From Myxococcaceae bacterium (GTDB taxonomy: Bacteria; Myxococcota_A; UBA9160): a stretch of 64,000 nucleotides of DNA. The notes under the pieces were generated by a model. The model was not told the DNA's origin, made no database searches, and saw nothing but the letters and a program-made list of their open reading frames with translations. Below are positions 1 to 64,000 of this stretch, in pieces. The first letter of the stretch is position 1. Every line of letters begins with the position of its first letter. The translations under genes were made by a program, and so were the position numbers. The stretch is from assembly GCA_905339255.1 (NCBI GenBank), contig CAJPFO010000085.1, forward strand, positions 1 to 64,000, written 5' to 3'.

Positions 1-1594
1 AGCCGCCCTGTCCGGAGTTCGCGCTCGCCGCGGCGAGCGCTTCGGAACCTCCCTGCGCGTGCGCCGTGAGTGCCGTATCGATCGCGCGGCGCTCCGCCTC
101 GCTCGGAGCCATGACTCCCGGCATCCAGGCGAAAAGGCCCCCGATCCGCTTCTCGTAGGTGCCGGCGATCGGCGGCTCGTTCGTGAGGAAGACGGCTCCG
201 CCGTCGAGGTCGTAGGCGATCACGGTTCCGCCCGAGGTCGGACCCGTCATCCGGGCGGCCGTCTGGATCGCGGACTCGACGACACTGCTCGGTGACGCTG
301 CGCCCGGAACCCAGTAGTAACGATCCCCGTGCGGCTCGGCGTAGAGGCCTCGTGGTGCGTAGGTCGTCGCGTAGACGGCGACCTTCGGCGTGGCGTAGGT
401 CACGACCGGCGAGTAGTACGCCTCGACCGTCGCAGGCGCCATGTCCGAGGCGCTCTCGCTCGCGGCGAGCGCGACCGTCGCGGCGACGACCGGTGTCGTC
501 GCCCACCAGTAGATCGGGGCTCCGTACGCGCTCGGATAGACCCGTGCTCCGTAGACCGGGTAGGGATAGACGTAGTACGAGGTCGACGTGACGCCCGACG
601 CCGGCGAAGCGGTGGCGGTGGTGACGGTCGCGCCGTTTCCGCTTCCGGGCTCTCCCGAGATGGTCGCTCCGGTCACCGTCCCGTTCGACGCGGACATCGC
701 TCCCGCCGTCACGGTCTCTCCATTGGTTCCGATCCCCGCTGCCTTGATCCCGTTCTCGTTCACGAGCGCGACCCCCGCCGCCGAACCCTGGTTGTTCGTC
801 GTGGTGCCGCCGACCACGAGACCGGCGTCGGTCATCGCGCCTGCCGCATGCGTCTCGGACTGCCGGCCGGTGCTGGTCGAGCCCGAGCCGTCGTAGGTGA
901 CGTAGCCGTCCTGCTGCGTCCAGGTGCCGGTATGGCTCGCGCTTTCGCCGCTCGCACTCTCGGCCGTGACGGTGGTCGTGACGGAGTCGCTCGTCGTCGT
1001 CTGGTCGACATCGACCGATCCGCCGCGCGGCCCTTCGACGCCGTCCTCGGCCGTCGCGCTCTCTGCGCCCGACCGCGACGCGCTTCTCGATTCTGCGCTT
1101 CCGGACGCGAGCGGACTCTCGCCGCTGGCGGCCGAGCCGCCCGTTGCGTCTTTCCCGCCACGGTCGGCAAGCGAATCGCGCGACCGGCCGGAGAGGCCTT
1201 CGGAGGGCGTGCTCGAGGCGCCGCCGAGGGGATTGCTGCCGGCACGGGGCCCGCTCCCGGAGAGCGGCGATCCCGAGCCCAGGATCGCGCCACCCGCGAG
1301 GGGGCCGGCTCCGCCGAGCGCGCTGCCGCGATCCTGGAGCCGCGAGCCGGGGCTGCCGGCGCCGGTTCCGCTGGAGCGCGGTCCGGCAAGGGTTCCGGGC
1401 TTCGTGACGCCCTGGGGCTTCGTGAGGGCTCCCGGACCACCCCTCATCGGGGCGCTCGGCTTCGCCATGGCGCCGCGCCCTCCGCCAGGCCTGCCGCCTC
1501 CGCCGCGGCCGCCGGGGCCGGCCAGGGCGGCCGGAGCCAGGCCGAGCGAGATCACGACGAGACCCGCCACGAGAAGCCGCGGATGATGAAGCAT
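1..1594 (-). CDS. Gly/Ser-rich exported protein, C-terminal end beyond left edge
   Basis: This gene starts with ATG at 1594 behind a GGAGG ribosome site and runs out of the window, so its C-terminus is missing. The first ~24 residues form a signal peptide (MLHHPRLLVAGLVVISLGLA, then an AxA-type cleavage site). A glycine/arginine stretch follows, then a long Gly/Ser/Thr low-complexity part. Next comes a Tyr/Pro segment (TSYYVYPYPVYGARVYP) and a more normal globular end with a TGPTSGGTVIAYDLDGG section. The layout resembles the DUF6515-type protein at 53.6 kb: signal, Gly-rich linker, then Tyr-rich region. No enzymatic motif is visible. It is probably a periplasmic or surface structural protein, but the function is unknown. 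The frame is continuous for more than 530 codons, which supports it over overlapping plus-strand frames. Confidence 0.7.
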   Translation of the reverse strand, partial: MLHHPRLLVAGLVVISLGLAPAALAGPGGRGGGGRPGGGRGAMAKPSAPMRGGPGALTKPQGVTKPGTLAGPRSSGTGAGSPGSRLQDRGSALGGAGPLAGGAILGSGSPLSGSGPRAGSNPLGGASSTPSEGLSGRSRDSLADRGGKDATGGSAASGESPLASGSAESRSASRSGAESATAEDGVEGPRGGSVDVDQTTTSDSVTTTVTAESASGESASHTGTWTQQDGYVTYDGSGSTSTGRQSETHAAGAMTDAGLVVGGTTTNNQGSAAGVALVNENGIKAAGIGTNGETVTAGAMSASNGTVTGATISGEPGSGNGATVTTATASPASGVTSTSYYVYPYPVYGARVYPSAYGAPIYWWATTPVVAATVALAASESASDMAPATVEAYYSPVVTYATPKVAVYATTYAPRGLYAEPHGDRYYWVPGAASPSSVVESAIQTAARMTGPTSGGTVIAYDLDGGAVFLTNEPPIAGTYEKRIGGLFAWMPGVMAPSEAERRAIDTALTAHAQGGSEALAAASANSGQGG

Positions 1595-1898
1595 CTCACA
1601 CCCTCCAGGGGTCGGAACGACCCATGTGTGCTGGAGACCACAGCGGCCGCCTCGAAGCTGACTTGAGTCCAATTCACCCCGATCCATGGCAGCCAGAGGT
1701 GCGTCTCGGGGCATCTGCCGAGCCGCACCCCGGGCCTGTGCCCGGGGCGGAGCCGCCGCCCACGCATCGATAGGGGGTGTCCGATCGGAGAACGCGTTCG
1801 CAATCCGATTGCGGGCGAGCCGCATTTCGCGATCGCCCGTCCGGGGCTGCGGCCCGGCCGCGACATCCGTGCTTTCCTCCGCGCTCGGAGGCCCCACG
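1595..1898. promoter_or_regulatory. Divergent intergenic region with hairpin and palindromes
   Basis: This 304-nt gap separates the exported protein from the divergent phosphotransferase gene and should carry both promoters. It contains a perfect 8-bp hairpin, CCCCGGGC-CTGT-GCCCGGGG at 1728-1747, without a T-tract. Further on are two abutting palindromes: GAACGCGTTC at 1790-1799 and GCAATC-C-GATTGC at 1800-1812. The latter pair looks like a regulator-binding site, but no regulator gene is adjacent. I saw no convincing -35/-10 pair. Confidence 0.35.
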
Positions 1899-2885
1899 TT
1901 GTCCCTCGAGGTTCCGAAGCTCGCCGCCGCCGTGGCGCGTCACCTCGGTCCGCCCGGCGAGATCTCTGCGCTATCCCGGCTCACGGGTGGGGCTACCAAG
2001 TCGACCTGGTCGTTCGACGCCCTCGTCGGAGGCGAGCGGCTCGCGCTCATCCTGCAGCTCGCCGCAGCGGGGGCAGCGGGGCCCACGGCCGGCCTCGTCC
2101 GCGGCTCGAACGACGCGGCGCTAATGCGGGCTGCCGAGCGGGCCGGGGTCCCCGCGCCGCGGGTGCGGTTCGTACTCGATGCCGACGACGCGATCGGCGA
2201 GGGCCATGCGACCGACCGTGTCGATGGCGAGACACTCGGCAAGAAGATCGTTTCCGATCCGCGTCTTGCCGCAGTCCGTCCGAGGCTCGCCGCGCAATGC
2301 GGAGAGATTCTGGCGGCGATCCATCGCATCGAAGCGTCCGAGGTCCCATTCCTTTCCGCACAGGGGCCGACGCAGCAGCTCGCGCTCTATCGCGGGCTCG
2401 TCGACCACTTCGACCACGGGATCCCCGCCGTCGAGCTCGGCCTGCGCTGGGTTGCCGAGAACCTTCCCGCCCATCCGCGAACGACGGTCGTCCATGGCGA
2501 CTTTCGCAACGGCAATCTGATCGTCGGCGAAGACGGTGTCCGTTGTGTACTCGACTGGGAGCTCGCGCAGCTCGGCGATCCGATGGCGGACCTCGGTTGG
2601 CTCTGCGTGAAGACCTGGCGTTTCGGCGGCGCGCTCGCGGTCGGAGGCTTCGGCCGCCGCGAGGATCTCTTCGAGGCCTACGAGAAGGCGAGCGGCGTGG
2701 TCGTCGATCCCGTCCACGTGCGCTTCTGGGAGGCCTTCGGCTGCATCAAGTGGTCGATCATGTGCATGCTGAAGGGGCTCGGCCATCGCCGCGGCGCTCG
2801 TGGAAACGTCGAGGCGGTTGCGATCGGACGGAGAATCGAAGAGCCCTTGCTCGACTTCCTCGACCTCGTGACCGGGAGGGAATAG
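1899..2885 (+). CDS. Phosphotransferase (APH/choline-kinase fold) family protein
   Basis: The protein has the aminoglycoside phosphotransferase/ACAD10-like kinase fold. The N-terminal lobe carries LTGGATKSTWSF. The catalytic loop is VVHGDFRNGNLIV (Brenner HGDxxxxN motif), followed by CVLDWELAQLGDPMADLGW, which holds the metal-binding Asp. Length is about 328 residues, usual for the family. The start chosen is TTG at 1899, because GGAGG lies at 1887-1891 with ideal spacing; an upstream in-frame ATG would add a low-complexity tail. The stop codon TAG is directly followed by the ATG of the DUF6285 gene, so the pair is translationally coupled. In other bacteria this pair occurs near acyl-CoA dehydrogenases, suggesting acyl-CoA or hydroxyacyl metabolism rather than drug resistance; that is an inference. 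Confidence 0.88.
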   Translation: MSLEVPKLAAAVARHLGPPGEISALSRLTGGATKSTWSFDALVGGERLALILQLAAAGAAGPTAGLVRGSNDAALMRAAERAGVPAPRVRFVLDADDAIGEGHATDRVDGETLGKKIVSDPRLAAVRPRLAAQCGEILAAIHRIEASEVPFLSAQGPTQQLALYRGLVDHFDHGIPAVELGLRWVAENLPAHPRTTVVHGDFRNGNLIVGEDGVRCVLDWELAQLGDPMADLGWLCVKTWRFGGALAVGGFGRREDLFEAYEKASGVVVDPVHVRFWEAFGCIKWSIMCMLKGLGHRRGARGNVEAVAIGRRIEEPLLDFLDLVTGRE

Positions 2886-3242
2886 ATGCCCGCGACCGCA
2901 CCCGAGCCCGAGGTGATCCTCGCTGCCGCGATCGACTACCTCGAACGCGAGCTCCTCCCGACGCTCTCCGGATACCACCGCTTCCAGACGCGAGTCACCG
3001 CGAACGTGCTCGCGCAGGTCCGTCGCGAACTCGCCCTCGCGCCGCTCCAGGAGAACCGCGAGCGAGGTCGGCTCGAGGCCCTTCTCGGACACTCGGGGGA
3101 TCGCGACTCCCTCTCGCGCGAGCTCGCACGACGGATCCGCTCGGGGTCGATCGCGATCGACGATGCGGCGCTCCTCGACCACGTCCGGCAATCACTCGTC
3201 GAAGCCCTGCGGATCAGCAATCCCAAGTGGATCGGCGAGTAG
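2886..3242 (+). CDS. DUF6285 domain-containing protein
   Basis: This small helical protein (118 residues) begins immediately after the stop of the phosphotransferase gene. The sequence shows an early helix (PEVILAAAIDYLERELLP), a central basic helix around VTANVLAQVRREL, and a C-terminal RISNPKWI element. That pattern matches the DUF6285 family, which is typically encoded next to APH-type phosphotransferases. No catalytic residues are recognisable. It is probably an accessory or partner subunit of the kinase; its biochemical role is unknown. Confidence 0.8.
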   Translation: MPATAPEPEVILAAAIDYLERELLPTLSGYHRFQTRVTANVLAQVRRELALAPLQENRERGRLEALLGHSGDRDSLSRELARRIRSGSIAIDDAALLDHVRQSLVEALRISNPKWIGE

Positions 3243-3306
3243 GTCCGCGAGCCGCGCTGGGCATCGATGCCGCACGTCCCCACGTAGGGGCGACCCGCAG
3301 GGTAGC

Positions 3307-3325
3307 GGTCCAGTCCCAATGGACC
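3307..3325. terminator. Hairpin between convergent genes
   Basis: GGTCCA-GTCCCAA-TGGACC forms a perfect 6-bp stem with a 7-nt loop, placed between the convergent DUF6285 and asd genes. A weaker 4-bp CCCC/GGGG stem lies at 3278-3290. Neither has a strong T-tract, so terminator function is inferred mainly from position. Confidence 0.4.
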
Positions 3326-3335
3326 CCGGGACGCT

Positions 3336-4349
3336 CTACGAGAGCAGGCGTTCGGCGATCTGGATCGCGTTCAGCGCCGCGCCCTTGCGGATCTGGTCAC
3401 CGGCGACGAAGAGGTCGAGCCCGTAGCCCTCGTCCTGCGAGAGATCACGGCGGATGCGGCCGACGAAGACGTCGTCCTTCCCCGACGCGAGGAGCGGCTC
3501 GGGGTGGAGGTTGTGCTCGCGATCGTCGACGAGCGAAACCCCCGGTGCATCGGCGAGGACCTTGCGAGCCTCTTCCTCGGAGAGCGGCCTTTCGAAGGTG
3601 AGGTTGATCGATTCGCAGTGCGCCCGGAGCACCGGAACCCGCACGCAGGTCGCCGTCACTCGGATGCTCTCGTCGCCGAAGATCTTCCGCGTCTCGCGGA
3701 GCATCTTCGTCTCCTCTTCGTTGTAGCCCGTCGCGGGGTCGATCTTCGAGTTGTGGCTGAAGAGATTCCAGATGTACTGACGCTTGAAGATCTCGCTCGT
3801 GATCGCCTCGCCGCGAGCCCACTGATGCGCCTGCTCCTCGAGCTCGCGCATCGCCGCGGCGCCGGCCCCGGACGCCGCCTGGTAGGTGCTCACGACGCAT
3901 CGGACGACCCGCGCCGCACGGTGGAGCGGCCAGACGGGGACGTTCATGATGATCGTCGAACAGTTCGGATTCGCGATGATCCCGCGATGCTTCTCGATGT
4001 CCTCGGGATTCACTTCGGGGACGACGAGCGGAACGTTCGGATCCATCCGGAACGCCGAGGAATTGTCGACGACGACGCATCCGCGCTCGGCAGCGATCGG
4101 CGCGAACTTCTTGCTGATCGACCCGCCCGCGGAGAAGAGTGCGAGGTCGACGTCGTCGAACGAGTCCGGACCGAGCTCCTCGACCCGGTACGTCTTGCCG
4201 AGGAAATCGATCTTCTTGCCGGCAGAGCGGGCGCTCGCCAGGAGCTTGAGTGATTCGAATGGGAAGCACCGCTGCTCGAGGATCCGGAGGAACTCCTGAC
4301 CCACGGCACCGGTCACTCCGGCCACGGCAAGGCGGGGGGGATTGCGCAT
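3336..4349 (-). CDS. asd: Aspartate-semialdehyde dehydrogenase
   Basis: The enzyme reduces L-aspartyl phosphate to aspartate semialdehyde with NADPH, feeding lysine/diaminopimelate, threonine and methionine synthesis. An N-terminal Rossmann motif (AVAGVTGAVGQEFLRIL) is followed by DNSSAFRMDPNVPLVVPEVN and the catalytic-cysteine motif NPNCSTI (Cys ~130). The substrate-binding region VRVPVLRAHCESINL and the C-terminal dimer region VAGDQIRKGAALNAIQIAE are intact. Length is about 337 residues, normal for the family. The ATG at 4349 is preferred because GGAG stands 7 nt upstream; an ATG at 4364 would add five residues. It lies 48 nt behind nei on the same strand, so it is probably the last gene of an lhr-nei-asd transcript. 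Confidence 0.95.
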   Translation of the reverse strand: MRNPPRLAVAGVTGAVGQEFLRILEQRCFPFESLKLLASARSAGKKIDFLGKTYRVEELGPDSFDDVDLALFSAGGSISKKFAPIAAERGCVVVDNSSAFRMDPNVPLVVPEVNPEDIEKHRGIIANPNCSTIIMNVPVWPLHRAARVVRCVVSTYQAASGAGAAAMRELEEQAHQWARGEAITSEIFKRQYIWNLFSHNSKIDPATGYNEEETKMLRETRKIFGDESIRVTATCVRVPVLRAHCESINLTFERPLSEEEARKVLADAPGVSLVDDREHNLHPEPLLASGKDDVFVGRIRRDLSQDEGYGLDLFVAGDQIRKGAALNAIQIAERLLS

Positions 4350-4397
4350 CGATCGTCTCCGCATGCGACGGCCGCGGCGGCCGTCGAGCGCGAGATC

Positions 4398-5261
4398 CTA
4401 GCGCAGCGAGGAGGGTGCCTCACTCGGCCCCTCCCGGCGTTCGGGCTGGCAGCGCGGGCAGAAGAAGACGACCCGCGCGTCGCGACCGAGGCGACGCAAG
4501 GCGATCGCTCCGCCGCAACCGAGGCAGGGCTCGCCGCGACGTCCGTAGACGAAGAGACTCGCCGAGGGGACGACCGTCGTTCGACGTACTCCTGCGTAGG
4601 ACCTCGGAACTCCCGCACGCGATGCGGACACGTTCGCGAGGAGAAGCCGCCGGGCCGTCGCGAGCACGCGACGGAGCGTGCCGTCGTCGAGCTCCGAAAC
4701 GAGCGTCTCGGGGTGGATTCCTTCGATATGGAGGATCTCGGAGCGGTAGACGTTGCCGATTCCCGCAAGGGCGTGCTGGTCGAGGAGCGCCTCGCCGAGC
4801 GGCCATCGGCTCCGCGCTCGGAGTCGGCGGAGGGCCTCGTCCGGGTCGAAATCCGCAGCGAGCAGGTCCGGCCCGAGGTGTCGGAGCGGACCATCGCGCG
4901 CGAGCCGGTCCTCGCTCACGAGCTCGGCCACGGGGACGTCGAAGCCCACGGCGACGAAGTCCGGGACTGCGACGAGGACGCGGACCCGCGAGGCCGAGAG
5001 TTGCCAGCGCTCGCCGGGGCGGTAGACGTGCCAGGCTCCCGACATCCTCAAATGCGTGCGAAGCACGAGCTCTCCGGAGAAGCGCACGAGGCAGTGCTTG
5101 CCGACCGCGTCGACGCGCTCGACCCGGCGGCCCTCGACCGGATCGTCGTCGTTGGCGCTGGCGAGTCCCGCGGTCCGAGCCTCGAAGCGCACGACGGGCT
5201 TTCCGGCGAGCGCGAGGTGGAGTGTGCGCGCCGTTCGGAAGATCGTATCTCCCTCAGGCAT
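4398..5261 (-). CDS. nei: Fpg/Nei-family DNA glycosylase (endonuclease VIII type)
   Basis: This base-excision-repair enzyme removes oxidised bases and cleaves abasic sites. The mature N-terminus begins MPEGDT, with the catalytic Pro2 and Glu3 of the family. A helix-two-turn-helix segment (DQHALAGIGNVYRSEILH) is present, and a C-terminal zinc finger has CLGC and CPRC pairs. Length is 287 residues. Its ATG overlaps the end of lhr by 8 nt (ATGCCTGA), so it is translationally coupled to the helicase. A neighbouring lhr-nei arrangement is also known in mycobacteria, consistent with a shared repair role. The Nei2-like subgroup is likely, but I cannot fix substrate preference. Confidence 0.92.
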   Translation of the reverse strand: MPEGDTIFRTARTLHLALAGKPVVRFEARTAGLASANDDDPVEGRRVERVDAVGKHCLVRFSGELVLRTHLRMSGAWHVYRPGERWQLSASRVRVLVAVPDFVAVGFDVPVAELVSEDRLARDGPLRHLGPDLLAADFDPDEALRRLRARSRWPLGEALLDQHALAGIGNVYRSEILHIEGIHPETLVSELDDGTLRRVLATARRLLLANVSASRAGVPRSYAGVRRTTVVPSASLFVYGRRGEPCLGCGGAIALRRLGRDARVVFFCPRCQPERREGPSEAPSSLR

Positions 5262-8200
5262 CGGGCCTCGCATGCGCCGCTTCGACCGGCGAGCCGGGGC
5301 CGAGATGGAAGCCCTGCGGTCCGGCCACGAAGCCGGCGTCGACCAGATGGAGCGCGAGCGGATGCAGCCGCGCGGGAGCGCCATCGATCTCGGCGAGGAG
5401 CCTCCCGCCGCCGTCGCGGCGCGCGAGCGCTGCGATCGCTCTCGCGACCGCGGCGCCTCTTCGAGCATCCTCGCTCTCGTCGTCCGCAGGAAAGTAGAAT
5501 GCCTGCCGGGCCCCTCGGCCGATCCATGCTGCGAGCGCGCCGTCGACGAGGACGACGTGCGCTCCCACCGCACGCGAAGGTCGTCGCGCCGGGGCTCCGG
5601 CGTCGGCCGCTGGCCAGCGCAGCGTCGAGCCCCAGACGTTCGCGGGATCCGCTGCCGCGAGAGTTGCGACCTCGGGCGTCTCGCCGCGGTGTCGGAGCCG
5701 CCGGAGCAGATCGAGAGCGGCAGGACTCGCGAACTGCGTCGCGCCAACCCCCGCGACGAAATAGCCGCGGCGGATCCGGCCCGCGGCTTCGAGCGCCTGG
5801 AGCACGTCGAAGACGGGTCGGAAGCCTCCCGCGACTGCCTCGCTCGCTGCGACCTCTCGCGTCACGAGCCCGTGTCTCGCGAGGAGCTGTTGCGCGAGCG
5901 CAGCCATCCGCTCGGTCGTGCTCGGTCCCGCAGGGGCACGTTCGCCGACGAGCGACCAGCGCCCCTCGGCCGCGGGCGGAGCGATTCGACGCGAGCGGAA
6001 GTTCCGGGTGGCGCCTTCGCGCCTTCGCCGCTGCGCGCGAGCCGGTCGTCTCGCGAGCCAGGCGCGGAGCGCTCGAAGGCCGTCGTTCGTGACGATTCCC
6101 CTCCAGACGAGTCTCCAGAGCGCGTCGCTCGTCTCGCGCGGGAAGCCCCCACCGGCCGCCTCGTGGAGCGTCGCGAAGAAAGATGCTCCTCGCTCCCGGA
6201 GCGCTTCGACCAGACGCATCTCACGCTGCGGAAGATCATGGGCTTCGGGCCGATCGGCACCGAGTCTCGCGTAGGCATCCGAGAGATAGAGGGCGATCCT
6301 TCCGTCGCGCTCGGCGAGGGGTTCGATCCCGCACCAGACGATCTCTCCGGCCGCGAGAAGCTCGTCGAGGTCCGCGGGTCGATAGCCCTCGACGCGTGCG
6401 GGCAGGATTTCGCTCTCGAGCAGCGATGCCGGGAGCGCTGCTCCCTGGAGCCGCTCGACGGCGTCGAGGACCGCGTCGAGCCCGCGTCCCCGGCTCGTGA
6501 CGCCATGCCACGTGCATGCGAAGCGTGCGAGAGTCGCGGGTTCGACGGGCTCGACCTCGCGGCGCACTCGCGCGAGCGAGCGGCGGCGAAGCCGCTGCAG
6601 GATCTCGGGATCACACCACTCGCGATGGATTCCGCCGGGACGGAAGGCGCCCTCGACGAGCCTCCCTTCGGCGGTGAGCCGTCGCAAGATCCCGAGCGCG
6701 CGCTCGCGCGGAAGGTCGAATCGGCGAACCAGATCGTCGAGCGGGAAGGGGCCGTGGCTTCGAGCGTGACGCAGTACGAGGTCTCCCGCGGGATCGGCGA
6801 CCGGCGCCAGGAAGGCGTCGGGGATTCCCGCGGGCAACGGGACCCCGATCGCATCGCGATAGCGGCTCGCGTGTTCGACCGCGACGTAGCGCCGCTCGCC
6901 ACGCAGACCGATCTCGACGGCACGCCGGGCGGAGACGAGACCGGCGAGAGCGGCCTGCGCAACCCCCGCCTCGCTCCGCTCTCGGATCTCGTCTTGCGAG
7001 ACGTCGCCGAGGCGGAGCAGGAGGTCGTGGACTCCGTCGACGCTCGCGGCATGGAGTGCCGGTTCGAGACGCTGGAGCTCGCGTTCGAGCGAATCGAGCG
7101 CGTCGGCGTCGAGGAGTTCGCGAAGCTCGGCCTCTCCGAGGAGCTCGCGAAGCTGCGCGGGATCGATCGAGAGCGCCTGCGCTCTGCGCTCGGCGAGCGG
7201 CGCATCTCCTTCGTAGATGTAGTTCGCGACGAATCCGAAGAGGATCGCCGCGGCAAAGGGAGACGGCGTCGTCGAGTCGACGGTTTCGACCCGGATCTCG
7301 TGCGCGGCGATTGCCTCGAGCACCTGCCGGAGGGCCGGGAGATCGAAGACCTCTCGGAGACACTCGCGGTACGCCTCGAGGAGCATCGGAAAGGAGTTGA
7401 ACTGCGAGGCGACGGCGAGGAGATCCTGCGCGCGCTTTCGGGTCTGCCAGAGCGGTGATCTGCGGCCGGGGCGCCGCCGCGGGAGCAGGAGCGCCCGGGA
7501 AGCGATCTCGCGGAAGCGCGCCGCGAAAAGCGACGTGGCTCCGAGCTGGCGGATCACGAGCGACTCGAGCTCGTCGGGAGCGGGGATCAGGCGCGCGACG
7601 TCGGGAGGAACGTCGGACTCGGGAAAACGGAGCACGAAGCCGTCGTCGTTCCAGAGGGTTTCGGCGTCGATCCCGGTTTCGTCGCGAACCCGCGCGACCG
7701 CAGCCATCGCCCACGGCGCATGCACGCGGCCGCCGAGTGGCGAGAGCACACAGACGCGCCAATCGCCGAGCTCGTCTCGGACGCGCTCGATCACGATCGT
7801 CGAATCGTCGGGGACCGCGCCCGCGGCGGCCTGCTGGTCGGCGAGGTAGCGAAGCAGGTTGTCGGCGGCGAGCGGGTCGAGGCAATGTTCGCGCTCGAGC
7901 ACGCTCTGCGCGGCGCCGCGAGGAAGCGATCGAAGCTCGCGAACCAGCGCGCCGATGCGGCGGCCGAGCTCGAGCGAGCGGCCCGCGGCGTCGCCTCGCC
8001 AGAACGGCATCCGTCCCGGCTCTCCCGGGGCCGGTGAGACGAGGACGCGGTCGTGGGTGATCTCCTCGATCCGCCACGTCGACGCGCCGAGGACGAAGGT
8101 ATCACCCGGATGGCTTTCGAAGACCATCTCCTCGTCGAGCTCGCCGACGCGCGCCTCCTTGCGCGTCCCTCCGGCGAGGAAGACGCCATAGAGGCCACGG

Positions 8201-9846
8201 TCGGGGATCGTTCCTCCGGAGAGCACGGCGATCCGCCGCGCCCCCTCGCGGGCTTCGAGGACTCCGCTCACGCGGTCGTAGACGACTCGGGGTCGGAGTG
8301 CGGCGAAGTCGTCGGAGGCATAGCGGCCCGAGAGCATGTCGAGCACACCTTCGAAGATCGATTCCGAGAGATCTGCGAAGGGAGCGGCACGGCGAACGAG
8401 GTCGAAGAGCACTCCGACCTCGAAGGGCTCCATCGCCACCATGGCGACGATCTGCTGCGCGAGGACGTCGAGGGGGTTGCGCGGGTAACGGACGGCTTCG
8501 ACCTCACCTTCACGCATCGCCCGAGCCAGCGCGGCGCAGGCGACGAGGTCTCCGCGGTACTTCGGGTAGATCACTCCGCGGCTCGGCTCTCCGACACGAT
8601 GGCCGCCGCGCCCGATTCGTTGGAGACCACTCGCGACGGTTGCCGGTGCCTCGATCTGAACGACCAGATCGATCGCTCCCATGTCGATTCCGAGCTCGAG
8701 CGAGGAGGTGGCGACGAGCGCGCGGACCCGCCCCGTCTTCAGGCGGTCTTCGATCTCGAGGCGCTGCTCCCGCGCGATCGAGCCGTGGTGGGCGTGGACG
8801 AGCGTCTCGCCTGCGAGATCGTTCAAGGCGGCGGCGAGCCGCTCGGCGAGCCTGCGGCTGTTCACGAAGACGAGTGTCGAGCGATGTTCGCGGACGAGAT
8901 CGAGGAGTCGAGGATGGATCGCGGTCCAGATCGACGGACGGACGGGGCCTCGCGCCGCCGGCCCGCTCTCGATCTCGACGGGCTCGTCGAGCCGCGCCAT
9001 GTCCTCGACCGGAACCTCGATGCGGAGCTCGAGCACCTTTTTCGAGCCGGCATCGACGATCGTCACCGGTCGGTGTCGGACGACGTCCCCGGCCTGCTCG
9101 AACTCGGTCCGGATCTCGGAAAGAGCGTCCTCGGTCGATCGGGCTTCGCGGGGTCTCTCGGAAGCGATGCGACCGCCCTCGACTCCGCCGAGGAAGCGCG
9201 CGACCTCGTCGAGCGGTCGCTGCGTCGCCGAGAGTCCGATCCGCTGCAAACGTCTTCCTGCGAGCGCTTCGAGCCGCTCGAGCGAGAGCGCCAGGTGGGC
9301 GCCGCGCTTGGTCGGAACGAGCGCGTGGATCTCGTCGACGATCGCGGTCTCGACCGAGCGGAGCGTCTCGCGCGCAGTGGAGGTGAGCAGGAGGTAGAGC
9401 GATTCGGGAGTCGTGATGAGGATGTCGGCGGGCTCGCGAGCAAACCTCGCACGCTCGCGCGCAGGCGTGTCGCCGGTCCGGATCGCGACGCGGGGCTCGA
9501 AAAAGGCTTCGCCGCGCCGGCCCGCGACGTTCGCGATGCCCGCGAGCGGAGCGCGAAGGTTGCGATCGACGTCGACGGCGAGCGCGCGAAGCGGAGAGAT
9601 GTAGACGACGCGGCAACGCTGCTTCGGGGCGGGGGCGGGGCCGAACGCGATCCGGTCGAGACAGGCGAGGAAGGCCGCGAGCGTCTTTCCACTCCCCGTC
9701 GGAGCGAGGACGAGCGTCGACTCACCCCGAGCGATCGGCGGCCAGGCCCCACGTTGCGCCGGCGTGGGTTCTCCGAAGGAGGTCTCGAACCAGGCGCGGA
9801 CGGCCGGGTGGAAGCGCTCGAGCGGATCCGGGGGACGAGCCGCCAT
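5254..9846 (-). CDS. lhr: Lhr-family ATP-dependent DNA helicase, full-length
   Basis: This large superfamily-2 helicase (1530 residues) matches the long form of Lhr. The motor core begins with the Q-motif-like FGEPTPAQ, then Walker A APTGSGKT (~48-55) and Walker B VDEIHALV (DEIH box). Further helicase motifs are FVNSRRLAERL and LELGIDMGAIDLVVQ with QRIGRGGHR (motif VI). After the motor comes the long winged-helix and C-terminal Lhr-CTD region. Lhr proteins translocate 3'-5' on single-stranded DNA, unwind RNA:DNA hybrids and are linked to DNA repair. The gene heads the lhr-nei-asd group and is divergent from the esterase. The antisense strand also holds long open frames, but the domain motifs are only on this strand. 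Confidence 0.95.
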   Translation of the reverse strand: MAARPPDPLERFHPAVRAWFETSFGEPTPAQRGAWPPIARGESTLVLAPTGSGKTLAAFLACLDRIAFGPAPAPKQRCRVVYISPLRALAVDVDRNLRAPLAGIANVAGRRGEAFFEPRVAIRTGDTPARERARFAREPADILITTPESLYLLLTSTARETLRSVETAIVDEIHALVPTKRGAHLALSLERLEALAGRRLQRIGLSATQRPLDEVARFLGGVEGGRIASERPREARSTEDALSEIRTEFEQAGDVVRHRPVTIVDAGSKKVLELRIEVPVEDMARLDEPVEIESGPAARGPVRPSIWTAIHPRLLDLVREHRSTLVFVNSRRLAERLAAALNDLAGETLVHAHHGSIAREQRLEIEDRLKTGRVRALVATSSLELGIDMGAIDLVVQIEAPATVASGLQRIGRGGHRVGEPSRGVIYPKYRGDLVACAALARAMREGEVEAVRYPRNPLDVLAQQIVAMVAMEPFEVGVLFDLVRRAAPFADLSESIFEGVLDMLSGRYASDDFAALRPRVVYDRVSGVLEAREGARRIAVLSGGTIPDRGLYGVFLAGGTRKEARVGELDEEMVFESHPGDTFVLGASTWRIEEITHDRVLVSPAPGEPGRMPFWRGDAAGRSLELGRRIGALVRELRSLPRGAAQSVLEREHCLDPLAADNLLRYLADQQAAAGAVPDDSTIVIERVRDELGDWRVCVLSPLGGRVHAPWAMAAVARVRDETGIDAETLWNDDGFVLRFPESDVPPDVARLIPAPDELESLVIRQLGATSLFAARFREIASRALLLPRRRPGRRSPLWQTRKRAQDLLAVASQFNSFPMLLEAYRECLREVFDLPALRQVLEAIAAHEIRVETVDSTTPSPFAAAILFGFVANYIYEGDAPLAERRAQALSIDPAQLRELLGEAELRELLDADALDSLERELQRLEPALHAASVDGVHDLLLRLGDVSQDEIRERSEAGVAQAALAGLVSARRAVEIGLRGERRYVAVEHASRYRDAIGVPLPAGIPDAFLAPVADPAGDLVLRHARSHGPFPLDDLVRRFDLPRERALGILRRLTAEGRLVEGAFRPGGIHREWCDPEILQRLRRRSLARVRREVEPVEPATLARFACTWHGVTSRGRGLDAVLDAVERLQGAALPASLLESEILPARVEGYRPADLDELLAAGEIVWCGIEPLAERDGRIALYLSDAYARLGADRPEAHDLPQREMRLVEALRERGASFFATLHEAAGGGFPRETSDALWRLVWRGIVTNDGLRALRAWLARRPARAQRRRREGATRNFRSRRIAPPAAEGRWSLVGERAPAGPSTTERMAALAQQLLARHGLVTREVAASEAVAGGFRPVFDVLQALEAAGRIRRGYFVAGVGATQFASPAALDLLRRLRHRGETPEVATLAAADPANVWGSTLRWPAADAGAPARRPSRAVGAHVVLVDGALAAWIGRGARQAFYFPADDESEDARRGAAVARAIAALARRDGGGRLLAEIDGAPARLHPLALHLVDAGFVAGPQGFHLGPGSPVEAAHARPDA

Positions 9847-9990
9847 GCGCCGAGCCTACGTCCTCCAGGGCGATCCGCACGCGCCGCCGCGGGGCTCGGG
9901 CTTCGTTATCGTGGCGCGTCGCGGGGTCGGACGTCGCAGGCCCCGCGCGGCCGCCGGCGTGCGGCCTTCCGCCGACGAGAGGAGCCGCAG

Positions 9991-11052
9991 ATGCCCGTCG
10001 AGCCGAGTCTCGCCGAACGCGTGGAGGGTTTCGTGGCGCGGGGCGTGATGGGGCTGCCCGCGCCCGCAATTCGCTGGCTCGCGGGGAGCCGGCCGATCTC
10101 GATCGACGGCCAGACGCTCGACCCGGAGATCCAGGTGCTGCTCCGCCTGCTCGCGGTCGCGGGAGGGCGATCGATCGACGCCCTCACCCCGTCCGAGGCG
10201 CGCGAGTCGGTCCGCTCGACGACGCGTGCGCTCGCTGGAGAAAAGCTTCCGGTGGCGCACGTCGACTCGAAGAGCGTGCGCGGCCCGGCCGGCGAGATCC
10301 GCGCAAGGCTCTACAGGCCCTATGGCGGAAGCGAACCGCGACCGCTCGTCGTCTACTACCACGGAGGCGGCTGGGTCTTGTGCGATCTCGACACCCACGA
10401 CGACCCGTGCCGCTTTCTCGCGGTGCACGCGGGCGTGAACGTCCTCTCGATCGACTACCGGCTCGCCCCGGAGCACTGCTTTCCGGCGGCGGTCGACGAC
10501 GCCGTCGCGGCCTTCCGCTTCGCCGTCGAACAGGCGGACGCGCTCGGAAGCGCTGGACAGCCCATCGCCGTCGCCGGAGACAGCGCCGGCGGAAACCTCT
10601 CCGCGGTCGTCTCGCAGCGCACGGCCCGCGACGGTGGGCCGGCTCCCGCTTTCCAGCTCCTCCTCTACCCGGTCACGGACCTCTCGAAGAAGCACGAGAG
10701 CTACCGCCTCTTCTCCGACGGCTTCTTCCTCACGGAGAAGACCATGGACTGGTACCGCGACCACTACCTTCCGGACCCTTCCGCGGCGCTCGATCCGGCC
10801 GCCTCACCGCTTCTCGCCGCGGACCTCTCCGGGCTCGCTCCGGCACACGTGGTGACGGCCGGCTTCGATCCGCTTCGCGACGAGGGTGAGGCGTACGCGC
10901 AGCGGCTCGAGGCCGCCGGCGGAGCGGTCACCCTCCGGAGATATCCGGGCCTCGTGCACGGCTTCGTGAACTCGACCTCGCTCGGAACGAGCTCCCGGGC
11001 CGCGATGGAGGAGATCGCGGCGGCACTCCGCACCGGGCTCGCGGGGCGCTAG
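9991..11052 (+). CDS. Alpha/beta-hydrolase, HSL-type esterase/lipase
   Basis: This is a cytoplasmic carboxylesterase of the hormone-sensitive-lipase family (353 residues). The oxyanion-hole motif YYHGGGWV is followed by [13 protein letters not shown] and the nucleophile elbow GDSAGGN. Later comes the Asp-containing [10 protein letters not shown] and the catalytic-His motif [10 protein letters not shown]. The ATG at 9991 is preceded by GAGAGGAG, a good ribosome site; the frame is open much further upstream, but that part lies antisense to lhr. No signal peptide is seen. A second, diverged member of the same family sits at 48.0-49.0 kb. The natural substrate is unknown; short acyl or lipid esters are typical. 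Confidence 0.92.
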
Positions 11053-11074
11053 GCCGCAAGCCTCTCGGGTCTTT

Positions 11075-11096
11075 CCCGGGCTCGATGCCGCCCGGG
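11075..11096 (+). terminator. Hairpin downstream of esterase gene
   Basis: CCCGGGC-TCGATGCC-GCCCGGG gives a perfect 7-bp GC stem, 22 nt after the esterase stop codon and before the kinase gene. There is no T-tract, so efficiency is uncertain. Confidence 0.4.
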
Positions 11097-11133
11097 CTCA
11101 AGCAGAGCGCCGGGCTCCCCGATCCCGTTTCCC

Positions 11134-13472
<2,339 letters not shown>

Positions 13473-13476
<4 letters not shown>

Positions 13477-15227
13477 GCGAGCCCCGGGAGCCGTCGATCC
13501 TCGCCCGCGCGGCAGACGCACTTCTTCCCGAATCCCTCGCCGAGGCCGCCACCGATACACGCCTGCGGGCGCGCTTCCTCGTGGTGGGATGCGGGCTCGG
13601 CGTTCTGCTCGGTTCGGTCGGGCTCCCGGTCATGCTCTTCCAGGGGTATCGCGCGAACACCGCCGTGATGGCGCTCATGCTGCTCGCCGTCCTCTCGCTG
13701 CCGATCGTCCTTCGCAGGACCGGGTCGCTCTTCGTCGCCGGAAACCTCGCGGCGTCGATCTTCTTCTTCGGCTTCGGGGGGCTCGCCTTTGCGACCGCCG
13801 GAAGGACGCTCCCGCCCTTTCTCTTCATCGGGGTCGCTCCGATCGTCGCGACGCTCCTCGCCGGGGGCCGCTCCGGCTCGTTCTGGGCACTCGCCGTCTG
13901 CGCCCTCGTTGGAGTGCTCGGTCTCTTCGTCGCGGCCGGTCTCGAGCCGGTGGTCGCGCTCCCAGGATCGCTCGAAGCGTCGAAGTACCTGGGCGTCGTC
14001 TTCCTCGTTCTCGGTCAGCTCGGGTTTTCGCTCGCCTATGAGCGGCTCAAGAACCGGGCGCTCGACGGCATGGCGGTGGCACGCGAGCAGGCCGTCGCGG
14101 CGACGCATGCCAAGAGCCGCTTCCTCGCCGGCATGAGCCACGAGCTCCGCACGCCGATGAACGGCGTGATCGGAATCACCGATCTCCTGCTCGAGACGAA
14201 GCTCGACGCCGAGCAGCGGGATCATGCCGAGACGATCCGGCGGTCGGCCAACGCGCTCCTTTCGATCCTGAATGATCTGCTCGACTTCTCGCAGATCGAG
14301 GCGGAACGGCTCGAGCTCGAATCGGTCGACGTCGACCTCGACGTCCTGGTCCGCGAAGTGACCGATCTTCTCGCGGTACGAGCAGCCGAGAAGGGGCTCG
14401 CGATCGGCCTCGACATCCGCCCCGGGGCGCCGCTCCGGCTTCGCGGAGACCCGACGAGACTTCGACAAGTCGTGATGAACCTGGTCGGAAACGCCATCAA
14501 GTTCACGGAGCAAGGAAGCGTTCGAGTCGAGCTCTCCGGCGAGACACGGCAAGGCGGGCTCGAGCGGGTCTGCGTCGCGGTGAGCGATACGGGGATCGGG
14601 ATCCCCGCGGATCGGATTTCGGGGATCTTCGACGAGTTCGCACAGGGACACTCCTCGACGACCCGCCGATTCGGTGGCACGGGGCTCGGCCTTGCGATCT
14701 CACGCGGCATCGCCGAGCAGATGGGCGGGAGGATCCGTGTCGAGAGCGCTCCGGGCGCCGGATCGACCTTCCGCTTCGAGGTCGATCTCCCGAAGGCCGT
14801 GGGGGGGCGCGTCTCGAACGATCCGACTTCGACGGGCCTCGCACCGCAGTCGCGACTCGCCGCACGCGTACTCGTCGCCGAGGACAACGCCGTGAACCAG
14901 AAGCTCGTGCGAAAGCTCCTCGAGCGGATCGGTTGCGAGGTCGATCTGGTGGCGACCGGCACGGCCGCCGTCGAGGCCGCAGACAAGCACGACTACGACG
15001 TGATCCTGATGGATTGCGAGATGCCCGGGATGGACGGCATCGAGGCGACGCGAGAGATCCGCCGTCGGGAGCGAGCGGGGAAGCGGGTTCCGGTGGTCGC
15101 GCTCACGGCCAACGCGATGCGAGGCGATCGCGAGCGCTGCCTCGAGGCCGGGATGGACGACTACGTCTCGAAGCCCTTTGGCCGCGCGGAGCTCGAAGCG
15201 GCACTCGCCCGGGTCGGTATCGCTTGA
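13473..15227 (+). CDS. Membrane hybrid histidine kinase with one receiver domain
   Basis: The protein (584 residues) has an N-terminal block of about six membrane segments (~35-190). HisKA follows with the canonical box [11 protein letters not shown] (His ~223). The HATPase domain has [17 protein letters not shown] and [10 protein letters not shown] single C-terminal receiver domain contains [20 protein letters not shown] (phospho-Asp) and YVSKP. Translation probably starts at the GTG whose last two bases overlap the upstream TGA; a second GTG lies two codons earlier. The two kinases share strong similarity in the catalytic core and receiver, suggesting duplication. No output or DNA-binding regulator is adjacent, so the phosphate must flow to a partner elsewhere. 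Confidence 0.9.
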
Positions 15228-15299
15228 TCGCGAGGGCCTGGCGTCGAGACCGGGCCGAAGCCGTGCTCGAGCGGCGAAGCTCGCAGCGCCCCGAGACGA

Positions 15300-15977
15300 T
15301 CAGGACCTCGGTGCGGCCTGGAGGGGCTCGATGCAGCGTGGATCGTCGAACGCCGCACCGTTCACGAGCGTCGCGACGGGACGAGCCACGAAGCCCGACT
15401 CGGGAGCCGGCGCGAGGAGATCCCGGAGCTCGTCGATGGGCGTCCCGGGATCGAGCCAGCGGCCGAGGTCCTCGGGCGCCAGGATCGCCGGCATGCGGTC
15501 GTGGATGCGTCGCACGAGTGCGTTCGCGGCCGTGGTGAGGATCGCGAACGAGCGGATCTCGTCTTCGCGATCGGGATGCCAGCGCTCGCAGAGGCCCGCC
15601 ATCGCGAACGGAGCCCCGTCGCTCCGATGCATCCAGTACGGTTGCTTGCGGCGACCCTCGGGCTTCCACTCGTAGAAGCCGTCTGCCGGAACGAGACAGC
15701 GATGCTTCCGGAAAGCGCTCCGGAAGGCCGGCTTCTCGGCAACGGACTCGGAGCGTGCATTGATGAGGCGGCTACCGATCGAGGCATCTTTCGCAAAGAA
15801 GGGAACGAGTCCGAAGCGCCGGAGCTCGAGCTTGCGACGACCGCTCGAGACGACGATGACGGGCGCGTGCTGCGTCGGGGCGATGTTGAATCGCGGCGAG
15901 AACTCCAGGATCTCGTCGAGCCCGAAGGTCGCGGCGATCCGCTCCGGACGGGCCCCGAGTGTGTAGCGGCCGCACAT
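15300..15977 (-). CDS. SOS-response-associated peptidase family (YedK/HMCES)
   Basis: The protein shields abasic sites in single-stranded DNA by forming a covalent thiazolidine link through Cys2. The sequence starts MCGRYTLG, exposing Cys2 after Met removal. The family motifs FNIAPTQ, NARSES, CLVPADGFYEWK and IHDRMPAIL are all present; the last contains the active-site His. Length is 225 residues, typical. It is convergent with the kinase gene and not in an operon. Confidence 0.95.
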   Translation of the reverse strand: MCGRYTLGARPERIAATFGLDEILEFSPRFNIAPTQHAPVIVVSSGRRKLELRRFGLVPFFAKDASIGSRLINARSESVAEKPAFRSAFRKHRCLVPADGFYEWKPEGRRKQPYWMHRSDGAPFAMAGLCERWHPDREDEIRSFAILTTAANALVRRIHDRMPAILAPEDLGRWLDPGTPIDELRDLLAPAPESGFVARPVATLVNGAAFDDPRCIEPLQAAPRS

Positions 15978-16071
15978 GGGGCGAAGTTCGCAGACGCCGG
16001 GTGCCGCGCCAGCCGCAGCCCCGAGAGCGCCCTTCTCGACCCTCTGCTATCCCGGTTCGAGGGAGGAGCCC

Positions 16072-17142
16072 ATGACCGACGACGTGCTGCGCTTCGGGAT
16101 CATCGGAACCGGGATGATGGGGTGCGAGCACATCCGCAACCTGCGGCTCGTTCCCGGGGTTCGGGTGACGGCGATCGCCGATCGCAATGCCCAGAGCCGC
16201 GCTTTCGGAAAACTCTCGGCGGGCGAAGACGTCGAGGTCTACGAGGATCACCGGGAGCTCCTCGCGAAGGCTCCCGTCGATGCCGTCGTGATCGCGACGC
16301 CGAACTTCTCCCACGCCGAGGTGCTCGCCGACGTCTTCCGGACCGGGAAGCACGTGCTCGTCGAGAAGCCGCTTTGCACCACCGTCGAGGATTGCCGGCG
16401 CGTGATCGATGCCGCAGCGAAGCATCGGGGAATCGTCTGGGTGGGGATGGAGTACCGCTTCATGCGCCCAGTCGAACGGCTCGTCGAGGAGGTGCATGCC
16501 GGGGCGATCGGGGCGCTTCGCATGCTCGCGATCCGCGAGCACCGCTTCCCCTTCTTGAAGAAGGTCGACGATTGGAACCGCTTCGCGAAGAACACGGGGG
16601 GAACGCTCGTCGAGAAGTGTTGCCATTTCTTCGACCTCATGAACCTGGTGACGCGGCAGCGGCCCGTTCGGGTCTACGGCTCGGGAGCCATGGACGTGAA
16701 CCACCGCGATGAGCGTTACGGCGGGGAGGCTCCGGACATCCTCGACAACGCCTACGTCGTCGTCGACTTCGACGGCGGCGCGCGCGGGCTGCTCGATCTC
16801 TGCATGTTCGCCGAGAACTCGCGAAACGAGATGGAGATCGCGGCCACCGGCGATCGCGGGAAGGCCGAGGCGTTCCTGCCGGCGCATCGCCTCGTGCTGA
16901 CGCGTCGCGATCGGAACGAGCCGACGACGGTCGAGTTTCCGATCGACCGCAACCTCGCGCATGCCGGTGCGCATCACGGCTCGACCTTCTTCGAGCACGT
17001 GGCGTTCCGTGACGCGGTGCGAAGCGGCGGGCGTCCGATCGTCTCGGTCGAGGATGGCGCGCTCGCGGTCGCGGTCGGCGCGGCCGCCGAGCGGAGCTGC
17101 CGGGAGAAGCGGCCGGTTTCGATCGAGGAGATGGGGCTCTAG
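16072..17142 (+). CDS. Gfo/Idh/MocA-family oxidoreductase
   Basis: This NAD(P)-dependent sugar or polyol dehydrogenase-like protein (356 residues) has an N-terminal Rossmann motif (FGIIGTGMMGCEHIRN). The family signature VLVEKPLC carries the conserved active-site Lys, and WVGMEYRFMRPVERL follows. The C-terminal domain includes GGTLVEKCCHFFDLM with the conserved His. The start ATG at 16072 follows GGGAGGAG; the frame extends slightly upstream but without family similarity. The substrate cannot be told from sequence; myo-inositol or related sugars are typical for the family. It stands alone between a minus-strand gene pair. Confidence 0.9.
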   Translation: MTDDVLRFGIIGTGMMGCEHIRNLRLVPGVRVTAIADRNAQSRAFGKLSAGEDVEVYEDHRELLAKAPVDAVVIATPNFSHAEVLADVFRTGKHVLVEKPLCTTVEDCRRVIDAAAKHRGIVWVGMEYRFMRPVERLVEEVHAGAIGALRMLAIREHRFPFLKKVDDWNRFAKNTGGTLVEKCCHFFDLMNLVTRQRPVRVYGSGAMDVNHRDERYGGEAPDILDNAYVVVDFDGGARGLLDLCMFAENSRNEMEIAATGDRGKAEAFLPAHRLVLTRRDRNEPTTVEFPIDRNLAHAGAHHGSTFFEHVAFRDAVRSGGRPIVSVEDGALAVAVGAAAERSCREKRPVSIEEMGL

Positions 17143-17207
17143 ACGATGAGCCGCGGGCCGGCTGGAGGAGAACCCCCCGCGGCCGCACACGCCAGTGCAG
17201 GCACGCG

Positions 17208-17840
17208 TCAGCGCCGGCCGAGGAGCGCGAGCGTCCCGTGTTCGACGACGGCCCGAGCCCGCTCGCGCGAGAGCCCCTGATCGGTGCGAAGCCGATCCCA
17301 GGCCTCGAAGGAGAGCCAGAGGTCGAGTGCGTCGATCCGTTCGCCGGGCGCCGAGGCGAGCTCGGGGAGCCAGGCGAGGATCTGCGTCCGCAGCGCCCGC
17401 ACCAGCGCACGGTTGCGTGCCGCGAGGTACGGAGATCGCCAGCGCTGCACGACCCCGGCGCGCCGGTACGGCGCGATCCGTTCGAAGACCGTGACGCGGG
17501 TCGCGACGAGTCCGAGCGCGCGCTCCCGCAGCGCTCCTCTCGGGGCCTCGCGGAGCAGCGCGGGCGCCACCTCGGCGGACAGGCGTTCGTCCATCTCCGC
17601 GTAGAGACGTTCGAAGTCGTTGAAATGGCGGAACACGCTCCGCAACCCGACGCCTGCGCGATCGGCCACCTGCTGGACCGTCGGCTTCACGATCCCTTCG
17701 CCGACGAGTTCCATGAGCGCGTCGACGATCGAATGGCGGCTCCGCTCGCCGCGCAGGATCCGTCCGTCACCGGCGCTCCCGGCTTCTTTCCGTCGTGCCC
17801 TCGTCGCCACCCGACCTCCGCTCTCGCGCACCGGCCTCAT
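17208..17840 (-). CDS. TetR-family transcriptional regulator
   Basis: The N-terminal helix-turn-helix is recognisable (HSIVDALMELVGEG, then TVQQVADRAGVGLRSVFRHF). The ligand-binding half is unassigned. Length is 210 residues. The gene is divergent from the double thioredoxin-fold gene at 17.9 kb with an 81-nt gap, so that gene is its most likely target, along with itself. The effector is unknown. Confidence 0.9.
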   Translation of the reverse strand: MRPVRESGGRVATRARRKEAGSAGDGRILRGERSRHSIVDALMELVGEGIVKPTVQQVADRAGVGLRSVFRHFNDFERLYAEMDERLSAEVAPALLREAPRGALRERALGLVATRVTVFERIAPYRRAGVVQRWRSPYLAARNRALVRALRTQILAWLPELASAPGERIDALDLWLSFEAWDRLRTDQGLSRERARAVVEHGTLALLGRR

Positions 17841-17921
17841 GGCGTCGGAGCCCTCCCCGCCGCCCGGTCAAAGTGACAGAATGACTGCCAGAATCTAGCC
17901 TCGCCGCATCCGGAGAGGGAG

Positions 17922-19292
17922 ATGCGGAGGGCCCCGGTGAACGGACGCGGAAAAGGAGAGCGCCCCCTCGGCACGATCTCGCGACGCGTCTCGCCCGCGG
18001 TCGCCGCGGCGCTCACCAGCTCGAGAACGCGAACTCTGTTGCGGATCGTCGCAGAGGCACGCCGGCGCCTGCGGGGGGACCCACATCGGATCGTCTATTT
18101 CCACCAGGCCGACGATCCGTATTCACATCTCGCGGCGCAGATCCTCGATGCGCTCGGCGAGCGTTACGACGTGGTCCTCGAACCGGCTCTCGTCGGTCCC
18201 CCCTCCGACACTGCCGCGCCCGAGCGCGAGCGCCTCGAGGCCTTCGCGAGACGCGACGCGGCCGACGTCGCGCCGGGCTACGGTCTCTCGTTTCCGGCCA
18301 CCGCCCGGGTGCCCGATCGGAGCGCGGTCCGGCTCGCCGAGCGGCTTCTCGAATCCGCGATCGCCGCGGGCTCGTTCGCGAGGTTCGCACGCCGCGTCGG
18401 CGATGCGCTCTGGAGTGCAGACGCATCCGGCCTCGAAGCGCTCGCGAAGGAGACGGGGATCGCCGACGAGACGCGCACGCGAAGCTCGATCGAGGAAGGC
18501 AATCGCCGTCGCGAGCAGCTCGGCCACTATCTCGGCGCGATGTTCCACTACGGCGGCGAGTGGTATTGGGGCGTCGATCGGCTCACGCATCTCGAGCGCC
18601 GCCTGCGGGCGCTCGGGCTCGCGAGACCGGGGGTTCCGGGAGCGCCCCTCGTCGAACGTCCCGTCTTCCCCGACCGCCCGCCCGCTTCGAAGCAGCGCTT
18701 CAAGCTCGAGTTCTACGTTTCGCTCCGGAGCCCCTATACGGCGATCGTCTTCGATCGGGTCCTCGCGCTTTGCGACCGGCTTCCCGTCGACCTCGTGCTC
18801 CGTCCCGTTCTGCCGATGGTGATGCGCGGGCTTCCGGTCCCAGCGGCCAAGCGGCTCTACATCACCCTCGATACCAAGCGCGAAGCCGAGGATGCCGGCG
18901 TCGCATTCGGACGCGTGGCCGATCCGGTCGGACGCCCCGTCGAGCGCGCCTTCTCGCTCTGGCCCTTCGCCCGTTCGAAGGGGCGTGGCGCCGAGTGGCT
19001 TCGCGAGTTCCTCGTGGCCTCGTTCGCCGATGGCATCGACACGGGGACCGATGCGGGGCTTCGCCTCGTCGCCGAGCGGGCCGGCCTCGAATGGGACGAC
19101 GCACTTCCCCATCTCGATCGGGAGGGCTGGCGAGACGAGCTCGAGGGCAATCGCGAGCGACTCCTGGCGCTCGGACTCTGGGGCGTCCCGAGCTTCCATC
19201 TCCTCGCGGGAGAGGGGGAGAGCGCGTACTCGACCTGGGGGCAGGATCGGCTCTGGCGCGTCGAGGCCGAGATCCGCTCGCGGATCGGATAG
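17922..19292 (+). CDS. Tandem DsbA/HCCA-isomerase-like thioredoxin-fold protein
   Basis: This protein (about 456 residues) contains two thioredoxin-like units of the DsbA/2-hydroxychromene-2-carboxylate isomerase/GST-kappa family. Unit 1 begins RIVYFHQADDPYSHLAAQIL and unit 2 begins KLEFYVSLRSPYTAIVFDRV. Neither has a CxxC pair, which argues against a disulfide oxidoreductase and for a glutathione-type isomerase or transferase. Near the end, LGLWGVPSFHLL is the cis-Pro region typical of the family. The ATG at 17922 is used; a GTG at 17937 with GGAGG at 17926-17930 is an equally good start. It is divergent from the TetR gene, probably its regulator. Confidence 0.82.
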   Translation: MRRAPVNGRGKGERPLGTISRRVSPAVAAALTSSRTRTLLRIVAEARRRLRGDPHRIVYFHQADDPYSHLAAQILDALGERYDVVLEPALVGPPSDTAAPERERLEAFARRDAADVAPGYGLSFPATARVPDRSAVRLAERLLESAIAAGSFARFARRVGDALWSADASGLEALAKETGIADETRTRSSIEEGNRRREQLGHYLGAMFHYGGEWYWGVDRLTHLERRLRALGLARPGVPGAPLVERPVFPDRPPASKQRFKLEFYVSLRSPYTAIVFDRVLALCDRLPVDLVLRPVLPMVMRGLPVPAAKRLYITLDTKREAEDAGVAFGRVADPVGRPVERAFSLWPFARSKGRGAEWLREFLVASFADGIDTGTDAGLRLVAERAGLEWDDALPHLDREGWRDELEGNRERLLALGLWGVPSFHLLAGEGESAYSTWGQDRLWRVEAEIRSRIG

Positions 19293-19320
19293 GAGACCGA
19301 CCCGAGACGGGTCGGTCTCC
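19292..19320. terminator. Perfect 12-bp hairpin between convergent genes
   Basis: GGAGACCGACCC-GAGAC-GGGTCGGTCTCC forms a perfect 12-bp stem with a 5-nt loop, beginning at the last base of the thioredoxin-fold gene's stop codon. It lies between convergent genes and can serve both strands as a bidirectional terminator. There is no T-tract. Confidence 0.7.
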
Positions 19321-19338
19321 CAGGAATCGGATCCCTTC

Positions 19339-21321
19339 TCAGGGCGTCACGATCGCGAAGCCCTCGTCGACCGGATCGAGGAGCCCGAAGAACGACAGCA
19401 GCGCCATCCGGCTCCCCTCGACTTCGAGCTCGTCGGAGAAGACGAGGTCGCGGATGCCGGCTTCTCCCGTGCCGAGCTTCTGGAAGAGCGCTCTCGTCAC
19501 GCGGACGGTGGCGTCGGCGTTCGGCATTGGATCGCCGCGGCGATGGTGGAGCACGCCGTTCTCGAGCTCGAGAACGTGCGTCTCGCCGACGTCGCTGAAG
19601 ACGAAATTGAAGCTGCGCGGCTCGCCGGCGGCGGCCTTCGCGCCGTCGATCCGCGTCGCCATCGCGGCGAAGAAGAGATCGAGCGGGATCTGCGCGAGGA
19701 GCTCGCCAGCGAAGCGCTTCCCGAGGTCGCCCCGCTCCGGAACCCCATGTCGGAGCTCGCTCGCCCCCGTGAGGTAGACGGATCGCCAGACTCCATTCTC
19801 GGCCTGATAGCCGAGCTGATCGTAGGTCGTGGCGAGAAGCTCTCTCGCCTCGTCGTCATCGGGGTCCGTGAAGACGAGGTGGTCGAGGAGCGTCGCCGCC
19901 CAGCGGTACTCCCCGGAGTCCATCGCGGCCTTCGCCTTCTGCTTCGCTGCGTCGGGACCGCCGACCGCGTCGACCCACTTCCGGCCGAGGTCGACCGGCG
20001 GGAGCGGGTCGAGATTCGCAGGGTTCGCGTCGTACCAGCCGAAGTAGAACTGGTAGATGGCCTTCGCATTGTGCCGAACGCTTCCGTAGTAGCCTCGGTT
20101 GGCTGCGTGCCGGGCCAGCGACGGAGGAAGCTCGAGCTGCTCGGCGATCTCGCGAGGCGTCGCCCCCTGGTTGGCGAGCCGGAGCGTCTGATCGTGGAGG
20201 AAGCGGTAGGTGTCGCGCTGTCCCTTCAGGAAGTCGATCGAGCGGTCGTGGCCGAATGTCGGCCAATTGTGGCTCGTGAAAACGATCTCGACGTCGGGGA
20301 AGCGCCGGATTGCGTCGTCGATGTAACCGCTCCAGCGCAGCGCGTCGCGCACCTTGGCGCCGCGGAGCGTGTAGAGATTGTGCATCGTCCGATTCACGAT
20401 CTCCGCGCCGCAATAGGCCTTCTGCTCGGGGAGGTAGAAAGTGAGCTCCGCGGGCGCTTCCGATTCCGGCGTGTACTGGAAGACGAAAGGCACTCCGTCG
20501 ATCGACATCTCCTGTGGAGTGTGATCGATGAGGTCGGTCGGCGTCGCGAGGCTCGTCGTGTAGACGCGCGGCTGCTTCCCGAGGCCGGAGTCGACGTATC
20601 CGCGTGGGCCGATGGGCAGGTCCCTGCCGAACTGATAGATGGCACGACGCCCCATCGCGACGCCGGCGAGGACGTTCTCGCTCGCAACCTCCTCGACGAA
20701 GCGGCGCGGGGCGATGATCCGGACACCTTCCGGAGAGCCGTTCGGGAGCACGGCCCGCACGCCACCGAAATGATCGATGTGGCTGTGCGTGAAGATCACG
20801 GCCACCACGGGAGCGGGGTCGAGGTGCTTTCGGGCGAGTGCTGCGGCCGCCTCGGCGCTCTCGACGCTCGTGAGCGGGTCGACGACGATCCATCCCGTCC
20901 GGCCGCGGATCCAGCTCATGTTCGAGACGTCGTAGCCGCGCACCTGGTAGATGCCATCGGCCACCTGGAAGAGGCCGTGGTTCCCGTTGAGCTTCGCCTG
21001 CCGCCAGAGGCTCGGGTTCACGCTCTTCGGAGAATCGCCCTCGACGAAAGCGAAGACCGACTGGCTGAAGCTCCCGCCGTCCGGGGTGCGGACCGACATC
21101 TCGGGATCGCTCGCGACGAGACCGCGGCGAGCCTCGTCGAAGTCCTCGTTCCCCTCGACCGGAAACGACTCGGCGAAACGCGCGTTCGCTTCGGCGGTCG
21201 CTTCGCTCGCGGGCGTGGATCCGTGCTCGTCGGGCCCCGGCGGCTCGCCGGTCCCGGAGGGGCCGCAGCCCGGGGCGATGGCGATCGCGAGCAGGGCGAG
21301 AGCGAGGCTCGAGGCGCGCAT
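19339..21321 (-). CDS. Linear alkylsulfatase (SdsA-type metallo-beta-lactamase fold), lipoprotein
   Basis: The enzyme hydrolyses primary alkyl sulfates such as dodecyl sulfate to the alcohol plus sulfate. The N-terminus has a lipoprotein signal with lipobox APGC (Cys19), so it is probably anchored in the periplasm. The metallo-beta-lactamase domain carries the Zn motif THSHIDHFGG (~178-187), then EIVNRTMHNLYTLRGAKVRDALRW and the second metal region TSHNWPTFG. A helical dimerisation domain (RGYYGSVRHNAKAIYQFYFGWYDA region) and a C-terminal SCP2-like domain follow, as in SdsA1. Length is 660 residues, normal. A strong AAGGAG ribosome site precedes the ATG. Confidence 0.93.
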   Translation of the reverse strand: MRASSLALALLAIAIAPGCGPSGTGEPPGPDEHGSTPASEATAEANARFAESFPVEGNEDFDEARRGLVASDPEMSVRTPDGGSFSQSVFAFVEGDSPKSVNPSLWRQAKLNGNHGLFQVADGIYQVRGYDVSNMSWIRGRTGWIVVDPLTSVESAEAAAALARKHLDPAPVVAVIFTHSHIDHFGGVRAVLPNGSPEGVRIIAPRRFVEEVASENVLAGVAMGRRAIYQFGRDLPIGPRGYVDSGLGKQPRVYTTSLATPTDLIDHTPQEMSIDGVPFVFQYTPESEAPAELTFYLPEQKAYCGAEIVNRTMHNLYTLRGAKVRDALRWSGYIDDAIRRFPDVEIVFTSHNWPTFGHDRSIDFLKGQRDTYRFLHDQTLRLANQGATPREIAEQLELPPSLARHAANRGYYGSVRHNAKAIYQFYFGWYDANPANLDPLPPVDLGRKWVDAVGGPDAAKQKAKAAMDSGEYRWAATLLDHLVFTDPDDDEARELLATTYDQLGYQAENGVWRSVYLTGASELRHGVPERGDLGKRFAGELLAQIPLDLFFAAMATRIDGAKAAAGEPRSFNFVFSDVGETHVLELENGVLHHRRGDPMPNADATVRVTRALFQKLGTGEAGIRDLVFSDELEVEGSRMALLSFFGLLDPVDEGFAIVTP

Positions 21322-21378
21322 GGATCTCCTTCTCCGTCGTGCGGGGCCGGCACGAGGAGCCTACCAGAGCCGGCCGAG

Positions 21379-21400
21379 CGACCCGACTCGTCTCGGGTCG
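21379..21400 (-). terminator. Hairpin downstream of C45 hydrolase gene
   Basis: CGACCCGA-CTCGTC-TCGGGTCG gives an 8-bp perfect stem a few bases after the C45 gene on the minus strand and before the alkylsulfatase gene. It shares the CGACCCGA/TCGGGTCG core with the hairpin at 19292-19320. Confidence 0.5.
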
Positions 21401-21405
21401 ATCTT

Positions 21406-22425
21406 CTAGCCCGTCGTTCGGGTCTCGATCCGCTGCAGCGGAGCCGCCGGATCCGGCCCCCGGCGCACGTGCAGGCGCCCCTCGCCGAGCTCCATCGCGA
21501 CCGTCGCGACCGTGCCGACCTCGACTCCGGGAACGAGATCGAGCGGCGCGTACGCGCGACAGATCGGATGTTCCGCATCGGCCCGGTCGGCGAGAAAGCC
21601 GATGAGATCGTCGAACGACTCGACGCCGCGCTCGAGCTCGTGCGCGCGGGCGAGCCTCGCGAGCGAGTTCTCCCAGAAGGGGCCGCCCGTCGATCGATCG
21701 TCGCCGACGTGGTTGGTGTGCGAGAAGGGCGCGTCGGAGATCGACGTCCATACGCGACGATTGCCGAGCCAGGTGACGTCGAAGCCGCCGTCGCTCGCGC
21801 TGCCGACGAGGACGTTCGCGGCTCGGCCCGTCCCGGCCGCGTCGACGCGCTTTCGAGCGGCCGAGAGATCGCTCTGGTGGAGAAGATCGCGCAGCACGAC
21901 GTGAACGGGGACGCCGTCGAGCGGCCCCGGCGCGTAGACGAAGTTCAAACACACGCCGATCCCCGCGGCATTGCAGCCGATCTTTCCGACCATCCCGGGC
22001 TCGGTGAGCGTCGCGAGACGTACTCCGTCGCGCCGCTCGATCCGCACCACGACGACGAGGGGCTCGAGGAGCGCGAGCCAATCCCAGTTCTGCCCGAGGA
22101 CCCCGGCGCGCGGAGCGAAGAGCGCCGTGCAGCCGTCCGAGGCCCCGGCCATGAGCTCGCTTCGGGCGTTCAGGACGTGGATCCGATGGGGCTCGACCCG
22201 GGCACCTTCGGCGATCCCCTCGATCTCCTCGGCGAGATCGGGAGAGAAGGAGCGGATCCGCGCCGCGATGGATGCGCCGGCTTCGCGAAGCTCGGCCTCG
22301 CTTCGCGCGAGCGCGATCGAATAGATGCCGAGCGCCGAAGCGATCCGGTCGCGGAGCGCCTCGCCGTGGGAGCGGCCGATCTCACGCGGCGTTCCGCGAA
22401 GGTCGATCACGGGGACTTCGTTCAT
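21406..22425 (-). CDS. C45-family autoproteolytic acyltransferase/hydrolase
   Basis: This is an Ntn-hydrolase relative of isopenicillin-N acyltransferase (339 residues). It begins with IDLRGTPREIGRSHGEALRD, the typical family start, followed by EGIAEGA and HVLNARSEL. The nucleophile is the Cys in SDGCTALF (~Cys99), where self-cleavage exposes an N-terminal Cys. Further motifs are GQNWDW and GKIGCNAAGIGVCLN. An ATG at 22425 is chosen because GGAGGGAG lies just upstream. The substrate is unknown; amides or beta-lactam-like compounds are typical. It diverges from the saccharopine-dehydrogenase-like gene with a 147-nt gap. Confidence 0.9.
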   Translation of the reverse strand: MNEVPVIDLRGTPREIGRSHGEALRDRIASALGIYSIALARSEAELREAGASIAARIRSFSPDLAEEIEGIAEGARVEPHRIHVLNARSELMAGASDGCTALFAPRAGVLGQNWDWLALLEPLVVVVRIERRDGVRLATLTEPGMVGKIGCNAAGIGVCLNFVYAPGPLDGVPVHVVLRDLLHQSDLSAARKRVDAAGTGRAANVLVGSASDGGFDVTWLGNRRVWTSISDAPFSHTNHVGDDRSTGGPFWENSLARLARAHELERGVESFDDLIGFLADRADAEHPICRAYAPLDLVPGVEVGTVATVAMELGEGRLHVRRGPDPAAPLQRIETRTTG

Positions 22426-22572
22426 CCGGCTCCCTCCGCGAGGCCTCGCCGCAGTCGGGCGGTTCGAGGCGCGAAGGGTCGCGCGGATCGCCTCGATCGT
22501 CGAGCATGTCGCCGAAGCGGATCGGGAGCGTCCGGGCGACGTCGCGGCACGGCCCGGCGCCGGGAGGGGCGG

Positions 22573-23784
22573 ATGAAGATCATCGTTCTCGGCGGAGCGG
22601 GTGGGATGGGAGCGACCGCATGCCGGCAGCTCGCGGCGGGCGGTGCCCTCGACGAACTCGTCGTTGCCGACCTCGACGGTGCGCGCGCTGCGAAGGTCGC
22701 GAACGAGCTCGCGGCGAAGGGCGCGCGGGCGACTTCTCGCGCGATCGACGTCCTCGACGCCTCTGCGCTTCGAGCGCTTCTCGGTGGCACGGATCTCGTG
22801 CTCAACTGCGCGGGGCCTTTCTTCCGGCTCGGCGTTCCGACCCTCGAGGCGGCGATCGATTCCGGGACCCACTACCTCGACATCTGCGACGATCCCGAAC
22901 CGACGCTCGCGATGCTCGAGCTCGACGAGAAGGCGCGCGGCGCCGGCGTCTTTGCCGTGATCGGGATGGGAGCGAGCCCGGGGGTCTCGAACCTCCTCGC
23001 GGCGCGCGCTGCGAAGCGCCTCGAGCGGGTCGACGATTGCTTCACGGCCTGGCCCCTCGACGGAGCGGCCATTCCGGGGGGAGACGGGGATCTGCGCGAG
23101 GCCGGGAGCGATGCGGCGGGGCGTCCTTCGGCGGCGGCCGTGCATCTGATGGAGCAGATCTCGGGGACGATCCGCATCGTCGAGGGGGGGCGTCTCGTCG
23201 AGCGAGCGCCGCTTCGTCCGATCGAGATCGACTATCCGGGCGCCGGCCGCGGAACGGTCTACGGCGTCGGGCATCCCGAGCCGCTCACGCTTCTCGGTTC
23301 GCTCGGGATCCGCGGCCGCGCCGCGAATGCGATGCTGCTCCGCCCCGCGACTGCGGCCTATCTCGAGAGCCTCGCAAAGGAGATCGATTCGGGAGCGCTC
23401 ACGCACGAAGCCGCTGCTTCAGAGATCCTCTCGCCACGGACGGGACGCGGGCTCGCTGCGGCCGCGAAAGGCCTGCTCCTGCGCGGAGCGGGCGCTCTCC
23501 CCCCTTTCTTCGCATGGCTTCGCGGCGCGAGGCAGGGGCGAAGCGTCACCGTCGGGTGTCACGTGACGAGCCTGCCGCCGGGAATGGACGGCGCCACCGC
23601 GATTCCCGCAGCGCTCGCCGTCGAAGCGCTGCTTCGCGAGAGACCGGCTCCGGGCGTACACGCCCCCGAGGCGGTGATCGACCCGGACGCCTTCCTTTCG
23701 GTGCTCGCGAGGCACTGCCCCGGATCTCCGGAGTCGGCCGACGCACTCGCGCCCGTGGTCGAGCGGGAGGAGGCCGCGCGCTGA
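22573..23784 (+). CDS. Saccharopine dehydrogenase-like NAD(P)-binding protein
   Basis: The protein (403 residues) has an N-terminal Rossmann fold (MKIIVLGGAGGMGATACRQL) with the binding loop VVADLD. The region VLNCAGPFFRLGVPTLEAAI and the HYLDICDD motif are typical of saccharopine dehydrogenase/carboxynorspermidine synthase-like proteins. GMGASPGVSNLLAARAAKRL follows. Such proteins act on amino acids or are enoyl-reductase-like; true lysine catabolism is unlikely without its partners. A GGGAGGGG ribosome site precedes the ATG. Confidence 0.85.
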   Translation: MKIIVLGGAGGMGATACRQLAAGGALDELVVADLDGARAAKVANELAAKGARATSRAIDVLDASALRALLGGTDLVLNCAGPFFRLGVPTLEAAIDSGTHYLDICDDPEPTLAMLELDEKARGAGVFAVIGMGASPGVSNLLAARAAKRLERVDDCFTAWPLDGAAIPGGDGDLREAGSDAAGRPSAAAVHLMEQISGTIRIVEGGRLVERAPLRPIEIDYPGAGRGTVYGVGHPEPLTLLGSLGIRGRAANAMLLRPATAAYLESLAKEIDSGALTHEAAASEILSPRTGRGLAAAAKGLLLRGAGALPPFFAWLRGARQGRSVTVGCHVTSLPPGMDGATAIPAALAVEALLRERPAPGVHAPEAVIDPDAFLSVLARHCPGSPESADALAPVVEREEAAR

Positions 23785-23845
23785 GCCGACTCGCTGGTTT
23801 GCGCGGTGGCCCGCTCGAGACTATGCGTCCGGGCGGAGACGAAGC

Positions 23846-24445
23846 GTGACCCGCCCGCGATCCACCTCTGCTCCCGCCGTTCGCTCGAAGCGGCCGCCGA
23901 TGCGGCGCGAGATGATCGTCTCGGCCGCGGCGAACCTCTTCCGCGAGAGGGGCTACAGCGGTACGAGCCTCGACGACATCGGCGCGGCCGTCGGAACGAC
24001 GGGCCCGGCGATCTACCGGCACTTCCCGAGCAAGGAGGCGCTTCTCACCGAGCTTCTCGAGCGTGCCGTCGAGCGCGCGCAGCGCGACGTGAAGAGCGTC
24101 GCCTCGCAACGGCTCGCGCCTCGCCCGGCGCTCGAAGCGATCGTCCGGCGCTCGGTCGCGCACGCGCTCGAGGAGAGCGACCTGGTCGTGATGGCATCGG
24201 AAGGGGTCCGGAACCTCTCGGCCTCGACGCGGCAGCGGATCTCGCGGGGCCAGCGCGTCGTGATCGAGGCCTGGGTCGCCGCGCTCCGTCGTGCCCGGCC
24301 CGAACTCGACCGTGAGCAGGCGCGCGCGATCGTCCGCGGTGTCGTGGCGCTCGCGCAGGCCGTGAGCAGGAGCGGCCGCGTCGACCGTGCGTGGGCAGAG
24401 GATCGCTTCGTCCGGATGGCGCTCGCCGCGCTCTCGATCGACTGA
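23846..24445 (+). CDS. TetR-family transcriptional regulator
   Basis: The N-terminal helix-turn-helix is clear: MIVSAAANLFRERGYSGTSL, then DDIGAAVGTTGPAIYRHFPSK. Length is 199 residues. It starts with GTG, seven bases behind GGAG. It follows the saccharopine-dehydrogenase-like gene by 61 nt on the same strand and may be co-transcribed. The C-terminal region resembles regulators of acyl-CoA metabolism, but the ligand is unknown. Confidence 0.92.
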   Translation: MTRPRSTSAPAVRSKRPPMRREMIVSAAANLFRERGYSGTSLDDIGAAVGTTGPAIYRHFPSKEALLTELLERAVERAQRDVKSVASQRLAPRPALEAIVRRSVAHALEESDLVVMASEGVRNLSASTRQRISRGQRVVIEAWVAALRRARPELDREQARAIVRGVVALAQAVSRSGRVDRAWAEDRFVRMALAALSID

Positions 24446-24477
24446 GGAGCGCTTCTCGCCGTCCACCGACGTTTCCC

Positions 24478-24507
24478 TTGCCTTTCGCAAAAAAGTAAGT
24501 CTAGAAT
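24478..24507 (+). promoter_or_regulatory. Sigma-70-like promoter of the large lipoprotein gene
   Basis: TTGCCT (24478-24483) and TAGAAT (24502-24507) are separated by 18 nt in an AT-rich patch containing AAAAAA, unusual in this GC-rich window. The -10 matches five of six consensus bases, the -35 four of six. The lipoprotein ATG with GGAGG at 24531-24535 follows. Confidence 0.6.
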
Positions 24508-24541
24508 AACATGTGGCGGTGAGGGGGGACGGAGGCTCGGG

Positions 24542-26950
24542 ATGGGCGCTCGCGGGTCCTCGAGAAGTGGATGTGCCGGATCGTGGCTGCTGGCGGTCGG
24601 CGTGGCCGTCGGTGCGGGAGGCTGCCGGCCGGAGCCGACGGACGCCTCGCGTTGCGCGCGAGAGGGCATCGCCTGGTTCGAAGCGGTGGCGCACGCCGAG
24701 CGTGAGACCGCCGAAGCCTGCGTGCGAGGCGGCCAGGGGGCACTCGGAGCGCTTTCGCTCGCCGATTGCAGGGCCAGCGACCCGCTTCGGCTCGTCGAGC
24801 GGGCGCGACATCGAAGCCTCGACGCGGAGCAGCGCCACTGCGAAACCGGCGCGCCGCTTCCGGTCGGCTTCGCAGGCGCAGAGGCCGCGAACCGCTTTGC
24901 GCGCGAGGCTGCGGACGACGCGGTCCGCGGTCTTTTCGGACTCGATCCCGACGCGGCGCTCCGCGGCCGCGAAGCGAGCGGGTCCCGCTGCCAGCGGGCG
25001 GTTCTCGATCGTGCCTACCGCTGCTCGGCGCGCTTCGTCCGCGCCTACGTCGATTGTGCGAGCTCCCTTCTCGAGCGCGGCGTCGACGACCCCTTCGAGC
25101 TCGTCGCCTGCAAGGGGGTCGACCCGGGCGGCGAGGTCTCGGCCGCCTGCGGCAGCGCTCTCGAAGACGAAGTCACGACGAGCTGCGCCGGCGAGGAGAT
25201 CGCGACGCTCTTCCCGGGCTGTGCGGGAGATCTCGCGGCCTGCGCCCGAGCGCACGCACGACGAAGTGCGAGCCTCGCGTCGAATGGCGCGGCGGCGCTC
25301 TGTTCCGGCGTTCGAGAGGGAACCCTCGACGAAGAGACGTTGCTCCGGTGCTTCGAGCCCCCTGCCGAGGAACCGATCGTGTTCCGGGACGTTCCGCTTC
25401 CGGAAGGCGTGAATCCGGGAGGAGCGAGCTTCACGGAGTCGGGCGACTCGATCGTCCTCGCCTTCACGGCACCCGGAGTCGCGGGCACGCAGCTCGCGAT
25501 CGTGGGAAAGGACGGCTCCGGCTTCCGCTGCCTCACGTGCGGATCGGCGGTGAGCGGCAACCAGCGCCCGGCGCAGATCTTCCGTGACGGACGCCGCGTT
25601 CTCGTCGCAGGCCCCAACGGTCCGGCGCCGAAGTGGAGCGTCCTCGAATGCGAGCCGAGCCTCCTCGATTGCGCGAGCTCGACGCTCGTTCCGATCGAGC
25701 TTCCGCCGAATCCGGATCCGACGACTCCCATTCTCCAGTACCGAGTGCCGCACGTGACCTACGACGACGGATGGTTCCTCTGGACGGAGGTCCGCCTGCG
25801 CGGGCCGGGGGGGAACCTCGTGGCGATGGGACGCCTCGTCCGCGACGCGGATCGTTACGTCGTCGCCGACGCACGCGTTGTCACTCCCGCGGCCGGCTCG
25901 CTCGATCCCGGAGACGATCCGGCCGTCTGGCAGGGCATCACGCAGCCCTTCGAGGCGAAGGAGGCGCAGCTCCGCGGAGGACGCGACTGGGTGATCGCCG
26001 GAACGCCGGCAGCGGGACAGTACGACAACCTGCTCCTCGACCTCGAGACCGGAACGCTTCGTCGTTTGACGCATCATCCCGATCACGACGAGGGCCTCAA
26101 TTACTCGCGCGACGAGGAGTGGGTCGTCATGTCGAGCGCGAGAACCGACGAGCGCGTCGAGTTCCTCGGCCTCGTGCCGAGGCCGCCCTACATCGACTGG
26201 CTCGCGTTCTCGGTGCATTTCGTAGGGATCGCCGGGGCTCCGAGCGATGGACTCAGCCCCGGGAGCAACCCGATCGAGCGCGATTGCTACCTCGACCCCT
26301 GGATCCTCGACCGCTGGATGGAGCGGGGGGACTACCTCGGGCAGCGTCTGCTGCGTCCGGCAGACGGCTGGCAGTCGGCCGCGGGGGGCTTCGATTGGAG
26401 CCCGGACGGAACCGAGATCCTGACCCGTGAGCTCGGCTGGAGACGTCTCACACCGCCCGGAGGGAGCGAGCCCTCGAGGATCCGGATCGCGAAGCTCACG
26501 AACCGGCCTGCGCTCGATCCGGCCGCCTTCGTCCCGCAGGCGCCGACTCCCGAGCCGACCTGGGCGATCCGCTACGAGGATTGGATCGTTCCGAACGGGT
26601 TCGGCGAGACGCGGATCCGCGGTGCGCACTCGGGCCGGGCGATCGTTCGCAACGCGCTGCCGGCAGTCGTGCAGGGGACGCTCGAGGTCGAGTTCCAGGA
26701 CTATTCCGACGACGGCCTCGTCTTCCTCGACGGGATCGAACGCATCGAGATCCCCGTCCTGATCAACCTCGGCGTCCGCTACTCGGTCGATCTCGTCGTC
26801 TCGGGCTTCCACCAGGGCTCGATGCGGGGCGAGATCCTCTACGATTTCGAGCGCGACGTGAACGAGGGCGAGGTCGTCGCCGAGCTCGACGGCCGTGTGC
26901 TCCGGGGGCCGAAGACCTGCTTCGAGGCGGGGCTCATCCCGTCGCCCTAG
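24542..26950 (+). CDS. Large lipoprotein with WD40-like (TolB-type) beta-propeller region
   Basis: The N-terminus has a lipoprotein signal with lipobox AGGC near residue 28. The first ~270 residues are Cys-rich and mostly helical (repeated Cys pairs in RYCSARFVRAY-like segments). The second half resembles a PD40/WD40-like beta-propeller, with DLETGTLRRLTHHPDHDEGL, FDWSPDGTEILTRELGW and similar blades. A C-terminal beta-rich domain is unassigned. The role is unknown; it is probably periplasmic or outer-membrane-bound. The TAG stop is followed, in the same reading frame, by a decayed acyl-CoA ligase fragment, suggesting that the downstream DNA was joined here by a rearrangement. Length is 802 residues. 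Confidence 0.8.
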   Translation: MGARGSSRSGCAGSWLLAVGVAVGAGGCRPEPTDASRCAREGIAWFEAVAHAERETAEACVRGGQGALGALSLADCRASDPLRLVERARHRSLDAEQRHCETGAPLPVGFAGAEAANRFAREAADDAVRGLFGLDPDAALRGREASGSRCQRAVLDRAYRCSARFVRAYVDCASSLLERGVDDPFELVACKGVDPGGEVSAACGSALEDEVTTSCAGEEIATLFPGCAGDLAACARAHARRSASLASNGAAALCSGVREGTLDEETLLRCFEPPAEEPIVFRDVPLPEGVNPGGASFTESGDSIVLAFTAPGVAGTQLAIVGKDGSGFRCLTCGSAVSGNQRPAQIFRDGRRVLVAGPNGPAPKWSVLECEPSLLDCASSTLVPIELPPNPDPTTPILQYRVPHVTYDDGWFLWTEVRLRGPGGNLVAMGRLVRDADRYVVADARVVTPAAGSLDPGDDPAVWQGITQPFEAKEAQLRGGRDWVIAGTPAAGQYDNLLLDLETGTLRRLTHHPDHDEGLNYSRDEEWVVMSSARTDERVEFLGLVPRPPYIDWLAFSVHFVGIAGAPSDGLSPGSNPIERDCYLDPWILDRWMERGDYLGQRLLRPADGWQSAAGGFDWSPDGTEILTRELGWRRLTPPGGSEPSRIRIAKLTNRPALDPAAFVPQAPTPEPTWAIRYEDWIVPNGFGETRIRGAHSGRAIVRNALPAVVQGTLEVEFQDYSDDGLVFLDGIERIEIPVLINLGVRYSVDLVVSGFHQGSMRGEILYDFERDVNEGEVVAELDGRVLRGPKTCFEAGLIPSP

Positions 26951-27454
26951 ACCATCTTCGCGATCCTCGGCGAGCTCGAGAACCTGCGCAACTACGACTT
27001 CTCGCGCATCCGCCACGTCACGAACACTGCAGATGCATTGCACGTCGAGCACATCCCGATGCTGAAGGGCCTCTTCCCGGGATCCCGCATCTACTCGATG
27101 TGCGGCCTCACCGAGTACGAGCGCTGCACCGACCTGCCTCCCGAGGACATCGACCGCAAGCCCGAGAGCGTCGGGATCGCCATCCCCGATACCGAGCTCT
27201 GGATCGTGGACGACGAGGGGTACCTCGACTTCGTCGGGCGGGTGGACGATGTGATCGAGTCGAGGGGAGAGATTCTCGGACGGGAGGTCGAGGCGGTGGT
27301 CGTGCTGGAGCGGGGAGCCGCGCCGACCGAAAAGGAGATCCAGCGGGAGTGTCAGACCGGGCTGGAGAACTTCATGGTGCCGAAGTACGTCGAATTCGTC
27401 GCCGAGCTTCCTGGGACGGACACCGGGAAGCTCGAGAAGACGGGGCTTTCGTGA
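26951..27454 (+). pseudogene. Decayed AMP-dependent acyl-CoA ligase fragment
   Basis: Reading on directly after the TAG gives an open frame with clear adenylate-forming-enzyme similarity. It contains FPGSRIYSMCGLTEYERCT (substrate/AMP-binding region), then GYLDFVGRVDDVIESRGE and the C-terminal domain with FMVPKYVEFVAELPGTDTGK (catalytic Lys). The N-terminal half is missing. Two internal gaps are visible by comparison with normal ligases: WIVD is joined straight to DEGYLDFVGR, and SRGE to ILGREVEAVVVL. No start codon with a ribosome site is seen before ATG 27059, which is internal. It is best read as a pseudogene with in-frame deletions. The GTG of the next gene overlaps its stop. Confidence 0.8.
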
Positions 27455-28128
27455 ACGTCGCAGCGACCTACGAGCGGGGCCACGTCGAGTTCATGGGGCT
27501 CGATCTGCTGGTGAGCCGCGGCGCGCTCGTGCCTCGCTCCGAGACCGAGCTGCTGGCGCGCACCGCGATCGACGCACTCGCGCGCATGGGCACGTCCGCT
27601 CCTCACGTGATCGACATGTGCACCGGCTCCGGCAACCTCGCCTGCGCGATCGCCCACCACGTCCCCTCGGCCACGGTCTGGTGCAGCGACGTCACGGAGG
27701 CCTGCGTCGCGGCCACGCGCCGCAACGTCGAGCACCTCGGGCTCGAGGATCGCGTGACGGTGCTGCAGGGAGATCTCTTCTCCTCCCTCGCGGGCCGGGG
27801 CCTCGAGGGCGGGATCGACCTCGTCGTCTGCAACCCTCCCTACATCTCCCAAAAGCGCCTCGCGGGAGATCGCGCCGAGCTGCTGAGCGAGGAGCCGCGG
27901 GAGGCGTTCGACGGCGGGCCCTACGGGCTCACCATCCATCAGCGGGTGGTCCGGGAGGCGTTGCCCTTCCTGCGCGAGGGGGGCACGCTCGCCTTCGAGA
28001 TCGGACTCGGCCAGGAGCGCCAGGTCGAGATCCTGTTCGGACGCACCCGCAGCTACGAGGACGTCCGCCTGATCGCGACGGACGCGGGCGAGGTCCGCGT
28101 CGTCACGGGCCGCAAGAAGGCGAGCTGA
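27451..28128 (+). CDS. PrmC/HemK-like class I methyltransferase
   Basis: This SAM-dependent methyltransferase (225 residues) has ALVPRSETELLARTAI, as in PrmC, the SAM motif VIDMCTGSGNLACAIA, and the catalytic NPPYIS. Those motifs belong to N5-glutamine methyltransferases that modify release factors, but this protein lacks the usual N-terminal helical domain, so a secondary role (small-molecule or peptide substrate) is plausible. The GTG start overlaps the decayed ligase stop (GTGA), suggesting that both came from one former operon. The reading frame looks intact. Confidence 0.8.
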   Translation: MNVAATYERGHVEFMGLDLLVSRGALVPRSETELLARTAIDALARMGTSAPHVIDMCTGSGNLACAIAHHVPSATVWCSDVTEACVAATRRNVEHLGLEDRVTVLQGDLFSSLAGRGLEGGIDLVVCNPPYISQKRLAGDRAELLSEEPREAFDGGPYGLTIHQRVVREALPFLREGGTLAFEIGLGQERQVEILFGRTRSYEDVRLIATDAGEVRVVTGRKKAS

Positions 28129-28241
28129 AGCCCCGCGCGTGGAGCCGTCATGGACATCGAGCAGCAGCGGATGGGAACTCCAAGGGGGTCTTTCGAGGTC
28201 CGGGAACTCCGGGTCATGACCAATCCCCGTGGGAGTCCAGG

Positions 28242-29315
28242 CTAGAGCGACCCCAGCCCCCCGGCGCCGGTCCGTTGCGCCGCGAGGAGCAACGCTTCGC
28301 GCACCCCGAAGTACGCGGGCTTCGGCCGGTAGTCGGCGTCGAAGAGGAGCGGCTCGCCCGAGCGGCCGACGAATCGCTCCATGCTCGTCGGGTGGCGGTC
28401 CGTGAAGAGCCAGACGGTGACGGCGCGGCAACGCGGAACCGAGGTGGCCGCTCGCAACGCACGCCGGTAGATCTCGCGCTGCTTCGCGAGTCGTGCGCCG
28501 CGATCGCCATCGAATCGCCAGGTGTGGACGTTGAGCTCGGTGATCTCGACGTCGAGGCCGAGCTCGGCGAAGCGTCCGAGCGTGGTGGCGATCGCATCCT
28601 CACTCGGGAGATCGATCGCCCCTGGCGGCGCCGCGGGGAGGAAACAGAGATGACCCTGGAATCCGACGCCGTGAAGCGGGGCACCGACGTCGAGCAGATC
28701 GTGAACCAGCCGGAAGTAGCGCTCCTGCTTCGGCCCCGACGCGAGGACGAAGAAGTCGTTCACGAACAGGCGTGCACCGGGGTCGACCTCGTGCGCGAGA
28801 CGGAGCGCGTCGGCGATGTGCCCCGCCCCGAGCCGGTCGAGAAAGACGTTCTCGCGCAGCCCATCGGATCGCCCGGGATCGCCGAGGACCGTGAGCGGCT
28901 CGTTCACGACGTCCCAGCGATCGATCCGTCCGGCCCAGCGGCCGACCACGGTCGCAATGTGTGATTCCACGGCTTCACGAAGCTCGGCTTCGCTCGTGAC
29001 GCCGGCGATGTACGCCGGGTTCGGAGGGTCCGTGGCACCGCCCCAGACGAGCGTATGCCCGCGAATGCGCATCTGGTTCGCCGTGGCGAATTCGACGATC
29101 GCGTCGCCGCCCGAGAAGTCGTAGCGATCGGGCTCGGGATGGAGGACTCCCCACTTCATTGCGGTGTAGGGCGTGATCGAGTCGAACTCGTGCGCGAGCA
29201 CGCGTGCGTAGTCGGGGTCGGACGCGAGGAGGTCGTGGTGCGCCGCGCTGCCGATCGAGAGTCCGGCGGCGGCGGCGAGCTCGCGGAGGCCCGTTCGAGA
29301 GGTCGTCTCCGTCAT
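28242..29315 (-). CDS. GH10 endo-1,4-beta-xylanase, no signal peptide
   Basis: This glycoside hydrolase (357 residues) has the GH10 acid/base motif WDVVNEP (Glu139), the nucleophile motif EITELNVH (Glu260), and the substrate-binding motifs FDSITPYTAMKW and IRGHTLVW. It has no signal peptide or lipobox, unlike the exported GH10 at 50.4 kb, so it is probably cytoplasmic and may act on imported xylo-oligosaccharides. The C-terminal region keeps VPRCRAVTVWLFTD. It stands 13 nt downstream of the TetR gene on the same strand and could be co-regulated with it. Confidence 0.92.
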   Translation of the reverse strand: MTETTSRTGLRELAAAAGLSIGSAAHHDLLASDPDYARVLAHEFDSITPYTAMKWGVLHPEPDRYDFSGGDAIVEFATANQMRIRGHTLVWGGATDPPNPAYIAGVTSEAELREAVESHIATVVGRWAGRIDRWDVVNEPLTVLGDPGRSDGLRENVFLDRLGAGHIADALRLAHEVDPGARLFVNDFFVLASGPKQERYFRLVHDLLDVGAPLHGVGFQGHLCFLPAAPPGAIDLPSEDAIATTLGRFAELGLDVEITELNVHTWRFDGDRGARLAKQREIYRRALRAATSVPRCRAVTVWLFTDRHPTSMERFVGRSGEPLLFDADYRPKPAYFGVREALLLAAQRTGAGGLGSL

Positions 29316-29328
29316 CCCGTGCCGATCG

Positions 29329-30024
29329 TCACGGCACGCCGGGCCATTCGGGCTTCGGCGGCGGGTCGGTCACGCCCGGGCGTGCCTCGACGAGCTCGGA
29401 CATGAGGCGGATCCAGAGCTCGAGAAACGGTTCGAACTCGCGCGGTGAAGTGGCGAAGCGCTGATCCATCGACATGCCTCGGAAGAGCCATTGCGAGAGG
29501 AGCATCATCGAGTGGACGTCGATGTCGTCGCGCTTCGGCGCGAAGAAATGATCTGCCGATCGACGGAAGGCTTCCATGCCCGCGCGGGCGAACGGCTTCA
29601 AGCGCTCGAGGAGCTCCGGATCCCGCTTGCTCGCGACGAGGATCTCGAGGAAGGCGTCGATCTTCTCGGGGTCGAAGACCTCGCGCCAGGTCGCGCCGAG
29701 GAGCGCCGCGAGTCGATCCTGGGCATGACCGACGCCGAGCAGCGCGCGTCCGAAGCGGCGGTAGGCGTCGCGGACGAGCTCTTCTGCGGCTTCTTGCAGC
29801 AGCGCCGCCTTGGTCGGGAAATGATGCCCACTCGCGCCGTGGGAGAGACCCGCTTCGGAGACGATCCGTTGGATGGTCGTTCCCGCGTAGCCGTCGCGCG
29901 CGAGGCAGCGGAGCGTCGCCTCGATCAGCCGGCGTCGGGTCTCCTCGCGGCGCTCCGCCTGCGTGCGGCGGCCCTTCGCGAGCGGTTGGCCGGAGGGGCT
30001 CGCGAGGGCCGCGGGCTTGGTCAT
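29329..30024 (-). CDS. TetR-family transcriptional regulator
   Basis: The helix-turn-helix is clear: RRRLIEATLRCLARDGYAGT, then TIQRIVSEAGLSHGASGHHF. The regulator (231 residues) starts with ATG at 30024 behind GGGAG; a longer frame starts upstream but has no regulator similarity there. It is divergent from the beta-oxidation operon, with a palindromic operator between. It is therefore the likely repressor of that operon and perhaps of the GH10 gene behind it. An acyl-CoA is a plausible ligand, which is inference. Confidence 0.9.
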   Translation of the reverse strand: MTKPAALASPSGQPLAKGRRTQAERREETRRRLIEATLRCLARDGYAGTTIQRIVSEAGLSHGASGHHFPTKAALLQEAAEELVRDAYRRFGRALLGVGHAQDRLAALLGATWREVFDPEKIDAFLEILVASKRDPELLERLKPFARAGMEAFRRSADHFFAPKRDDIDVHSMMLLSQWLFRGMSMDQRFATSPREFEPFLELWIRLMSELVEARPGVTDPPPKPEWPGVP

Positions 30025-30115
30025 GCGGTGCTCTCCCGATTGGCGTGGAGCGAGCCGGCCGCGCCCGAAGGGCCTTGACGCCGGTCCGTCCGCGGGGCAG
30101 GATACATGAAACATT

Positions 30116-30125
30116 TTGGACGTCC
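30116..30125. promoter_or_regulatory. Palindromic operator candidate between tetR and the beta-oxidation operon
   Basis: TGGACGTCCA is a perfect 10-bp palindrome in an AT-rich patch (30100-30136), flanked by ATACATGAAACATTT and TCGTGTAATATG. A TAATAT hexamer at 30131-30136 could be a -10. A TTGACG at 30074-30079 has no good -10 at normal spacing. The location in the gap between divergent tetR and acyl-CoA dehydrogenase is typical of a TetR operator. Confidence 0.5.
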
Positions 30126-30194
30126 ATCGTGTAATATGCTCGTACGGCTCCGAACCGGCGGAATCCGGTACGGCGCCGCCCCGAGGAGTCGCCC

Positions 30195-31376
30195 TTGCCC
30201 ACTTCGTTCGCCGCCTCGCCCCCCGTCGCCCCGATGATCCCGCGGACGCTCTTCGGCCCCGACCACGAGGCCTTCCGAAGCACGGTGCGCCGCTTCTTCG
30301 AAGAGGAGATCGTTCCGAACCACGACCGCTACGAAGCGCAGCACTACGTCGACCGCGAGGCCTGGAAGAAGGCGGGCGAGCTCGGCCTTCTCTGCTGCAC
30401 GATGCCCGAGCAATACGGGGGCTCGGGAGTCGATCGCCTCTACAGCACGATCCTCTTCGAGGAGCAGGCCCGAGTCGGCGCGTCCGGCGTCGGCTTCGGA
30501 CTCCATTCCGACATCGTCGCCAACTATCTCCTCAACTTCGGAACCGAGGATCAGAAGCGCCGCTGGCTCCCGATCATGGCGACGGGCGAGATCATCACGG
30601 CGATCGCCATGACCGAACCGGGGACCGGGTCGGACCTCCAGGCGATCACCACGACCGCCGTCGCCGACGGTGACGACTACGTCGTGAGCGGCGCCAAGAC
30701 CTTCATCACGAACGGACTCCTCTGCGACATGGTGATCGTCGCCGTCAAGACGGGCGAGGTCTCGTCCGGGGCGCAGGGCACCTCGCTGCTCCTGATCGAG
30801 GCCGATCGCGCGGGCTTCACCAAGGGCAAGCCGCTCGACAAGGTCGGCATGAGGGCGCAGGACACCTGCGAGCTCTTCTTCGACGGAGTCCGGGTGCCGC
30901 GCTCGAATCTCCTCGGTGGGGTCGAGGGGCAGGGCTTCTTGATGCTGATGCGCGAGCTCGCGTGGGAGCGGATGATCATCGCCGTCACCTGCGTGGCGGG
31001 TGCCGAGGCCGCCCTCGCGACCACCGTCGACTACACGAAGCGAAGGAAGGCCTTCGGAAAGCCGATCGCGAGCTTCCAGAACACCCGCTTCAAGCTCGCC
31101 GAGCTCCGCTCGGAAGTCCAGATCGGTCGCGTTTACGTCGACCGCTGCCTCGAGCTCGTCCTCGAGAAGAAGCTCGACGTCGCTGCGGCCGCGGCGGCCA
31201 AGTACTGGTGCTCCGACCTGCTCTCGCGTGTCGTCGACGAGTGCGTCCAGCTTCATGGCGGCTACGGCTACATGCTCGAATACCCGATCGCGCGGGCGTA
31301 CATCGATGGCCGCGCGAATCGGATCTACGGCGGCACGAACGAGATCATGAAGGACATCATTTCGCGCACCCTCTAG
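30195..31376 (+). CDS. Acyl-CoA dehydrogenase, long-chain type
   Basis: This flavoenzyme performs the first oxidation step of beta-oxidation. Motifs include MPEQYGGSGVDRLY, AIAMTEPGTGSDLQ (FAD/substrate), and KAFGKPIASFQ. The C-terminal region DECVQLHGGYGYMLEYPIARAY precedes IYGGTNEIMKDII. The usual Glu of YEGTNE is Gly here; as in long-chain/isovaleryl types, the catalytic Glu is probably the one in WERMIIAV. The start chosen is TTG at 30195, with GAGGAG upstream; an ATG at 30234 is possible. It is the first gene of the MFE-2/thiolase operon. Length is 393 residues. Confidence 0.93.
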   Translation: MPTSFAASPPVAPMIPRTLFGPDHEAFRSTVRRFFEEEIVPNHDRYEAQHYVDREAWKKAGELGLLCCTMPEQYGGSGVDRLYSTILFEEQARVGASGVGFGLHSDIVANYLLNFGTEDQKRRWLPIMATGEIITAIAMTEPGTGSDLQAITTTAVADGDDYVVSGAKTFITNGLLCDMVIVAVKTGEVSSGAQGTSLLLIEADRAGFTKGKPLDKVGMRAQDTCELFFDGVRVPRSNLLGGVEGQGFLMLMRELAWERMIIAVTCVAGAEAALATTVDYTKRRKAFGKPIASFQNTRFKLAELRSEVQIGRVYVDRCLELVLEKKLDVAAAAAAKYWCSDLLSRVVDECVQLHGGYGYMLEYPIARAYIDGRANRIYGGTNEIMKDIISRTL

Positions 31377-31402
31377 ACGGCTTTCGCCATCCGGGAGATT
31401 CC

Positions 31403-34021
31403 ATGAGCCACGAGCTTCGCTTCGACGGTCGGGTCGCCATCGTGACGGGCGCCGGAGGCGGCCTCGGCCGCACGCACGCGCTGCTCCTCGCATCGCGCGG
31501 AGCGCGGGTCGTCGTGAACGATCTCGGCGGAGGCCCCCACGGAGGCGGCGCGTCGACCTCGGCCGCCGATCGGGTCGTCGAGGAGATCCGCGCCGCGGGC
31601 GGCGAGGCCGTCGCGAGCCACCACTCGGTCACCGACGGAGATGCGATCGTCGAGGCTGCGGTCGCCGCCTTCGGGACGGTGGACATCGTCGTCAACAACG
31701 CGGGGATCCTCCGCGACGCGACCTTCCAGAAGATGTCACCCGAGGATTGGGACCTCGTGCTGCGCGTTCACCTCGAAGGGACGAAGTCGGTCACGAAGGC
31801 CACTTGGCCGATCCTGCGCGAGAAGGGGTACGGCCGGATCGTCATGACGACCTCCGCCGCCGGGATCTACGGGAACTTCGGACAGGCGAACTACTGCGCG
31901 GCGAAGCTCGGGATCCTGGGCCTCGCGAACTGCCTCGCCGAAGAGGGGCGAAGCCGCGGAATCCACGTGAATACGATCGCGCCGATCGCGGCCTCGCGGC
32001 TCACCGAGACGGTCATGCCGGCCGAACTCCTCGCTGCGCTCAAGCCCGAGTACGTGAGCCCGCTCGTCGCGTGGCTCTGCCACGAGCGATGCGACGAGAC
32101 GAAGGGCCTGTTCGAAGTGGGTGCGGGCTACGTCGCCAAGCTCCGCACCGAGCGCGCGCAGGGAGTGAGCTTTCCGCTCGGCAGGGTCTTCTCGATCGAG
32201 GACGTCTCGCGGCGCTGGCAGCGGATCGTGAGCTTCGAGGACGCCGAGCATCCCGCCAGCACTGCGGATTCGATCCAGCCGATCCTTCGCAATCTCGATC
32301 GCCCCGCGCGGGGAGGCAACGAGTTCGTCGACCTCGACGTTGCCGCTCGAACCGACCTCGTCCTCGAGTCTTCGTACGATTCGCGCGATCTCGCCCTCTA
32401 TGCCCTCGGCGTGGGCGCCGCTCGGGATCCCCTCGACGCATCGGAGCGGAAGTTCGTCTACGAGCTCGATCCGACGTTCCAGGCGCTCCCGACCTTCGGA
32501 GTGATGCCGCAGTCCTCGGCGATGCTCGCCGCCGCGAAGGACGGGACCCTCTCGCTCCCCGGGATGAGCTTCGGTCTCGACCGACTCCTCCACGGCGAGC
32601 AGTACATGGAGCTCCGCGGGCCTCTGCCGCGTGCGGCGAAGCTCCGGCACCGCTTCCGCATGAAGGAGGCGTACGACAAGGACCCGAACGCGGTCATCGT
32701 CTTCGCGATCTCGTCGGAGGACGAGAACGGCGAGGAGATCGTCTACAACGAAATGACGGCCTTCGTGAAGGGGGTCGGCGGATGGGGAGGAGATCGCGGA
32801 CCGAGCGGCGACGTGAACGTCCCTCCCGATCGCGAACCCGATGCGGTGATCGAGGAGCGCACCGATCCGAACCAGACCCTCCTCTATCGCCTCTCGGGCG
32901 ATTGGAATCCTCTCCATGCCGACCCGGCCTTCGCGACGGCCTTCGGCTACGAGAAGCCGATCCTCCACGGCCTGTGCACCTTCGGACACTGCGGACGCCA
33001 TCTCGTCCGGGCCTTCTGCGAGAACGACGGGCGCTGGCTCAAGAGCATCAAGGTGCGCTTCGCGAAGAACGTCTATCCGGGAGAGACGCTCGTGACTCGC
33101 ATGTGGAAGGAGGACGAGCAGCGGATCGTGTTCGAGACGATCGTGAAGGAGCGCGGCGAGGTCGTGATCCGCAACGCCGTGGCCGAGCTCCATCGTGAAC
33201 TCCCGAAGCCGTCCGACGCCGGAGCACCGCGAGCACGGGCAGCGTCGAACGACACGCTGCCGGACGAATCCTCGCAGGCGATCTCGTCGGAGGACGTTTT
33301 CGGGGTCGTCGCCGAGTACCTGGCGGCGCATCCCGAGCTCGTCGAGAAGACGAAGGCCGTTTTCCAGTTCCGGCTCCGGAACCCGGAATCGAGCTGGGTG
33401 ATCGATCTCGCGAGCCCGCCGGGCTCCTGCGTCCGCGGAAGCGTCGAGAAGCCGGACGTGACGCTCGAGCTCGACGAAGCCGATATCCCGACCGTCATGA
33501 CGGGAACCCTCGCCGACGTACAGAAGCTCTTCTTCGGCGGAAAGCTCAAGGTGCTCGGAAACCTGATGGCGTCTAACAAGCTCGCCGTCCTCCAGGCGAT
33601 CGAGAAGGAGCGTTTCGAAGCGGCTCGCGCGCGGCGGCTGGGGAAGACCGCCGCGACTCCTGCGACCGGGGCGCCGGCGGCTGCGGCCGCTGCGCCCCGC
33701 GAGGCGCGGGCAAAGGCGATCTTCGAGGCGCTCGCCGAGCGCCTCGAAGCGCGGGCTTCGCGGGCCGGAAGGCCGGGCCTCGTGATCGAGTTCCGGATCC
33801 GGGAGCCCGAGGACCGCTTCGTCGTCGATCTCTCGGGCGAGAGGCCTCGCGTCGCCGCGGGAGAGGCCGCAAGCCCCGCGGTGATCTTCACGCTCACGGA
33901 CGAGGCGCTCGCGAAGCTCGCTTCGGGGGACGCCGAGCCGCGCTCGCTCCACCAAAGAGGGGAGCTTCGGATCGACGGAGACGTGCTTCTCGCCCGAGAG
34001 CTCGGGTGGCTCCGCTCTTGA
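31403..34021 (+). CDS. Peroxisome-type multifunctional enzyme 2: SDR + MaoC hydratase + two SCP2 domains
   Basis: The domain order matches the eukaryotic D-bifunctional protein (HSD17B4). An SDR 3-hydroxyacyl-CoA dehydrogenase (1-300) has TGAGGGLG and the Ser151/Tyr164/Lys168 triad. A double-hotdog R-specific 2-enoyl-CoA hydratase (~310-600) has [11 protein letters not shown] (Asp500, His505) and [10 protein letters not shown]. Two SCP2 sterol-carrier domains follow (~630-740 and ~770-872), joined by an Ala/Pro linker. Eukaryotic MFE-2 has one SCP2; the second is extra. Together the domains hydrate trans-2-enoyl-CoA and oxidise the (R)-3-hydroxyacyl-CoA. It starts 26 nt after the acyl-CoA dehydrogenase gene. 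Length is 872 residues. Confidence 0.94.
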
Positions 34022-34070
34022 GCCGCCGCGCGGTGGATCCTGGAGTTTCCCTTCGGATCGAGGAGGTCGC

Positions 34071-35252
34071 ATGAAGCGTCGCGTGAACGTGATCGGTGTC
34101 GGGATGACGAAGTTCGTGAAGCCCGGGACGAGCCCCGAGTACTACGTGATGGCCGCCGAGGCCGGACGGCTCGCGCTCGCGGATGCCGGGATCCCGTATT
34201 CGGACGTCGAGCAGGCGTATTGCGGCTACGTCTACGGCGACTCGACCTGCGGCCAGCGATCGGTCTATGAGCTCGGCCTCACCGGGATTCCCGTCGTGAA
34301 CCTGAACAACAACTGCTCGACGGGGTCGACCGCGCTCTGGATGGCGCGCCAGGCGGTCGAGACGGGAGCGGCGGAATGCGCGCTCGCGCTCGGCTTCGAG
34401 AAGATGGCCAAGGGCGCGCTCGCTGCGAAGTTCGACGATCGTGAGCCGCCGATGGGCTTGCACGCGCCCGTCATGATCGAACTCCAGGGCGTGACGGGCG
34501 CTCCGCCCGCCGCACAGATGTTCGGCGGTGCGGGGCGCGAGTACCGCTTCGAGCACGGGACGAAGCGAGAGACCTTCGCGGCCATCTCGGTGAAGGCGCG
34601 CCGCCACGCGAGCCGGAACCCCTACGCGCTCTTCAACCAGATCCTGACGGTCGAGGAGGTGCTGGCATCCGAGGAGGTCTTCGACCCGCTCACCCGCTTC
34701 CAGTGCTGCCCTCCGACCTGTGGCGCGGCCGCTGCGATCCTCTGCTCCGACGATTTCGCCGATTGTCATGGGATTCGGGGTGCCGTCACGATCGCCGCGC
34801 AGGCGATGACGACCGACACCCTCTCGAGCTTCGAGCCGAAGAGCATGATCCGGATGGTCGGCTACGACATGTCGAGGGATGCCGCCCGGAAGGTCTACGA
34901 GGCGAGCGGGATCGGCCCCGAGGACGTCGACGTCGTCGAGCTCCACGATTGCTTCACCGCGAACGAGATCCTGACCTACGAGGCGCTCGGACTCTGTCCC
35001 GAGGGGGGCGCCGAGAAGTACGTGGTCGAAGGCGACAACACCTACGGAGGCAAGCACGTGACGAATCCCTCCGGCGGCCTCCTCTCGAAGGGGCATCCGC
35101 TCGGCGCGACGGGGCTCGCGCAGTGCACGGAGCTCGTCTGGCAGCTCCGCGGCAGGGCGGGGGACCGGCAGGTCGAAGACGCACGCATCGCGCTCCAGCA
35201 CAACATCGGCCTCGGTGGCGCGTGCGTGGTGACGCTCTATCGGCGGGGCTAG
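34071..35252 (+). CDS. SCPx-type thiolase (lipid-transfer protein)
   Basis: The enzyme cleaves 3-ketoacyl-CoA thiolytically, especially for branched or sterol side chains. The catalytic-Cys motif is NNNCSTGST (Cys82). HDCFTANE and [17 protein letters not shown] carry the conserved His, and [16 protein letters not shown] ends the protein. There is no SCP2 domain attached; that function is supplied by the preceding MFE-2. Length is 393 residues. It lies 49 nt behind MFE-2 and completes the beta-oxidation cycle in the operon. Confidence 0.93.
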
Positions 35253-35264
35253 GCGAGAGAAGGC

Positions 35265-37040
35265 ATGCGGCTCGGCGCCGTTCTCGGCGGGGTGGCCGTC
35301 GCTCTCCCGCACCTGGTCGAAATGTGGCGGGTCGGAAGCGACGAGACCCGGACCTGCGCCGGGGCGATCCTCGAGCGCAACGCAGCTCGCTACGGCGACG
35401 CGCTCGCGCTCGCGGATGGCGAACGCCGCTTCGGCTGGAGCCGGCTCAACGCCGAAGCGAACCGGGTTGCGGCCTGGGCGAAAGCCGCCGGGCTTCGCAG
35501 GGGCGATTGCGTGGCGCTGCATGCGGAGAACCGTGCCGAGGTGGTCTCGCTCGTCGTGGGGCTCAACAAGGTCGGAGTCGTGACGGCGGTCCTGAACCCG
35601 AGGCTCCACGGAGACCCGCTTCGTCACGTTCTCGAGCGATGCGCCCCGAGGATCGTGGTGGCCGAAGCGGCTGCGGTCGCCGGGATCGGAGCGGCCGTCG
35701 AGCGGCTCGCGTCGCCACGTCCTCTTCTCTTCCGGATCGGCGAGGCTTCTGGCGGCCAATTCCCGCACGCTCGCGAAACTCCCGAGCTCGCGAGCGTGCT
35801 CCCCGACGAGGCGCCGGATCCGCGCGAGACCCGCGATCAGCTCGGACGCGACGTCATGATGCTTCTCTTCACCTCGGGAACCACAGGGCTCCCGAAAGCC
35901 GCCTTGATCCGGAATCGCCGCTTCGTCTCGATGGCGCACGGCTTCGCCGGAGTTCTCCTCCAGGCGCGCCATGACGACGTGATCTACCTCCCGCTTCCGC
36001 TCCACCACGCGACGGGTGCGATCGCGGCCTTCGGCTCTTCACTCGTCTCGGGAGCCGCTCTCGCGATTCGCGGCCGCTTTTCGGCGCGCGAGTTCTGGTC
36101 GGATTGCGACCGCCTCGGAGCGACGCTCTTCGTCTACATCGGCGAGGTCTGTCGCTATCTGCTGGCGTCTCCTCCGCACCCGCTCGAGCGGTCGCATCGT
36201 CTCCGGCTCGCTGCCGGAGCGGGTCTTCGCGAGGACGTCTGGCGCGCGTTCGAAGAGCGCTTCTCGATTCCACGGATCGTCGAGTTCTACGGCTCGACCG
36301 AAGGAAACGTCGGGATCGTGAATCTCGAGGGCCGGCCGGGGATGCTCGGGCGGCTGCTCCCGGGGCAGTGCGTCGTTCGGATCGATCCCGAGACCGAGGA
36401 GCGCGTTCGCGACGCGAGAGGAAGGCTCGTCGAGGCACGGGTCGGTGAGCGCGGCATCCTGATCGGACGTATCGGGAAGAGCACCCCTTTCGACGGATAT
36501 CTCGATGCGTCGGCGACCCGGGCCAAGGTGCTTCGAGATCCATTCGGCGATGGCATCGATTGGTTCGATACCGGCGATCTCGTCGAGCTCCATGCCGGGC
36601 GCTGGGTCTCGTTCGCCGACCGGCTCGGCGATACCTACCGCTGGAAGGGCGAGAACGTCTCGACGCTCGAAGTCGAGGATCTCCTCTCGCGCTGTCGCGG
36701 GGTGCGCGAGGCGACCGTGTACGGCGTCGAGGTCCCGAAGGCCGACGGCCGCGCGGGGATGGCCGCGGTGGTTCCCGCGGAGGGATTCGAGATCGGCGAC
36801 TTCTCGGCCGAGGTGAGGGCAGCGTTCCCGATCCGGCTCCGACCGTCGTTTCTCCGGCTCCGACGAGAGCTCGAGACGACGGCGAGCTTCAAGCACGTGA
36901 AGACGAGGCTCCGGAGCGAGGGGATCGACGTTTCGAAGATCGCCGACCCGCTCCTTTACCTCGATCCCATCGCGAGCGAGTACCGGCCCCTCGATGCCGA
37001 GATCCTTCGCCGGCTTTCGAGTGGGGAGCTTCGCTTGTGA
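35265..37040 (+). CDS. VLCS/FATP-type fatty acyl-CoA ligase
   Basis: This adenylate-forming enzyme activates a carboxylic acid to its CoA thioester. The P-loop motif LLFTSGTTGLPKAAL, then VEFYGSTEGNVG, the WFDTGDLV motif (adenylate-binding Asp), and DTYRWKGENVSTLEVE with the hinge are present. A near-C-terminal Lys (SFKHVKTRL) could be catalytic. A hydrophobic N-terminus (AVLGGVAVALPHLVEMW) is typical of very-long-chain and FATP/FadD6 forms, which bind membranes. Length is 591 residues. It lies 12 nt after the thiolase, and its TGA overlaps the next GTG, so it belongs to the operon and is likely its entry enzyme. Confidence 0.9.
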   Translation: MRLGAVLGGVAVALPHLVEMWRVGSDETRTCAGAILERNAARYGDALALADGERRFGWSRLNAEANRVAAWAKAAGLRRGDCVALHAENRAEVVSLVVGLNKVGVVTAVLNPRLHGDPLRHVLERCAPRIVVAEAAAVAGIGAAVERLASPRPLLFRIGEASGGQFPHARETPELASVLPDEAPDPRETRDQLGRDVMMLLFTSGTTGLPKAALIRNRRFVSMAHGFAGVLLQARHDDVIYLPLPLHHATGAIAAFGSSLVSGAALAIRGRFSAREFWSDCDRLGATLFVYIGEVCRYLLASPPHPLERSHRLRLAAGAGLREDVWRAFEERFSIPRIVEFYGSTEGNVGIVNLEGRPGMLGRLLPGQCVVRIDPETEERVRDARGRLVEARVGERGILIGRIGKSTPFDGYLDASATRAKVLRDPFGDGIDWFDTGDLVELHAGRWVSFADRLGDTYRWKGENVSTLEVEDLLSRCRGVREATVYGVEVPKADGRAGMAAVVPAEGFEIGDFSAEVRAAFPIRLRPSFLRLRRELETTASFKHVKTRLRSEGIDVSKIADPLLYLDPIASEYRPLDAEILRRLSSGELRL

Positions 37041-38080
37041 AAGCGCAGTCTCCCGCTCGCGTGCTCGTGACGGGCGGCGCCGGGTTCATCGGAGCCCACG
37101 TCGTGAAGGCTCTTCGCGAGCGATATCCGGAATCCGGGCTTCGGGTGCTGCATCTTCCGCGAGAGCGTCTCGACAACCTCGACGGTCTCGACGGATTGGA
37201 GTTCGTGGCCGGCGACGTGACCGTCCGAGAGGAGGTCGACGCCGCCGTCGCGGGATGCGATGTCGTCTTCCATCTCGCCGCGATCTATGCGCTCTGGCTT
37301 CCCGACATGGACGTGATGCGCCGCGTGAACGTGGAGGGGACGCGCAACGTCCTCGACGCCTGCCGGCGACACGGGGTTCGTCGCGTCGTCCACACGAGCT
37401 CCGCGGTCTGCTTCTGCGGTCAGGGCCTCGACGTCGAGAGCGACGAGCGATCGCCATTCTCGATGGAAGGGATGCCGTACGCCGCGACGAAGCGTGCGTC
37501 GCACGAGCTCGCAGAGCGCTTCGCCGCCGACGGCCTCGACGTCGTGATCGTCTGCCCCGCGGCTCCGATCGGTCCGGGCGACATCGGACCGACGCCCACG
37601 GGTCGGATGATCGTCGAGATCTTCCGGCTGCCCTTCGCGGTGGCGCTCCGCACGCTCGTGAACGTGATCGACGTCCGCGACTGCGCTCTCGGCCACGTGC
37701 TCGCGCTCGAGCGAGGTCGGAAGGGAGAAAGTTATCTCTTGGCGGGAGAGAACTTCGGACATGCGGAGATCCTCGAGCGGGCGCTCGCGCTCTGCGGGAG
37801 GAAGGCCCGGATCATCGAACTCCCCCCTTCGACGCTGCTTCCGCTCGCGCACCTCCTCGCGCTCGCTGCGCAGATCACCGGCAGAGCGCCCCTCTTGACG
37901 CCCGCCGAGATCCGGCAGGCGAGGGGAGGTCTCGTCTGCGACGGCGCAAAGGCGCGCCGCGAGCTCGGCCTCCACGTCCGCCCGCTCGACGAGTCGCTCC
38001 GTGATGCCGTGGCCTGGTTCGCCGAGCGGGGACGGATCCGGCTGCGCGGGTCGCGGCGGGAGCCGCCGGGTGCCACGTGA
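37037..38080 (+). CDS. NAD-dependent epimerase/dehydratase, HpnA-like
   Basis: This extended SDR (347 residues) begins RVLVTGGAGFIGAHVVKAL (NAD-binding). It continues with FHLAAIYALWLPD, VHTSSAV and YAATKRASHE (YxxxK), then CPAAPIGPGDIGPTPTGRMI. The LAAxYxLW and IGPxDIxPTPTGR patterns are close to the hopanoid-associated sugar epimerase HpnA, but other epimerases and dihydroflavonol-reductase-like enzymes share them. It starts with GTG overlapping the ligase stop. Its place in a lipid-oxidation operon suggests a lipid or steroid ring substrate, for example a 3-beta-hydroxysteroid; this is inference. Confidence 0.85.
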   Translation: MKAQSPARVLVTGGAGFIGAHVVKALRERYPESGLRVLHLPRERLDNLDGLDGLEFVAGDVTVREEVDAAVAGCDVVFHLAAIYALWLPDMDVMRRVNVEGTRNVLDACRRHGVRRVVHTSSAVCFCGQGLDVESDERSPFSMEGMPYAATKRASHELAERFAADGLDVVIVCPAAPIGPGDIGPTPTGRMIVEIFRLPFAVALRTLVNVIDVRDCALGHVLALERGRKGESYLLAGENFGHAEILERALALCGRKARIIELPPSTLLPLAHLLALAAQITGRAPLLTPAEIRQARGGLVCDGAKARRELGLHVRPLDESLRDAVAWFAERGRIRLRGSRREPPGAT

Positions 38081-38123
38081 CGGCCGCGGCGGCCACCTCC
38101 CATCGAGGGGGAGCGGAGAGCCC

Positions 38124-39107
38124 ATGCGCAAGAGCCGTGCGACGAGGGTCTGGATCGGTGTGGGGATCGCGGGGATCGGGCTTGCGCTCGCGCCGGCTCC
38201 GGCGCATGCCGGAAGCTTCTCGGCGCTCACCTACAACGTGGCGGGTCTCCCGCAGGGCACGAACCCCGATCAGTTCCCGGCCGTCCACACGGTCGAGATC
38301 AGCCCCCGGCTCGTCCCCTTCGACCTCGTCCTCGTGCAGGAGGATTTCTTCTACCACGACGACCTGGTCTCGCAGGTCGACCATCCGTATCGGTCGGTGA
38401 AGGATACGAGCGGTCGCGATCCGTACTTCCTCGGTTTCGGCGACGGGCTCAACACGCTCTCGCGGAGCCCCTTCTCTGGCTTCACGAGAGTGATGTGGAC
38501 GGCCTGCAGCGGATACTTCGACAAGGCGAGCGATTGCCTCGCGCCGAAGGGGTTCTCGTTCGCGCGGCACGAGATCGCTCCCGGGATCGAGATCGACGTC
38601 TACGACCTCCATGCGGACGCGGGAAGCGATCCAGAAGATCTCGCCGCGCGAGCGGCGAATCTCCGCCAGCTCGCGGATTTCCTCGAGACCACGTCCGCCG
38701 GTCGTGCCGTCCTCGTGATGGGCGACACCAACAGCCGCTACACGCGCGCCGGCGACATCCTTCCGGAGTGGCTCGCAGCCACGGGCCTCGACGACGTCTG
38801 GCTCGAGCTCGTCCGCAACGGGAGCGTTCCGCCGGTCGGCGATTCCGTTCGCGCGGGCTGCGAGACGGATCCGAGCGGCGCCGAATGCGAGATCGTCGAC
38901 AAGGTCTTCTATCGGAGTGGGGGTGGCGTCCTTCTCTCCCCGCTCGACTATGCCGTCCTCGCTTCGGAGTTCGTCGACGGGAACGGAAACCCGCTCTCGG
39001 ATCACGATCCGGTCGCGGTCCGTTTCGGGTTCTCCGTCGTTCCCGAGCCCGGAACGGCAGTTCTTCTCGGCCTCGGGTTGCTCGGCTTCGCAATGCGGAA
39101 GCGCTGA
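38124..39107 (+). CDS. Endonuclease/exonuclease/phosphatase-fold protein with PEP-CTERM anchor
   Basis: The exported protein (327 residues) has a signal peptide ending APAHA. The body begins FSALTYNVAGLPQG and contains DLVLVQEDFF, VLVMGDTNSRY and SDHDPVAVRF. These are EEP-fold motifs with the metal-binding Glu, Asp-Asn and the C-terminal Asp-His, as in sphingomyelinase/DNase-I relatives. The C-terminus has VVPEPGTAVLLGLGLLGFAMRKR: the PEP-CTERM signal, a hydrophobic helix and a basic tail, marking it for exosortase. Its substrate is unknown. It starts 43 nt after the epimerase gene. Confidence 0.9.
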   Translation: MRKSRATRVWIGVGIAGIGLALAPAPAHAGSFSALTYNVAGLPQGTNPDQFPAVHTVEISPRLVPFDLVLVQEDFFYHDDLVSQVDHPYRSVKDTSGRDPYFLGFGDGLNTLSRSPFSGFTRVMWTACSGYFDKASDCLAPKGFSFARHEIAPGIEIDVYDLHADAGSDPEDLAARAANLRQLADFLETTSAGRAVLVMGDTNSRYTRAGDILPEWLAATGLDDVWLELVRNGSVPPVGDSVRAGCETDPSGAECEIVDKVFYRSGGGVLLSPLDYAVLASEFVDGNGNPLSDHDPVAVRFGFSVVPEPGTAVLLGLGLLGFAMRKR

Positions 39108-39133
39108 GTGCAAGGCCCGGCGCCCGTCCGCGA

Positions 39134-41128
39134 TCAGGGGACGAACCAGATCGGCGACGTCCAGGCGCGCTCCTGGAGCGTGCGGGGGATCCGCGGATCC
39201 GAGCAGCCGTCGGGGCGCTCGTCCGGGGGGATCGAGAGGCATCGCCAGGTCGACCATCGGCAGCTCGGCCCCTCGACGATTCGCGCATAGTAGACGGCGG
39301 CTCGCGTCGCATCGAACTCGGGATCGGCCCACGAGGCGCAGAGCGAGTCGGCGCCACTGCCTTCGAGGACGCACGTCTCCGCGTCGACGCTCGATGCCTC
39401 GCGCGCTCGCGCCACCTCGTGCACCGCCTCGTGGAACTTTCCGTCCCGGCCGTACCACGCCTTCACGATCTCGATCCGCTCGAGCGGGGCGCTTCGCGGG
39501 TCGCGGCTCGCCGCGACGGCGAAGCGAAGCGTCGCGCCCGGCGGCTTCCCCGGGAGCGTGCCTCCCATTGCGACTCCTCCCGCGTAGCCGCGCGCGGCGA
39601 GATCGCCGCTCGAGCACGGATCGGCGGGGAGATCCCAACCCGCGAAGAAGCGCGGCACAATCCGGGTTCCGCTCGTCGCGAACGTCTCGCGCCGCGAGAG
39701 CGCGTCGAAGATCGCGTCCCGCGAGTTCTCCTCGGCCCAGACCCCGGCGAGCCCGCCCGCGCTCCTGAAGACGGTCGCATTCACGTCGTCGCCGATCGTG
39801 AGCTGGTCGCGGAGCGGCGCCGCGCTCGCTCCGGGAAACTCGCGCTCGGAGACCGCTCCCGCGGTCCCGAGGTGCGTGTCGGTGCTCCCGATGAACCCGA
39901 CGACGTACGGATTCACCCCGATCCGCTCGGACTCACGGAGGCCCTCGATGAGCGCGTAGCGCGCGTAATCGAGCCTCGAGACGCAGCCGCGTCCGCGCTG
40001 CGCCCCCTCGCCGGTGCCCTCCTCGCAATCCTCGAGCGGAGTTCCCGGCATGTCGCGGAGTTTCTCGAAGCCACAGAGCTCGTCGGGGCCGCCGACCACT
40101 CCGTACATCCCGCTACGGCACTCCGACTCGCCCTTCACCTGCACCATCTCGACGAGCGGTTCGAGCCCCGCACGAAGCCGCGCCTGCTCGCGTTGCTCTT
40201 CGAGCGGAAGATCGCGGTACCAGATCGCGAAGAGCTGCCCGTTCGAGAGGTTCGGGTTGTGGGGGATCGCGATCGCATCGCAGCCCGAGTCGGTGTCGAC
40301 ACATTGCGAGCGGAGCTTTCTCCAGAACTCGGGCTCGCTCGGCGTGTCGATCCACGAGATCGGAAGCTCGGGGACGATCTCGTTGCGGAAGATCACGTTG
40401 CGATGGATCTTGGTCGAAGACGGCGAGCGGCTGTACTCGTAGCCGTGGAGCGTCGTGAAGCGGCATTCGGAGCTGCGATCGTACCAGCGCTCGGTCGCTT
40501 CCTGGTTCTTCTGCCACGCCGTTCGTGTCTGTTCCCGGCAAAGGGTGGAACCGTCTCCGCAGATCTCGTGGTTCCGACCGCGAAGCGAGACCGCTCCGAC
40601 GAGCCGTTTGCGGAAGCCCTGGAGTCCGAGCACCCGAGCGAGGAAGGACTCCTCCTCGCCGCGGAAGATCCGACACGATGGCGTGTCGTAGGAGGGAGAC
40701 TCCGGGTCGGTGCAGAGCCGGACCTCGCCGAGCCACTCGGCATGGTCGGTGACGGCGGCGAAGTCGAGCGGCTGCGAGATCTGCGCGAAAAGCGCCGGAC
40801 GGCCGGCCGCATCGTGGGGCGGAAGACCGATCGCCTCGCCACGAGCGAAGCGGTAGGCGTCGTCCGGGGTTGCGATCGTCCCCATGAGCCACGCGTCCAT
40901 CGAGAAGCCGGTGTGGACGTGGAGATCGCCGTAGAGCGGGCGCCGCAGCGGATCGCGCTTCTCGCACGCAGCACGCGGGGCCGGCGTCGCCTTCGCGGCA
41001 GGGGCGGACTCCGGCACCCACGGCTCCTTTCCGGGATCGAGGCCGCACGCGGCGGTCAGGATCGCCGGCGCGACGAGCACCGCGAGTCGGCTCGCGAGGG
41101 CGCAGGTGGAACGAGGTGCGTGATTCAA
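39134..41128 (-). CDS. DUF3604 lipoprotein (PHP-like)
   Basis: The N-terminus has a lipoprotein signal with lipobox TAAC. The body has YGDLHVHTGFSMDAW, the conserved His-x-His of DUF3604/PHP-type metal-binding proteins. AAVTDHAEWLGEV, AIAIPHNPNLS and FIGSTDTHLG complete the conserved set. Many Cys residues suggest periplasmic disulfides. DUF3604 proteins have no settled function; a phosphoesterase-like fold is suspected. The start is TTG at 41128, with GGAGAG upstream. It is divergent from the hemerythrin gene across a 342-nt gap. Length is 664 residues. Confidence 0.9.
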   Translation of the reverse strand: MNHAPRSTCALASRLAVLVAPAILTAACGLDPGKEPWVPESAPAAKATPAPRAACEKRDPLRRPLYGDLHVHTGFSMDAWLMGTIATPDDAYRFARGEAIGLPPHDAAGRPALFAQISQPLDFAAVTDHAEWLGEVRLCTDPESPSYDTPSCRIFRGEEESFLARVLGLQGFRKRLVGAVSLRGRNHEICGDGSTLCREQTRTAWQKNQEATERWYDRSSECRFTTLHGYEYSRSPSSTKIHRNVIFRNEIVPELPISWIDTPSEPEFWRKLRSQCVDTDSGCDAIAIPHNPNLSNGQLFAIWYRDLPLEEQREQARLRAGLEPLVEMVQVKGESECRSGMYGVVGGPDELCGFEKLRDMPGTPLEDCEEGTGEGAQRGRGCVSRLDYARYALIEGLRESERIGVNPYVVGFIGSTDTHLGTAGAVSEREFPGASAAPLRDQLTIGDDVNATVFRSAGGLAGVWAEENSRDAIFDALSRRETFATSGTRIVPRFFAGWDLPADPCSSGDLAARGYAGGVAMGGTLPGKPPGATLRFAVAASRDPRSAPLERIEIVKAWYGRDGKFHEAVHEVARAREASSVDAETCVLEGSGADSLCASWADPEFDATRAAVYYARIVEGPSCRWSTWRCLSIPPDERPDGCSDPRIPRTLQERAWTSPIWFVP

Positions 41129-41470
41129 GTCGGTCTCTCCGTGGCGCCGCCGCAGCGCGCTCCGCCGTAGCCGGGGCGCCTGTGCGGCGCCCGGCGCGCC
41201 CGCAGCTTACCGCGCGCCGGTCCGGACGTGGGAACCGAACGCAGCTCGTCCGGCGGCGCTCCAGGATCCGAGGTGCTTCGGCTTCGACACACCGAGAGGG
41301 AGAGCCGGGAGCGATCCGGCCCCACGGGGCGGAGCGCGGCACGAAGGCGCGTGCTCTGTCGAGGGTCCCGGCGCCGACGATGAGACGGCCGACATACCGC
41401 CGGAGTCGAGGATCGGGCATGGTCGCGGGTCCGGTCCGAGAAGCGGGCCGCTTGATCGGAGGAGTCGACG
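41129..41470. other. Divergent gap between DUF3604 and hemerythrin genes
   Basis: This 342-nt stretch has no convincing gene. It contains a perfect 7-bp hairpin, GGGCGCC-TGTGC-GGCGCCC at 41174-41192, and the hemerythrin ribosome site GGAGGAG at 41458-41464. Promoters for both genes must lie here, but no clear -35/-10 pair was seen. Confidence 0.4.
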
Positions 41471-42025
41471 ATGTTCTCGCGGATGGGCGGCGAAGGCGCC
41501 GCAGAACAACTGCCCCCCACGCATCCCGTGCGGATCCTGATGGAGGAGCACGATCAGCTCCTCGGCTTTCTCGACGAGATCGAATCGGCCGCGACGGCCG
41601 CGAGGAAATCGACCGCAGGGCTCGAGCCCGGAGGAACGCTGCGCGTCTCCCTCCACGGTCTCGCCCTCCGCTTGCTCGATGCCGAGCCGCATCACCAGCG
41701 CGAGGAGCAGGCGCTCTTTCCGCGAATGGAGCGGGTCGGCATCGAAGGCCCGCCGCACATGATGCGCATGGAGCACGAGATGCTGCGCGCGTCGAAGCGC
41801 GCCCTCGCCGAGCAGATGAAGAGTGACGACGCGGCCGACGAGGCTTTCGTCGCCCGCCTTTGCAGGACGGCGAGCGACCTCGTCGGAATGCTTCGCGCAC
41901 ACATCCAGAAGGAGAACCAGATCCTCTACCCGATGGCGCTCGAAGCACTCCCTCCGGAGGAGTGGAGCGAGATTGCCGCCGACTGCGAGAAAATCGGGCC
42001 CTGTTCGTTCAGCAACTGGCGGTGA
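41471..42025 (+). CDS. Hemerythrin-like domain protein
   Basis: The protein (184 residues) is a four-helix bundle of the hemerythrin/HHE family. The motif-bearing helices are VRILMEEHDQLLGFLDEI, DAEPHHQREEQALFPRME, MMRMEHEMLRASK and LRAHIQKENQILYPMA. The His/Glu set can bind a di-iron centre for oxygen or nitric-oxide sensing. A strong GGAGGAG ribosome site precedes the ATG. The amidohydrolase gene follows after 3 nt. Confidence 0.88.
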   Translation: MFSRMGGEGAAEQLPPTHPVRILMEEHDQLLGFLDEIESAATAARKSTAGLEPGGTLRVSLHGLALRLLDAEPHHQREEQALFPRMERVGIEGPPHMMRMEHEMLRASKRALAEQMKSDDAADEAFVARLCRTASDLVGMLRAHIQKENQILYPMALEALPPEEWSEIAADCEKIGPCSFSNWR

Positions 42026-42028
42026 TCG

Positions 42029-43732
42029 ATGCGTCGCCCGCCGCTGGGCCACGCGCATTCGACCCGTGCGCGGCTCCTCGGAGCCGCGCTCCTCTCGCTC
42101 GCCGCATGCGGTCGTGACGGCGGACCCGATCACGTCCTCCACGGTGGGACGATCCGCACGCTGAACGAGCGCGACGACGTCGCCGAGGCGATCGCCTTGC
42201 GCGATGGCACGATCGTCGCGATCGGGAAGTCGAGCGAGATCCTCCCGCTCGCGACCGGGAGGACCGAGGTTCGCGATCTCGACGGCCGCACGGTCCTGCC
42301 GGGGTTCGTCGGGGCGCACGAGCACCCGACCCTCTCGGCCGTCTTCGGCGGCGTCATCGATGTGAGCGGGTTCGAGCGCGCGACGAGCGAAGAGGTCTGG
42401 GAGGCTCTCCGGGCCGGTGTTGCCGGTGCCGCGCCCGGCGACTGGGTCTACGCGATGGGAATCGATCCGATCCTCGTTCCCGACCTCGAGATGCCATCGC
42501 GCGAGCGACTCGATGCCATCGCGCCCGAGAATCCTCTCGTCGTCGTATCGCAGACGATGCACTCGTTCTGGGCGAACTCCCGTGCCTTCGATGCCGCGGG
42601 GATCGACGGCAATACCCCCGATCCCGGACATGGCTCCCATTACGAGCGCGATTCGCAGGGGAACCTCACGGGATTCGTCGCAGAGGTCGTGGCGGCGAAG
42701 CCTCTCCTCGCCGAGCTTCAGTCGCCTTGGCGGCTCGCGACCCGCTACGAGGAGGTCCTCAACGATCTTCTCGAAGCCGGCTTCACGTCGGTTGCGTCGC
42801 TCGGGATGAACGTGCCTCCGCTCCTCGCGCGCTTCGCCGCCTCGGAGAATCTGGAGCCGCGCATCCGGCAGTTCTTCTATCTCGCGCCCGACGAGCGGGG
42901 CTCGCTTCCGGAGCATCCCGATCGAAGCCACCCCTTCTTCCGGATCCTCGGCGTGAAGATCTGGCACGACGGATCCCCCACGACCGGAAGCATGTTTCTC
43001 GAGACTCCCTACCTCGATTCGCCGCTCGCGAAACGGCTCGGAATCCCGCGCGGAGGCCGCGGCGCTCCGATCGTCTCCGACGAAGCGCTCGATTCGGAGA
43101 TCGCGAGCGCCGAGGAAGCCGGCTGGCAGGTGGCGATCCACAGCCATGGCGACGCTTCGAGTCGGGAGGTCGTTCGCGCGTTCGCACGCGCGGCCGAGCC
43201 GCGGGCGGGCGCGCTTCCGCGGCGCATGGAGCATTGCGGGCTGATCCCGGTCGATCTCCTGCCCGAGCTCGCCCGCCTCGGCGTGAGCCCGAGCTTCCAC
43301 ATCAATCATCTCTACTACTACGGCGACGCACTCGCAGATTCGATTCTCGGCGCGGAGCGGGCCGATCGCCTCCTCCCCGTGCGGTCGGCCTTCGAGCTCG
43401 GCCTCTCGCCGACCCTCCACGCCGACTCGCCGATGTTCCCGGCCGAGCCGCTCTCGCTCGTCCGGACCGCGGTGTTGCGACGTACACGAAGCGGCCGATC
43501 GATCGGAGCCGGCGAGGCGATCCGCATCGATCAGGCCCTGCGCGCCGTGACGCTGAACGCGGCCCGCCAGCTCGGAATGGAATCCGAGATTGGAAGTCTC
43601 GAGGTCGGAAAGGCTGCCGATCTCGTCGTGCTCGACGCCGATCCGGTTGCAGTCCGTGCCGAGGATCTCGACGAGATCGACGTCATCGGCGTCTACGTGG
43701 CGGGCCGGCGTAGGGATCTCCGCTCTCGCTGA
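42029..43732 (+). CDS. Amidohydrolase family protein (YtcJ-like), lipoprotein
   Basis: This metal-dependent amidohydrolase (567 residues) has a lipoprotein signal ending LAAC. HGGTIRTLNERDDVAEAIAL leads to the metal motif GFVGAHEHPT (His-x-His). Later come the metal/catalytic regions IHSHGDASSREV, MEHCGLIP and SPTLHADSPM. The C-terminus has GSLEVGKAADLVVLD, typical of the superfamily. YtcJ-like members have uncertain substrates. It is coupled to the hemerythrin gene by a 3-nt gap. The final 50 bases overlap a possible antisense small gene. Confidence 0.9.
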   Translation: MRRPPLGHAHSTRARLLGAALLSLAACGRDGGPDHVLHGGTIRTLNERDDVAEAIALRDGTIVAIGKSSEILPLATGRTEVRDLDGRTVLPGFVGAHEHPTLSAVFGGVIDVSGFERATSEEVWEALRAGVAGAAPGDWVYAMGIDPILVPDLEMPSRERLDAIAPENPLVVVSQTMHSFWANSRAFDAAGIDGNTPDPGHGSHYERDSQGNLTGFVAEVVAAKPLLAELQSPWRLATRYEEVLNDLLEAGFTSVASLGMNVPPLLARFAASENLEPRIRQFFYLAPDERGSLPEHPDRSHPFFRILGVKIWHDGSPTTGSMFLETPYLDSPLAKRLGIPRGGRGAPIVSDEALDSEIASAEEAGWQVAIHSHGDASSREVVRAFARAAEPRAGALPRRMEHCGLIPVDLLPELARLGVSPSFHINHLYYYGDALADSILGAERADRLLPVRSAFELGLSPTLHADSPMFPAEPLSLVRTAVLRRTRSGRSIGAGEAIRIDQALRAVTLNAARQLGMESEIGSLEVGKAADLVVLDADPVAVRAEDLDEIDVIGVYVAGRRRDLRSR

Positions 43733-43907
43733 TTCCGGCCGAGGGATGATTCGTAGTCGCCGGGCTTTGGCCGAGCACGAAAGCGAGCGGTTCGTGGCTG
43801 GCGAGCGCTCGCACCAGCTCACCGAGATGGTCCGGACAGATTCCATGCGACACGTGCGCAGAACGGTCCGCCGGCGCGCACCAAGAGCATCTGACCGCGA
43901 TCTTCAT
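43683..43907 (-). CDS. Possible small zinc-ribbon-like protein
   Basis: A 74-residue open frame starts MKIAVRCSWCAPADRSAHVSHGICPDHLGELV. The CxxC plus SHGICPDHL pattern is like small zinc-binding proteins and the Cys-rich ends of response-regulator partners. The C-terminal half is basic and runs antisense into the amidohydrolase end, which weakens the case. There is only a weak ribosome site. No product can be named. Confidence 0.35.
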   Translation of the reverse strand: MKIAVRCSWCAPADRSAHVSHGICPDHLGELVRALASHEPLAFVLGQSPATTNHPSAGISESGDPYAGPPRRRR

Positions 43908-44014
43908 CGATCGCGCCCTCCAGTTTCGGGTGCACGCGCAGGCGCGGCACCGATCGCGAGTGCTTCCTCGAGCGTTCCGGCGCGCGCCTCGGCGACGGAA
44001 CTCCGACCCGACCG

Positions 44015-44224
44015 CTAGCCCCTGCGCGGGCGGCCGAGCCAGGCGAGGCCGGCGAGCCCCGCGCTCGAGAGCAGGAGCGTGCCCGGTTCGGGCACCGCCA
44101 TGAGGGCGCGGTCGCCCTCGGCTTCGGCGCTCGTCACGGGAGGAAGCACGCCTCCCTCCGTCGATGCAGACGCCACGTTCGGCACGAGCAGAACCCACAA
44201 GAGCAGCCACGGAAACCGCCGCAT
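44015..44224 (-). CDS. Minimal PEP-CTERM protein (69 residues)
   Basis: The protein is almost only sorting signals. It has a signal peptide (MRRFPWLLLWVLLVPNVASA), a passenger of about 23 residues (acidic, no Cys), and then VPEPGTLLLSSAGLAGLAWL with the basic tail GRPRRG. ATG at 44224 is behind GGAGAG. Such short PEP-CTERM proteins are processed by an exosortase; their roles are unknown. The tail would leave a peptide of about 25 residues on or outside the cell. Confidence 0.7.
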   Translation of the reverse strand: MRRFPWLLLWVLLVPNVASASTEGGVLPPVTSAEAEGDRALMAVPEPGTLLLSSAGLAGLAWLGRPRRG

Positions 44225-44601
44225 GAATCTCTCCGGTTTTCGATCGGATCGCTCGCGTGGGTGAACCGCTTCACGTCGCGAACTCCCCTCCCCGACGCGC
44301 AAGGTGCAGCACGCATCCGTCGCTCGCGTGACTCGATGATGGAGTCGCGACGAAGTGCCCGAGACGGAACGCAGCGGATTCTTTCGAGAGCCCGATGTCG
44401 CATCGAAACGATTGCCACTTCGCGAAAGAGCGAAGTCGATTCATCGCATGCACCGTCGAGCGAACGATCGATCGCGGATTCTCCGCTCGTTCGCCGCACG
44501 GACGACGGAGGACCGTCATCTCCACGTGCAGATCTGGACCCGCACCCACGTCCTGGTCCATCCTCCGTCGGGCGCCGACCCGGACGCGGAGGTTTTTGCG
44601 G
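44225..44601. other. Divergent gap upstream of threonine aldolase
   Basis: This 377-nt gap has no supported gene. A perfect hairpin, CTTCGC-GAAAGA-GCGAAG, lies at 44418-44435. A TTGCCA at 44412-44417 could be a -35 for the aldolase, but the matching -10 (TCGATT, 18 nt on) is weak. The aldolase ribosome site GGAGG is at 44588-44592. Confidence 0.35.
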
Positions 44602-45615
44602 ATGGACTACCGCTTCGCGAGCGACAACACCGCCGGACTCTGCGCAGAGGCCTGGGAAGCCCTGCATGCCGCCGACGGGGGAGCGTGCCCTTCGTACGGC
44701 GAGGATCCGTGGACGGCGAGGGCGGCCGATGCGATTCGCGAGGTGGTCGGCCGGGAATCCGAGGTGTTCTTCGTCTTCAACGGCACGGCCGCCAACTCGC
44801 TGGCGCTCGCGGCTTGCTGCAGGTCGTACCACGGCGTGATCTGCTCCGATGTCGCGCACATCGTGACCGACGAGTGTGGTGCACCGGAGTTCTTCTCGAA
44901 CGGAACGAAGCTCCTCACGGCGCGGAGCGAGCGCGGGAAGGTCCTGCCCGCCGAGGTCGAGCGACTCGTGACCGAGCGGAGTGATCTCCATTACCCGAAG
45001 CCCCGCGTCCTGAGTCTCACGCTCCCGACCGAGCTCGGAACCGTGTATTCGCTCGACGAACTCCGCGAGCTCGCGGTCGTGTCGCGTCGCCACGGCCTCG
45101 CGGTACACGTCGATGGCGCCCGCTTCGCGAACGCGGTGGTCGCGCTCGGAGTCCCTCCGGCCGAAATCCTCGCCGCCGCGGGTGCCGACGTGCTCTGTTT
45201 CGGCGCCGTCAAGAACGGCCTCGGCTTCGCGGAGGCGGTGGTGTTCCGCAACCCGGAATGGTCGACCGAGTTCAGCTGGCGATGCAAGCAGGCGGGCCAG
45301 CTCGCGAGCAAGATGCGCTACCTCGCGGCGCCATGGGTGCGCGGCTTCGAGGACGACCTCTGGCTTCGGAACGCCGCGCACGCGAACCGCTGTGCCGCGA
45401 GGCTCGCTCGGCGCCTGGCCGGCGTCCCCGGAGCGCGCCTCGTGCAGCCCGTCGAGGCGAACGCCGTCTTCGTCGAGCTCACCCCCGAGCACCACGCGAA
45501 GCTCGCGGCCGCGGGCTGGGCCTACTACGACTTCATCGGCGGCGCGGCGCGCTTCGTCTGCTCCTGGGCGACCAGCGATGCCGACATCGAGGCTCTGGTC
45601 GGCGCGCTTCTCTGA
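44602..45615 (+). CDS. Low-specificity threonine aldolase
   Basis: This PLP-dependent enzyme cleaves threonine or allo-threonine to glycine and acetaldehyde. It starts MDYRFASDNTAG, with the typical early SDNTAG. The sequence shows NGTAANSLAL, TPTELGTVYS-like TLPTELGTVY, HVDGARFANA and FGAVKNGLG with the PLP Lys (~204). Length is 337 residues, normal. GGAGG stands upstream of the ATG. It is a stand-alone gene convergent with a membrane-protein gene. Confidence 0.93.
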   Translation: MDYRFASDNTAGLCAEAWEALHAADGGACPSYGEDPWTARAADAIREVVGRESEVFFVFNGTAANSLALAACCRSYHGVICSDVAHIVTDECGAPEFFSNGTKLLTARSERGKVLPAEVERLVTERSDLHYPKPRVLSLTLPTELGTVYSLDELRELAVVSRRHGLAVHVDGARFANAVVALGVPPAEILAAAGADVLCFGAVKNGLGFAEAVVFRNPEWSTEFSWRCKQAGQLASKMRYLAAPWVRGFEDDLWLRNAAHANRCAARLARRLAGVPGARLVQPVEANAVFVELTPEHHAKLAAAGWAYYDFIGGAARFVCSWATSDADIEALVGALL

Positions 45616-45671
45616 CGCCGCCGACGGCGGAGCTCCGCTTCGGGGCCGCCGTCATCGCCAGCGCGCGAGAG

Positions 45672-46346
45672 TCAGTCGAGGAGCCGTGAGACGATCTGCT
45701 CGACGAGCGCACCCCCGAGCCACGATCCGATCGGCAGCAGCACGAACGCGAGGAGGCGCGCCAGCGTCGGGACGTCGAAGGGCCACTCGCGAACGGCCTC
45801 GATCCGCGCCTCGTAGGCGAGGAGGTCGGCGACCGCCATCTGCTCCCGCCACGCTGCGAGGGGGGATTCGCGAAGCGCGCCGCCGTCGCCTCGGATCGCC
45901 CTTCGCACCCGCCCGAGCTCGGCCTGTTTTTCCTCGACGATGCGACGGCGGACGCCTCGAACCGGAAGCAGGAAAGCCGTCGTGGCAACGGCGATCCCGG
46001 TCGCGGCGAGCGCCAGGTCGAGAGGTTCCCCTCGCTCGCCGAAGATCGGCCGCAGGCCCTCGAGCGTCGCACGCAGACTCCGCACACCCCATCCATACGC
46101 GGCCGGCGCGTAGCCGATCACGAGCGCAAGGACGAAACCGATCCGCACCTCACGAAGGTCGGCCGGCACGGTCCCGTTGCCGGTGGAGAAGGGACCGGTT
46201 TCGGAGATGGAGAAGGCGATGCCGCGCGCTCCGAGCATTGCGAGGGCGAGGAGCACCCCGAGTCGAAACGGCGTGATCCGCCCCGCTTCGAACGCGCCGA
46301 GGATCGGGAGTGCCGGGACGAGCGCCGTCTTGGAGCGGCTGGTCAC
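45672..46346 (-). CDS. Hypothetical membrane protein
   Basis: The protein (224 residues) has about four hydrophobic segments: LGVLLALAMLGARGIAF, IGFVLALVIGYAPAAYG, LALAATGIAVATTAFLL and LARLLAFVLLPIGSWLGG. Between the third and fourth is a basic coiled region (RRRIVEEKQAELGRVRRAI). It is not recognised as a known family. The start is GTG with a weak ribosome site. It is divergent from the PEP-CTERM gene at 46.5 kb. Confidence 0.7.
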   Translation of the reverse strand: MTSRSKTALVPALPILGAFEAGRITPFRLGVLLALAMLGARGIAFSISETGPFSTGNGTVPADLREVRIGFVLALVIGYAPAAYGWGVRSLRATLEGLRPIFGERGEPLDLALAATGIAVATTAFLLPVRGVRRRIVEEKQAELGRVRRAIRGDGGALRESPLAAWREQMAVADLLAYEARIEAVREWPFDVPTLARLLAFVLLPIGSWLGGALVEQIVSRLLD

Positions 46347-46518
46347 CTTTCCACTCTACAAGAGGCGGGGAGCGACGTCGGCGAGCCGGCGGGCGACCCG
46401 CAGCGGATCCTGCAAACGACCGCAGGCGATCGTCGATCCGACCAGACGACCGTGTGGGCATGGAGCTTGCGAATGGGGTCACCCACCGAGCGTCGAACGC
46501 TCGAAGGAAAGGAACCCC

Positions 46519-47187
46519 ATGCGCAAGTCCGTCCGCCTCCTGGCTCTTGCTTTCCTTCTCGCTCCTGGAGGTGTCGCCTCGGCGATCTCCGTCACTCCCG
46601 CACCCTCCGGATCTCCCGGCCCCTCGCTCTTCCAGGTGGAGAACAAGGCGTTCGCCCAGGGCAACTGGGAAGCGGGCATCTGGATTCCGGTGAGCGGCAC
46701 ACCATCGAACCTGAAGGCGCAGGCCGACGTCGCGTGGTCGAGTGGGGTGTCGAAGGAGTTCGTCCTCACGCTCGACGCGGCCCTGACCACGCTGAGCTTC
46801 AGCATCGGAGGCGTGAGCCTCTCATCGCCCTACTCGGGTGGTGCACACCAAGCGCTCCAGCTGGCCGGGCGAACGACCGTGAACGCCCAGACGACGGCGT
46901 CGAGTGTCGTGCTCTCGAACCTGGAACTCGACGGCATGCCCATCTCCGGCGGGCTTTCCGGCTCCGGCGGCGGCTGGGTCTCCGGCTGGCTCGAGTCTCC
47001 GGATCTGCTCGACGGATATGTTCTCACCGGCACGGCCACCCTGACCTGGAGCGGCGCGGTGCCGAGGAACTCGAACCTGGCGTTCCACTTCTACGGGGCC
47101 CGGGTCGTACCGGAGCCGGGTACGCTGGCGCTCGTCACGGTGGGCTTCGTCGGGCTCGCGGCCGGGGTTCGCCGCCGGCGTTCATGA
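46519..47187 (+). CDS. PEP-CTERM sorting-domain protein
   Basis: The exported protein (222 residues) has a signal peptide ending GGVASA. The beta-rich passenger has no known enzymatic motif (NWEAGIWIPVSG, LTLDAALTTLSFSIGGVSL, GTATLTWSGAVPRNSN). The C-terminus is VVPEPGTLALVTVGFVGLAAGVRRRRS, a complete PEP-CTERM signal with helix and basic tail. The body resembles choice-of-anchor proteins. AAGGAAAGG precedes the ATG. Confidence 0.88.
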   Translation: MRKSVRLLALAFLLAPGGVASAISVTPAPSGSPGPSLFQVENKAFAQGNWEAGIWIPVSGTPSNLKAQADVAWSSGVSKEFVLTLDAALTTLSFSIGGVSLSSPYSGGAHQALQLAGRTTVNAQTTASSVVLSNLELDGMPISGGLSGSGGGWVSGWLESPDLLDGYVLTGTATLTWSGAVPRNSNLAFHFYGARVVPEPGTLALVTVGFVGLAAGVRRRRS

Positions 47188-47194
47188 AGGTCGC

Positions 47195-47216
47195 GGAGCC
47201 CCGCTTTGGTGGCTCC
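47195..47216. terminator. Hairpin between convergent genes
   Basis: GGAGCC at 47195-47200 pairs perfectly with GGCTCC at 47211-47216, with extra CC/GG pairing inside the loop. It lies just behind the PEP-CTERM gene and overlaps the stop of the convergent GST-like gene. Confidence 0.45.
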
Positions 47217-47869
47217 TAGAGAACCAGCACGGCTCGCGCGGGCGCGCGGCCCCGGTAGGCGGCATCCCAGCGCAGGAGGTGCTCGAGCCCCGCATCGATC
47301 TCGACGCCCCCGAAGCGCGCAAACTGCAACGCGGCCGCGAGCGTGCAATCGGCGATCGTCGCTCGCTCGCCCGCCAGGAAGGGTCTCCCGTCAGAAAGAC
47401 GTTCGTCGAGCAGCTTGCAGGCTTCCGGAAGGATGCGACGGAAGAGCGCCGCGACCTCGGGCGAGGCGGGCAGGCCGAGCGGCGACTTCGTCGCGTGGAC
47501 GATGCGAGCGCACGGGACGAGAACGCCGAGGTCCGCGATCCGTTCGAGCTCACGAACGCGCGCGCGCTCGCGCGGGGAGCGGCCGATCATCGGCGGTTCG
47601 GGGCACGTCTCCTCGAGGTACTCGATGATCGGAAGCGACTCCGTCAGATGGCTGCCGTCATCGAGCTCGAGGACGGGCAAGCGCCCGAGCGGATTGCGTG
47701 CGAGGTGAGCGGGCGTCTTCTGCTCTCCCGAGCGAAGGTCGACGACCTCCGGGACGACGTCGAGCCGTCCTCCGGCGGCGCGCTTCTCTTCGATGTAGAG
47801 CCGCACCTTGGTCGGATTCGGGGCCACCGGAAAGAAGTAGAGCTTCACACCCCGGAGGATAGCCCGCAT
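47216..47869 (-). CDS. Glutathione S-transferase family protein
   Basis: The N-terminal thioredoxin-like domain has KLYFFPVAPNPTKVRLYIEE. Then ARNPLGRLPVLELDDG carries the cis-Pro, and LTESLPIIEYLEETCPE holds the glutathione-binding Glu-Ser. A helical C-terminal domain follows (RPFLAGERATIADCTLAAAL). Length is 217 residues from the ATG; a GTG at 47848, seven codons in, would give the more usual family N-terminus (MKLYFF). The substrate is unknown. Confidence 0.88.
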   Translation of the reverse strand: MRAILRGVKLYFFPVAPNPTKVRLYIEEKRAAGGRLDVVPEVVDLRSGEQKTPAHLARNPLGRLPVLELDDGSHLTESLPIIEYLEETCPEPPMIGRSPRERARVRELERIADLGVLVPCARIVHATKSPLGLPASPEVAALFRRILPEACKLLDERLSDGRPFLAGERATIADCTLAAALQFARFGGVEIDAGLEHLLRWDAAYRGRAPARAVLVL

Positions 47870-47992
47870 CCGCGACCGGATCGTGCGCGCATCCGACGCC
47901 GTACGACGCCCCCGCCGCGGGCTTCTCGAAGCCGCTCTCGAGACCGGCCGCCGCAGCGGCGAGCCCTGCCCCTTCCCATCGAGCGGCCGCGC

Positions 47993-48958
47993 TCAAGGCG
48001 CGGCGGCGCGTTCCGCGAGAAAGCCGAGCTGACGCTCGTGGGCGTCGCGCCCGGCACGGTTCGGGAAGGCCGTGAAGCCGTGGATGCAGCCGGGGTAGAG
48101 CGCGAGATCGGAGCGGTTTCCTGAGGCGAGCCAGCGTGCGTGCATGAAGAGACTGTCGTCGAGGAGCGGGTCGAGGGTTCCGACCGTGAAGAGCGCCGGC
48201 GGGAGCCCGGCGAGGTCGGCATGGATCGGAGAGACGTCGGGGTCGCGGCGCCGCTCGGCTGCGACGAAGTGATCGGCGAACCAGTCCATGATCGGGGTGC
48301 TGAGGACGAGGTTGCGATCGCCCCAGCGCCGCGCGCTCGGCGTGAGGCCGAGGTCGTAGCAGCCGAACACGAGGTTTGCGCCGGCGAAGGCGCGAAAGCC
48401 GTGGCGATCCCGCATCCGGACGAGCGTCACGGCCGAGAGGTGCGCTCCCGCCGATTCGCCGCCGATCAAGAGCCGATCGCTCCCGAACTCCGACTTGGCG
48501 TGGCGAACGAGCCAGGAGGCCGCAGCTTCGCAATCGTCGGGGCCGGCCGGGTAGGGATGCTCGGGGGCGAGCCGGTAGTCGACGCTCACGACCGCGAGCG
48601 AGCAGCGGTCGGCGATCGACTCGAGCAGGGGATCCTGCTGGTGGGCGGCACCGAGTACCCAGCCTCCGCCGTGAATGTGGAGGTAGACGCCTCGCGGCGC
48701 TGCGGGTTCGAAGATCCGCAGCGGGATCGGACCGTCGGGGCCCGGGATGCTGCGGGTCTTCGCGCGCGGCGAGATCTGGAGCGCCGGAAGCGGCCCCTCT
48801 CCCCGCTCGCGCGCGGCACGGATCTCGGCGGGCGTCTGGGTGTGAATCGGGGCAATCGCCGCGAGCACCTGCTCGACGATCCGGTTCACACTCCTCGTCT
48901 CGTCGTCGATCGTCGCTTCGTCGAACGCCTCGGCTCCGAGGTCGCGTGCCAGGCTCAT
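47993..48958 (-). CDS. Alpha/beta-hydrolase, HSL-type esterase
   Basis: This esterase (321 residues) has the oxyanion motif LHIHGGGWVLG, then [13 protein letters not shown] and the nucleophile motif GESAGAHLS. FTVGTLDPLLDDS holds the catalytic Asp, and YPGCIHGFTAF the His. It is cytoplasmic, with no signal peptide. A very strong AAAGGAGG ribosome site precedes the ATG. It is related to the esterase at 10.0 kb but clearly diverged. The substrate is unknown. Confidence 0.9.
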   Translation of the reverse strand: MSLARDLGAEAFDEATIDDETRSVNRIVEQVLAAIAPIHTQTPAEIRAARERGEGPLPALQISPRAKTRSIPGPDGPIPLRIFEPAAPRGVYLHIHGGGWVLGAAHQQDPLLESIADRCSLAVVSVDYRLAPEHPYPAGPDDCEAAASWLVRHAKSEFGSDRLLIGGESAGAHLSAVTLVRMRDRHGFRAFAGANLVFGCYDLGLTPSARRWGDRNLVLSTPIMDWFADHFVAAERRRDPDVSPIHADLAGLPPALFTVGTLDPLLDDSLFMHARWLASGNRSDLALYPGCIHGFTAFPNRAGRDAHERQLGFLAERAAAP

Positions 48959-49088
48959 CGTGCCTCCTTTGCGCCCAGTCTAGTCGAGAGCCCGCGCTTC
49001 GATCACCCGCGGCTCGATGGTCACCTTGCAAGCCGAGGTGGCGGATCACTCGCCGGACGCACTCGTCACGCAGTCGGGTGGCAAGTCA

Positions 49089-50357
49089 CTACTGTGAGAC
49101 CTCGAAGTATCCCTCGCCGACCTTTTCATTCGCTGAGTAAATGCCGACTACGTATCGACCCGGGTCGATCTTGCCGCGCTCACGAGCGCCATATCCTTGC
49201 AGCACAACTCCGTATTGATCGTCGCTCTTGACCTCCAGCGTCGCGGTGGGAAGCCACGTCACCAGTGACCGGTCCTCACCCCTTCTAACGTCCGCAGTCA
49301 GCACTGCCGATCCCGGCAAGAACCCATCGTCCGGAGAGATGAAGACACAGATCCAGACGAAAGACGTATCCGTCCGTGAGAATTGTCCTCTCGGCTTGGC
49401 GGTGTTGCATCGTCCTAGAAAATCGGCCAAACGCTGAGGATCGATCTCGTCGTCAACGAAGAAGACAACGTTCGCAACGTGTCCATGGATGGACCTGATC
49501 GCCTGAAGGCGGTCGAGGTCGTCACCTTCATTCGATGGCGGATCGGCGGTGGCCGGCCGAGCTGCTATGCGGGGCGAGGACGTCCCAGGCGAACCGGTCC
49601 GGCCCTTGGCCAATTCGACGGCTCGGGCTCGAATGGCGTCCGCCACGCCCTGCGAAACCCTCGCAACGAAATTGGGTTGGAACCAAGTGGCCTCTGCTGT
49701 GGTGTAAATGCTGGTCCACTCCGACTGGTCCTCGGCGAATTGCTGCGAGAAGACGACCTCACCCGTCGCCGCATCCATGACCTTCACATGAAGGACCTCG
49801 TGCACCGTCGCTTCGTTGATCGGCGCACCGAACGTCCCTGCGAACGGAATCCATTCGCGGCCTCGAGTTCCCACGTACGAGGTGTGATCATATCTGCCAG
49901 AGACGATGAAATCTGCGGAAGGGCCAGCCGACGAGCGCTTCACTGTTCGAAAGGCGCGCCCGCCGGCCAATGCTCCGAACAGAGCGTTTCCGATCATGAT
50001 GGGCATATCTTGGCGAAATTGCCTCATGTCCTGCGCGCCAAAGTTGGTCTTGATCTCGCCGAGGGTGAAAGAGTCGACCTGGACGACCACCTCAACAGGT
50101 GCCTCGAGATTCGTTTGAACGGCAATATGCTGCGGATCTACCGGCCTCGGGAGGGTCATGTTTGCGCGGCAGCCCGTGATGAGGAACAGCGCAATTGCGA
50201 TGGCTGAGAGCCGTGTTGAATCGATGATCGGTTGGACGCACTTTCTGGCAGCGAGCGGTGCGCTCGACTCTCCTGGAAGAGAAACAAGTGTCCGGAGGTG
50301 AGAGGGTTGCCGAGCGGAATCGATGCGGTGGGCCTCAGCGGACGAAATCGCGATCAT
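49089..50357 (-). CDS. Lower-GC hypothetical lipoprotein
   Basis: The protein (422 residues) has a lipoprotein signal ending LITGC near residue 63, preceded by an unusually long N-terminal tail. The start at 50357 is supported by AGGAG 6 nt upstream. The body includes DFIVSGRYDHTSYVG and VKVMDAATGEVVFSQQF, as in outer-membrane lipoproteins that handle stress or transport, plus a C-terminal beta domain (GYGARERGKIDPGRYVVGIYS). Codon use and GC are lower than in the neighbours, suggesting transfer. No family is recognised. Confidence 0.75.
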   Translation of the reverse strand: MIAISSAEAHRIDSARQPSHLRTLVSLPGESSAPLAARKCVQPIIDSTRLSAIAIALFLITGCRANMTLPRPVDPQHIAVQTNLEAPVEVVVQVDSFTLGEIKTNFGAQDMRQFRQDMPIMIGNALFGALAGGRAFRTVKRSSAGPSADFIVSGRYDHTSYVGTRGREWIPFAGTFGAPINEATVHEVLHVKVMDAATGEVVFSQQFAEDQSEWTSIYTTAEATWFQPNFVARVSQGVADAIRARAVELAKGRTGSPGTSSPRIAARPATADPPSNEGDDLDRLQAIRSIHGHVANVVFFVDDEIDPQRLADFLGRCNTAKPRGQFSRTDTSFVWICVFISPDDGFLPGSAVLTADVRRGEDRSLVTWLPTATLEVKSDDQYGVVLQGYGARERGKIDPGRYVVGIYSANEKVGEGYFEVSQ

Positions 50358-50426
50358 TGGAATCTCCTGCGCGAGTCTCGACTCCGATACCGCCCGGGTG
50401 CTGAGGGCCCCCCGCGCGCCCGCAGT

Positions 50427-51626
50427 CTAGTCGAAGCGCGGAGCACGTAGGCGACGAAGGGCGATCGCGAGGAGCCCGAGCCCGGTGAGGAGGCACGACC
50501 CCGGCTCGGGAACCGCGAGCAGTGCTTCGCGCACGGCGAAGTAGGCGGGCTTCGGCGCGAGGTTCTCGTCGAAGAGCAGCGGGCGGTTCGGCGCGAGCCC
50601 GGGCCAGATCAGCGCTCGATCGAGCCAGGTGTCGCCGTCCTCGAAACCCCAGAGCGTGATGCCGGTTCAGCGCGAGACCGCGAGGCAGGCGCGGACGATC
50701 TCCGCGTACGCGTCACCTTGCGCAGTAGGAGGGTAGGGTTCGGCCGAGAGCGGCGCGATCGGGAGATCGACCTCCGTGAGCTCGACGTCGAGGCCGAGAT
50801 CCGCGACGCGCTGCAAGCGTGTGCGCAGATCGTCGAAGGCCGGCCTCGTCAAGAAGTGACCCTGGAAGCCGATCCCGTCGAGCGGCGCTCCTGCCGCGAG
50901 GAGGCTCGTGGCGAGGGCGAGCGTCGCGTCGAACTTCGCGTCGTCGCGTTCGAGCAGGACCTCGTTCACGAAGAGCCGCGCTGCGGGATCTGCCGTGCGC
51001 GCAGCGCGCAGCGCGTGGTCGATGTACGAGCTTCCGAGCGCCTGGTGGAACGGGCTTTCTGCATCGAGCGCACCGCCGACGGTCGCGAACGGTTCGTTCA
51101 CCACGTCCCAGCTCTCGATCCGCCCGGCCCAGCGGCCGACCACCGTCGCCACGTGCGAATCGATCCGCTCGCGGGCCCGCTCAGCGGGATCCGGTGCGGA
51201 CGCCAGATCGTCGCTCCACCAGGGAGGAGGTCCGTTCGCGCGGCCCCAGACGAGCGTGTGCCCGCGGATGCGCTGGCCATTCGCTTCGGCGAACTCCACG
51301 AGGGCGTCCGCGTCATCGAAATCGTAGCACCCGGGCGACGGCGAGAGCTCACGCCACTTCATCGCATTCTCGGCCGTCACCGAGCTCGCCTCCCGCGCGG
51401 CGAGCGCGGCGCCCGGCCGAGCGCCCGAGATCACGGAGCGATCGAGGGCGAAGCCGAGGTGGATCCCTGCCGCGGCCGCAGCCTCACGAAGGGTGCAGGC
51501 GCCCGGGCCATCCACGCAGGCCGGAAGGGCCGCCGCACCCGGCGGGGCGTTCGCCACGCCCGAGAGGGTTACGATCGCGAGGATCCAGAGGGGCGGGCGT
51601 GTCGCGGGGGGGCCGATCCAGCTCAC
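50427..51626 (-). pseudogene. Exported GH10 endo-xylanase with PEP-CTERM, interrupted by in-frame UGA
   Basis: A GTG start at 51626 leads to a signal peptide (PLWILAIVTLSGVANA). GH10 motifs follow: WDVVNEP (acid/base Glu178) and VELTEVDL (nucleophile Glu285). At codon 320 the frame has UGA (50669-50667). The frame then continues without any shift as TGITLWGFEDGDTWLDRALI and ends with a PEP-CTERM tail VPEPGSCLLTGLGLLAIAL plus basic RRLR. In other GH10 enzymes the UGA position is a Cys (ACLAVSRC-TGITVWG pattern), paired with Cys314. Truncation would remove the last barrel strand and the sorting tail. Nonsense mutation, sequence error or recoding are possible. Start has only a weak ribosome site. 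Confidence 0.85.
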
Positions 51627-51745
51627 TCGTGGAAGTGGCTCGCGAAGGCCCTGCGTGTCACGAGGCGGCGCCTGCTCCCTCCCCCCACGCGCAGAACCCG
51701 GGTGTCTCGCGGTAGCCTCCGCGGATCGCCAAGCGGAGGTGCGCG

Positions 51746-52726
51746 ATGAAGGAGTTCCGGGGACGGATCGCGGTGGTGACGGGTGGCGGCACCGGGATGG
51801 GGCGCGAACTCGCGCGCCAGCTCTCGGCCGAGGGCTGCCACGTGGCGATCTGCGACGTGTCGGCCGAGCACATGGCGGAGACGAAGGCGCTCTGTGAGCG
51901 GCAGGCTCCACGCGGGACGCGGGTGACGACGCATCTTTGCGACGTCTCCGACGAGCGCCAGATGCTCGCGTTTCGCGACGCCGTGCAGGAGTCGCATGCC
52001 ACCGACCACATCCACCTGCTCTTCAACAACGCCGGCATTGGAGGTGGCGGGAGCTTTCTGAAGACCGACCGTGAGGAGTGGGACCGCACCTTCGCGATCT
52101 GCTGGGGAGGCGTCTACTACGGGACGCGCGCTTTCTTGCCGCTCCTCGTCGCGAGCCGCGAGGCGCACATCGTGAACACCAGCAGCGTGAACGGCTTCTG
52201 GGCCGTCCTCGGTCCCAACATCGCTCACACGGCGTACAGCGCGGCGAAGTTCGCCGTGAAGGGCTTCACCGAGGCGCTCATCACCGACCTGCGGTTGAAC
52301 GCGCCCCACGTGAAGGTCTCCCTCGTGATGCCGGGCCACGTCGGAACGTCGATCGTCATGAATAGCGCGGCCGTGCTCGGTCGCCCGAGCCCGAAGGAGA
52401 TGACTACCGAGGATCTCGTGCCGTACCGCGATCAGATGTCGCACCAGGGAATCCCGCGCGACGCCCTGAGCGATGACCAGCTCCGCGCCGCGCTCCAGAA
52501 GATCGGCGAGGACTTCCGCGACAAGGCGCCGCTCACGGGCGCCGCAGCCGCGACGATCATCCTGGAAGGCGTGCGATCGGACACCTGGCGGATCCTCGTC
52601 GGCGAGGACGCGAAGGCCCTCGACCGCATGGTTCGCACCGCGCCCGAGGATGCCTACGAGCCCGATTTCATGACCCGCCTGCGCGCGAAGGGGCTCTTCG
52701 ACCTTTCGCTGCAGCCCGAAGAGTGA
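51746..52726 (+). CDS. SDR-family oxidoreductase
   Basis: This classical short-chain dehydrogenase (326 residues) has VVTGGGTGMGRELARQL (NAD(P)-binding), LFNNAGIGGGG, NTSSVNGFW and YSAAKFAVKGFTEAL (YxxxK). The region GHVGTSIVMNSAAVLGRPSP is copied in diverged form at 55549-55671. The long C-terminal part (RTAPEDAYEPDFMTRLRAKGLF) is typical of SDRs that act on bulky hydrophobic substrates. The ATG is preceded by GGAGG about 10 nt upstream. Confidence 0.9.
   Translation: MKEFRGRIAVVTGGGTGMGRELARQLSAEGCHVAICDVSAEHMAETKALCERQAPRGTRVTTHLCDVSDERQMLAFRDAVQESHATDHIHLLFNNAGIGGGGSFLKTDREEWDRTFAICWGGVYYGTRAFLPLLVASREAHIVNTSSVNGFWAVLGPNIAHTAYSAAKFAVKGFTEALITDLRLNAPHVKVSLVMPGHVGTSIVMNSAAVLGRPSPKEMTTEDLVPYRDQMSHQGIPRDALSDDQLRAALQKIGEDFRDKAPLTGAAAATIILEGVRSDTWRILVGEDAKALDRMVRTAPEDAYEPDFMTRLRAKGLFDLSLQPEE
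52343..52465 (+). repeat. Direct repeat, 5' copy inside the SDR gene
   Basis: This 123-bp stretch of the SDR gene recurs without indels at 55549-55671 with about 14 base differences by eye. The two copies are 3.2 kb apart and in the same orientation. Confidence 0.85.
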
Positions 52727-52803
52727 ACCCGGGCCGGTTTCCGCAGCTTCGATTTCGAGTTTCGCGGCAGAATCGGCGACTGGCTTCGATCGAGGAGGGG
52801 ACC

Positions 52804-53559
52804 GTGCGCCAATCGAGCTCGAGGGGACTGCTCCGGATTCTCGTGATCCTGCTCGCGGCCGCTCCGGCAGAGGCGGAAAGCGTCGTGATGCCCCCTGCAC
52901 CCGACGAGATCGTCCGCAGGATGACGAACCTGCTCGCTTCGACGAAGCAGTTCTCCTTTCGTGCCGAGATCACCTTCGACACGCGCGCCCGCTGGGGGGA
53001 TCTCGTCGAGCTCGGCGGTGCGCTGGAGCTGAGCGTCGCGCGGCCCGATCGCGTGTTCGTCGAGTATCAGGATGACGCGTCGGCGAGGAGGCTCTGGATC
53101 GATGGCGCGAACGTGACCTTGCTCGATCCGGTCGATGGTTTCTACGCCACGCGGCCCCAGCCGGGGGACATCGACGCGACCGTCGACGCGCTTCGCGAGC
53201 GTCTTTCGCTCAGGCTTCCACTCGGCGAGTTGATCGCCAACGACCCATCGGAGCTGCTCGAACTCACGCGGGGCAAGGGGCGCTACGTCGGTCGCCACGA
53301 GGTCGACGGCGTCCCGTGCGATCAGATCGCGTTCGCGGCCCCGGAAGTCGACCTCCAGCTCTGGATCCAGGCCGAAGGCGAGCCCCTGCCGCGGCGGATC
53401 GTGATCGTCTTCCGCAAGGAGGCAGGGCTTCCACGCTACGAGGCGACGCTCGGCGACTGGAAGCTCGGAGCGCAGCTCGCCCCCGCCGTTTTCGAGGCGG
53501 TGCTTCCAGAGGGTGTTCGCAGGATCGAGTTTCTCGAGGTGAGGGGGAGCGTGCAATGA
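52804..53559 (+). CDS. DUF2092 domain-containing exported protein
   Basis: The protein (251 residues from the GTG at 52804, behind GGAGGGG) has a signal peptide ending AAAPAEA. The body has PDEIVRRMTNLLASTKQFSF, ALELSVARPDRVFVEYQD and GRHEVDGVPCDQIAFAAPEVDLQLWI, the conserved set of DUF2092, a LolA-like beta-sheet half-barrel. Such proteins are thought to bind lipids or proteins in the periplasm. The stop overlaps the DUF6515-type gene start (ATGA), so the two are coupled. The frame is open upstream to ATG 52723, overlapping the SDR stop. Confidence 0.88.
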   Translation: MRQSSSRGLLRILVILLAAAPAEAESVVMPPAPDEIVRRMTNLLASTKQFSFRAEITFDTRARWGDLVELGGALELSVARPDRVFVEYQDDASARRLWIDGANVTLLDPVDGFYATRPQPGDIDATVDALRERLSLRLPLGELIANDPSELLELTRGKGRYVGRHEVDGVPCDQIAFAAPEVDLQLWIQAEGEPLPRRIVIVFRKEAGLPRYEATLGDWKLGAQLAPAVFEAVLPEGVRRIEFLEVRGSVQ

Positions 53560-54608
53560 AGAGCCCGCGACGATTGCATCGGCTCGCCGTCGCATCGATT
53601 GCCGTCCTCATCGTGGCGCTCCTGCCGGTGATGGACGCGTTTGCACGAGGGGGAGGGCGCGGTGGTGGCGGTCGCGGCGGTGGTGGCGCTCGCGGTGGCG
53701 GAGGCGGTGCGGCGCGGATGGGCGGTGTTCCGAGGGGAGGCGGTGGCTTCGATCGAGGCAGCCTCCAGGGTTCTCGCGCGCAACGTCCCTCCGGTGGCGT
53801 CGATCGAGGGAGCTTGAACCCGAGCGGCATGGACCGGAGCCGCACGCCGTCGGGAGGCTCGGATCGCGCGCGAGCCGGGTCGCTGGACCGGACCCGCGGC
53901 GAGACCGCTCGCGAGCGGGCGCCGGGCGCCGAAGGCGATCGTCGCGACAACGCGGAGCAGCGCGCCGAGGAGCGCCGGGACGGTCTCACGGAGCGCCAGC
54001 AGTCGGCCGCCGATCGCCAGCAGAACCGCGACCAGACGCGCACGGAGGCGCGGGAAGACTGGCAGGAGTACGGCAGGGAGATCCAGGAGAACCGCGAGGA
54101 TTTCTGGGAAGACAACTATGGGTGGGGATGGGGTCCCTACTCGAGCACGTCGTCGTTCTGGGCCGGCATGATCATTGGCGCAGCGATCGCCTCGCTGCCA
54201 CCGAACACGACGACGGTGGTCGTGGGCGGCGTGCCCTATTACTACTACAACGGCGTCTACTACCAGGAGCAGGGCACGGGTTACGCCGTCGTCGAAGCGC
54301 CTCCCGGCGCCGTCGTCGAGGTGCTGCCCGATGCGTCCGCGCCCGTCCATGTCGAGAATGCGGCTCCGCTCGAGTACGCCAACGGCGCCTTCTACCAGAA
54401 GCAGGCGGCGGCCGCCGACGCGACCGCTACGCGATACGAGGTCGTGAAGCCGCCGGCCGGCGTCGTCGTGACGGAGCTTCCGGGAGATGCGGTCGAGAAG
54501 ACCGTCGGCGATACGACCTACTACACGCATACGGGAACCTGGTACCGCCCCTTCTACAGCGGGAGTTCGGTCGTCTACATGGTGGTCGGGGCGCCCGCGC
54601 CGGGCTGA
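53556..54608 (+). CDS. DUF6515-type Gly/Arg-rich exported protein
   Basis: The protein (350 residues) has a signal peptide (LIVALLPVMDAFA), then a Gly/Arg-rich stretch and a charged helical region (AEQRAEERRDGLTERQQSAA). Next comes FWAGMIIGAAIASLPPN and repeated modules: GVPYYYYNGVYYQEQ, APLEYANGAFYQKQ, then GDTTYYTHTGTWYRPFY, each followed by a VVEVLP-type segment. These Tyr-rich repeats are typical of DUF6515, found with DUF2092 partners. The function is unknown; it is probably a periplasmic, sticky or surface protein. The start overlaps the DUF2092 stop (ATGA). Confidence 0.88.
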   Translation: MKSPRRLHRLAVASIAVLIVALLPVMDAFARGGGRGGGGRGGGGARGGGGGAARMGGVPRGGGGFDRGSLQGSRAQRPSGGVDRGSLNPSGMDRSRTPSGGSDRARAGSLDRTRGETARERAPGAEGDRRDNAEQRAEERRDGLTERQQSAADRQQNRDQTRTEAREDWQEYGREIQENREDFWEDNYGWGWGPYSSTSSFWAGMIIGAAIASLPPNTTTVVVGGVPYYYYNGVYYQEQGTGYAVVEAPPGAVVEVLPDASAPVHVENAAPLEYANGAFYQKQAAAADATATRYEVVKPPAGVVVTELPGDAVEKTVGDTTYYTHTGTWYRPFYSGSSVVYMVVGAPAPG

Positions 54609-54756
54609 GGTCTTCCCTTCGACGAGCGTCCTTCGCGAGGATCTCGGTCCTTCGACGCCGGGGATGCCGCGTTCAGGGCCGCCGCCCGGAGCCTCTTGGG
54701 TGGAGCGGTCGCAGGCGCGGACTTGCGGGGAGCCTCGCGCGCGCCACGATCGCTGC

Positions 54757-55545
54757 GTGACGACGCCCCCGACGCGAGTCCCTTCCGACGACAGGTCGCG
54801 GCGGCCCCGTGGCGAGCTCTCGCTCGACTGGCGCATCACACTCGGCCTCGCGCTCACGGCGGCGTGGCTCGGCGGCGGCGCCTTCTACATCGGCGCGGGG
54901 ATGGGCTGGTCGGCTTTCTTCGAGCAGCCGCTCGGGAACATGGGCGAGTTTCTCGACGGCGCCTTCGCGCCGCTCGCATTCCTGTGGCTCGTCCTCGGTC
55001 TCTTCATGCAGCAGCGCGAGCTTTCGGAGAACAACCGGACGATCCAGCGCCAGCACGAGATCATGCTCCGGACCGCCGAGCAGGCCGAGATCCAGACTCG
55101 GGCCATCGCCGCCAACGAGCTCCATGCCCGGCAGGACACGTTCATGGATCTCGCGAAGCTCGTCGCGAACCAGCTCGAGGTGATCGCGGGGATGCTCTAC
55201 CTCTCGAGCCAGGGCACCCCGGGCGACGGCGTGGTCTCCGATGCCGAGATGGATGGGCTCTGGGGCCGCCTCAGCTCCGGCGAAGCCTCGATCTTCAGCC
55301 GGCGAATGATCTCGTTGCGCTTCGGCTCGGGCTCTCCCGCGGAGAAGTGGGCGCTCTTCTACGGAACTCCCATCCGCGAGCGCCACTGCGGGAGCTTCAT
55401 CGAGAGCTTCGAGCGGCTCCTCCGAGCGGCGCAGGGCTGCGACCCCGATGGGATGATCGTCGATGCGCTCGCTGGAAGCGCGCAGGGCCGCCTGTACCGG
55501 ATCATGTGCGAGCTCCGCGACGGCCCGCCGACCGGCACGGCATGA
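54757..55545 (+). CDS. Hypothetical membrane protein with coiled coil
   Basis: The protein (262 residues) has two hydrophobic segments (LGLALTAAWLGGGAFYI and APLAFLWLVLGLFMQQ). A coiled coil follows (RELSENNRTIQRQHEIMLRT, EQAEIQTRAIAANE), then a helical C-terminal region. The GTG start at 54757 lacks a good ribosome site; other starts are possible. The family is not recognised, though short membrane-anchor-plus-coil proteins of this layout are common in proteobacteria. The stop is followed at once by the SDR-derived repeat. Confidence 0.7.
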   Translation: MTTPPTRVPSDDRSRRPRGELSLDWRITLGLALTAAWLGGGAFYIGAGMGWSAFFEQPLGNMGEFLDGAFAPLAFLWLVLGLFMQQRELSENNRTIQRQHEIMLRTAEQAEIQTRAIAANELHARQDTFMDLAKLVANQLEVIAGMLYLSSQGTPGDGVVSDAEMDGLWGRLSSGEASIFSRRMISLRFGSGSPAEKWALFYGTPIRERHCGSFIESFERLLRAAQGCDPDGMIVDALAGSAQGRLYRIMCELRDGPPTGTA

Positions 55546-55548
55546 GCC

Positions 55549-55683
55549 GGAACGTCGATCGTCATGAATGGCGCGGCCGTGCTCGGTCGCCCGCGCCCGG
55601 AGGAGATGAGCACCCGGGATTTCGCGCCGTTCCGCCATCAGATCTCGCACGACGGAATCCCGCGCGACGCCCGCCCGCTCTGA
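55549..55683 (+). pseudogene. SDR gene fragment (3' direct-repeat copy)
   Basis: Translated, this is GTSIVMNGAAVLGRPRPEEM... ending DGIPRDARPL and a stop at 55681. It matches residues around 200-240 of the SDR at 51.7 kb. The first 123 bp align without indels to 52343-52465. It has no start, NAD-binding or active-site part, so it is a non-functional remnant. It begins three bases after the stop of the membrane-protein gene. Confidence 0.85.
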
Positions 55684-55784
55684 CGAGATCCCTCTTCCGT
55701 GCCGAAATCGGCATCGTCACGCGAGTCCCTCCTCGATGCGGTCGATCGGCGCCCCCTTGCGCGCCACGCCTGGCCACGGCCCGG

Positions 55785-55793
55785 TGTTAGAAT
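55785..55793 (+). promoter_or_regulatory. Extended -10 promoter element for arylsulfatase
   Basis: TG-T-TAGAAT (55785-55793) is an extended -10 with five of six matches to TATAAT; no good -35 lies upstream at the usual distance. The arylsulfatase ATG is about 150 nt downstream, giving a long leader. No hairpin or riboswitch is obvious in the leader; it lies in the 397-nt gap that also holds the SDR fragment. Confidence 0.4.
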
Positions 55794-55942
55794 CGAATCG
55801 AGATCGGCATCGGATCGCCTCGATTGCGATGCGCGCCCCCGCCGCGCGCGTCGAAGACGCAGTGGGTTGCGATGCTCGGCGGAGTCATCGCGATCCGTGC
55901 CATGAGCTCGAATCGACCCCTGCGGCGGGTGGAGGATCGGAC

Positions 55943-57490
55943 ATGCATTTCGCGGCCAAGGTGGCATTCGGGGTGGCCGCAGCAGCGTTGCTGCCGCTCA
56001 CGGTGGCGTTTCCGGCGTCGGCGCAGCAGAAGAAGCCGAACATCTTGATCATCTGGGGGGACGATATCGGGCAGTTCAACGTCAGCGCCTACAACATGGG
56101 CATGATGGGCTACAAGACGCCGAACATCGACAGCATTGCGCGTCAGGGTGCAGTCTTCACCGACTGGTACGGCCAGCAGAGCTGCACCGCGGGGCGTGCT
56201 GCCTTCATCACCGGGCAGTCGCCGATCCGCACCGGTCTCACGAAAGTCGGCCTGCCGGGCGCACCCGAAGGAATGAAGAAAGAAGATCCGACGATCGCCA
56301 CGCTGCTGAAGGCACAGGGATATGTCACTGGCCAGTTCGGCAAGAACCACCTCGGCGACCGTGACGACATGTTGCCGACTGCGCACGGCTTCGATGAGTT
56401 CTTCGGAAATCTGTACCACCTGAACGCCGAAGAGGAGCCGGAGAACGCGGACTACCCGAAGAGCCCCGAGTTCAAGAAGAAGTTCGGCCCGCGCGGCGTG
56501 ATCCACAGCTTTGCCGACGGACGCGTCACCGACACCGGACCGTTGACGCGCAAGCGGATGGAAACCATCGATGACGAGGTGATGGCAAAGTCTCTCGACT
56601 TCATCGAGCGCGCGAAGAAGTCGGAAAAGCCATTCTTCGTTTGGTGGAACTCCACGAGGATGCACGTCTTCACGCACCTCAAGGCCGCTTCCGAGGGAAA
56701 GACGGGACTCGGAATCTACGCAGACGGCATGGCCGAGCACGACGGCCACGTCGGCCGGTTGCTGGCGAAGCTCGAGGAACTCGGTCTCGACCAGAACACC
56801 ATCGTCATGTACTCGACCGACAACGGCGCCGAGACCTTCACTTGGCCCGACGGCGGAACCACCATGTTCCGTGGTGAGAAGAACACCAATTGGGAAGGCG
56901 GCTACCGCGTGCCCACGATGATCCGGTGGCCGGGAGTCATCGAGCCGGGCATGGTCGTGAACGACATCGCGGCGCACGAGGACATGCTGCTCACCCTGGT
57001 GAATGCGGCAGGAGGCAAGAACGTCGCGGAGAACCTGAAGAAGGGCACCCAGATCGGTGGCCGCAGCTACAAGGTCCACCTCGATGGTCACGACCTCGGG
57101 CCGGCGCTCCGCGGTGAGGCCCCGTGGCCGAGACGGGAGTTCATCTACTGGACAGACGACGGCCAAGTTGCCGCGCTGCGGTACGACAACTGGAAGATCA
57201 CATTCCTCGAGCAGAAGGGCGAAGGCCTGAGGGTCTGGCAGGAGCCGTTCACGCCGCTTCGGGCGCCGTTGATCACCAATCTGCGCATGGACCCGTTCGA
57301 GCGAGCCGAGGCCGAGCACGCCATGGGCTACCAGCGCTGGTACATGGAGCGCATGTTCACGATCGCTCCAGCCGGCGCTTACGTCGGTCGGTGGCTGCAG
57401 AGTTTCAGGGAGTTTCCACCGCGGCAGAAGCCGGGCAGCTTCAACCTCGAGCGCGTGATGGAGACGGTCTCGAAGTCGGCGCAGAACTGA
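55943..57490 (+). CDS. Exported arylsulfatase, CTAGR-type
   Basis: This type-I sulfatase (515 residues) has a signal peptide ending PASA. The metal-binding motif NILIIWGDDIG (Asp40-Asp41) is followed by QQSCTAGRAAFITGQ. That is the catalytic Cys81 to be oxidised to formylglycine, but with Ala in place of the usual Pro-Ser of CxPSR. STDNGAE and FRGEKNTNWEGGYRVP are the C-terminal metal and substrate regions. GC and codon use (for example TTG, TTC-poor segments) are lower than in the neighbours, suggesting horizontal acquisition. GGAGG precedes the ATG. Confidence 0.92.
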   Translation: MHFAAKVAFGVAAAALLPLTVAFPASAQQKKPNILIIWGDDIGQFNVSAYNMGMMGYKTPNIDSIARQGAVFTDWYGQQSCTAGRAAFITGQSPIRTGLTKVGLPGAPEGMKKEDPTIATLLKAQGYVTGQFGKNHLGDRDDMLPTAHGFDEFFGNLYHLNAEEEPENADYPKSPEFKKKFGPRGVIHSFADGRVTDTGPLTRKRMETIDDEVMAKSLDFIERAKKSEKPFFVWWNSTRMHVFTHLKAASEGKTGLGIYADGMAEHDGHVGRLLAKLEELGLDQNTIVMYSTDNGAETFTWPDGGTTMFRGEKNTNWEGGYRVPTMIRWPGVIEPGMVVNDIAAHEDMLLTLVNAAGGKNVAENLKKGTQIGGRSYKVHLDGHDLGPALRGEAPWPRREFIYWTDDGQVAALRYDNWKITFLEQKGEGLRVWQEPFTPLRAPLITNLRMDPFERAEAEHAMGYQRWYMERMFTIAPAGAYVGRWLQSFREFPPRQKPGSFNLERVMETVSKSAQN

Positions 57491-57587
57491 TCGAAGCGCC
57501 GCAGCAATCGAGAAGCGGCCGCCGCGCGCTCTGGCCCGCAGGCGCGGTTCGGACGGAGGCCCCGGAGTAGGACCTGTCGGGTAAAAA

Positions 57588-57603
57588 TAGTCATCCTTGA
57601 CTA
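57588..57603. promoter_or_regulatory. Perfect palindromic operator upstream of tetR and the radical-SAM operon
   Basis: TAGTCA-TCCT-TGACTA is a perfect 6-bp inverted repeat with a 4-nt spacer, flanked by A-tracts and T-tracts (AAAA left, TTTT right), in an AT-rich patch. The TTGACT part could also be a -35, with TATTCG 17 nt downstream as -10. Position and shape are typical of TetR autorepression. Confidence 0.7.
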
Positions 57604-57631
57604 GTTTTCCCGGTTGGGGTATTCGGAGCTC

Positions 57632-58276
57632 ATGAATGCGTCGCCTGCCGTCGCCGCCATGCCCCGACGCGTCCAGGCCCGGGGCGAGGCCACGCGTCTT
57701 CGCATCCTCGAAGCAACGCTCGCCTGCATCGCCGAGGAGGGTTACGAGCACACCAGCACCGTCCGCGTCTGCGAACGCTCGGGCGCTTCGCGCGGTTCGC
57801 TGCTGCACCAGTTCTCGACCCGCGCCGAGCTGATGGCAGCCGCGGTCGCATACCTCTTCGAGCGGCTGACCGCGGATTACGTCGAGGCCTTCGCCGCGCT
57901 CCGCGCCGACGCGCTCCAGAGCGCTGCCCGGCGCATCGAAGTCGCGGGCGAGCTGCTGCTCGCAGGCTACGCAGATCCGCGCCTCGCTGCGGTGCTCGAC
58001 ATCTATGCGGCGGCTCGAACCGATGCGGACCTCATGGCCGCCCTGAAGCCGGTCGCCGCCCGGCACCGCGAGGTCGTCTGGGGGCTGGCGCACGAGCTCT
58101 TCCCGGCAATCGCGACTTCGAAGCGCACCGCGCGGCGCCTCGCGGTCGCACTCGATGCGCTGCAGGGTCTCGCGTTCCGAAGCGTCGTGAACCCGGAGGG
58201 CGCCCGTGACACGATCGAAGGGGCGCACGAGCTTCTCGTCGAAGTCTTCACCCGCGCTGCGACGGAATCCGCATGA
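57632..58276 (+). CDS. TetR-family regulator of the radical-SAM cluster
   Basis: The helix-turn-helix is in EATRLRILEATLACIAEEGYEHTST, then VRVCERSGASRGSLLHQF. The ligand domain is uncharacterised. Length is 214 residues from the ATG at 57632; a TTG at 57614 and an ATG at 57659 are alternatives. The perfect palindrome 29 nt upstream is probably its own operator. The next gene follows after 117 nt on the same strand, so the regulator likely controls that cluster. Confidence 0.88.
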   Translation: MNASPAVAAMPRRVQARGEATRLRILEATLACIAEEGYEHTSTVRVCERSGASRGSLLHQFSTRAELMAAAVAYLFERLTADYVEAFAALRADALQSAARRIEVAGELLLAGYADPRLAAVLDIYAAARTDADLMAALKPVAARHREVVWGLAHELFPAIATSKRTARRLAVALDALQGLAFRSVVNPEGARDTIEGAHELLVEVFTRAATESA

Positions 58277-58393
58277 ACCATCCGATCCGGATCGCCGTGC
58301 GTGCCCGCAGGCAAGAATCCCTCGAAGCGGGTGTTCGACACGACCGTGATCACGCACCCCAGCAGTCGACGCCACCAGAAGAGGAGCTGCCAG

Positions 58394-59689
58394 ATGCGAG
58401 AGGACCGAGTCATCACGCCGGAGCACATCTACGCGAAGGCGAGGATCTTTTCCGAGGGCGCGATCATCGACGGAGAAGACACTCCGCCGTTCGCACAAGG
58501 CCTGGGATACCTGGCGAAGGCTCGCCGTCGCAACAACCTCTGCACGATCCCACCGATCGCACCACAGCCTCCCGAGATCGCGCCCGAGCAGGTGGAGGCG
58601 ATCTGGTCGGCCACGTCACGCGTTCTGAAGGCATCGGCGAGCGAGTCGAAGCCGAGCTCGGGAATGAGGTTCACCTTCGACGGATCCGGCCTGACCACCT
58701 TCGTGCACGCAAACCCGTACTCGAGGCTCGTCGTCGAGCAGGACGGCGACCGGGTGACCGTCATGGACGGGAAGCACGTGCTCGTGAGCGGACTCGCCGA
58801 CGAGTCGTTCGATTGGCTGGACGAGCCGATCTCGAACGGGCTGCCGGCGTCGACCTTCCTGCCCGGAGCCTCGAACGAGATCCTCAACCTGATCTTCTAC
58901 CTGTCGTGCGACAACTACAACACCGGGCGCGGATGCAAGTACTGCAATCTGTTCTCCAACCCGCTCTCCCAGATGAGCGACGTGTTCCCGATGGCACTGC
59001 AGGAGAGCTGGGCGAAGCACCAGGCAGAAGCCGTCAAGGTCGCGATCGATCACGGCTGGAACGGACACATCGCATTGAGCGGCGGCGCCCTTCCTCCCAG
59101 CGCGCGGGCTCGATATCTCGATCTCATGAGGCTGTCGCTCGAGGCGCTGCGGAAAGAGCTCGGTGAACGGGTCTTCGAGGAGTTGGACATCGTCTACAAC
59201 CACTATCCCCCGGAGCACTTCGAAGACATGGCGGAGTGGAAGAAGATGGGGATCAAGAGAACGGCGATCGACCTCGAAGTCATGGACCCCGCCTACTTCC
59301 CGGTGATCTGCCCCGGGAAGGCGGTCTACAAGCCGCATTCCTTCTGGAAGGACGCCCAGGATGCATCGGTCGAGGTCTTCGGTTCGTTCGCCAATACGAC
59401 GGGCAACATCGTTCTCGGAATCGAGCCGATGTCGAGCGTGCTGAACGGCATCGAAGAGCGCCTTGCCCGCGGCGTGATGCCGAGGCCCGTCATCTTCTGC
59501 TCGGCGCCGAACTCGGAATACTGGGGCTTTCGTCCGCCCACCGCGGATTGGCTGATGGAGGTCACGGAGCGGATGGCGACCCAGTACGTCGAGCACATCG
59601 ATTTCGGGGTCGATTCCGGGCCGATCGCGACCGGGCCCACGATGCTGGTGTTCGACATGATCAATCAGAAGCGGCAGAGCGCCGCATGA
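58394..59689 (+). CDS. Radical-SAM-like protein with CX8CX2C motif
   Basis: The protein (431 residues) has SCDNYNTGRGCKYCNLFSN with Cys172, Cys181 and Cys184. This is CX8CX2C, not the canonical CX3CX2C, and most like the CX9CX2C type of Elp3. Downstream, GHIALSGGALPPSAR resembles the GGE-like SAM-binding strand of radical SAM barrels, and IDLEVMDPAYFPVICPGK and FGSFANTTGNIVLGIEPM are later barrel strands. The N-terminal domain (1-160) is unassigned. It probably generates a 5'-deoxyadenosyl radical to modify a lipid-like or acyl substrate. The ATG at 58394 follows GGAG by 7 nt. Confidence 0.8.
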   Translation: MREDRVITPEHIYAKARIFSEGAIIDGEDTPPFAQGLGYLAKARRRNNLCTIPPIAPQPPEIAPEQVEAIWSATSRVLKASASESKPSSGMRFTFDGSGLTTFVHANPYSRLVVEQDGDRVTVMDGKHVLVSGLADESFDWLDEPISNGLPASTFLPGASNEILNLIFYLSCDNYNTGRGCKYCNLFSNPLSQMSDVFPMALQESWAKHQAEAVKVAIDHGWNGHIALSGGALPPSARARYLDLMRLSLEALRKELGERVFEELDIVYNHYPPEHFEDMAEWKKMGIKRTAIDLEVMDPAYFPVICPGKAVYKPHSFWKDAQDASVEVFGSFANTTGNIVLGIEPMSSVLNGIEERLARGVMPRPVIFCSAPNSEYWGFRPPTADWLMEVTERMATQYVEHIDFGVDSGPIATGPTMLVFDMINQKRQSAA

Positions 59690-59780
59690 CCGCGGGGGTC
59701 CGGACGAAGCCGAGCCGCCCGTCGCGGCAATCGGATGCCCCGACCCGGCGCGCGTCCACCGCGAACGAGCGAGGTCCTCG

Positions 59781-60728
59781 ATGGCCAGGCGCACTCTGAA
59801 CGAACGAGACATCCCCGGCGCGCTGCTGGCGGGCGCCCGTTGGCTCGTGAACCCGGTCTCGGAAGGAGGCGCGAAGCAGGTCCCGCGTATCAAGCTCCTG
59901 GCGGCCGGCCCGGAGATCCTCGCCGACATCGACCGGATGCGGACCCATCCGACCGGCAAGCGGATCCTCGACGAGCGGCCCGATCTCGGCACGGCCCTCT
60001 CGGACTCCGACACCTTGAAGGCCATGCCCGCAGGAAGCCTCGGCCGGACGTTCTACGACGCGATCGAGATCCCCGGAGGCATTCCCGGCTTCCTCCTGGC
60101 GGCGACGATCTACAAGGACGGGTTCTTCGATTCCTTCGAGATGAGCGAGGAGGCGCAGTACTACATCGCACGCTCCCGGTGGCTTCACGACCTCTTCCAC
60201 ATCGTGACCGGGTACGGCACCGATCTGCCGGGAGAGGGACTCCTCATCTACTTCGCGCTCGGCTACGAGCACCGTTTGCCGTACTGGGCGGCGTCGATCG
60301 CTCCCCTCGGCATCGGCCCGCGATTCTTCATCCGACCGAGTGTCGGACAACGACGTTGGCGAGCGCTCCTCCGGGACGCCCATTCGCGCGGGCTCGCGGC
60401 CAATCGGGTCTGCCCGCCCCAGTGCGTCCCCTGGGAGGAGCTGCTTCCGCGCCCCGTGGCGGAGGTCCGCGCGGAACTCGGCATCGTCCCTTTCCCCGAC
60501 GATACCTCGCGCTGGCTCGACCACAGCTGGTTCGGGCGCCAGGCGGCGACGGGCTTCGGTGCCTACCCGAGATCGGCAAAGCGCGCACGGCTCGCCCTGG
60601 CCATCGTGAAGGCGGGCGTCGACTACCGGGATCTCTACCGCTTCAGCGACGAGAAGACGCGCGAGCTGTTCGACCTCGCCGCCGCAGGCGCCTCCGCCGA
60701 AGCGATCCGCACTGCCGCGGCGGCCTGA
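59781..60728 (+). CDS. Coq4-family protein
   Basis: The protein (315 residues) has RWLHDLFHIVTGYGTDLPGE, the zinc-binding motif HDxxHx11E of Coq4 (His136, Asp137, His140, Glu152). In ubiquinone synthesis Coq4 catalyses oxidative C1 decarboxylation of the quinone ring. The N-terminal region has the usual helical lead (IKLLAAGPEILADIDRMRTHPTGKRIL). Here it stands beside an acetoacetate-decarboxylase-family gene and acyl-CoA dehydrogenases, not Coq genes, so a different substrate is likely. It follows the radical-SAM gene by 91 nt. Confidence 0.88.
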   Translation: MARRTLNERDIPGALLAGARWLVNPVSEGGAKQVPRIKLLAAGPEILADIDRMRTHPTGKRILDERPDLGTALSDSDTLKAMPAGSLGRTFYDAIEIPGGIPGFLLAATIYKDGFFDSFEMSEEAQYYIARSRWLHDLFHIVTGYGTDLPGEGLLIYFALGYEHRLPYWAASIAPLGIGPRFFIRPSVGQRRWRALLRDAHSRGLAANRVCPPQCVPWEELLPRPVAEVRAELGIVPFPDDTSRWLDHSWFGRQAATGFGAYPRSAKRARLALAIVKAGVDYRDLYRFSDEKTRELFDLAAAGASAEAIRTAAAA

Positions 60729-60756
60729 CCCTTTACGGCGCCGAGAGGAGGTACTG

Positions 60757-61545
60757 ATGAGCGGCGAGCTTTTCCGGGGCGTGAAGCAGTTCGAGTTCCC
60801 GAGCCCGGCCGACGCCCCACGGCTCGGGAAGGACTCGTACAGGATCCCCGTCTACTACTACGACAACTCGTCGCTCACCGTGATCCATACGGCGTCGACG
60901 GCTCGAATCCGGCCGTACCTGCCCGACCCGCGAATGCACCCGCTCGAGCTCACTCCGGGTCGCTCTCTCGTGGCGTTCACCGCGTTCGAGTACCGCAAGA
61001 CGGACATCGACCCGTACAACGAATTCAGCATCGCGATCCTGATCAACTTCGACAAGGCCGTCATTCCCGGTCTATCGGTGCTACGCCAACTGCTGAGCAA
61101 CGTCTTTCATGCCCACGTATGGCACCTGCCGGTGACGACCGAGATCGCCCGCTACGGCGGTGTCGAGCTCTACGGCTATCCCAAGTTCGTCGCCGATATC
61201 GCGTTCACTCGCGCCAGCGGACACGCGGAGTGCGCGCTCTCCGAGAACGGGAGGCTCATCCTGCGGCTGCGCGGGCGGGAGCTTCCGACGCGGCCGGGCA
61301 AGACCGTGCGCTTCAAGACCTACCCGGTGAAGGACGGCATCACCCTTTGCGGCAACGTCTACACGCGGCACGTGCGCTTCGCCGAGTCGCGCCGCGGGGC
61401 AGACTCGAGCTTGACGATCGGGACGGACCATCCGATCTGCGCCGAGCTGCGCGGCATCGAGCTGGGCGAGAAGGCGCTGGTCTACCAGTACAGCGCGGAG
61501 AACGAAGCCATTCTCTTCGGCCCCCACAACCTGATCGACGACTGA
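60757..61545 (+). CDS. Acetoacetate-decarboxylase-family protein
   Basis: The protein (262 residues) has YGYPKFVADIAF with the Schiff-base Lys (~143) of the family. SLVAFTAFEYRKTDIDPYNEF carries the conserved Glu (~89), and ELYGYPK is canonical. Members include acetoacetate decarboxylases and Schiff-base hydratases/aldolases. Its position next to Coq4 and acyl-CoA dehydrogenases suggests beta-keto-acid decarboxylation of a pathway intermediate. A strong AGGAGG ribosome site precedes the ATG, 28 nt after Coq4. Confidence 0.88.
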   Translation: MSGELFRGVKQFEFPSPADAPRLGKDSYRIPVYYYDNSSLTVIHTASTARIRPYLPDPRMHPLELTPGRSLVAFTAFEYRKTDIDPYNEFSIAILINFDKAVIPGLSVLRQLLSNVFHAHVWHLPVTTEIARYGGVELYGYPKFVADIAFTRASGHAECALSENGRLILRLRGRELPTRPGKTVRFKTYPVKDGITLCGNVYTRHVRFAESRRGADSSLTIGTDHPICAELRGIELGEKALVYQYSAENEAILFGPHNLIDD

Positions 61546-61552
61546 CCCGGCG

Positions 61553-63055
61553 ATGCGCTTGACCCGCCAGGAACGGCGCGAGTACCTGCGGCGCGAACCT
61601 CGCGTCGACGGGGTGATGAACAGCGTCGAGGGACTGGCGGAGCTTCCGCGCGTGGTCCGAAGGGACATCTGCACCGCGGTGGCGCTGGCGCGCAAGTTCA
61701 ACGACCTCGTCGTCCGCCCGGTGTACCGCGAAATCGACGAGCGAGTCCGGCGTGACCACGACTTCCTGCCTCACGACTTCATTCGCACCGCCAACCGATG
61801 GGGCCTGTTCTCGCTGTGGATCCCGAAGGTGCTCGGCGGTGGCGGCCTCGACTTGCTGTCCCTCTACCCGTTCCTCGAGGAGGTCTCGTCGGTCTGCGTC
61901 GGACTCGCCAACGTGATCGGCGTCCACTACCTCGGCGTCAGCACCCTCGCAGCGAGCTGGAACGTGCGCCTCATGGACGTCATCTACCGGGAGGTGAGCC
62001 GGGCCTCCCACGGCGACGACGCCTGCCTGATCTCGCTCGCGATCACGGAGCCACTCGCGGGCACCGACATGGAGGAGCCGGAGCTGCTCCAGCGGGCGCG
62101 CATCGGGACCGTGGCGACGCGCACGGCGGGCGGTTGGGTTCTCGACGGCCGCAAGGTGTTCATCTCCAACGGCCACGTTTCGACGTGGCACATGGTCATC
62201 GCGTACGGCGACCGTCGCAACCCGCTCGAAACCGCCGTCATGGCAGCGGTTCGAACGGGAACGCGGGGCTTCCGCTTCGGGGCGCACGAGAAGAAGATGG
62301 GGCAGCGCGCCTGCGTGGCGAGCGAGCTGGTCTTCGACGAGTGCTTCGTTCCCGATGAGCTCATCTGCGCTGCACCGGCGGCCTTCGCGGAGTGCGTGAA
62401 GGACCCGAGGCAGATCACCCAGGACATGATCGACTTCGTGGTGGCGTCGTCGCGCGCGGGAGTGGGAGCCTTCGCCACCGGCGCGGCGCGTGGTGCGTAC
62501 GAAGCGGCACTCGCGCTCGCCTGCCGCACGCACGTGGATGGAGACCTCCTCGTGAACCGCCAGGAAGCGCAACTCGCGCTCGCCGAGATGTACCGCAACG
62601 TGAACATGGCGAGAACGCTCTATCTCGAAGCGGCCTACGCGAATGCGCTGCGTGGGATGTTCCGGGACCTCTACGGGCGTGCGGTGCATCTCCTCGCGCG
62701 GCTCACGCCGCGCTGGTGCTTCACCGCCTTCCTCTCGCCGCTCTTGCGCCGGGAGTCGCTGAGCGAGCGAATCCGGCGGCGCGCCTTCGACGGCTACGGG
62801 GAGGAGGACGGCCGTGTCGCCTCGGGATGGGCGTCGATCGCGAAGTTCTCGTGCAGCGACCTGGCCATCCGCAACTGCGACATGGCCATGGACCTCGTGG
62901 GCGCGGAGGGGCTGCGCCTCGACGGCGGAGTGGAGAAGCACCTCCGCGACGCCAAGCTCCTCCAGATCTACGAGGGCACGAACGAGCTCAACCGGCTGAA
63001 CCTCTTGAAGACCCTCGTGGTGCCGAACGTACCGGAAGCGCGGGTGTTCGAGTGA
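61553..63055 (+). CDS. Acyl-CoA dehydrogenase
   Basis: This flavin-dependent dehydrogenase (500 residues) is longer than usual because of an N-terminal extension and an insertion (~375-425). LAITEPLAGTD and GWVLDGRKVFISNGHVS are FAD/substrate motifs. The C-terminus has IYEGTNELNRLNLLKTL with the catalytic Glu. It starts 7 nt after the acetoacetate-decarboxylase-type gene and overlaps the next gene by 4 nt. It belongs to the same transcript. Confidence 0.92.
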   Translation: MRLTRQERREYLRREPRVDGVMNSVEGLAELPRVVRRDICTAVALARKFNDLVVRPVYREIDERVRRDHDFLPHDFIRTANRWGLFSLWIPKVLGGGGLDLLSLYPFLEEVSSVCVGLANVIGVHYLGVSTLAASWNVRLMDVIYREVSRASHGDDACLISLAITEPLAGTDMEEPELLQRARIGTVATRTAGGWVLDGRKVFISNGHVSTWHMVIAYGDRRNPLETAVMAAVRTGTRGFRFGAHEKKMGQRACVASELVFDECFVPDELICAAPAAFAECVKDPRQITQDMIDFVVASSRAGVGAFATGAARGAYEAALALACRTHVDGDLLVNRQEAQLALAEMYRNVNMARTLYLEAAYANALRGMFRDLYGRAVHLLARLTPRWCFTAFLSPLLRRESLSERIRRRAFDGYGEEDGRVASGWASIAKFSCSDLAIRNCDMAMDLVGAEGLRLDGGVEKHLRDAKLLQIYEGTNELNRLNLLKTLVVPNVPEARVFE

Positions 63056-64000
63056 CCCTCGGCCCGTCGGAGTACGAGGCGCTTCGCGAGCTCGGCGCTT
63101 CGTTCGCGCGGCGCGAGCTCTCGAACGATCGCGAGACGCACGACCGCCATCCGATCACACCGCTCTGGGACGGCGTGTTGCGGCGCGCCTCGGAGCTGGG
63201 GTTCTTCGCCATGACGCTCGGCGAGCGGCACGGTGGCAGCGGCGCAGGCACGACGGCGCTGGTTCCGTTGTGCGAAGAGATCAGCCGTGTCGACGCAAGC
63301 CTGGCGGGCGCGATCTTCGCCAACGCCGCCGCGATCGAGGTCGTGAACGTCGCGGCCGAGTCGTCGGACTGCACGCCGGCTCTGGAATCGATCTCGACGG
63401 CCGGCGCGCTACCGCTGGCATTCGCGGCGTGCAGCTCTCCGGTGGAGTCCGTCCTGCCTTCGGAGCGACCGGCGGGCCCGACCGTCGCGATCACCGGATC
63501 GGCACGCAACGTCTTCCTCGGAGGCGTTGCAAGGTATGCGGTGATTGCGGTCGGGGGCGACGCCGGTCGTTCGTACGTCTTCGTCGATCTCCACGCACCG
63601 GGCGTCCACGCTTCGCAGCCGGTGCCCTGCATCGGCTTTCGCGCCTGCCCGATGGTGGACCTCTCCTTCGACGGCGCCGTTGCGTTCTCCATTGGAGCCG
63701 CAGGTGGCGGACTCGAGCTCTTTCGCCGCATGGCGGAGCGGCTGGCCCCGGCAGCCGCCGCGATCTCGCTCGGCATCATGAAGGGTTGCTTCGACGAGGC
63801 GCACGCCTACGCGCAGGAGCGCCGTCAGGGAGGCCGCCGCATCCTCGACTGGCCGGCCGTGGCCGCGATGCTCGGTGAGATGTCCGTGGACATCCTCTTG
63901 GGCGAGACATGCCTGCTCGCAGCCGCGCAGGGCGGTGCGGAGACGGATGCATCCGCGCTGGCAGTGCGGCTCGGCGAGTGGGCGTGCCGGGCCACCACCG
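63052..64000 (+). CDS. Second acyl-CoA dehydrogenase-like protein, cut by right edge
   Basis: The protein begins with GTG overlapping the upstream TGA (GTGA) and is open to the window end, so the C-terminus is missing. The first 316 residues have LGFFAMTLGERHGGSGAG and ALVPLCEEISRVDASLAG, typical of the N-terminal helical domain of acyl-CoA dehydrogenases, then a beta domain (FRACPMVDLSFDGAVAFSIG). The usual TEPxxGSD is not seen: the matching region reads CSSPVESVLPSERPAG, so it is a diverged member, perhaps a non-catalytic partner or subunit of the preceding dehydrogenase. Confidence 0.82.
   Translation, partial: MTLGPSEYEALRELGASFARRELSNDRETHDRHPITPLWDGVLRRASELGFFAMTLGERHGGSGAGTTALVPLCEEISRVDASLAGAIFANAAAIEVVNVAAESSDCTPALESISTAGALPLAFAACSSPVESVLPSERPAGPTVAITGSARNVFLGGVARYAVIAVGGDAGRSYVFVDLHAPGVHASQPVPCIGFRACPMVDLSFDGAVAFSIGAAGGGLELFRRMAERLAPAAAAISLGIMKGCFDEAHAYAQERRQGGRRILDWPAVAAMLGEMSVDILLGETCLLAAAQGGAETDASALAVRLGEWACRATT

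Follow-up and report, generated by a model that had tools for sequence, protein, structure and literature searches.

The GH10 xylanase gene described here raises the question of whether a UGA codon that falls exactly on a conserved cysteine is decoded as selenocysteine (Sec), is a genuine nonsense mutation, or is an error of the assembly. The gene lies in a stretch of 64,000 nucleotides (the window) of contig CAJPFO010000085.1, from a Myxococcaceae bacterium whose genome assembly (335 contigs, 4.28 Mb) is 90% complete. The following features of the window are relevant.

50427..51626, minus strand: reading frame of the GH10 xylanase, with a proposed GTG start at 51626, a TAG stop at 50427-50429 and one internal TGA
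50667..50669, minus strand: the in-frame UGA, codon 320, in the column where homologues have Cys
50685..50687, minus strand: the first Cys of the C-x5-C motif, Cys314 (TGC), whose partner is the UGA position
28242..29315, minus strand: an intact second GH10 gene (paralogue), with Cys (TGC) at the matching column

Translation of the minus-strand frame from 51626 to 50427 yields 400 codons with the TGA at codon 320 as the sole interruption, as the preliminary description of this locus had stated. When the UGA is read through, the Pfam profile PF00331 matches residues 46-367 (E 2.9e-86), which is the full GH10 domain, with a score of 290 bits against a gathering threshold of 22.1, and the catalytic motifs WDVVNEP and LTEVD are present; we take Glu178 to be the acid/base and Glu285 the nucleophile. 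In the coding scan, the signal downstream of the UGA is as strong as that upstream. An uninterrupted frame on both sides of one stop, with undiminished coding signal, implies that the event is either recent or artefactual, and scattered decay of the gene can be dismissed because the frame contains no second stop. The preliminary description also traced the protein from a signal peptide to a PEP-CTERM tail. The N-terminus is indeed hydrophobic and the C-terminal tail (VPEP...R) resembles PEP-CTERM, but PEP-CTERM was not reported by Pfam at 1e-3. The xylanase gene and an SDR gene at 51746 (plus strand) are divergently oriented, and the neighbour gene on the strand of the xylanase, 49089-50357, showed no Pfam or NCBIfam family match.

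The column of the UGA is occupied by Cys in all 15 aligned homologues from the order and in all 89 rows of a wider alignment, in which the codon is TGC in 73 cases and TGT in 16. The wider alignment combines 80 contig loci with 9 whole-genome loci and, with three pairs that are duplicates near the site, represents 86 distinct sequences; the only two internal stops in this set are both at the C-terminal end. Among 15 extra loci that were left outside the alignments as distant or later additions, most of them more distant, the column holds Cys 11 times, Val 3 times and Gln once, with no stop. Overall, Cys is found at this column in 100 of the 104 compared homologues and UGA in none, so that this gene is the sole one in which UGA was seen. 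Judging from these comparisons, Cys at column 320 is strongly, although not universally, conserved. The earlier assignment of the UGA to the second Cys of a motif whose first Cys, Cys314, is present thus holds, as does the report of a Cys at the matching place of the 28.2 kb paralogue; in the alignment, the paralogue has Ala at the position of Cys314, and its Cys therefore stands without that partner.

We consider it highly likely that the UGA is an ordinary premature stop, one base away from TGC or TGT, in a normal GH10 xylanase gene of the secreted type, and that it is not recoded. Counting for this reading are the fragmented, 335-contig assembly, the precedent of a second stop in clpX, the lack of UGA among the homologues and the lack of a bacterial SECIS element (bSECIS) after the codon; counting against it is the position of the stop, at one of the protein's two most conserved Cys residues, in an organism that very probably inserts Sec. 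Reassignment of UGA as a sense codon throughout the genome was ruled out: UGA ends 498 of the 906 scored frames and is the commonest stop.

The clpX precedent emerged from a scan of 1.46 Mb of the genome (the window plus stretches in 61 + 40 + 20 pieces), in which 44 frames with a coding signal run on past a stop (22, 19 and 3 per batch). Twenty of the 44 were checked as read-through translations by Pfam, one more was checked by Pfam separately and, the xylanase aside, 22 were judged by eye. Most of the other Pfam-checked frames proved to be gene boundaries (L195, L266, L245 and L304 fall outside this assignment), and the 22 judged by eye were taken for starts of the next gene or shadow frames. 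An asymmetric version of the scan added two TGA frames, in L202 and L299, with no Pfam match. The proven mid-domain stops in the 1.46 Mb thus number two, the xylanase UGA and the following one.

L252:1346-1348 (contig C64): TAG in clpX, replacing the codon of what we take to be the Walker-B Glu

This clpX is the single gene in the genome above the family cut-off, and a genome of the same genus (G001) has GAG at the site of the TAG, in a 27-nt context that is otherwise identical. A living cell is unlikely to carry such a stop in its sole clpX, and one or more false stops are therefore very probably present in the assembly. The changes in the two genes are of the same kind, GAG to TAG in clpX and TGC to TGA in the xylanase both being G:C to T:A, which holds if the original xylanase codon was TGC and not if it was TGT. 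We give an even chance to the reading that the base in the metagenome assembly is wrong, or belongs to a minor strain, and that the living majority carries Cys. The rarity of mid-domain stops, two in 1.46 Mb with the xylanase itself as one of them, counts against error in that errors are evidently not rampant.

A real and recent nonsense mutation, in a lineage that is losing the xylanase and in which the 28.2 kb GH10 paralogue may partly replace it, is a substantial possibility that we place a little below even chances. The gene looks dispensable, given the patchy occurrence of GH10 in the order: matches at 1e-20 or better came from 13 of 79 genomes, and none from the same-genus or the same-family genome, both of which are incomplete. 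Gene decay also occurs in this part of the genome, as indicated by a decayed AMP-ligase remnant at 26951-27454 of the window. The remnant consists of pieces of PF00501 (profile positions 281-361) and PF13193 and the stop of another frame immediately precedes it. Two observations weigh on the other side: a search across the 400 codons of the xylanase gave no further lesion, and the same assembly has its other stop, unlikely to be real, in clpX. Were the base real, translation would stop after 319 residues, and the truncated product would keep the presumed catalytic Glu178 and Glu285 but would lack the end of the barrel, where the conserved WG motif lies, as well as the C-terminal tail. From these losses we infer that the product would probably be inactive or degraded.

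Insertion of Sec at UGA320 would create a selenoprotein xylanase with a Cys314-Sec320 bond replacing a disulfide. This could not be dismissed easily on the ground that the machinery is absent, since selA, selB, the tRNA-Sec and selD were all found. The genome also encodes a SelW-like protein of the Rdx family, which the scan for coding frames running through a stop detected on the same contig as the xylanase.

Contig C242: selA
Contig C255: selB
Contig C67: tRNA-Sec with a UCA anticodon
Contig C250: selD with an in-frame UGA
Contig C85:71945 (L229:11945), 8 kb beyond the window: SelW-like gene with a CGRU (CxxU) motif and an in-frame UGA

SelA, SelB, tRNA-Sec and SelD together are what is expected of a genome encoding a bacterial selenoprotein, and the SelW-like gene, with a bSECIS of -15.0 kcal/mol, is a probable true selenoprotein; the organism very probably reads UGA as Sec. 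Finding the complete set keeps the Sec reading alive. The xylanase itself has the other hallmark of a selenoprotein, an in-frame UGA where homologues have Cys, which makes position 320 a Sec/Cys column pair. A precedent exists in secreted trypsin-like proteases with a predicted Sec at a conserved Cys, in the available text of PMC2398784.

The preliminary description called the residue match striking; against this stands a count of nonsense routes. In the xylanase, 6 of the 83 one-step routes to a stop convert Cys to UGA (7%), or 6 of 45 when the count is restricted to G:C to T:A changes, and 2 of the 83 strike the pair of conserved Cys at 314/320; elsewhere in the genome, Cys to UGA accounts for 36 of 1,500 nonsense routes over a set of 11 genes. 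The match is therefore weak evidence, since one random stop would coincide in this way in 2-7% of cases. It shifts the odds towards Sec some 14- to 40-fold, and this shift is offset by three things: the SECIS is missing, no second Sec-containing homologue was found, and no redox role is known for the Cys. The Cys at this column is not known to be catalytic in GH10.

The region after the UGA was scored with a strict implementation, our own, of the published bSECIS geometry. As given in the available text of PMC13188914, the model requires a stem of 4-16 bp, a loop of 3-9 nt with a G within its first two positions, a location 16-37 nt from the UGA, and a minimum free energy of -7.5 kcal/mol or lower. 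The best hairpin allowed by this geometry is the following.

50627..50649, minus strand: hairpin of 7 bp with a mismatch, -5.3 kcal/mol, judged not to be a SECIS

At -5.3 kcal/mol against the limit of -7.5, no bSECIS was found after the xylanase UGA by the published rules. Both controls from the same genome pass, SelD at -9.6 and the SelW-like gene with 10 bp and the loop GUC. Across the order, 26 SelD matches with an in-frame UGA were listed; 25 loci were used, and after two of these were dropped, along with the match that had no locus, the UGA context was found in 23, of which 22 satisfy the limit (median -9.6). The order contains two kinds of selD, a UGA form in short frames (mostly 350-470 codons) and a UGA-less form in long frames (mostly 740-930 codons), the length of which suggests a fusion. 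As a background, 5,204 ordinary codon positions in 11 genes from this genome were scored: 25% are at -7.5 or lower and 41% at -5.3 or lower. The bSECIS model is thus unspecific in a genome so rich in GC, and even so the xylanase does not pass it.

Furthermore, a homologue with Cys at the site (L022) has a nearly identical hairpin (-5.0), which indicates that the xylanase hairpin stems from the conserved protein sequence. The 60-nt stretch after the UGA folds worse than its shuffles (z +1.6). Over positions +4 to +53, the shuffle z is -0.4 for SelW, +0.7 for SelD and +2.0 for the xylanase, so that shuffling does not single out true SECIS elements. A looser score that allows long internal loops gives the xylanase -10.7, and 7 of 15 Cys homologues score better (-10.8 to -21.5), which makes this score non-discriminating. 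The earlier observation that no convincing SECIS hairpin follows the UGA accordingly stands, the best candidate being under-strength by the published limit and next to SelD and SelW.

In the available texts of the marine selenoproteome studies, UGA clusters represented by a single sequence were not accepted, as possible sequencing errors, and at least two Sec-containing homologues were required (PMC1088965, PMC2398784). For the xylanase, none of the 104 homologues has UGA. With the hairpin and the homologues both against it, Sec insertion at UGA320 is very improbable, and we regard as equally far-fetched its specific form, in which Sec would replace one half of the C-x5-C pair of a secreted GH10 enzyme by means of a SECIS outside the known bSECIS model. 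The weak hairpin, the lack of UGA in homologues and the clpX stop support the order in which the preliminary description had placed the readings, with nonsense mutation and sequence or assembly error ahead of Sec. Low-level read-through without a SECIS, by a near-cognate tRNA such as that for Trp, is the least probable of all, a most unlikely source of a little full-length enzyme: the codon after UGA320 does begin with A, and UGA-A is a leaky context in some bacteria, but the stop is not conserved in relatives.

As it stands, an unrecoded stop matters little: the enzyme is a common one and its stop is probably false or recent. The case does offer a worked example of a false selenoprotein lead in a Sec-decoding genome: even where Sec is decoded, a few percent of random stops will be a UGA on a conserved Cys, and controls from the same genome, here SelD, SelW and clpX, help to tell such cases apart. 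If Sec were nevertheless inserted, a polysaccharide hydrolase that is secreted would have selenium in a structural bond, with no classical SECIS in its gene, and this would alter how bacterial selenoproteins are searched for. The xylanase would then be the first selenoprotein glycoside hydrolase in the literature searched, given that none appears in the available texts of a 2026 review, the GOS paper and the deep-Sep paper or in literature listings.

Compared with known systems, the xylanase resembles SelD, the SelW-like protein and the secreted trypsin-like proteases in having UGA where homologues have Cys, and its genome decodes Sec; the proteases are the nearest precedent found, in the available text of PMC2398784, for Sec in a secreted hydrolase. 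It differs from known selenoproteins in having no bSECIS, no second Sec-containing homologue and no known redox site. With GH10 xylanases such as Cex of Cellulomonas fimi (1exp, 3cuf), it shares the full domain and both catalytic Glu motifs, and ACMQVTRC of Cex aligns with its C-x5-C motif. The two Cys of Cex form a disulfide; unlike the Cex-type enzymes, the xylanase has UGA in place of the second Cys. The closest parallel within the same assembly is clpX, in which one base change has likewise placed a stop within a conserved motif, the gene being intact elsewhere, with the difference that the xylanase stop strikes a Cys of a dispensable gene and the clpX stop a Glu of a housekeeping gene.

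What the first reader, a model, noticed from the sequence alone, without database searches (positions are those of the whole stretch)
57588..64000. TetR-controlled radical SAM / Coq4 / acetoacetate-decarboxylase / acyl-CoA dehydrogenase cluster
Five or more same-strand genes with shrinking gaps (117, 91, 28, 7 and -4 nt) follow a TetR gene with a perfect palindromic operator. The combination of a non-canonical radical-SAM-like protein, a Coq4 homologue outside a ubiquinone context, an acetoacetate-decarboxylase-type protein and two acyl-CoA dehydrogenases is not a pathway I can name. A plausible reading is activation or decarboxylation of an acyl or polyketide-like intermediate followed by desaturation. 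The cluster continues past the right edge.
Basis: partly seen in the sequence, partly recalled or inferred. Interest (0 to 1): 0.8.

Follow-up and report, generated by a model that had tools for sequence, protein, structure and literature searches.

The report
Unassigned six-gene radical-SAM acyl-CoA operon
A bacterium carries a compact, TetR-linked set of five enzymes (an unusual radical SAM enzyme, a Coq4-type metalloprotein, an acetoacetate-decarboxylase-type protein and two complementary half acyl-CoA dehydrogenases) that looks like an operon for an unidentified acid, and I found the same gene set in no other genome that I could search.

Summary
In detail: all gene calls and gaps (117, 91, 28, 7, -4 nt) are confirmed. 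The 'perfect' operator is a perfect 6+6 core (TAGTCA-N4-TGACTA, unique in the genome) inside 14-nt arms that are 86% complementary. The cluster does not run on: the second dehydrogenase ends 185 nt past the window (64185), then come a tRNA-Arg and unrelated TetR/RND genes. The radical SAM protein belongs to NCBIfam 'variant_rSAM' (317 bits, cut-off 125), with a Cx8CxxC motif. Its closest relatives found are Lokiarchaeal (36-46% identity), without these neighbours. Coq4 keeps HDxxHx11E; the ADC-type protein keeps the Lys and Glu positions. Read together, the two dehydrogenases look like one enzyme: ACD1 holds the catalytic Glu and flavin half-site, ACD2 the ADP-contact half-site, as in alpha2beta2 steroid ACADs. 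That sampling cannot exclude other phyla. Sphingomonad plasmids show Coq4 with a tandem ACAD pair in a catabolic cluster. Best reading: catabolic operon for an unidentified bulky acid; substrate unknown.

The parts
57580..57611 (.). operator-like palindrome, core TAGTCA-N4-TGACTA (57588-57603)
   Evidence: 14-nt arms 86% complementary, 4-nt spacer; core unique in window and genome; 20 nt upstream of the ATG of tetR
57632..58276 (+). TetR-family regulator
   Evidence: PF00440 42.5 bits, cut-off 24; only the DNA-binding part resembles named regulators. ATG 57632 preceded by GGAG; the TTG at 57614 would lie almost on the palindrome (sequence)
58394..59689 (+). variant radical SAM enzyme, Cx8CxxC
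   Evidence: NF045502 316.8 bits, cut-off 125; PF04055 16.2 bits, below cut-off 29.5; AlphaFold model pLDDT 75, pTM 0.79 matches solved radical SAM barrels; Lokiarchaeal homologues 36-46%
59781..60728 (+). Coq4-family protein, long form (315 aa)
   Evidence: PF05019 67.1 bits, cut-off 22.9; HDLFH-x11-E intact; nearest relatives 41-46% in the same order
60757..61545 (+). acetoacetate-decarboxylase-superfamily protein
   Evidence: PF06314 60.7 bits, cut-off 29.8; GYPK lysine and Y-x-E glutamate conserved with homologues
61553..63055 (+). acyl-CoA dehydrogenase ACD1, proposed catalytic (alpha) subunit
   Evidence: PF02771/02770/00441; keeps ITEPLAGTD, FISNG and YEGTNE with catalytic Glu; lost ERxxFG and QxxGGxG (alignment to 3pfd)
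63052..64000 (+). acyl-CoA dehydrogenase ACD2, proposed non-catalytic (beta) subunit; runs to 64185 outside the window (L003 6052-7185)
   Evidence: PF02771 and PF00441 but no middle-domain hit; keeps QERRQGG and QVLGGYGYM, lost the TEP and WITNG motifs and the catalytic Glu (alignment to 8i4p)

Best explanation
A TetR-controlled catabolic operon for an unidentified bulky or cyclic carboxylic acid. Supported by sequence: the five enzyme genes are tightly co-directional with one operator-like palindrome upstream of tetR, and ACD1 and ACD2 hold complementary half-sites. Inferred: the TetR protein binds the palindrome and lets go when an acyl-CoA or acid ligand is present; ACD1-ACD2 form an alpha2beta2 acyl-CoA dehydrogenase with two FAD, the Glu in ACD1 taking the alpha proton of a bulky acyl-CoA; the Coq4 protein uses a bound divalent metal to remove a carboxyl group from an activated (phenolic or vinylogous) acid; the ADC-type protein uses its Lys as a Schiff base to decarboxylate or cleave a beta-keto acid; the radical SAM enzyme makes a 5'-deoxyadenosyl radical to rearrange or functionalise an unactivated position. 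CoA ligase, hydratase and thiolase would come from elsewhere in the genome (a ligase and a thiolase lie at 34071-37040). The order of the steps and the substrate are not known.
For: Gene calls, gaps and operator. Complementary ACAD half-sites match the published picture of alpha2beta2 steroid ACADs: one Glu and one FAD per heterodimer (PMC8399759), alpha binds isoalloxazine, beta the ADP part (PMC11153573). COQ4 with HDxxHx11E is a Zn-dependent decarboxylase in vitro (PMC7615680), and that motif is intact here. A Coq4 gene with an overlapping ACAD pair, CoA synthetase, thiolase-like protein, ChsH2-like OB-fold protein and FAD monooxygenase stands in a catabolic-looking cluster on two sphingomonad plasmids. 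In the host's own order, a full-length relative of that monooxygenase (42%) lies next to a long Coq4, and CoA-ligase or P450 relatives near others. GC3 of all genes is that of the genome.
Against: Gene order is found in no other genome searched. The radical SAM orthologues in Lokiarchaeia have no shared neighbours, and the one genome tested has no Coq4. The operon has no ligase, hydratase or thiolase of its own. ACD1/ACD2 are not close to ChsE or IpdE by sequence; the Sphingobium Coq4 is only 31% identical and of the short kind.
Confidence: 0.45

Rival explanations
1. A small biosynthetic operon: the same enzymes build and desaturate a secondary metabolite or a cofactor-like molecule, the radical SAM enzyme doing the defining step and the ADC-type protein acting as a cyclase or dehydratase rather than a decarboxylase.
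For: Radical SAM enzymes and ADC-superfamily proteins occur in natural-product pathways (own knowledge); no CoA ligase, hydratase or thiolase in the operon; the set is rare and patchy, as natural-product genes often are.
Against: No carrier protein, ketosynthase, NRPS module or dedicated transporter within the unit; the RND genes downstream follow their own TetR and a tRNA call. Coq4 with paired ACADs elsewhere sits in catabolic-looking clusters.
Confidence: 0.25
2. An accidental neighbourhood: a regulator, a stand-alone radical SAM protein and a Coq4/ADC/ACAD group that happen to be adjacent, with no common pathway.
For: Order not conserved anywhere searched; Loki orthologues of the radical SAM protein stand alone; long Coq4 relatives in the order stand alone; the gaps after tetR and after the radical SAM gene are 117 and 91 nt.
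Against: Coq4, ADC, ACD1 and ACD2 are spaced 28, 7 and -4 nt; five enzymes of carboxylate/acyl chemistry in a row; no promoter-like or convincing terminator-like site between them by simple scan.
Confidence: 0.2
3. A maturation unit: the radical SAM protein modifies or activates one of its neighbours (for example the Coq4 or ADC protein) instead of acting on the small molecule.
For: One Loki homologue (L080) lies after a glycyl radical enzyme, its activase and a corrinoid protein.
Against: That activase is a separate, ordinary radical SAM protein; the other Loki homologues lack any shared partner; the protein lacks the C-terminal Cys-rich tail seen in its 27% relative L008 and no peptide-binding domain was recognised.
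Confidence: 0.1

Closest known systems
NCBIfam NF045502 variant_rSAM; MSMEG_0568 family (TIGR04043, Nit1C nitrilase cluster)
   Same: Whole-length match to NF045502 well over its cut-off; Cx8CxxC and CPGK motifs
   Different: 36.8 bits to TIGR04043 against a cut-off of 303.7; no nitrilase or other Nit1C genes beside it; closest relatives found are Lokiarchaeal
COQ4 / Coq4 family (PF05019)
   Same: Domain and the HDxxHx11E metal motif
   Different: Long form with a C-terminal extension, in an acyl-CoA operon; a second, ordinary Coq4 gene exists elsewhere in the genome
alpha2beta2 steroid acyl-CoA dehydrogenases (ChsE4-ChsE5, ChsE1-ChsE2, Scd1AB, IpdE1-IpdE2)
   Same: Adjacent genes; one subunit with the catalytic Glu, the other with the ADP-contact motifs
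   Different: Catalytic Glu at the MCAD-type position (YEGT); no close sequence match to ChsE or IpdE; ACD1 has a long insertion
Coq4 / thiolase / OB-fold / ACAD pair / CoA synthetase / FAD monooxygenase cluster of Sphingobium yanoikuyae pF2 and Sphingopyxis fribergensis pSfKp5.2
   Same: Coq4 plus overlapping ACAD pair in one direction
   Different: No radical SAM gene and no ADC gene; other regulator (FCD); low identity
acetoacetate decarboxylase superfamily (PF06314)
   Same: Domain, catalytic-type Lys (GYPK) and Glu
   Different: No sequence match to any solved ADC structure by phmmer; best relatives 36-38%

Membership tests
NF045502 variant_rSAM | score over curated cut-off (125 bits) | tested here: met
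   316.8 bits over 389 residues
NF045502 variant_rSAM | three-Cys cluster motif in a radical SAM barrel | tested here: met
   C172-x8-C181-x2-C184 invariant with Loki and other homologues; model matches HemN, HydE, LipA, NifB, Elp3 barrels with probability about 1, though TM-scores are only 0.3-0.4
MSMEG_0568 radical SAM (TIGR04043) | score over cut-off 303.7 | tested here: not met
   36.8 bits
Coq4 (PF05019) | score over cut-off and HDxxHx11E motif | tested here: met
   67.1 bits, cut-off 22.9; HDLFHIVTGYGTDLPGE
Coq4 (PF05019) | role in ubiquinone synthesis / decarboxylase activity | not testable with these tools
   needs biochemistry; genomic context is not ubiquinone synthesis
Acetoacetate decarboxylase (PF06314) | score over cut-off; Schiff-base Lys and active-site Glu | tested here: met
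   60.7 bits, cut-off 29.8; GYPK and Y-x-E columns conserved in 13 homologues; which residue is catalytic is from knowledge of Clostridium ADC
alpha2beta2 heteromeric ACAD | adjacent subunit genes, catalytic Glu in only one, ADP-contact motif in the other | tested here: met
   definition
alpha2beta2 heteromeric ACAD | sequence kinship with ChsE / IpdE / Scd subunits | tested here: not met
   ACD2 20.6 bits to IpdE2 against cut-off 450, weak match to Tcur3481 (2.4e-6); no such structure in ACD1's list
alpha2beta2 heteromeric ACAD | physical heterotetramer with two FAD | not testable with these tools
   needs co-purification

The most novel reading that the evidence does not exclude
A previously undescribed catabolic route in which a variant radical SAM enzyme, of a subfamily otherwise found here only in Lokiarchaeia, acts on the same acyl substrate as a Coq4-type metal decarboxylase, an ADC-type enzyme and a new lineage of two-subunit acyl-CoA dehydrogenase.
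Probability: 0.25. Interest if true: 0.7.

Novelty: new variant of a known kind. Interest (0 to 1): 0.42.

Why it matters
If the five enzymes do share a pathway, it would give a first function to a branch of the variant radical SAM family, a catabolic role for Coq4 proteins (which are common as paralogues in this bacterial order), and a further case of a split acyl-CoA dehydrogenase that arose outside the known steroid lineages. If they do not, the radical SAM gene remains an orphan shared with Lokiarchaeia.

Tried and rejected
A single-protein scan of 84,980 species with the radical SAM sequence found nothing. For the second scan I steered the patterns with an alignment whose rows 2-4 were synthetic; hits were confirmed with the real protein, but the patterns were guessed from a 27% relative, and most Loki members later found would not match them, so absence elsewhere is not shown. 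Viral-contig scans were pattern previews and gave only two distant Coq4 matches. The radical SAM protein has no plasmid match. PDB sequence searches with the radical SAM protein or profile gave only chance hits or nothing. Membership in MSMEG_0568/Nit1C was rejected on score. Recent horizontal transfer by composition was not supported: GC3 equals that of other genes. I first considered an IVD-type catalytic Glu in ACD2, but reading its alignment by hand against the remembered IVD sequence puts its 'AERL' Glu two positions off, so this was dropped. A literature search for Coq4-family gene clusters found nothing.

Full report
Observation. The window is contig C85 of a 4.28-Mb assembly and the contig continues to 94,822. 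Six co-directional genes are present: a TetR regulator, a radical SAM protein, Coq4, an ADC-type protein and two acyl-CoA dehydrogenases. The last gene, cut by the window, ends at 64185. It is followed by a tRNA-Arg call (both strands called, L003 7354-7448) and then another TetR with RND pump genes, so the cluster ends there. The palindrome upstream of tetR has a perfect core TAGTCA-N4-TGACTA at 57588-57603 and 14-nt arms that are 86% complementary. The core occurs once in the window (0.12 expected with up to 2 mismatches) and once in the genome with up to 1 mismatch.

Radical SAM protein. Pfam's Radical_SAM model scores only 16.2 bits, below its cut-off, but NCBIfam NF045502 variant_rSAM scores 316.8 against a cut-off of 125, while the MSMEG_0568 equivalog is not reached (36.8 against 303.7). 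The cluster motif is C172-x8-C181-x2-C184. An AlphaFold model (pLDDT 75, pTM 0.79; the stretches 173-179 and 185-190 beside the cluster are poorly modelled) finds radical SAM barrels of many kinds in the PDB with probability near 1 and no specific relative. No close relative exists in 97 relatives or 35 genomes of another order of the phylum; 379 genomes of the phylum (the window's own among them), searched with the family model, gave only members that match this protein at about 21-40% over part of their length. The only close ones found are in Lokiarchaeia: one through the public-genome scan (41%, L080) and five further genomes in a search of 228 genomes of that phylum (search identities 38-46%). 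They share the signature C-x-N-[YF]-[ND]-[TS]-x-[RQ]-G-C-x-[YF]-C-[NG]-L-F and AICPGK or VICPGK. Their neighbourhoods share nothing with this operon and differ among themselves apart from near-identical genomes; one lies after a glycyl radical enzyme, its activase, a UroD-type methyltransferase and a corrinoid protein. One such genome has no Coq4 match.

Coq4. The protein carries HDLFH-x11-E (HDLFHIVTGYGTDLPGE), the motif whose mutation abolishes the Zn-dependent decarboxylase activity of COQ4 (PMC7615680). It belongs to a long form (about 315 aa) with 41-46% relatives in seven genomes of the same order, none of which shows the other operon genes on the stretch held (several of those contigs are short). 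On plasmids of Sphingobium yanoikuyae and Sphingopyxis fribergensis a Coq4 gene lies in a conserved cluster with a thiolase-like lipid-transfer protein, a ChsH2-type OB-fold protein, an overlapping ACAD pair, a CoA synthetase and an FAD monooxygenase. A relative of that monooxygenase (42% over 526 residues) stands beside a long Coq4 in the host's order (L071). The host genome has a second, ordinary Coq4 gene.

ADC-type protein. It scores 60.7 bits to PF06314 (cut-off 29.8) and keeps the GYPK lysine and the Y-x-E glutamate columns in an alignment with 13 homologues. That these are the Schiff-base Lys and active-site Glu is taken from knowledge of Clostridium acetoacetate decarboxylase. The best phylum relative is 38%, the best plasmid relative 36%.

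The dehydrogenase pair. In an alignment with homotetrameric ACADs, ACD1 keeps ITEPLAGTD, FISNG and YEGTNE (flavin contact and catalytic Glu) but has lost ERxxFG and QxxGGxG. ACD2 shows the reverse: it keeps QERRQGG and QVLGGYGYM but has lost the flavin-contact motifs and has Leu in place of the Glu, and its middle domain is no longer recognised by Pfam. In steroid alpha2beta2 ACADs one subunit has the Glu and binds the isoalloxazine, the other contacts the ADP part, giving one FAD per heterodimer (PMC11153573; PMC8399759). I infer the same architecture here. Which motif contacts which part of FAD is from general knowledge of ACAD structures. By sequence neither subunit is a member of the ChsE or IpdE families, so this works like them but is not filed with them.

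Co-function. This is weaker than it sounds: the whole-genome tool reaches only the host's phylum, Asgard archaea and Bacillota from here (Bacillota was not searched phylum-wide), and the one productive scan of all species used patterns that later proved too narrow. Tight spacing, the GTGA overlap and the split ACAD make at least the Coq4-ADC-ACD1-ACD2 part a likely unit; inclusion of the radical SAM gene rests on adjacency (91 nt), strand and the shared upstream operator only.

Mechanism. Most likely a TetR-controlled catabolic operon for a bulky acid as laid out in Best explanation (0.45), with a biosynthetic operon (0.25) and accident (0.2) as the main rivals. The order of steps and the substrate are not known, and no step has been tested.

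Noticed in passing
L144 and L145 (Sphingobium yanoikuyae pF2, Sphingopyxis fribergensis pSfKp5.2): Closely related plasmid clusters with the same gene order: P450, ferredoxin, hydrolases, FCD regulator, FabK-like 'nitronate monooxygenase', Coq4, lipid-transfer thiolase, ChsH2-like OB-fold, ACAD pair resembling PimC/PimD and IpdE2, CoA synthetase, FAD monooxygenase resembling PtlE. Looks like a terpenoid- or steroid-type acid pathway in which Coq4 has an unassigned step.
   Followed up: partly
L080 4189-11362: Lokiarchaeal glycyl radical enzyme, activase, UroD-type methyltransferase, corrinoid protein and variant radical SAM protein in a row on one strand.
   Followed up: partly
same order as the window: Coq4 paralogues are numerous: at least six matches in single genomes (for example G007, G011, G012, G027, G040).
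   Followed up: no
L082, L083, L084: Three Pseudobutyrivibrio genomes each carry two variant radical SAM genes within about 6 kb on the same strand.
   Followed up: no
window 55736-57490: Arylsulfatase-type gene (PF00884, 170 bits) on the same strand directly upstream of the operator; whether it belongs to the same regulon is open.
   Followed up: no
L003 15263-19955: Several glutathione-S-transferase-like ORFs in a short stretch downstream, by eye from their N-termini (not searched).
   Followed up: no
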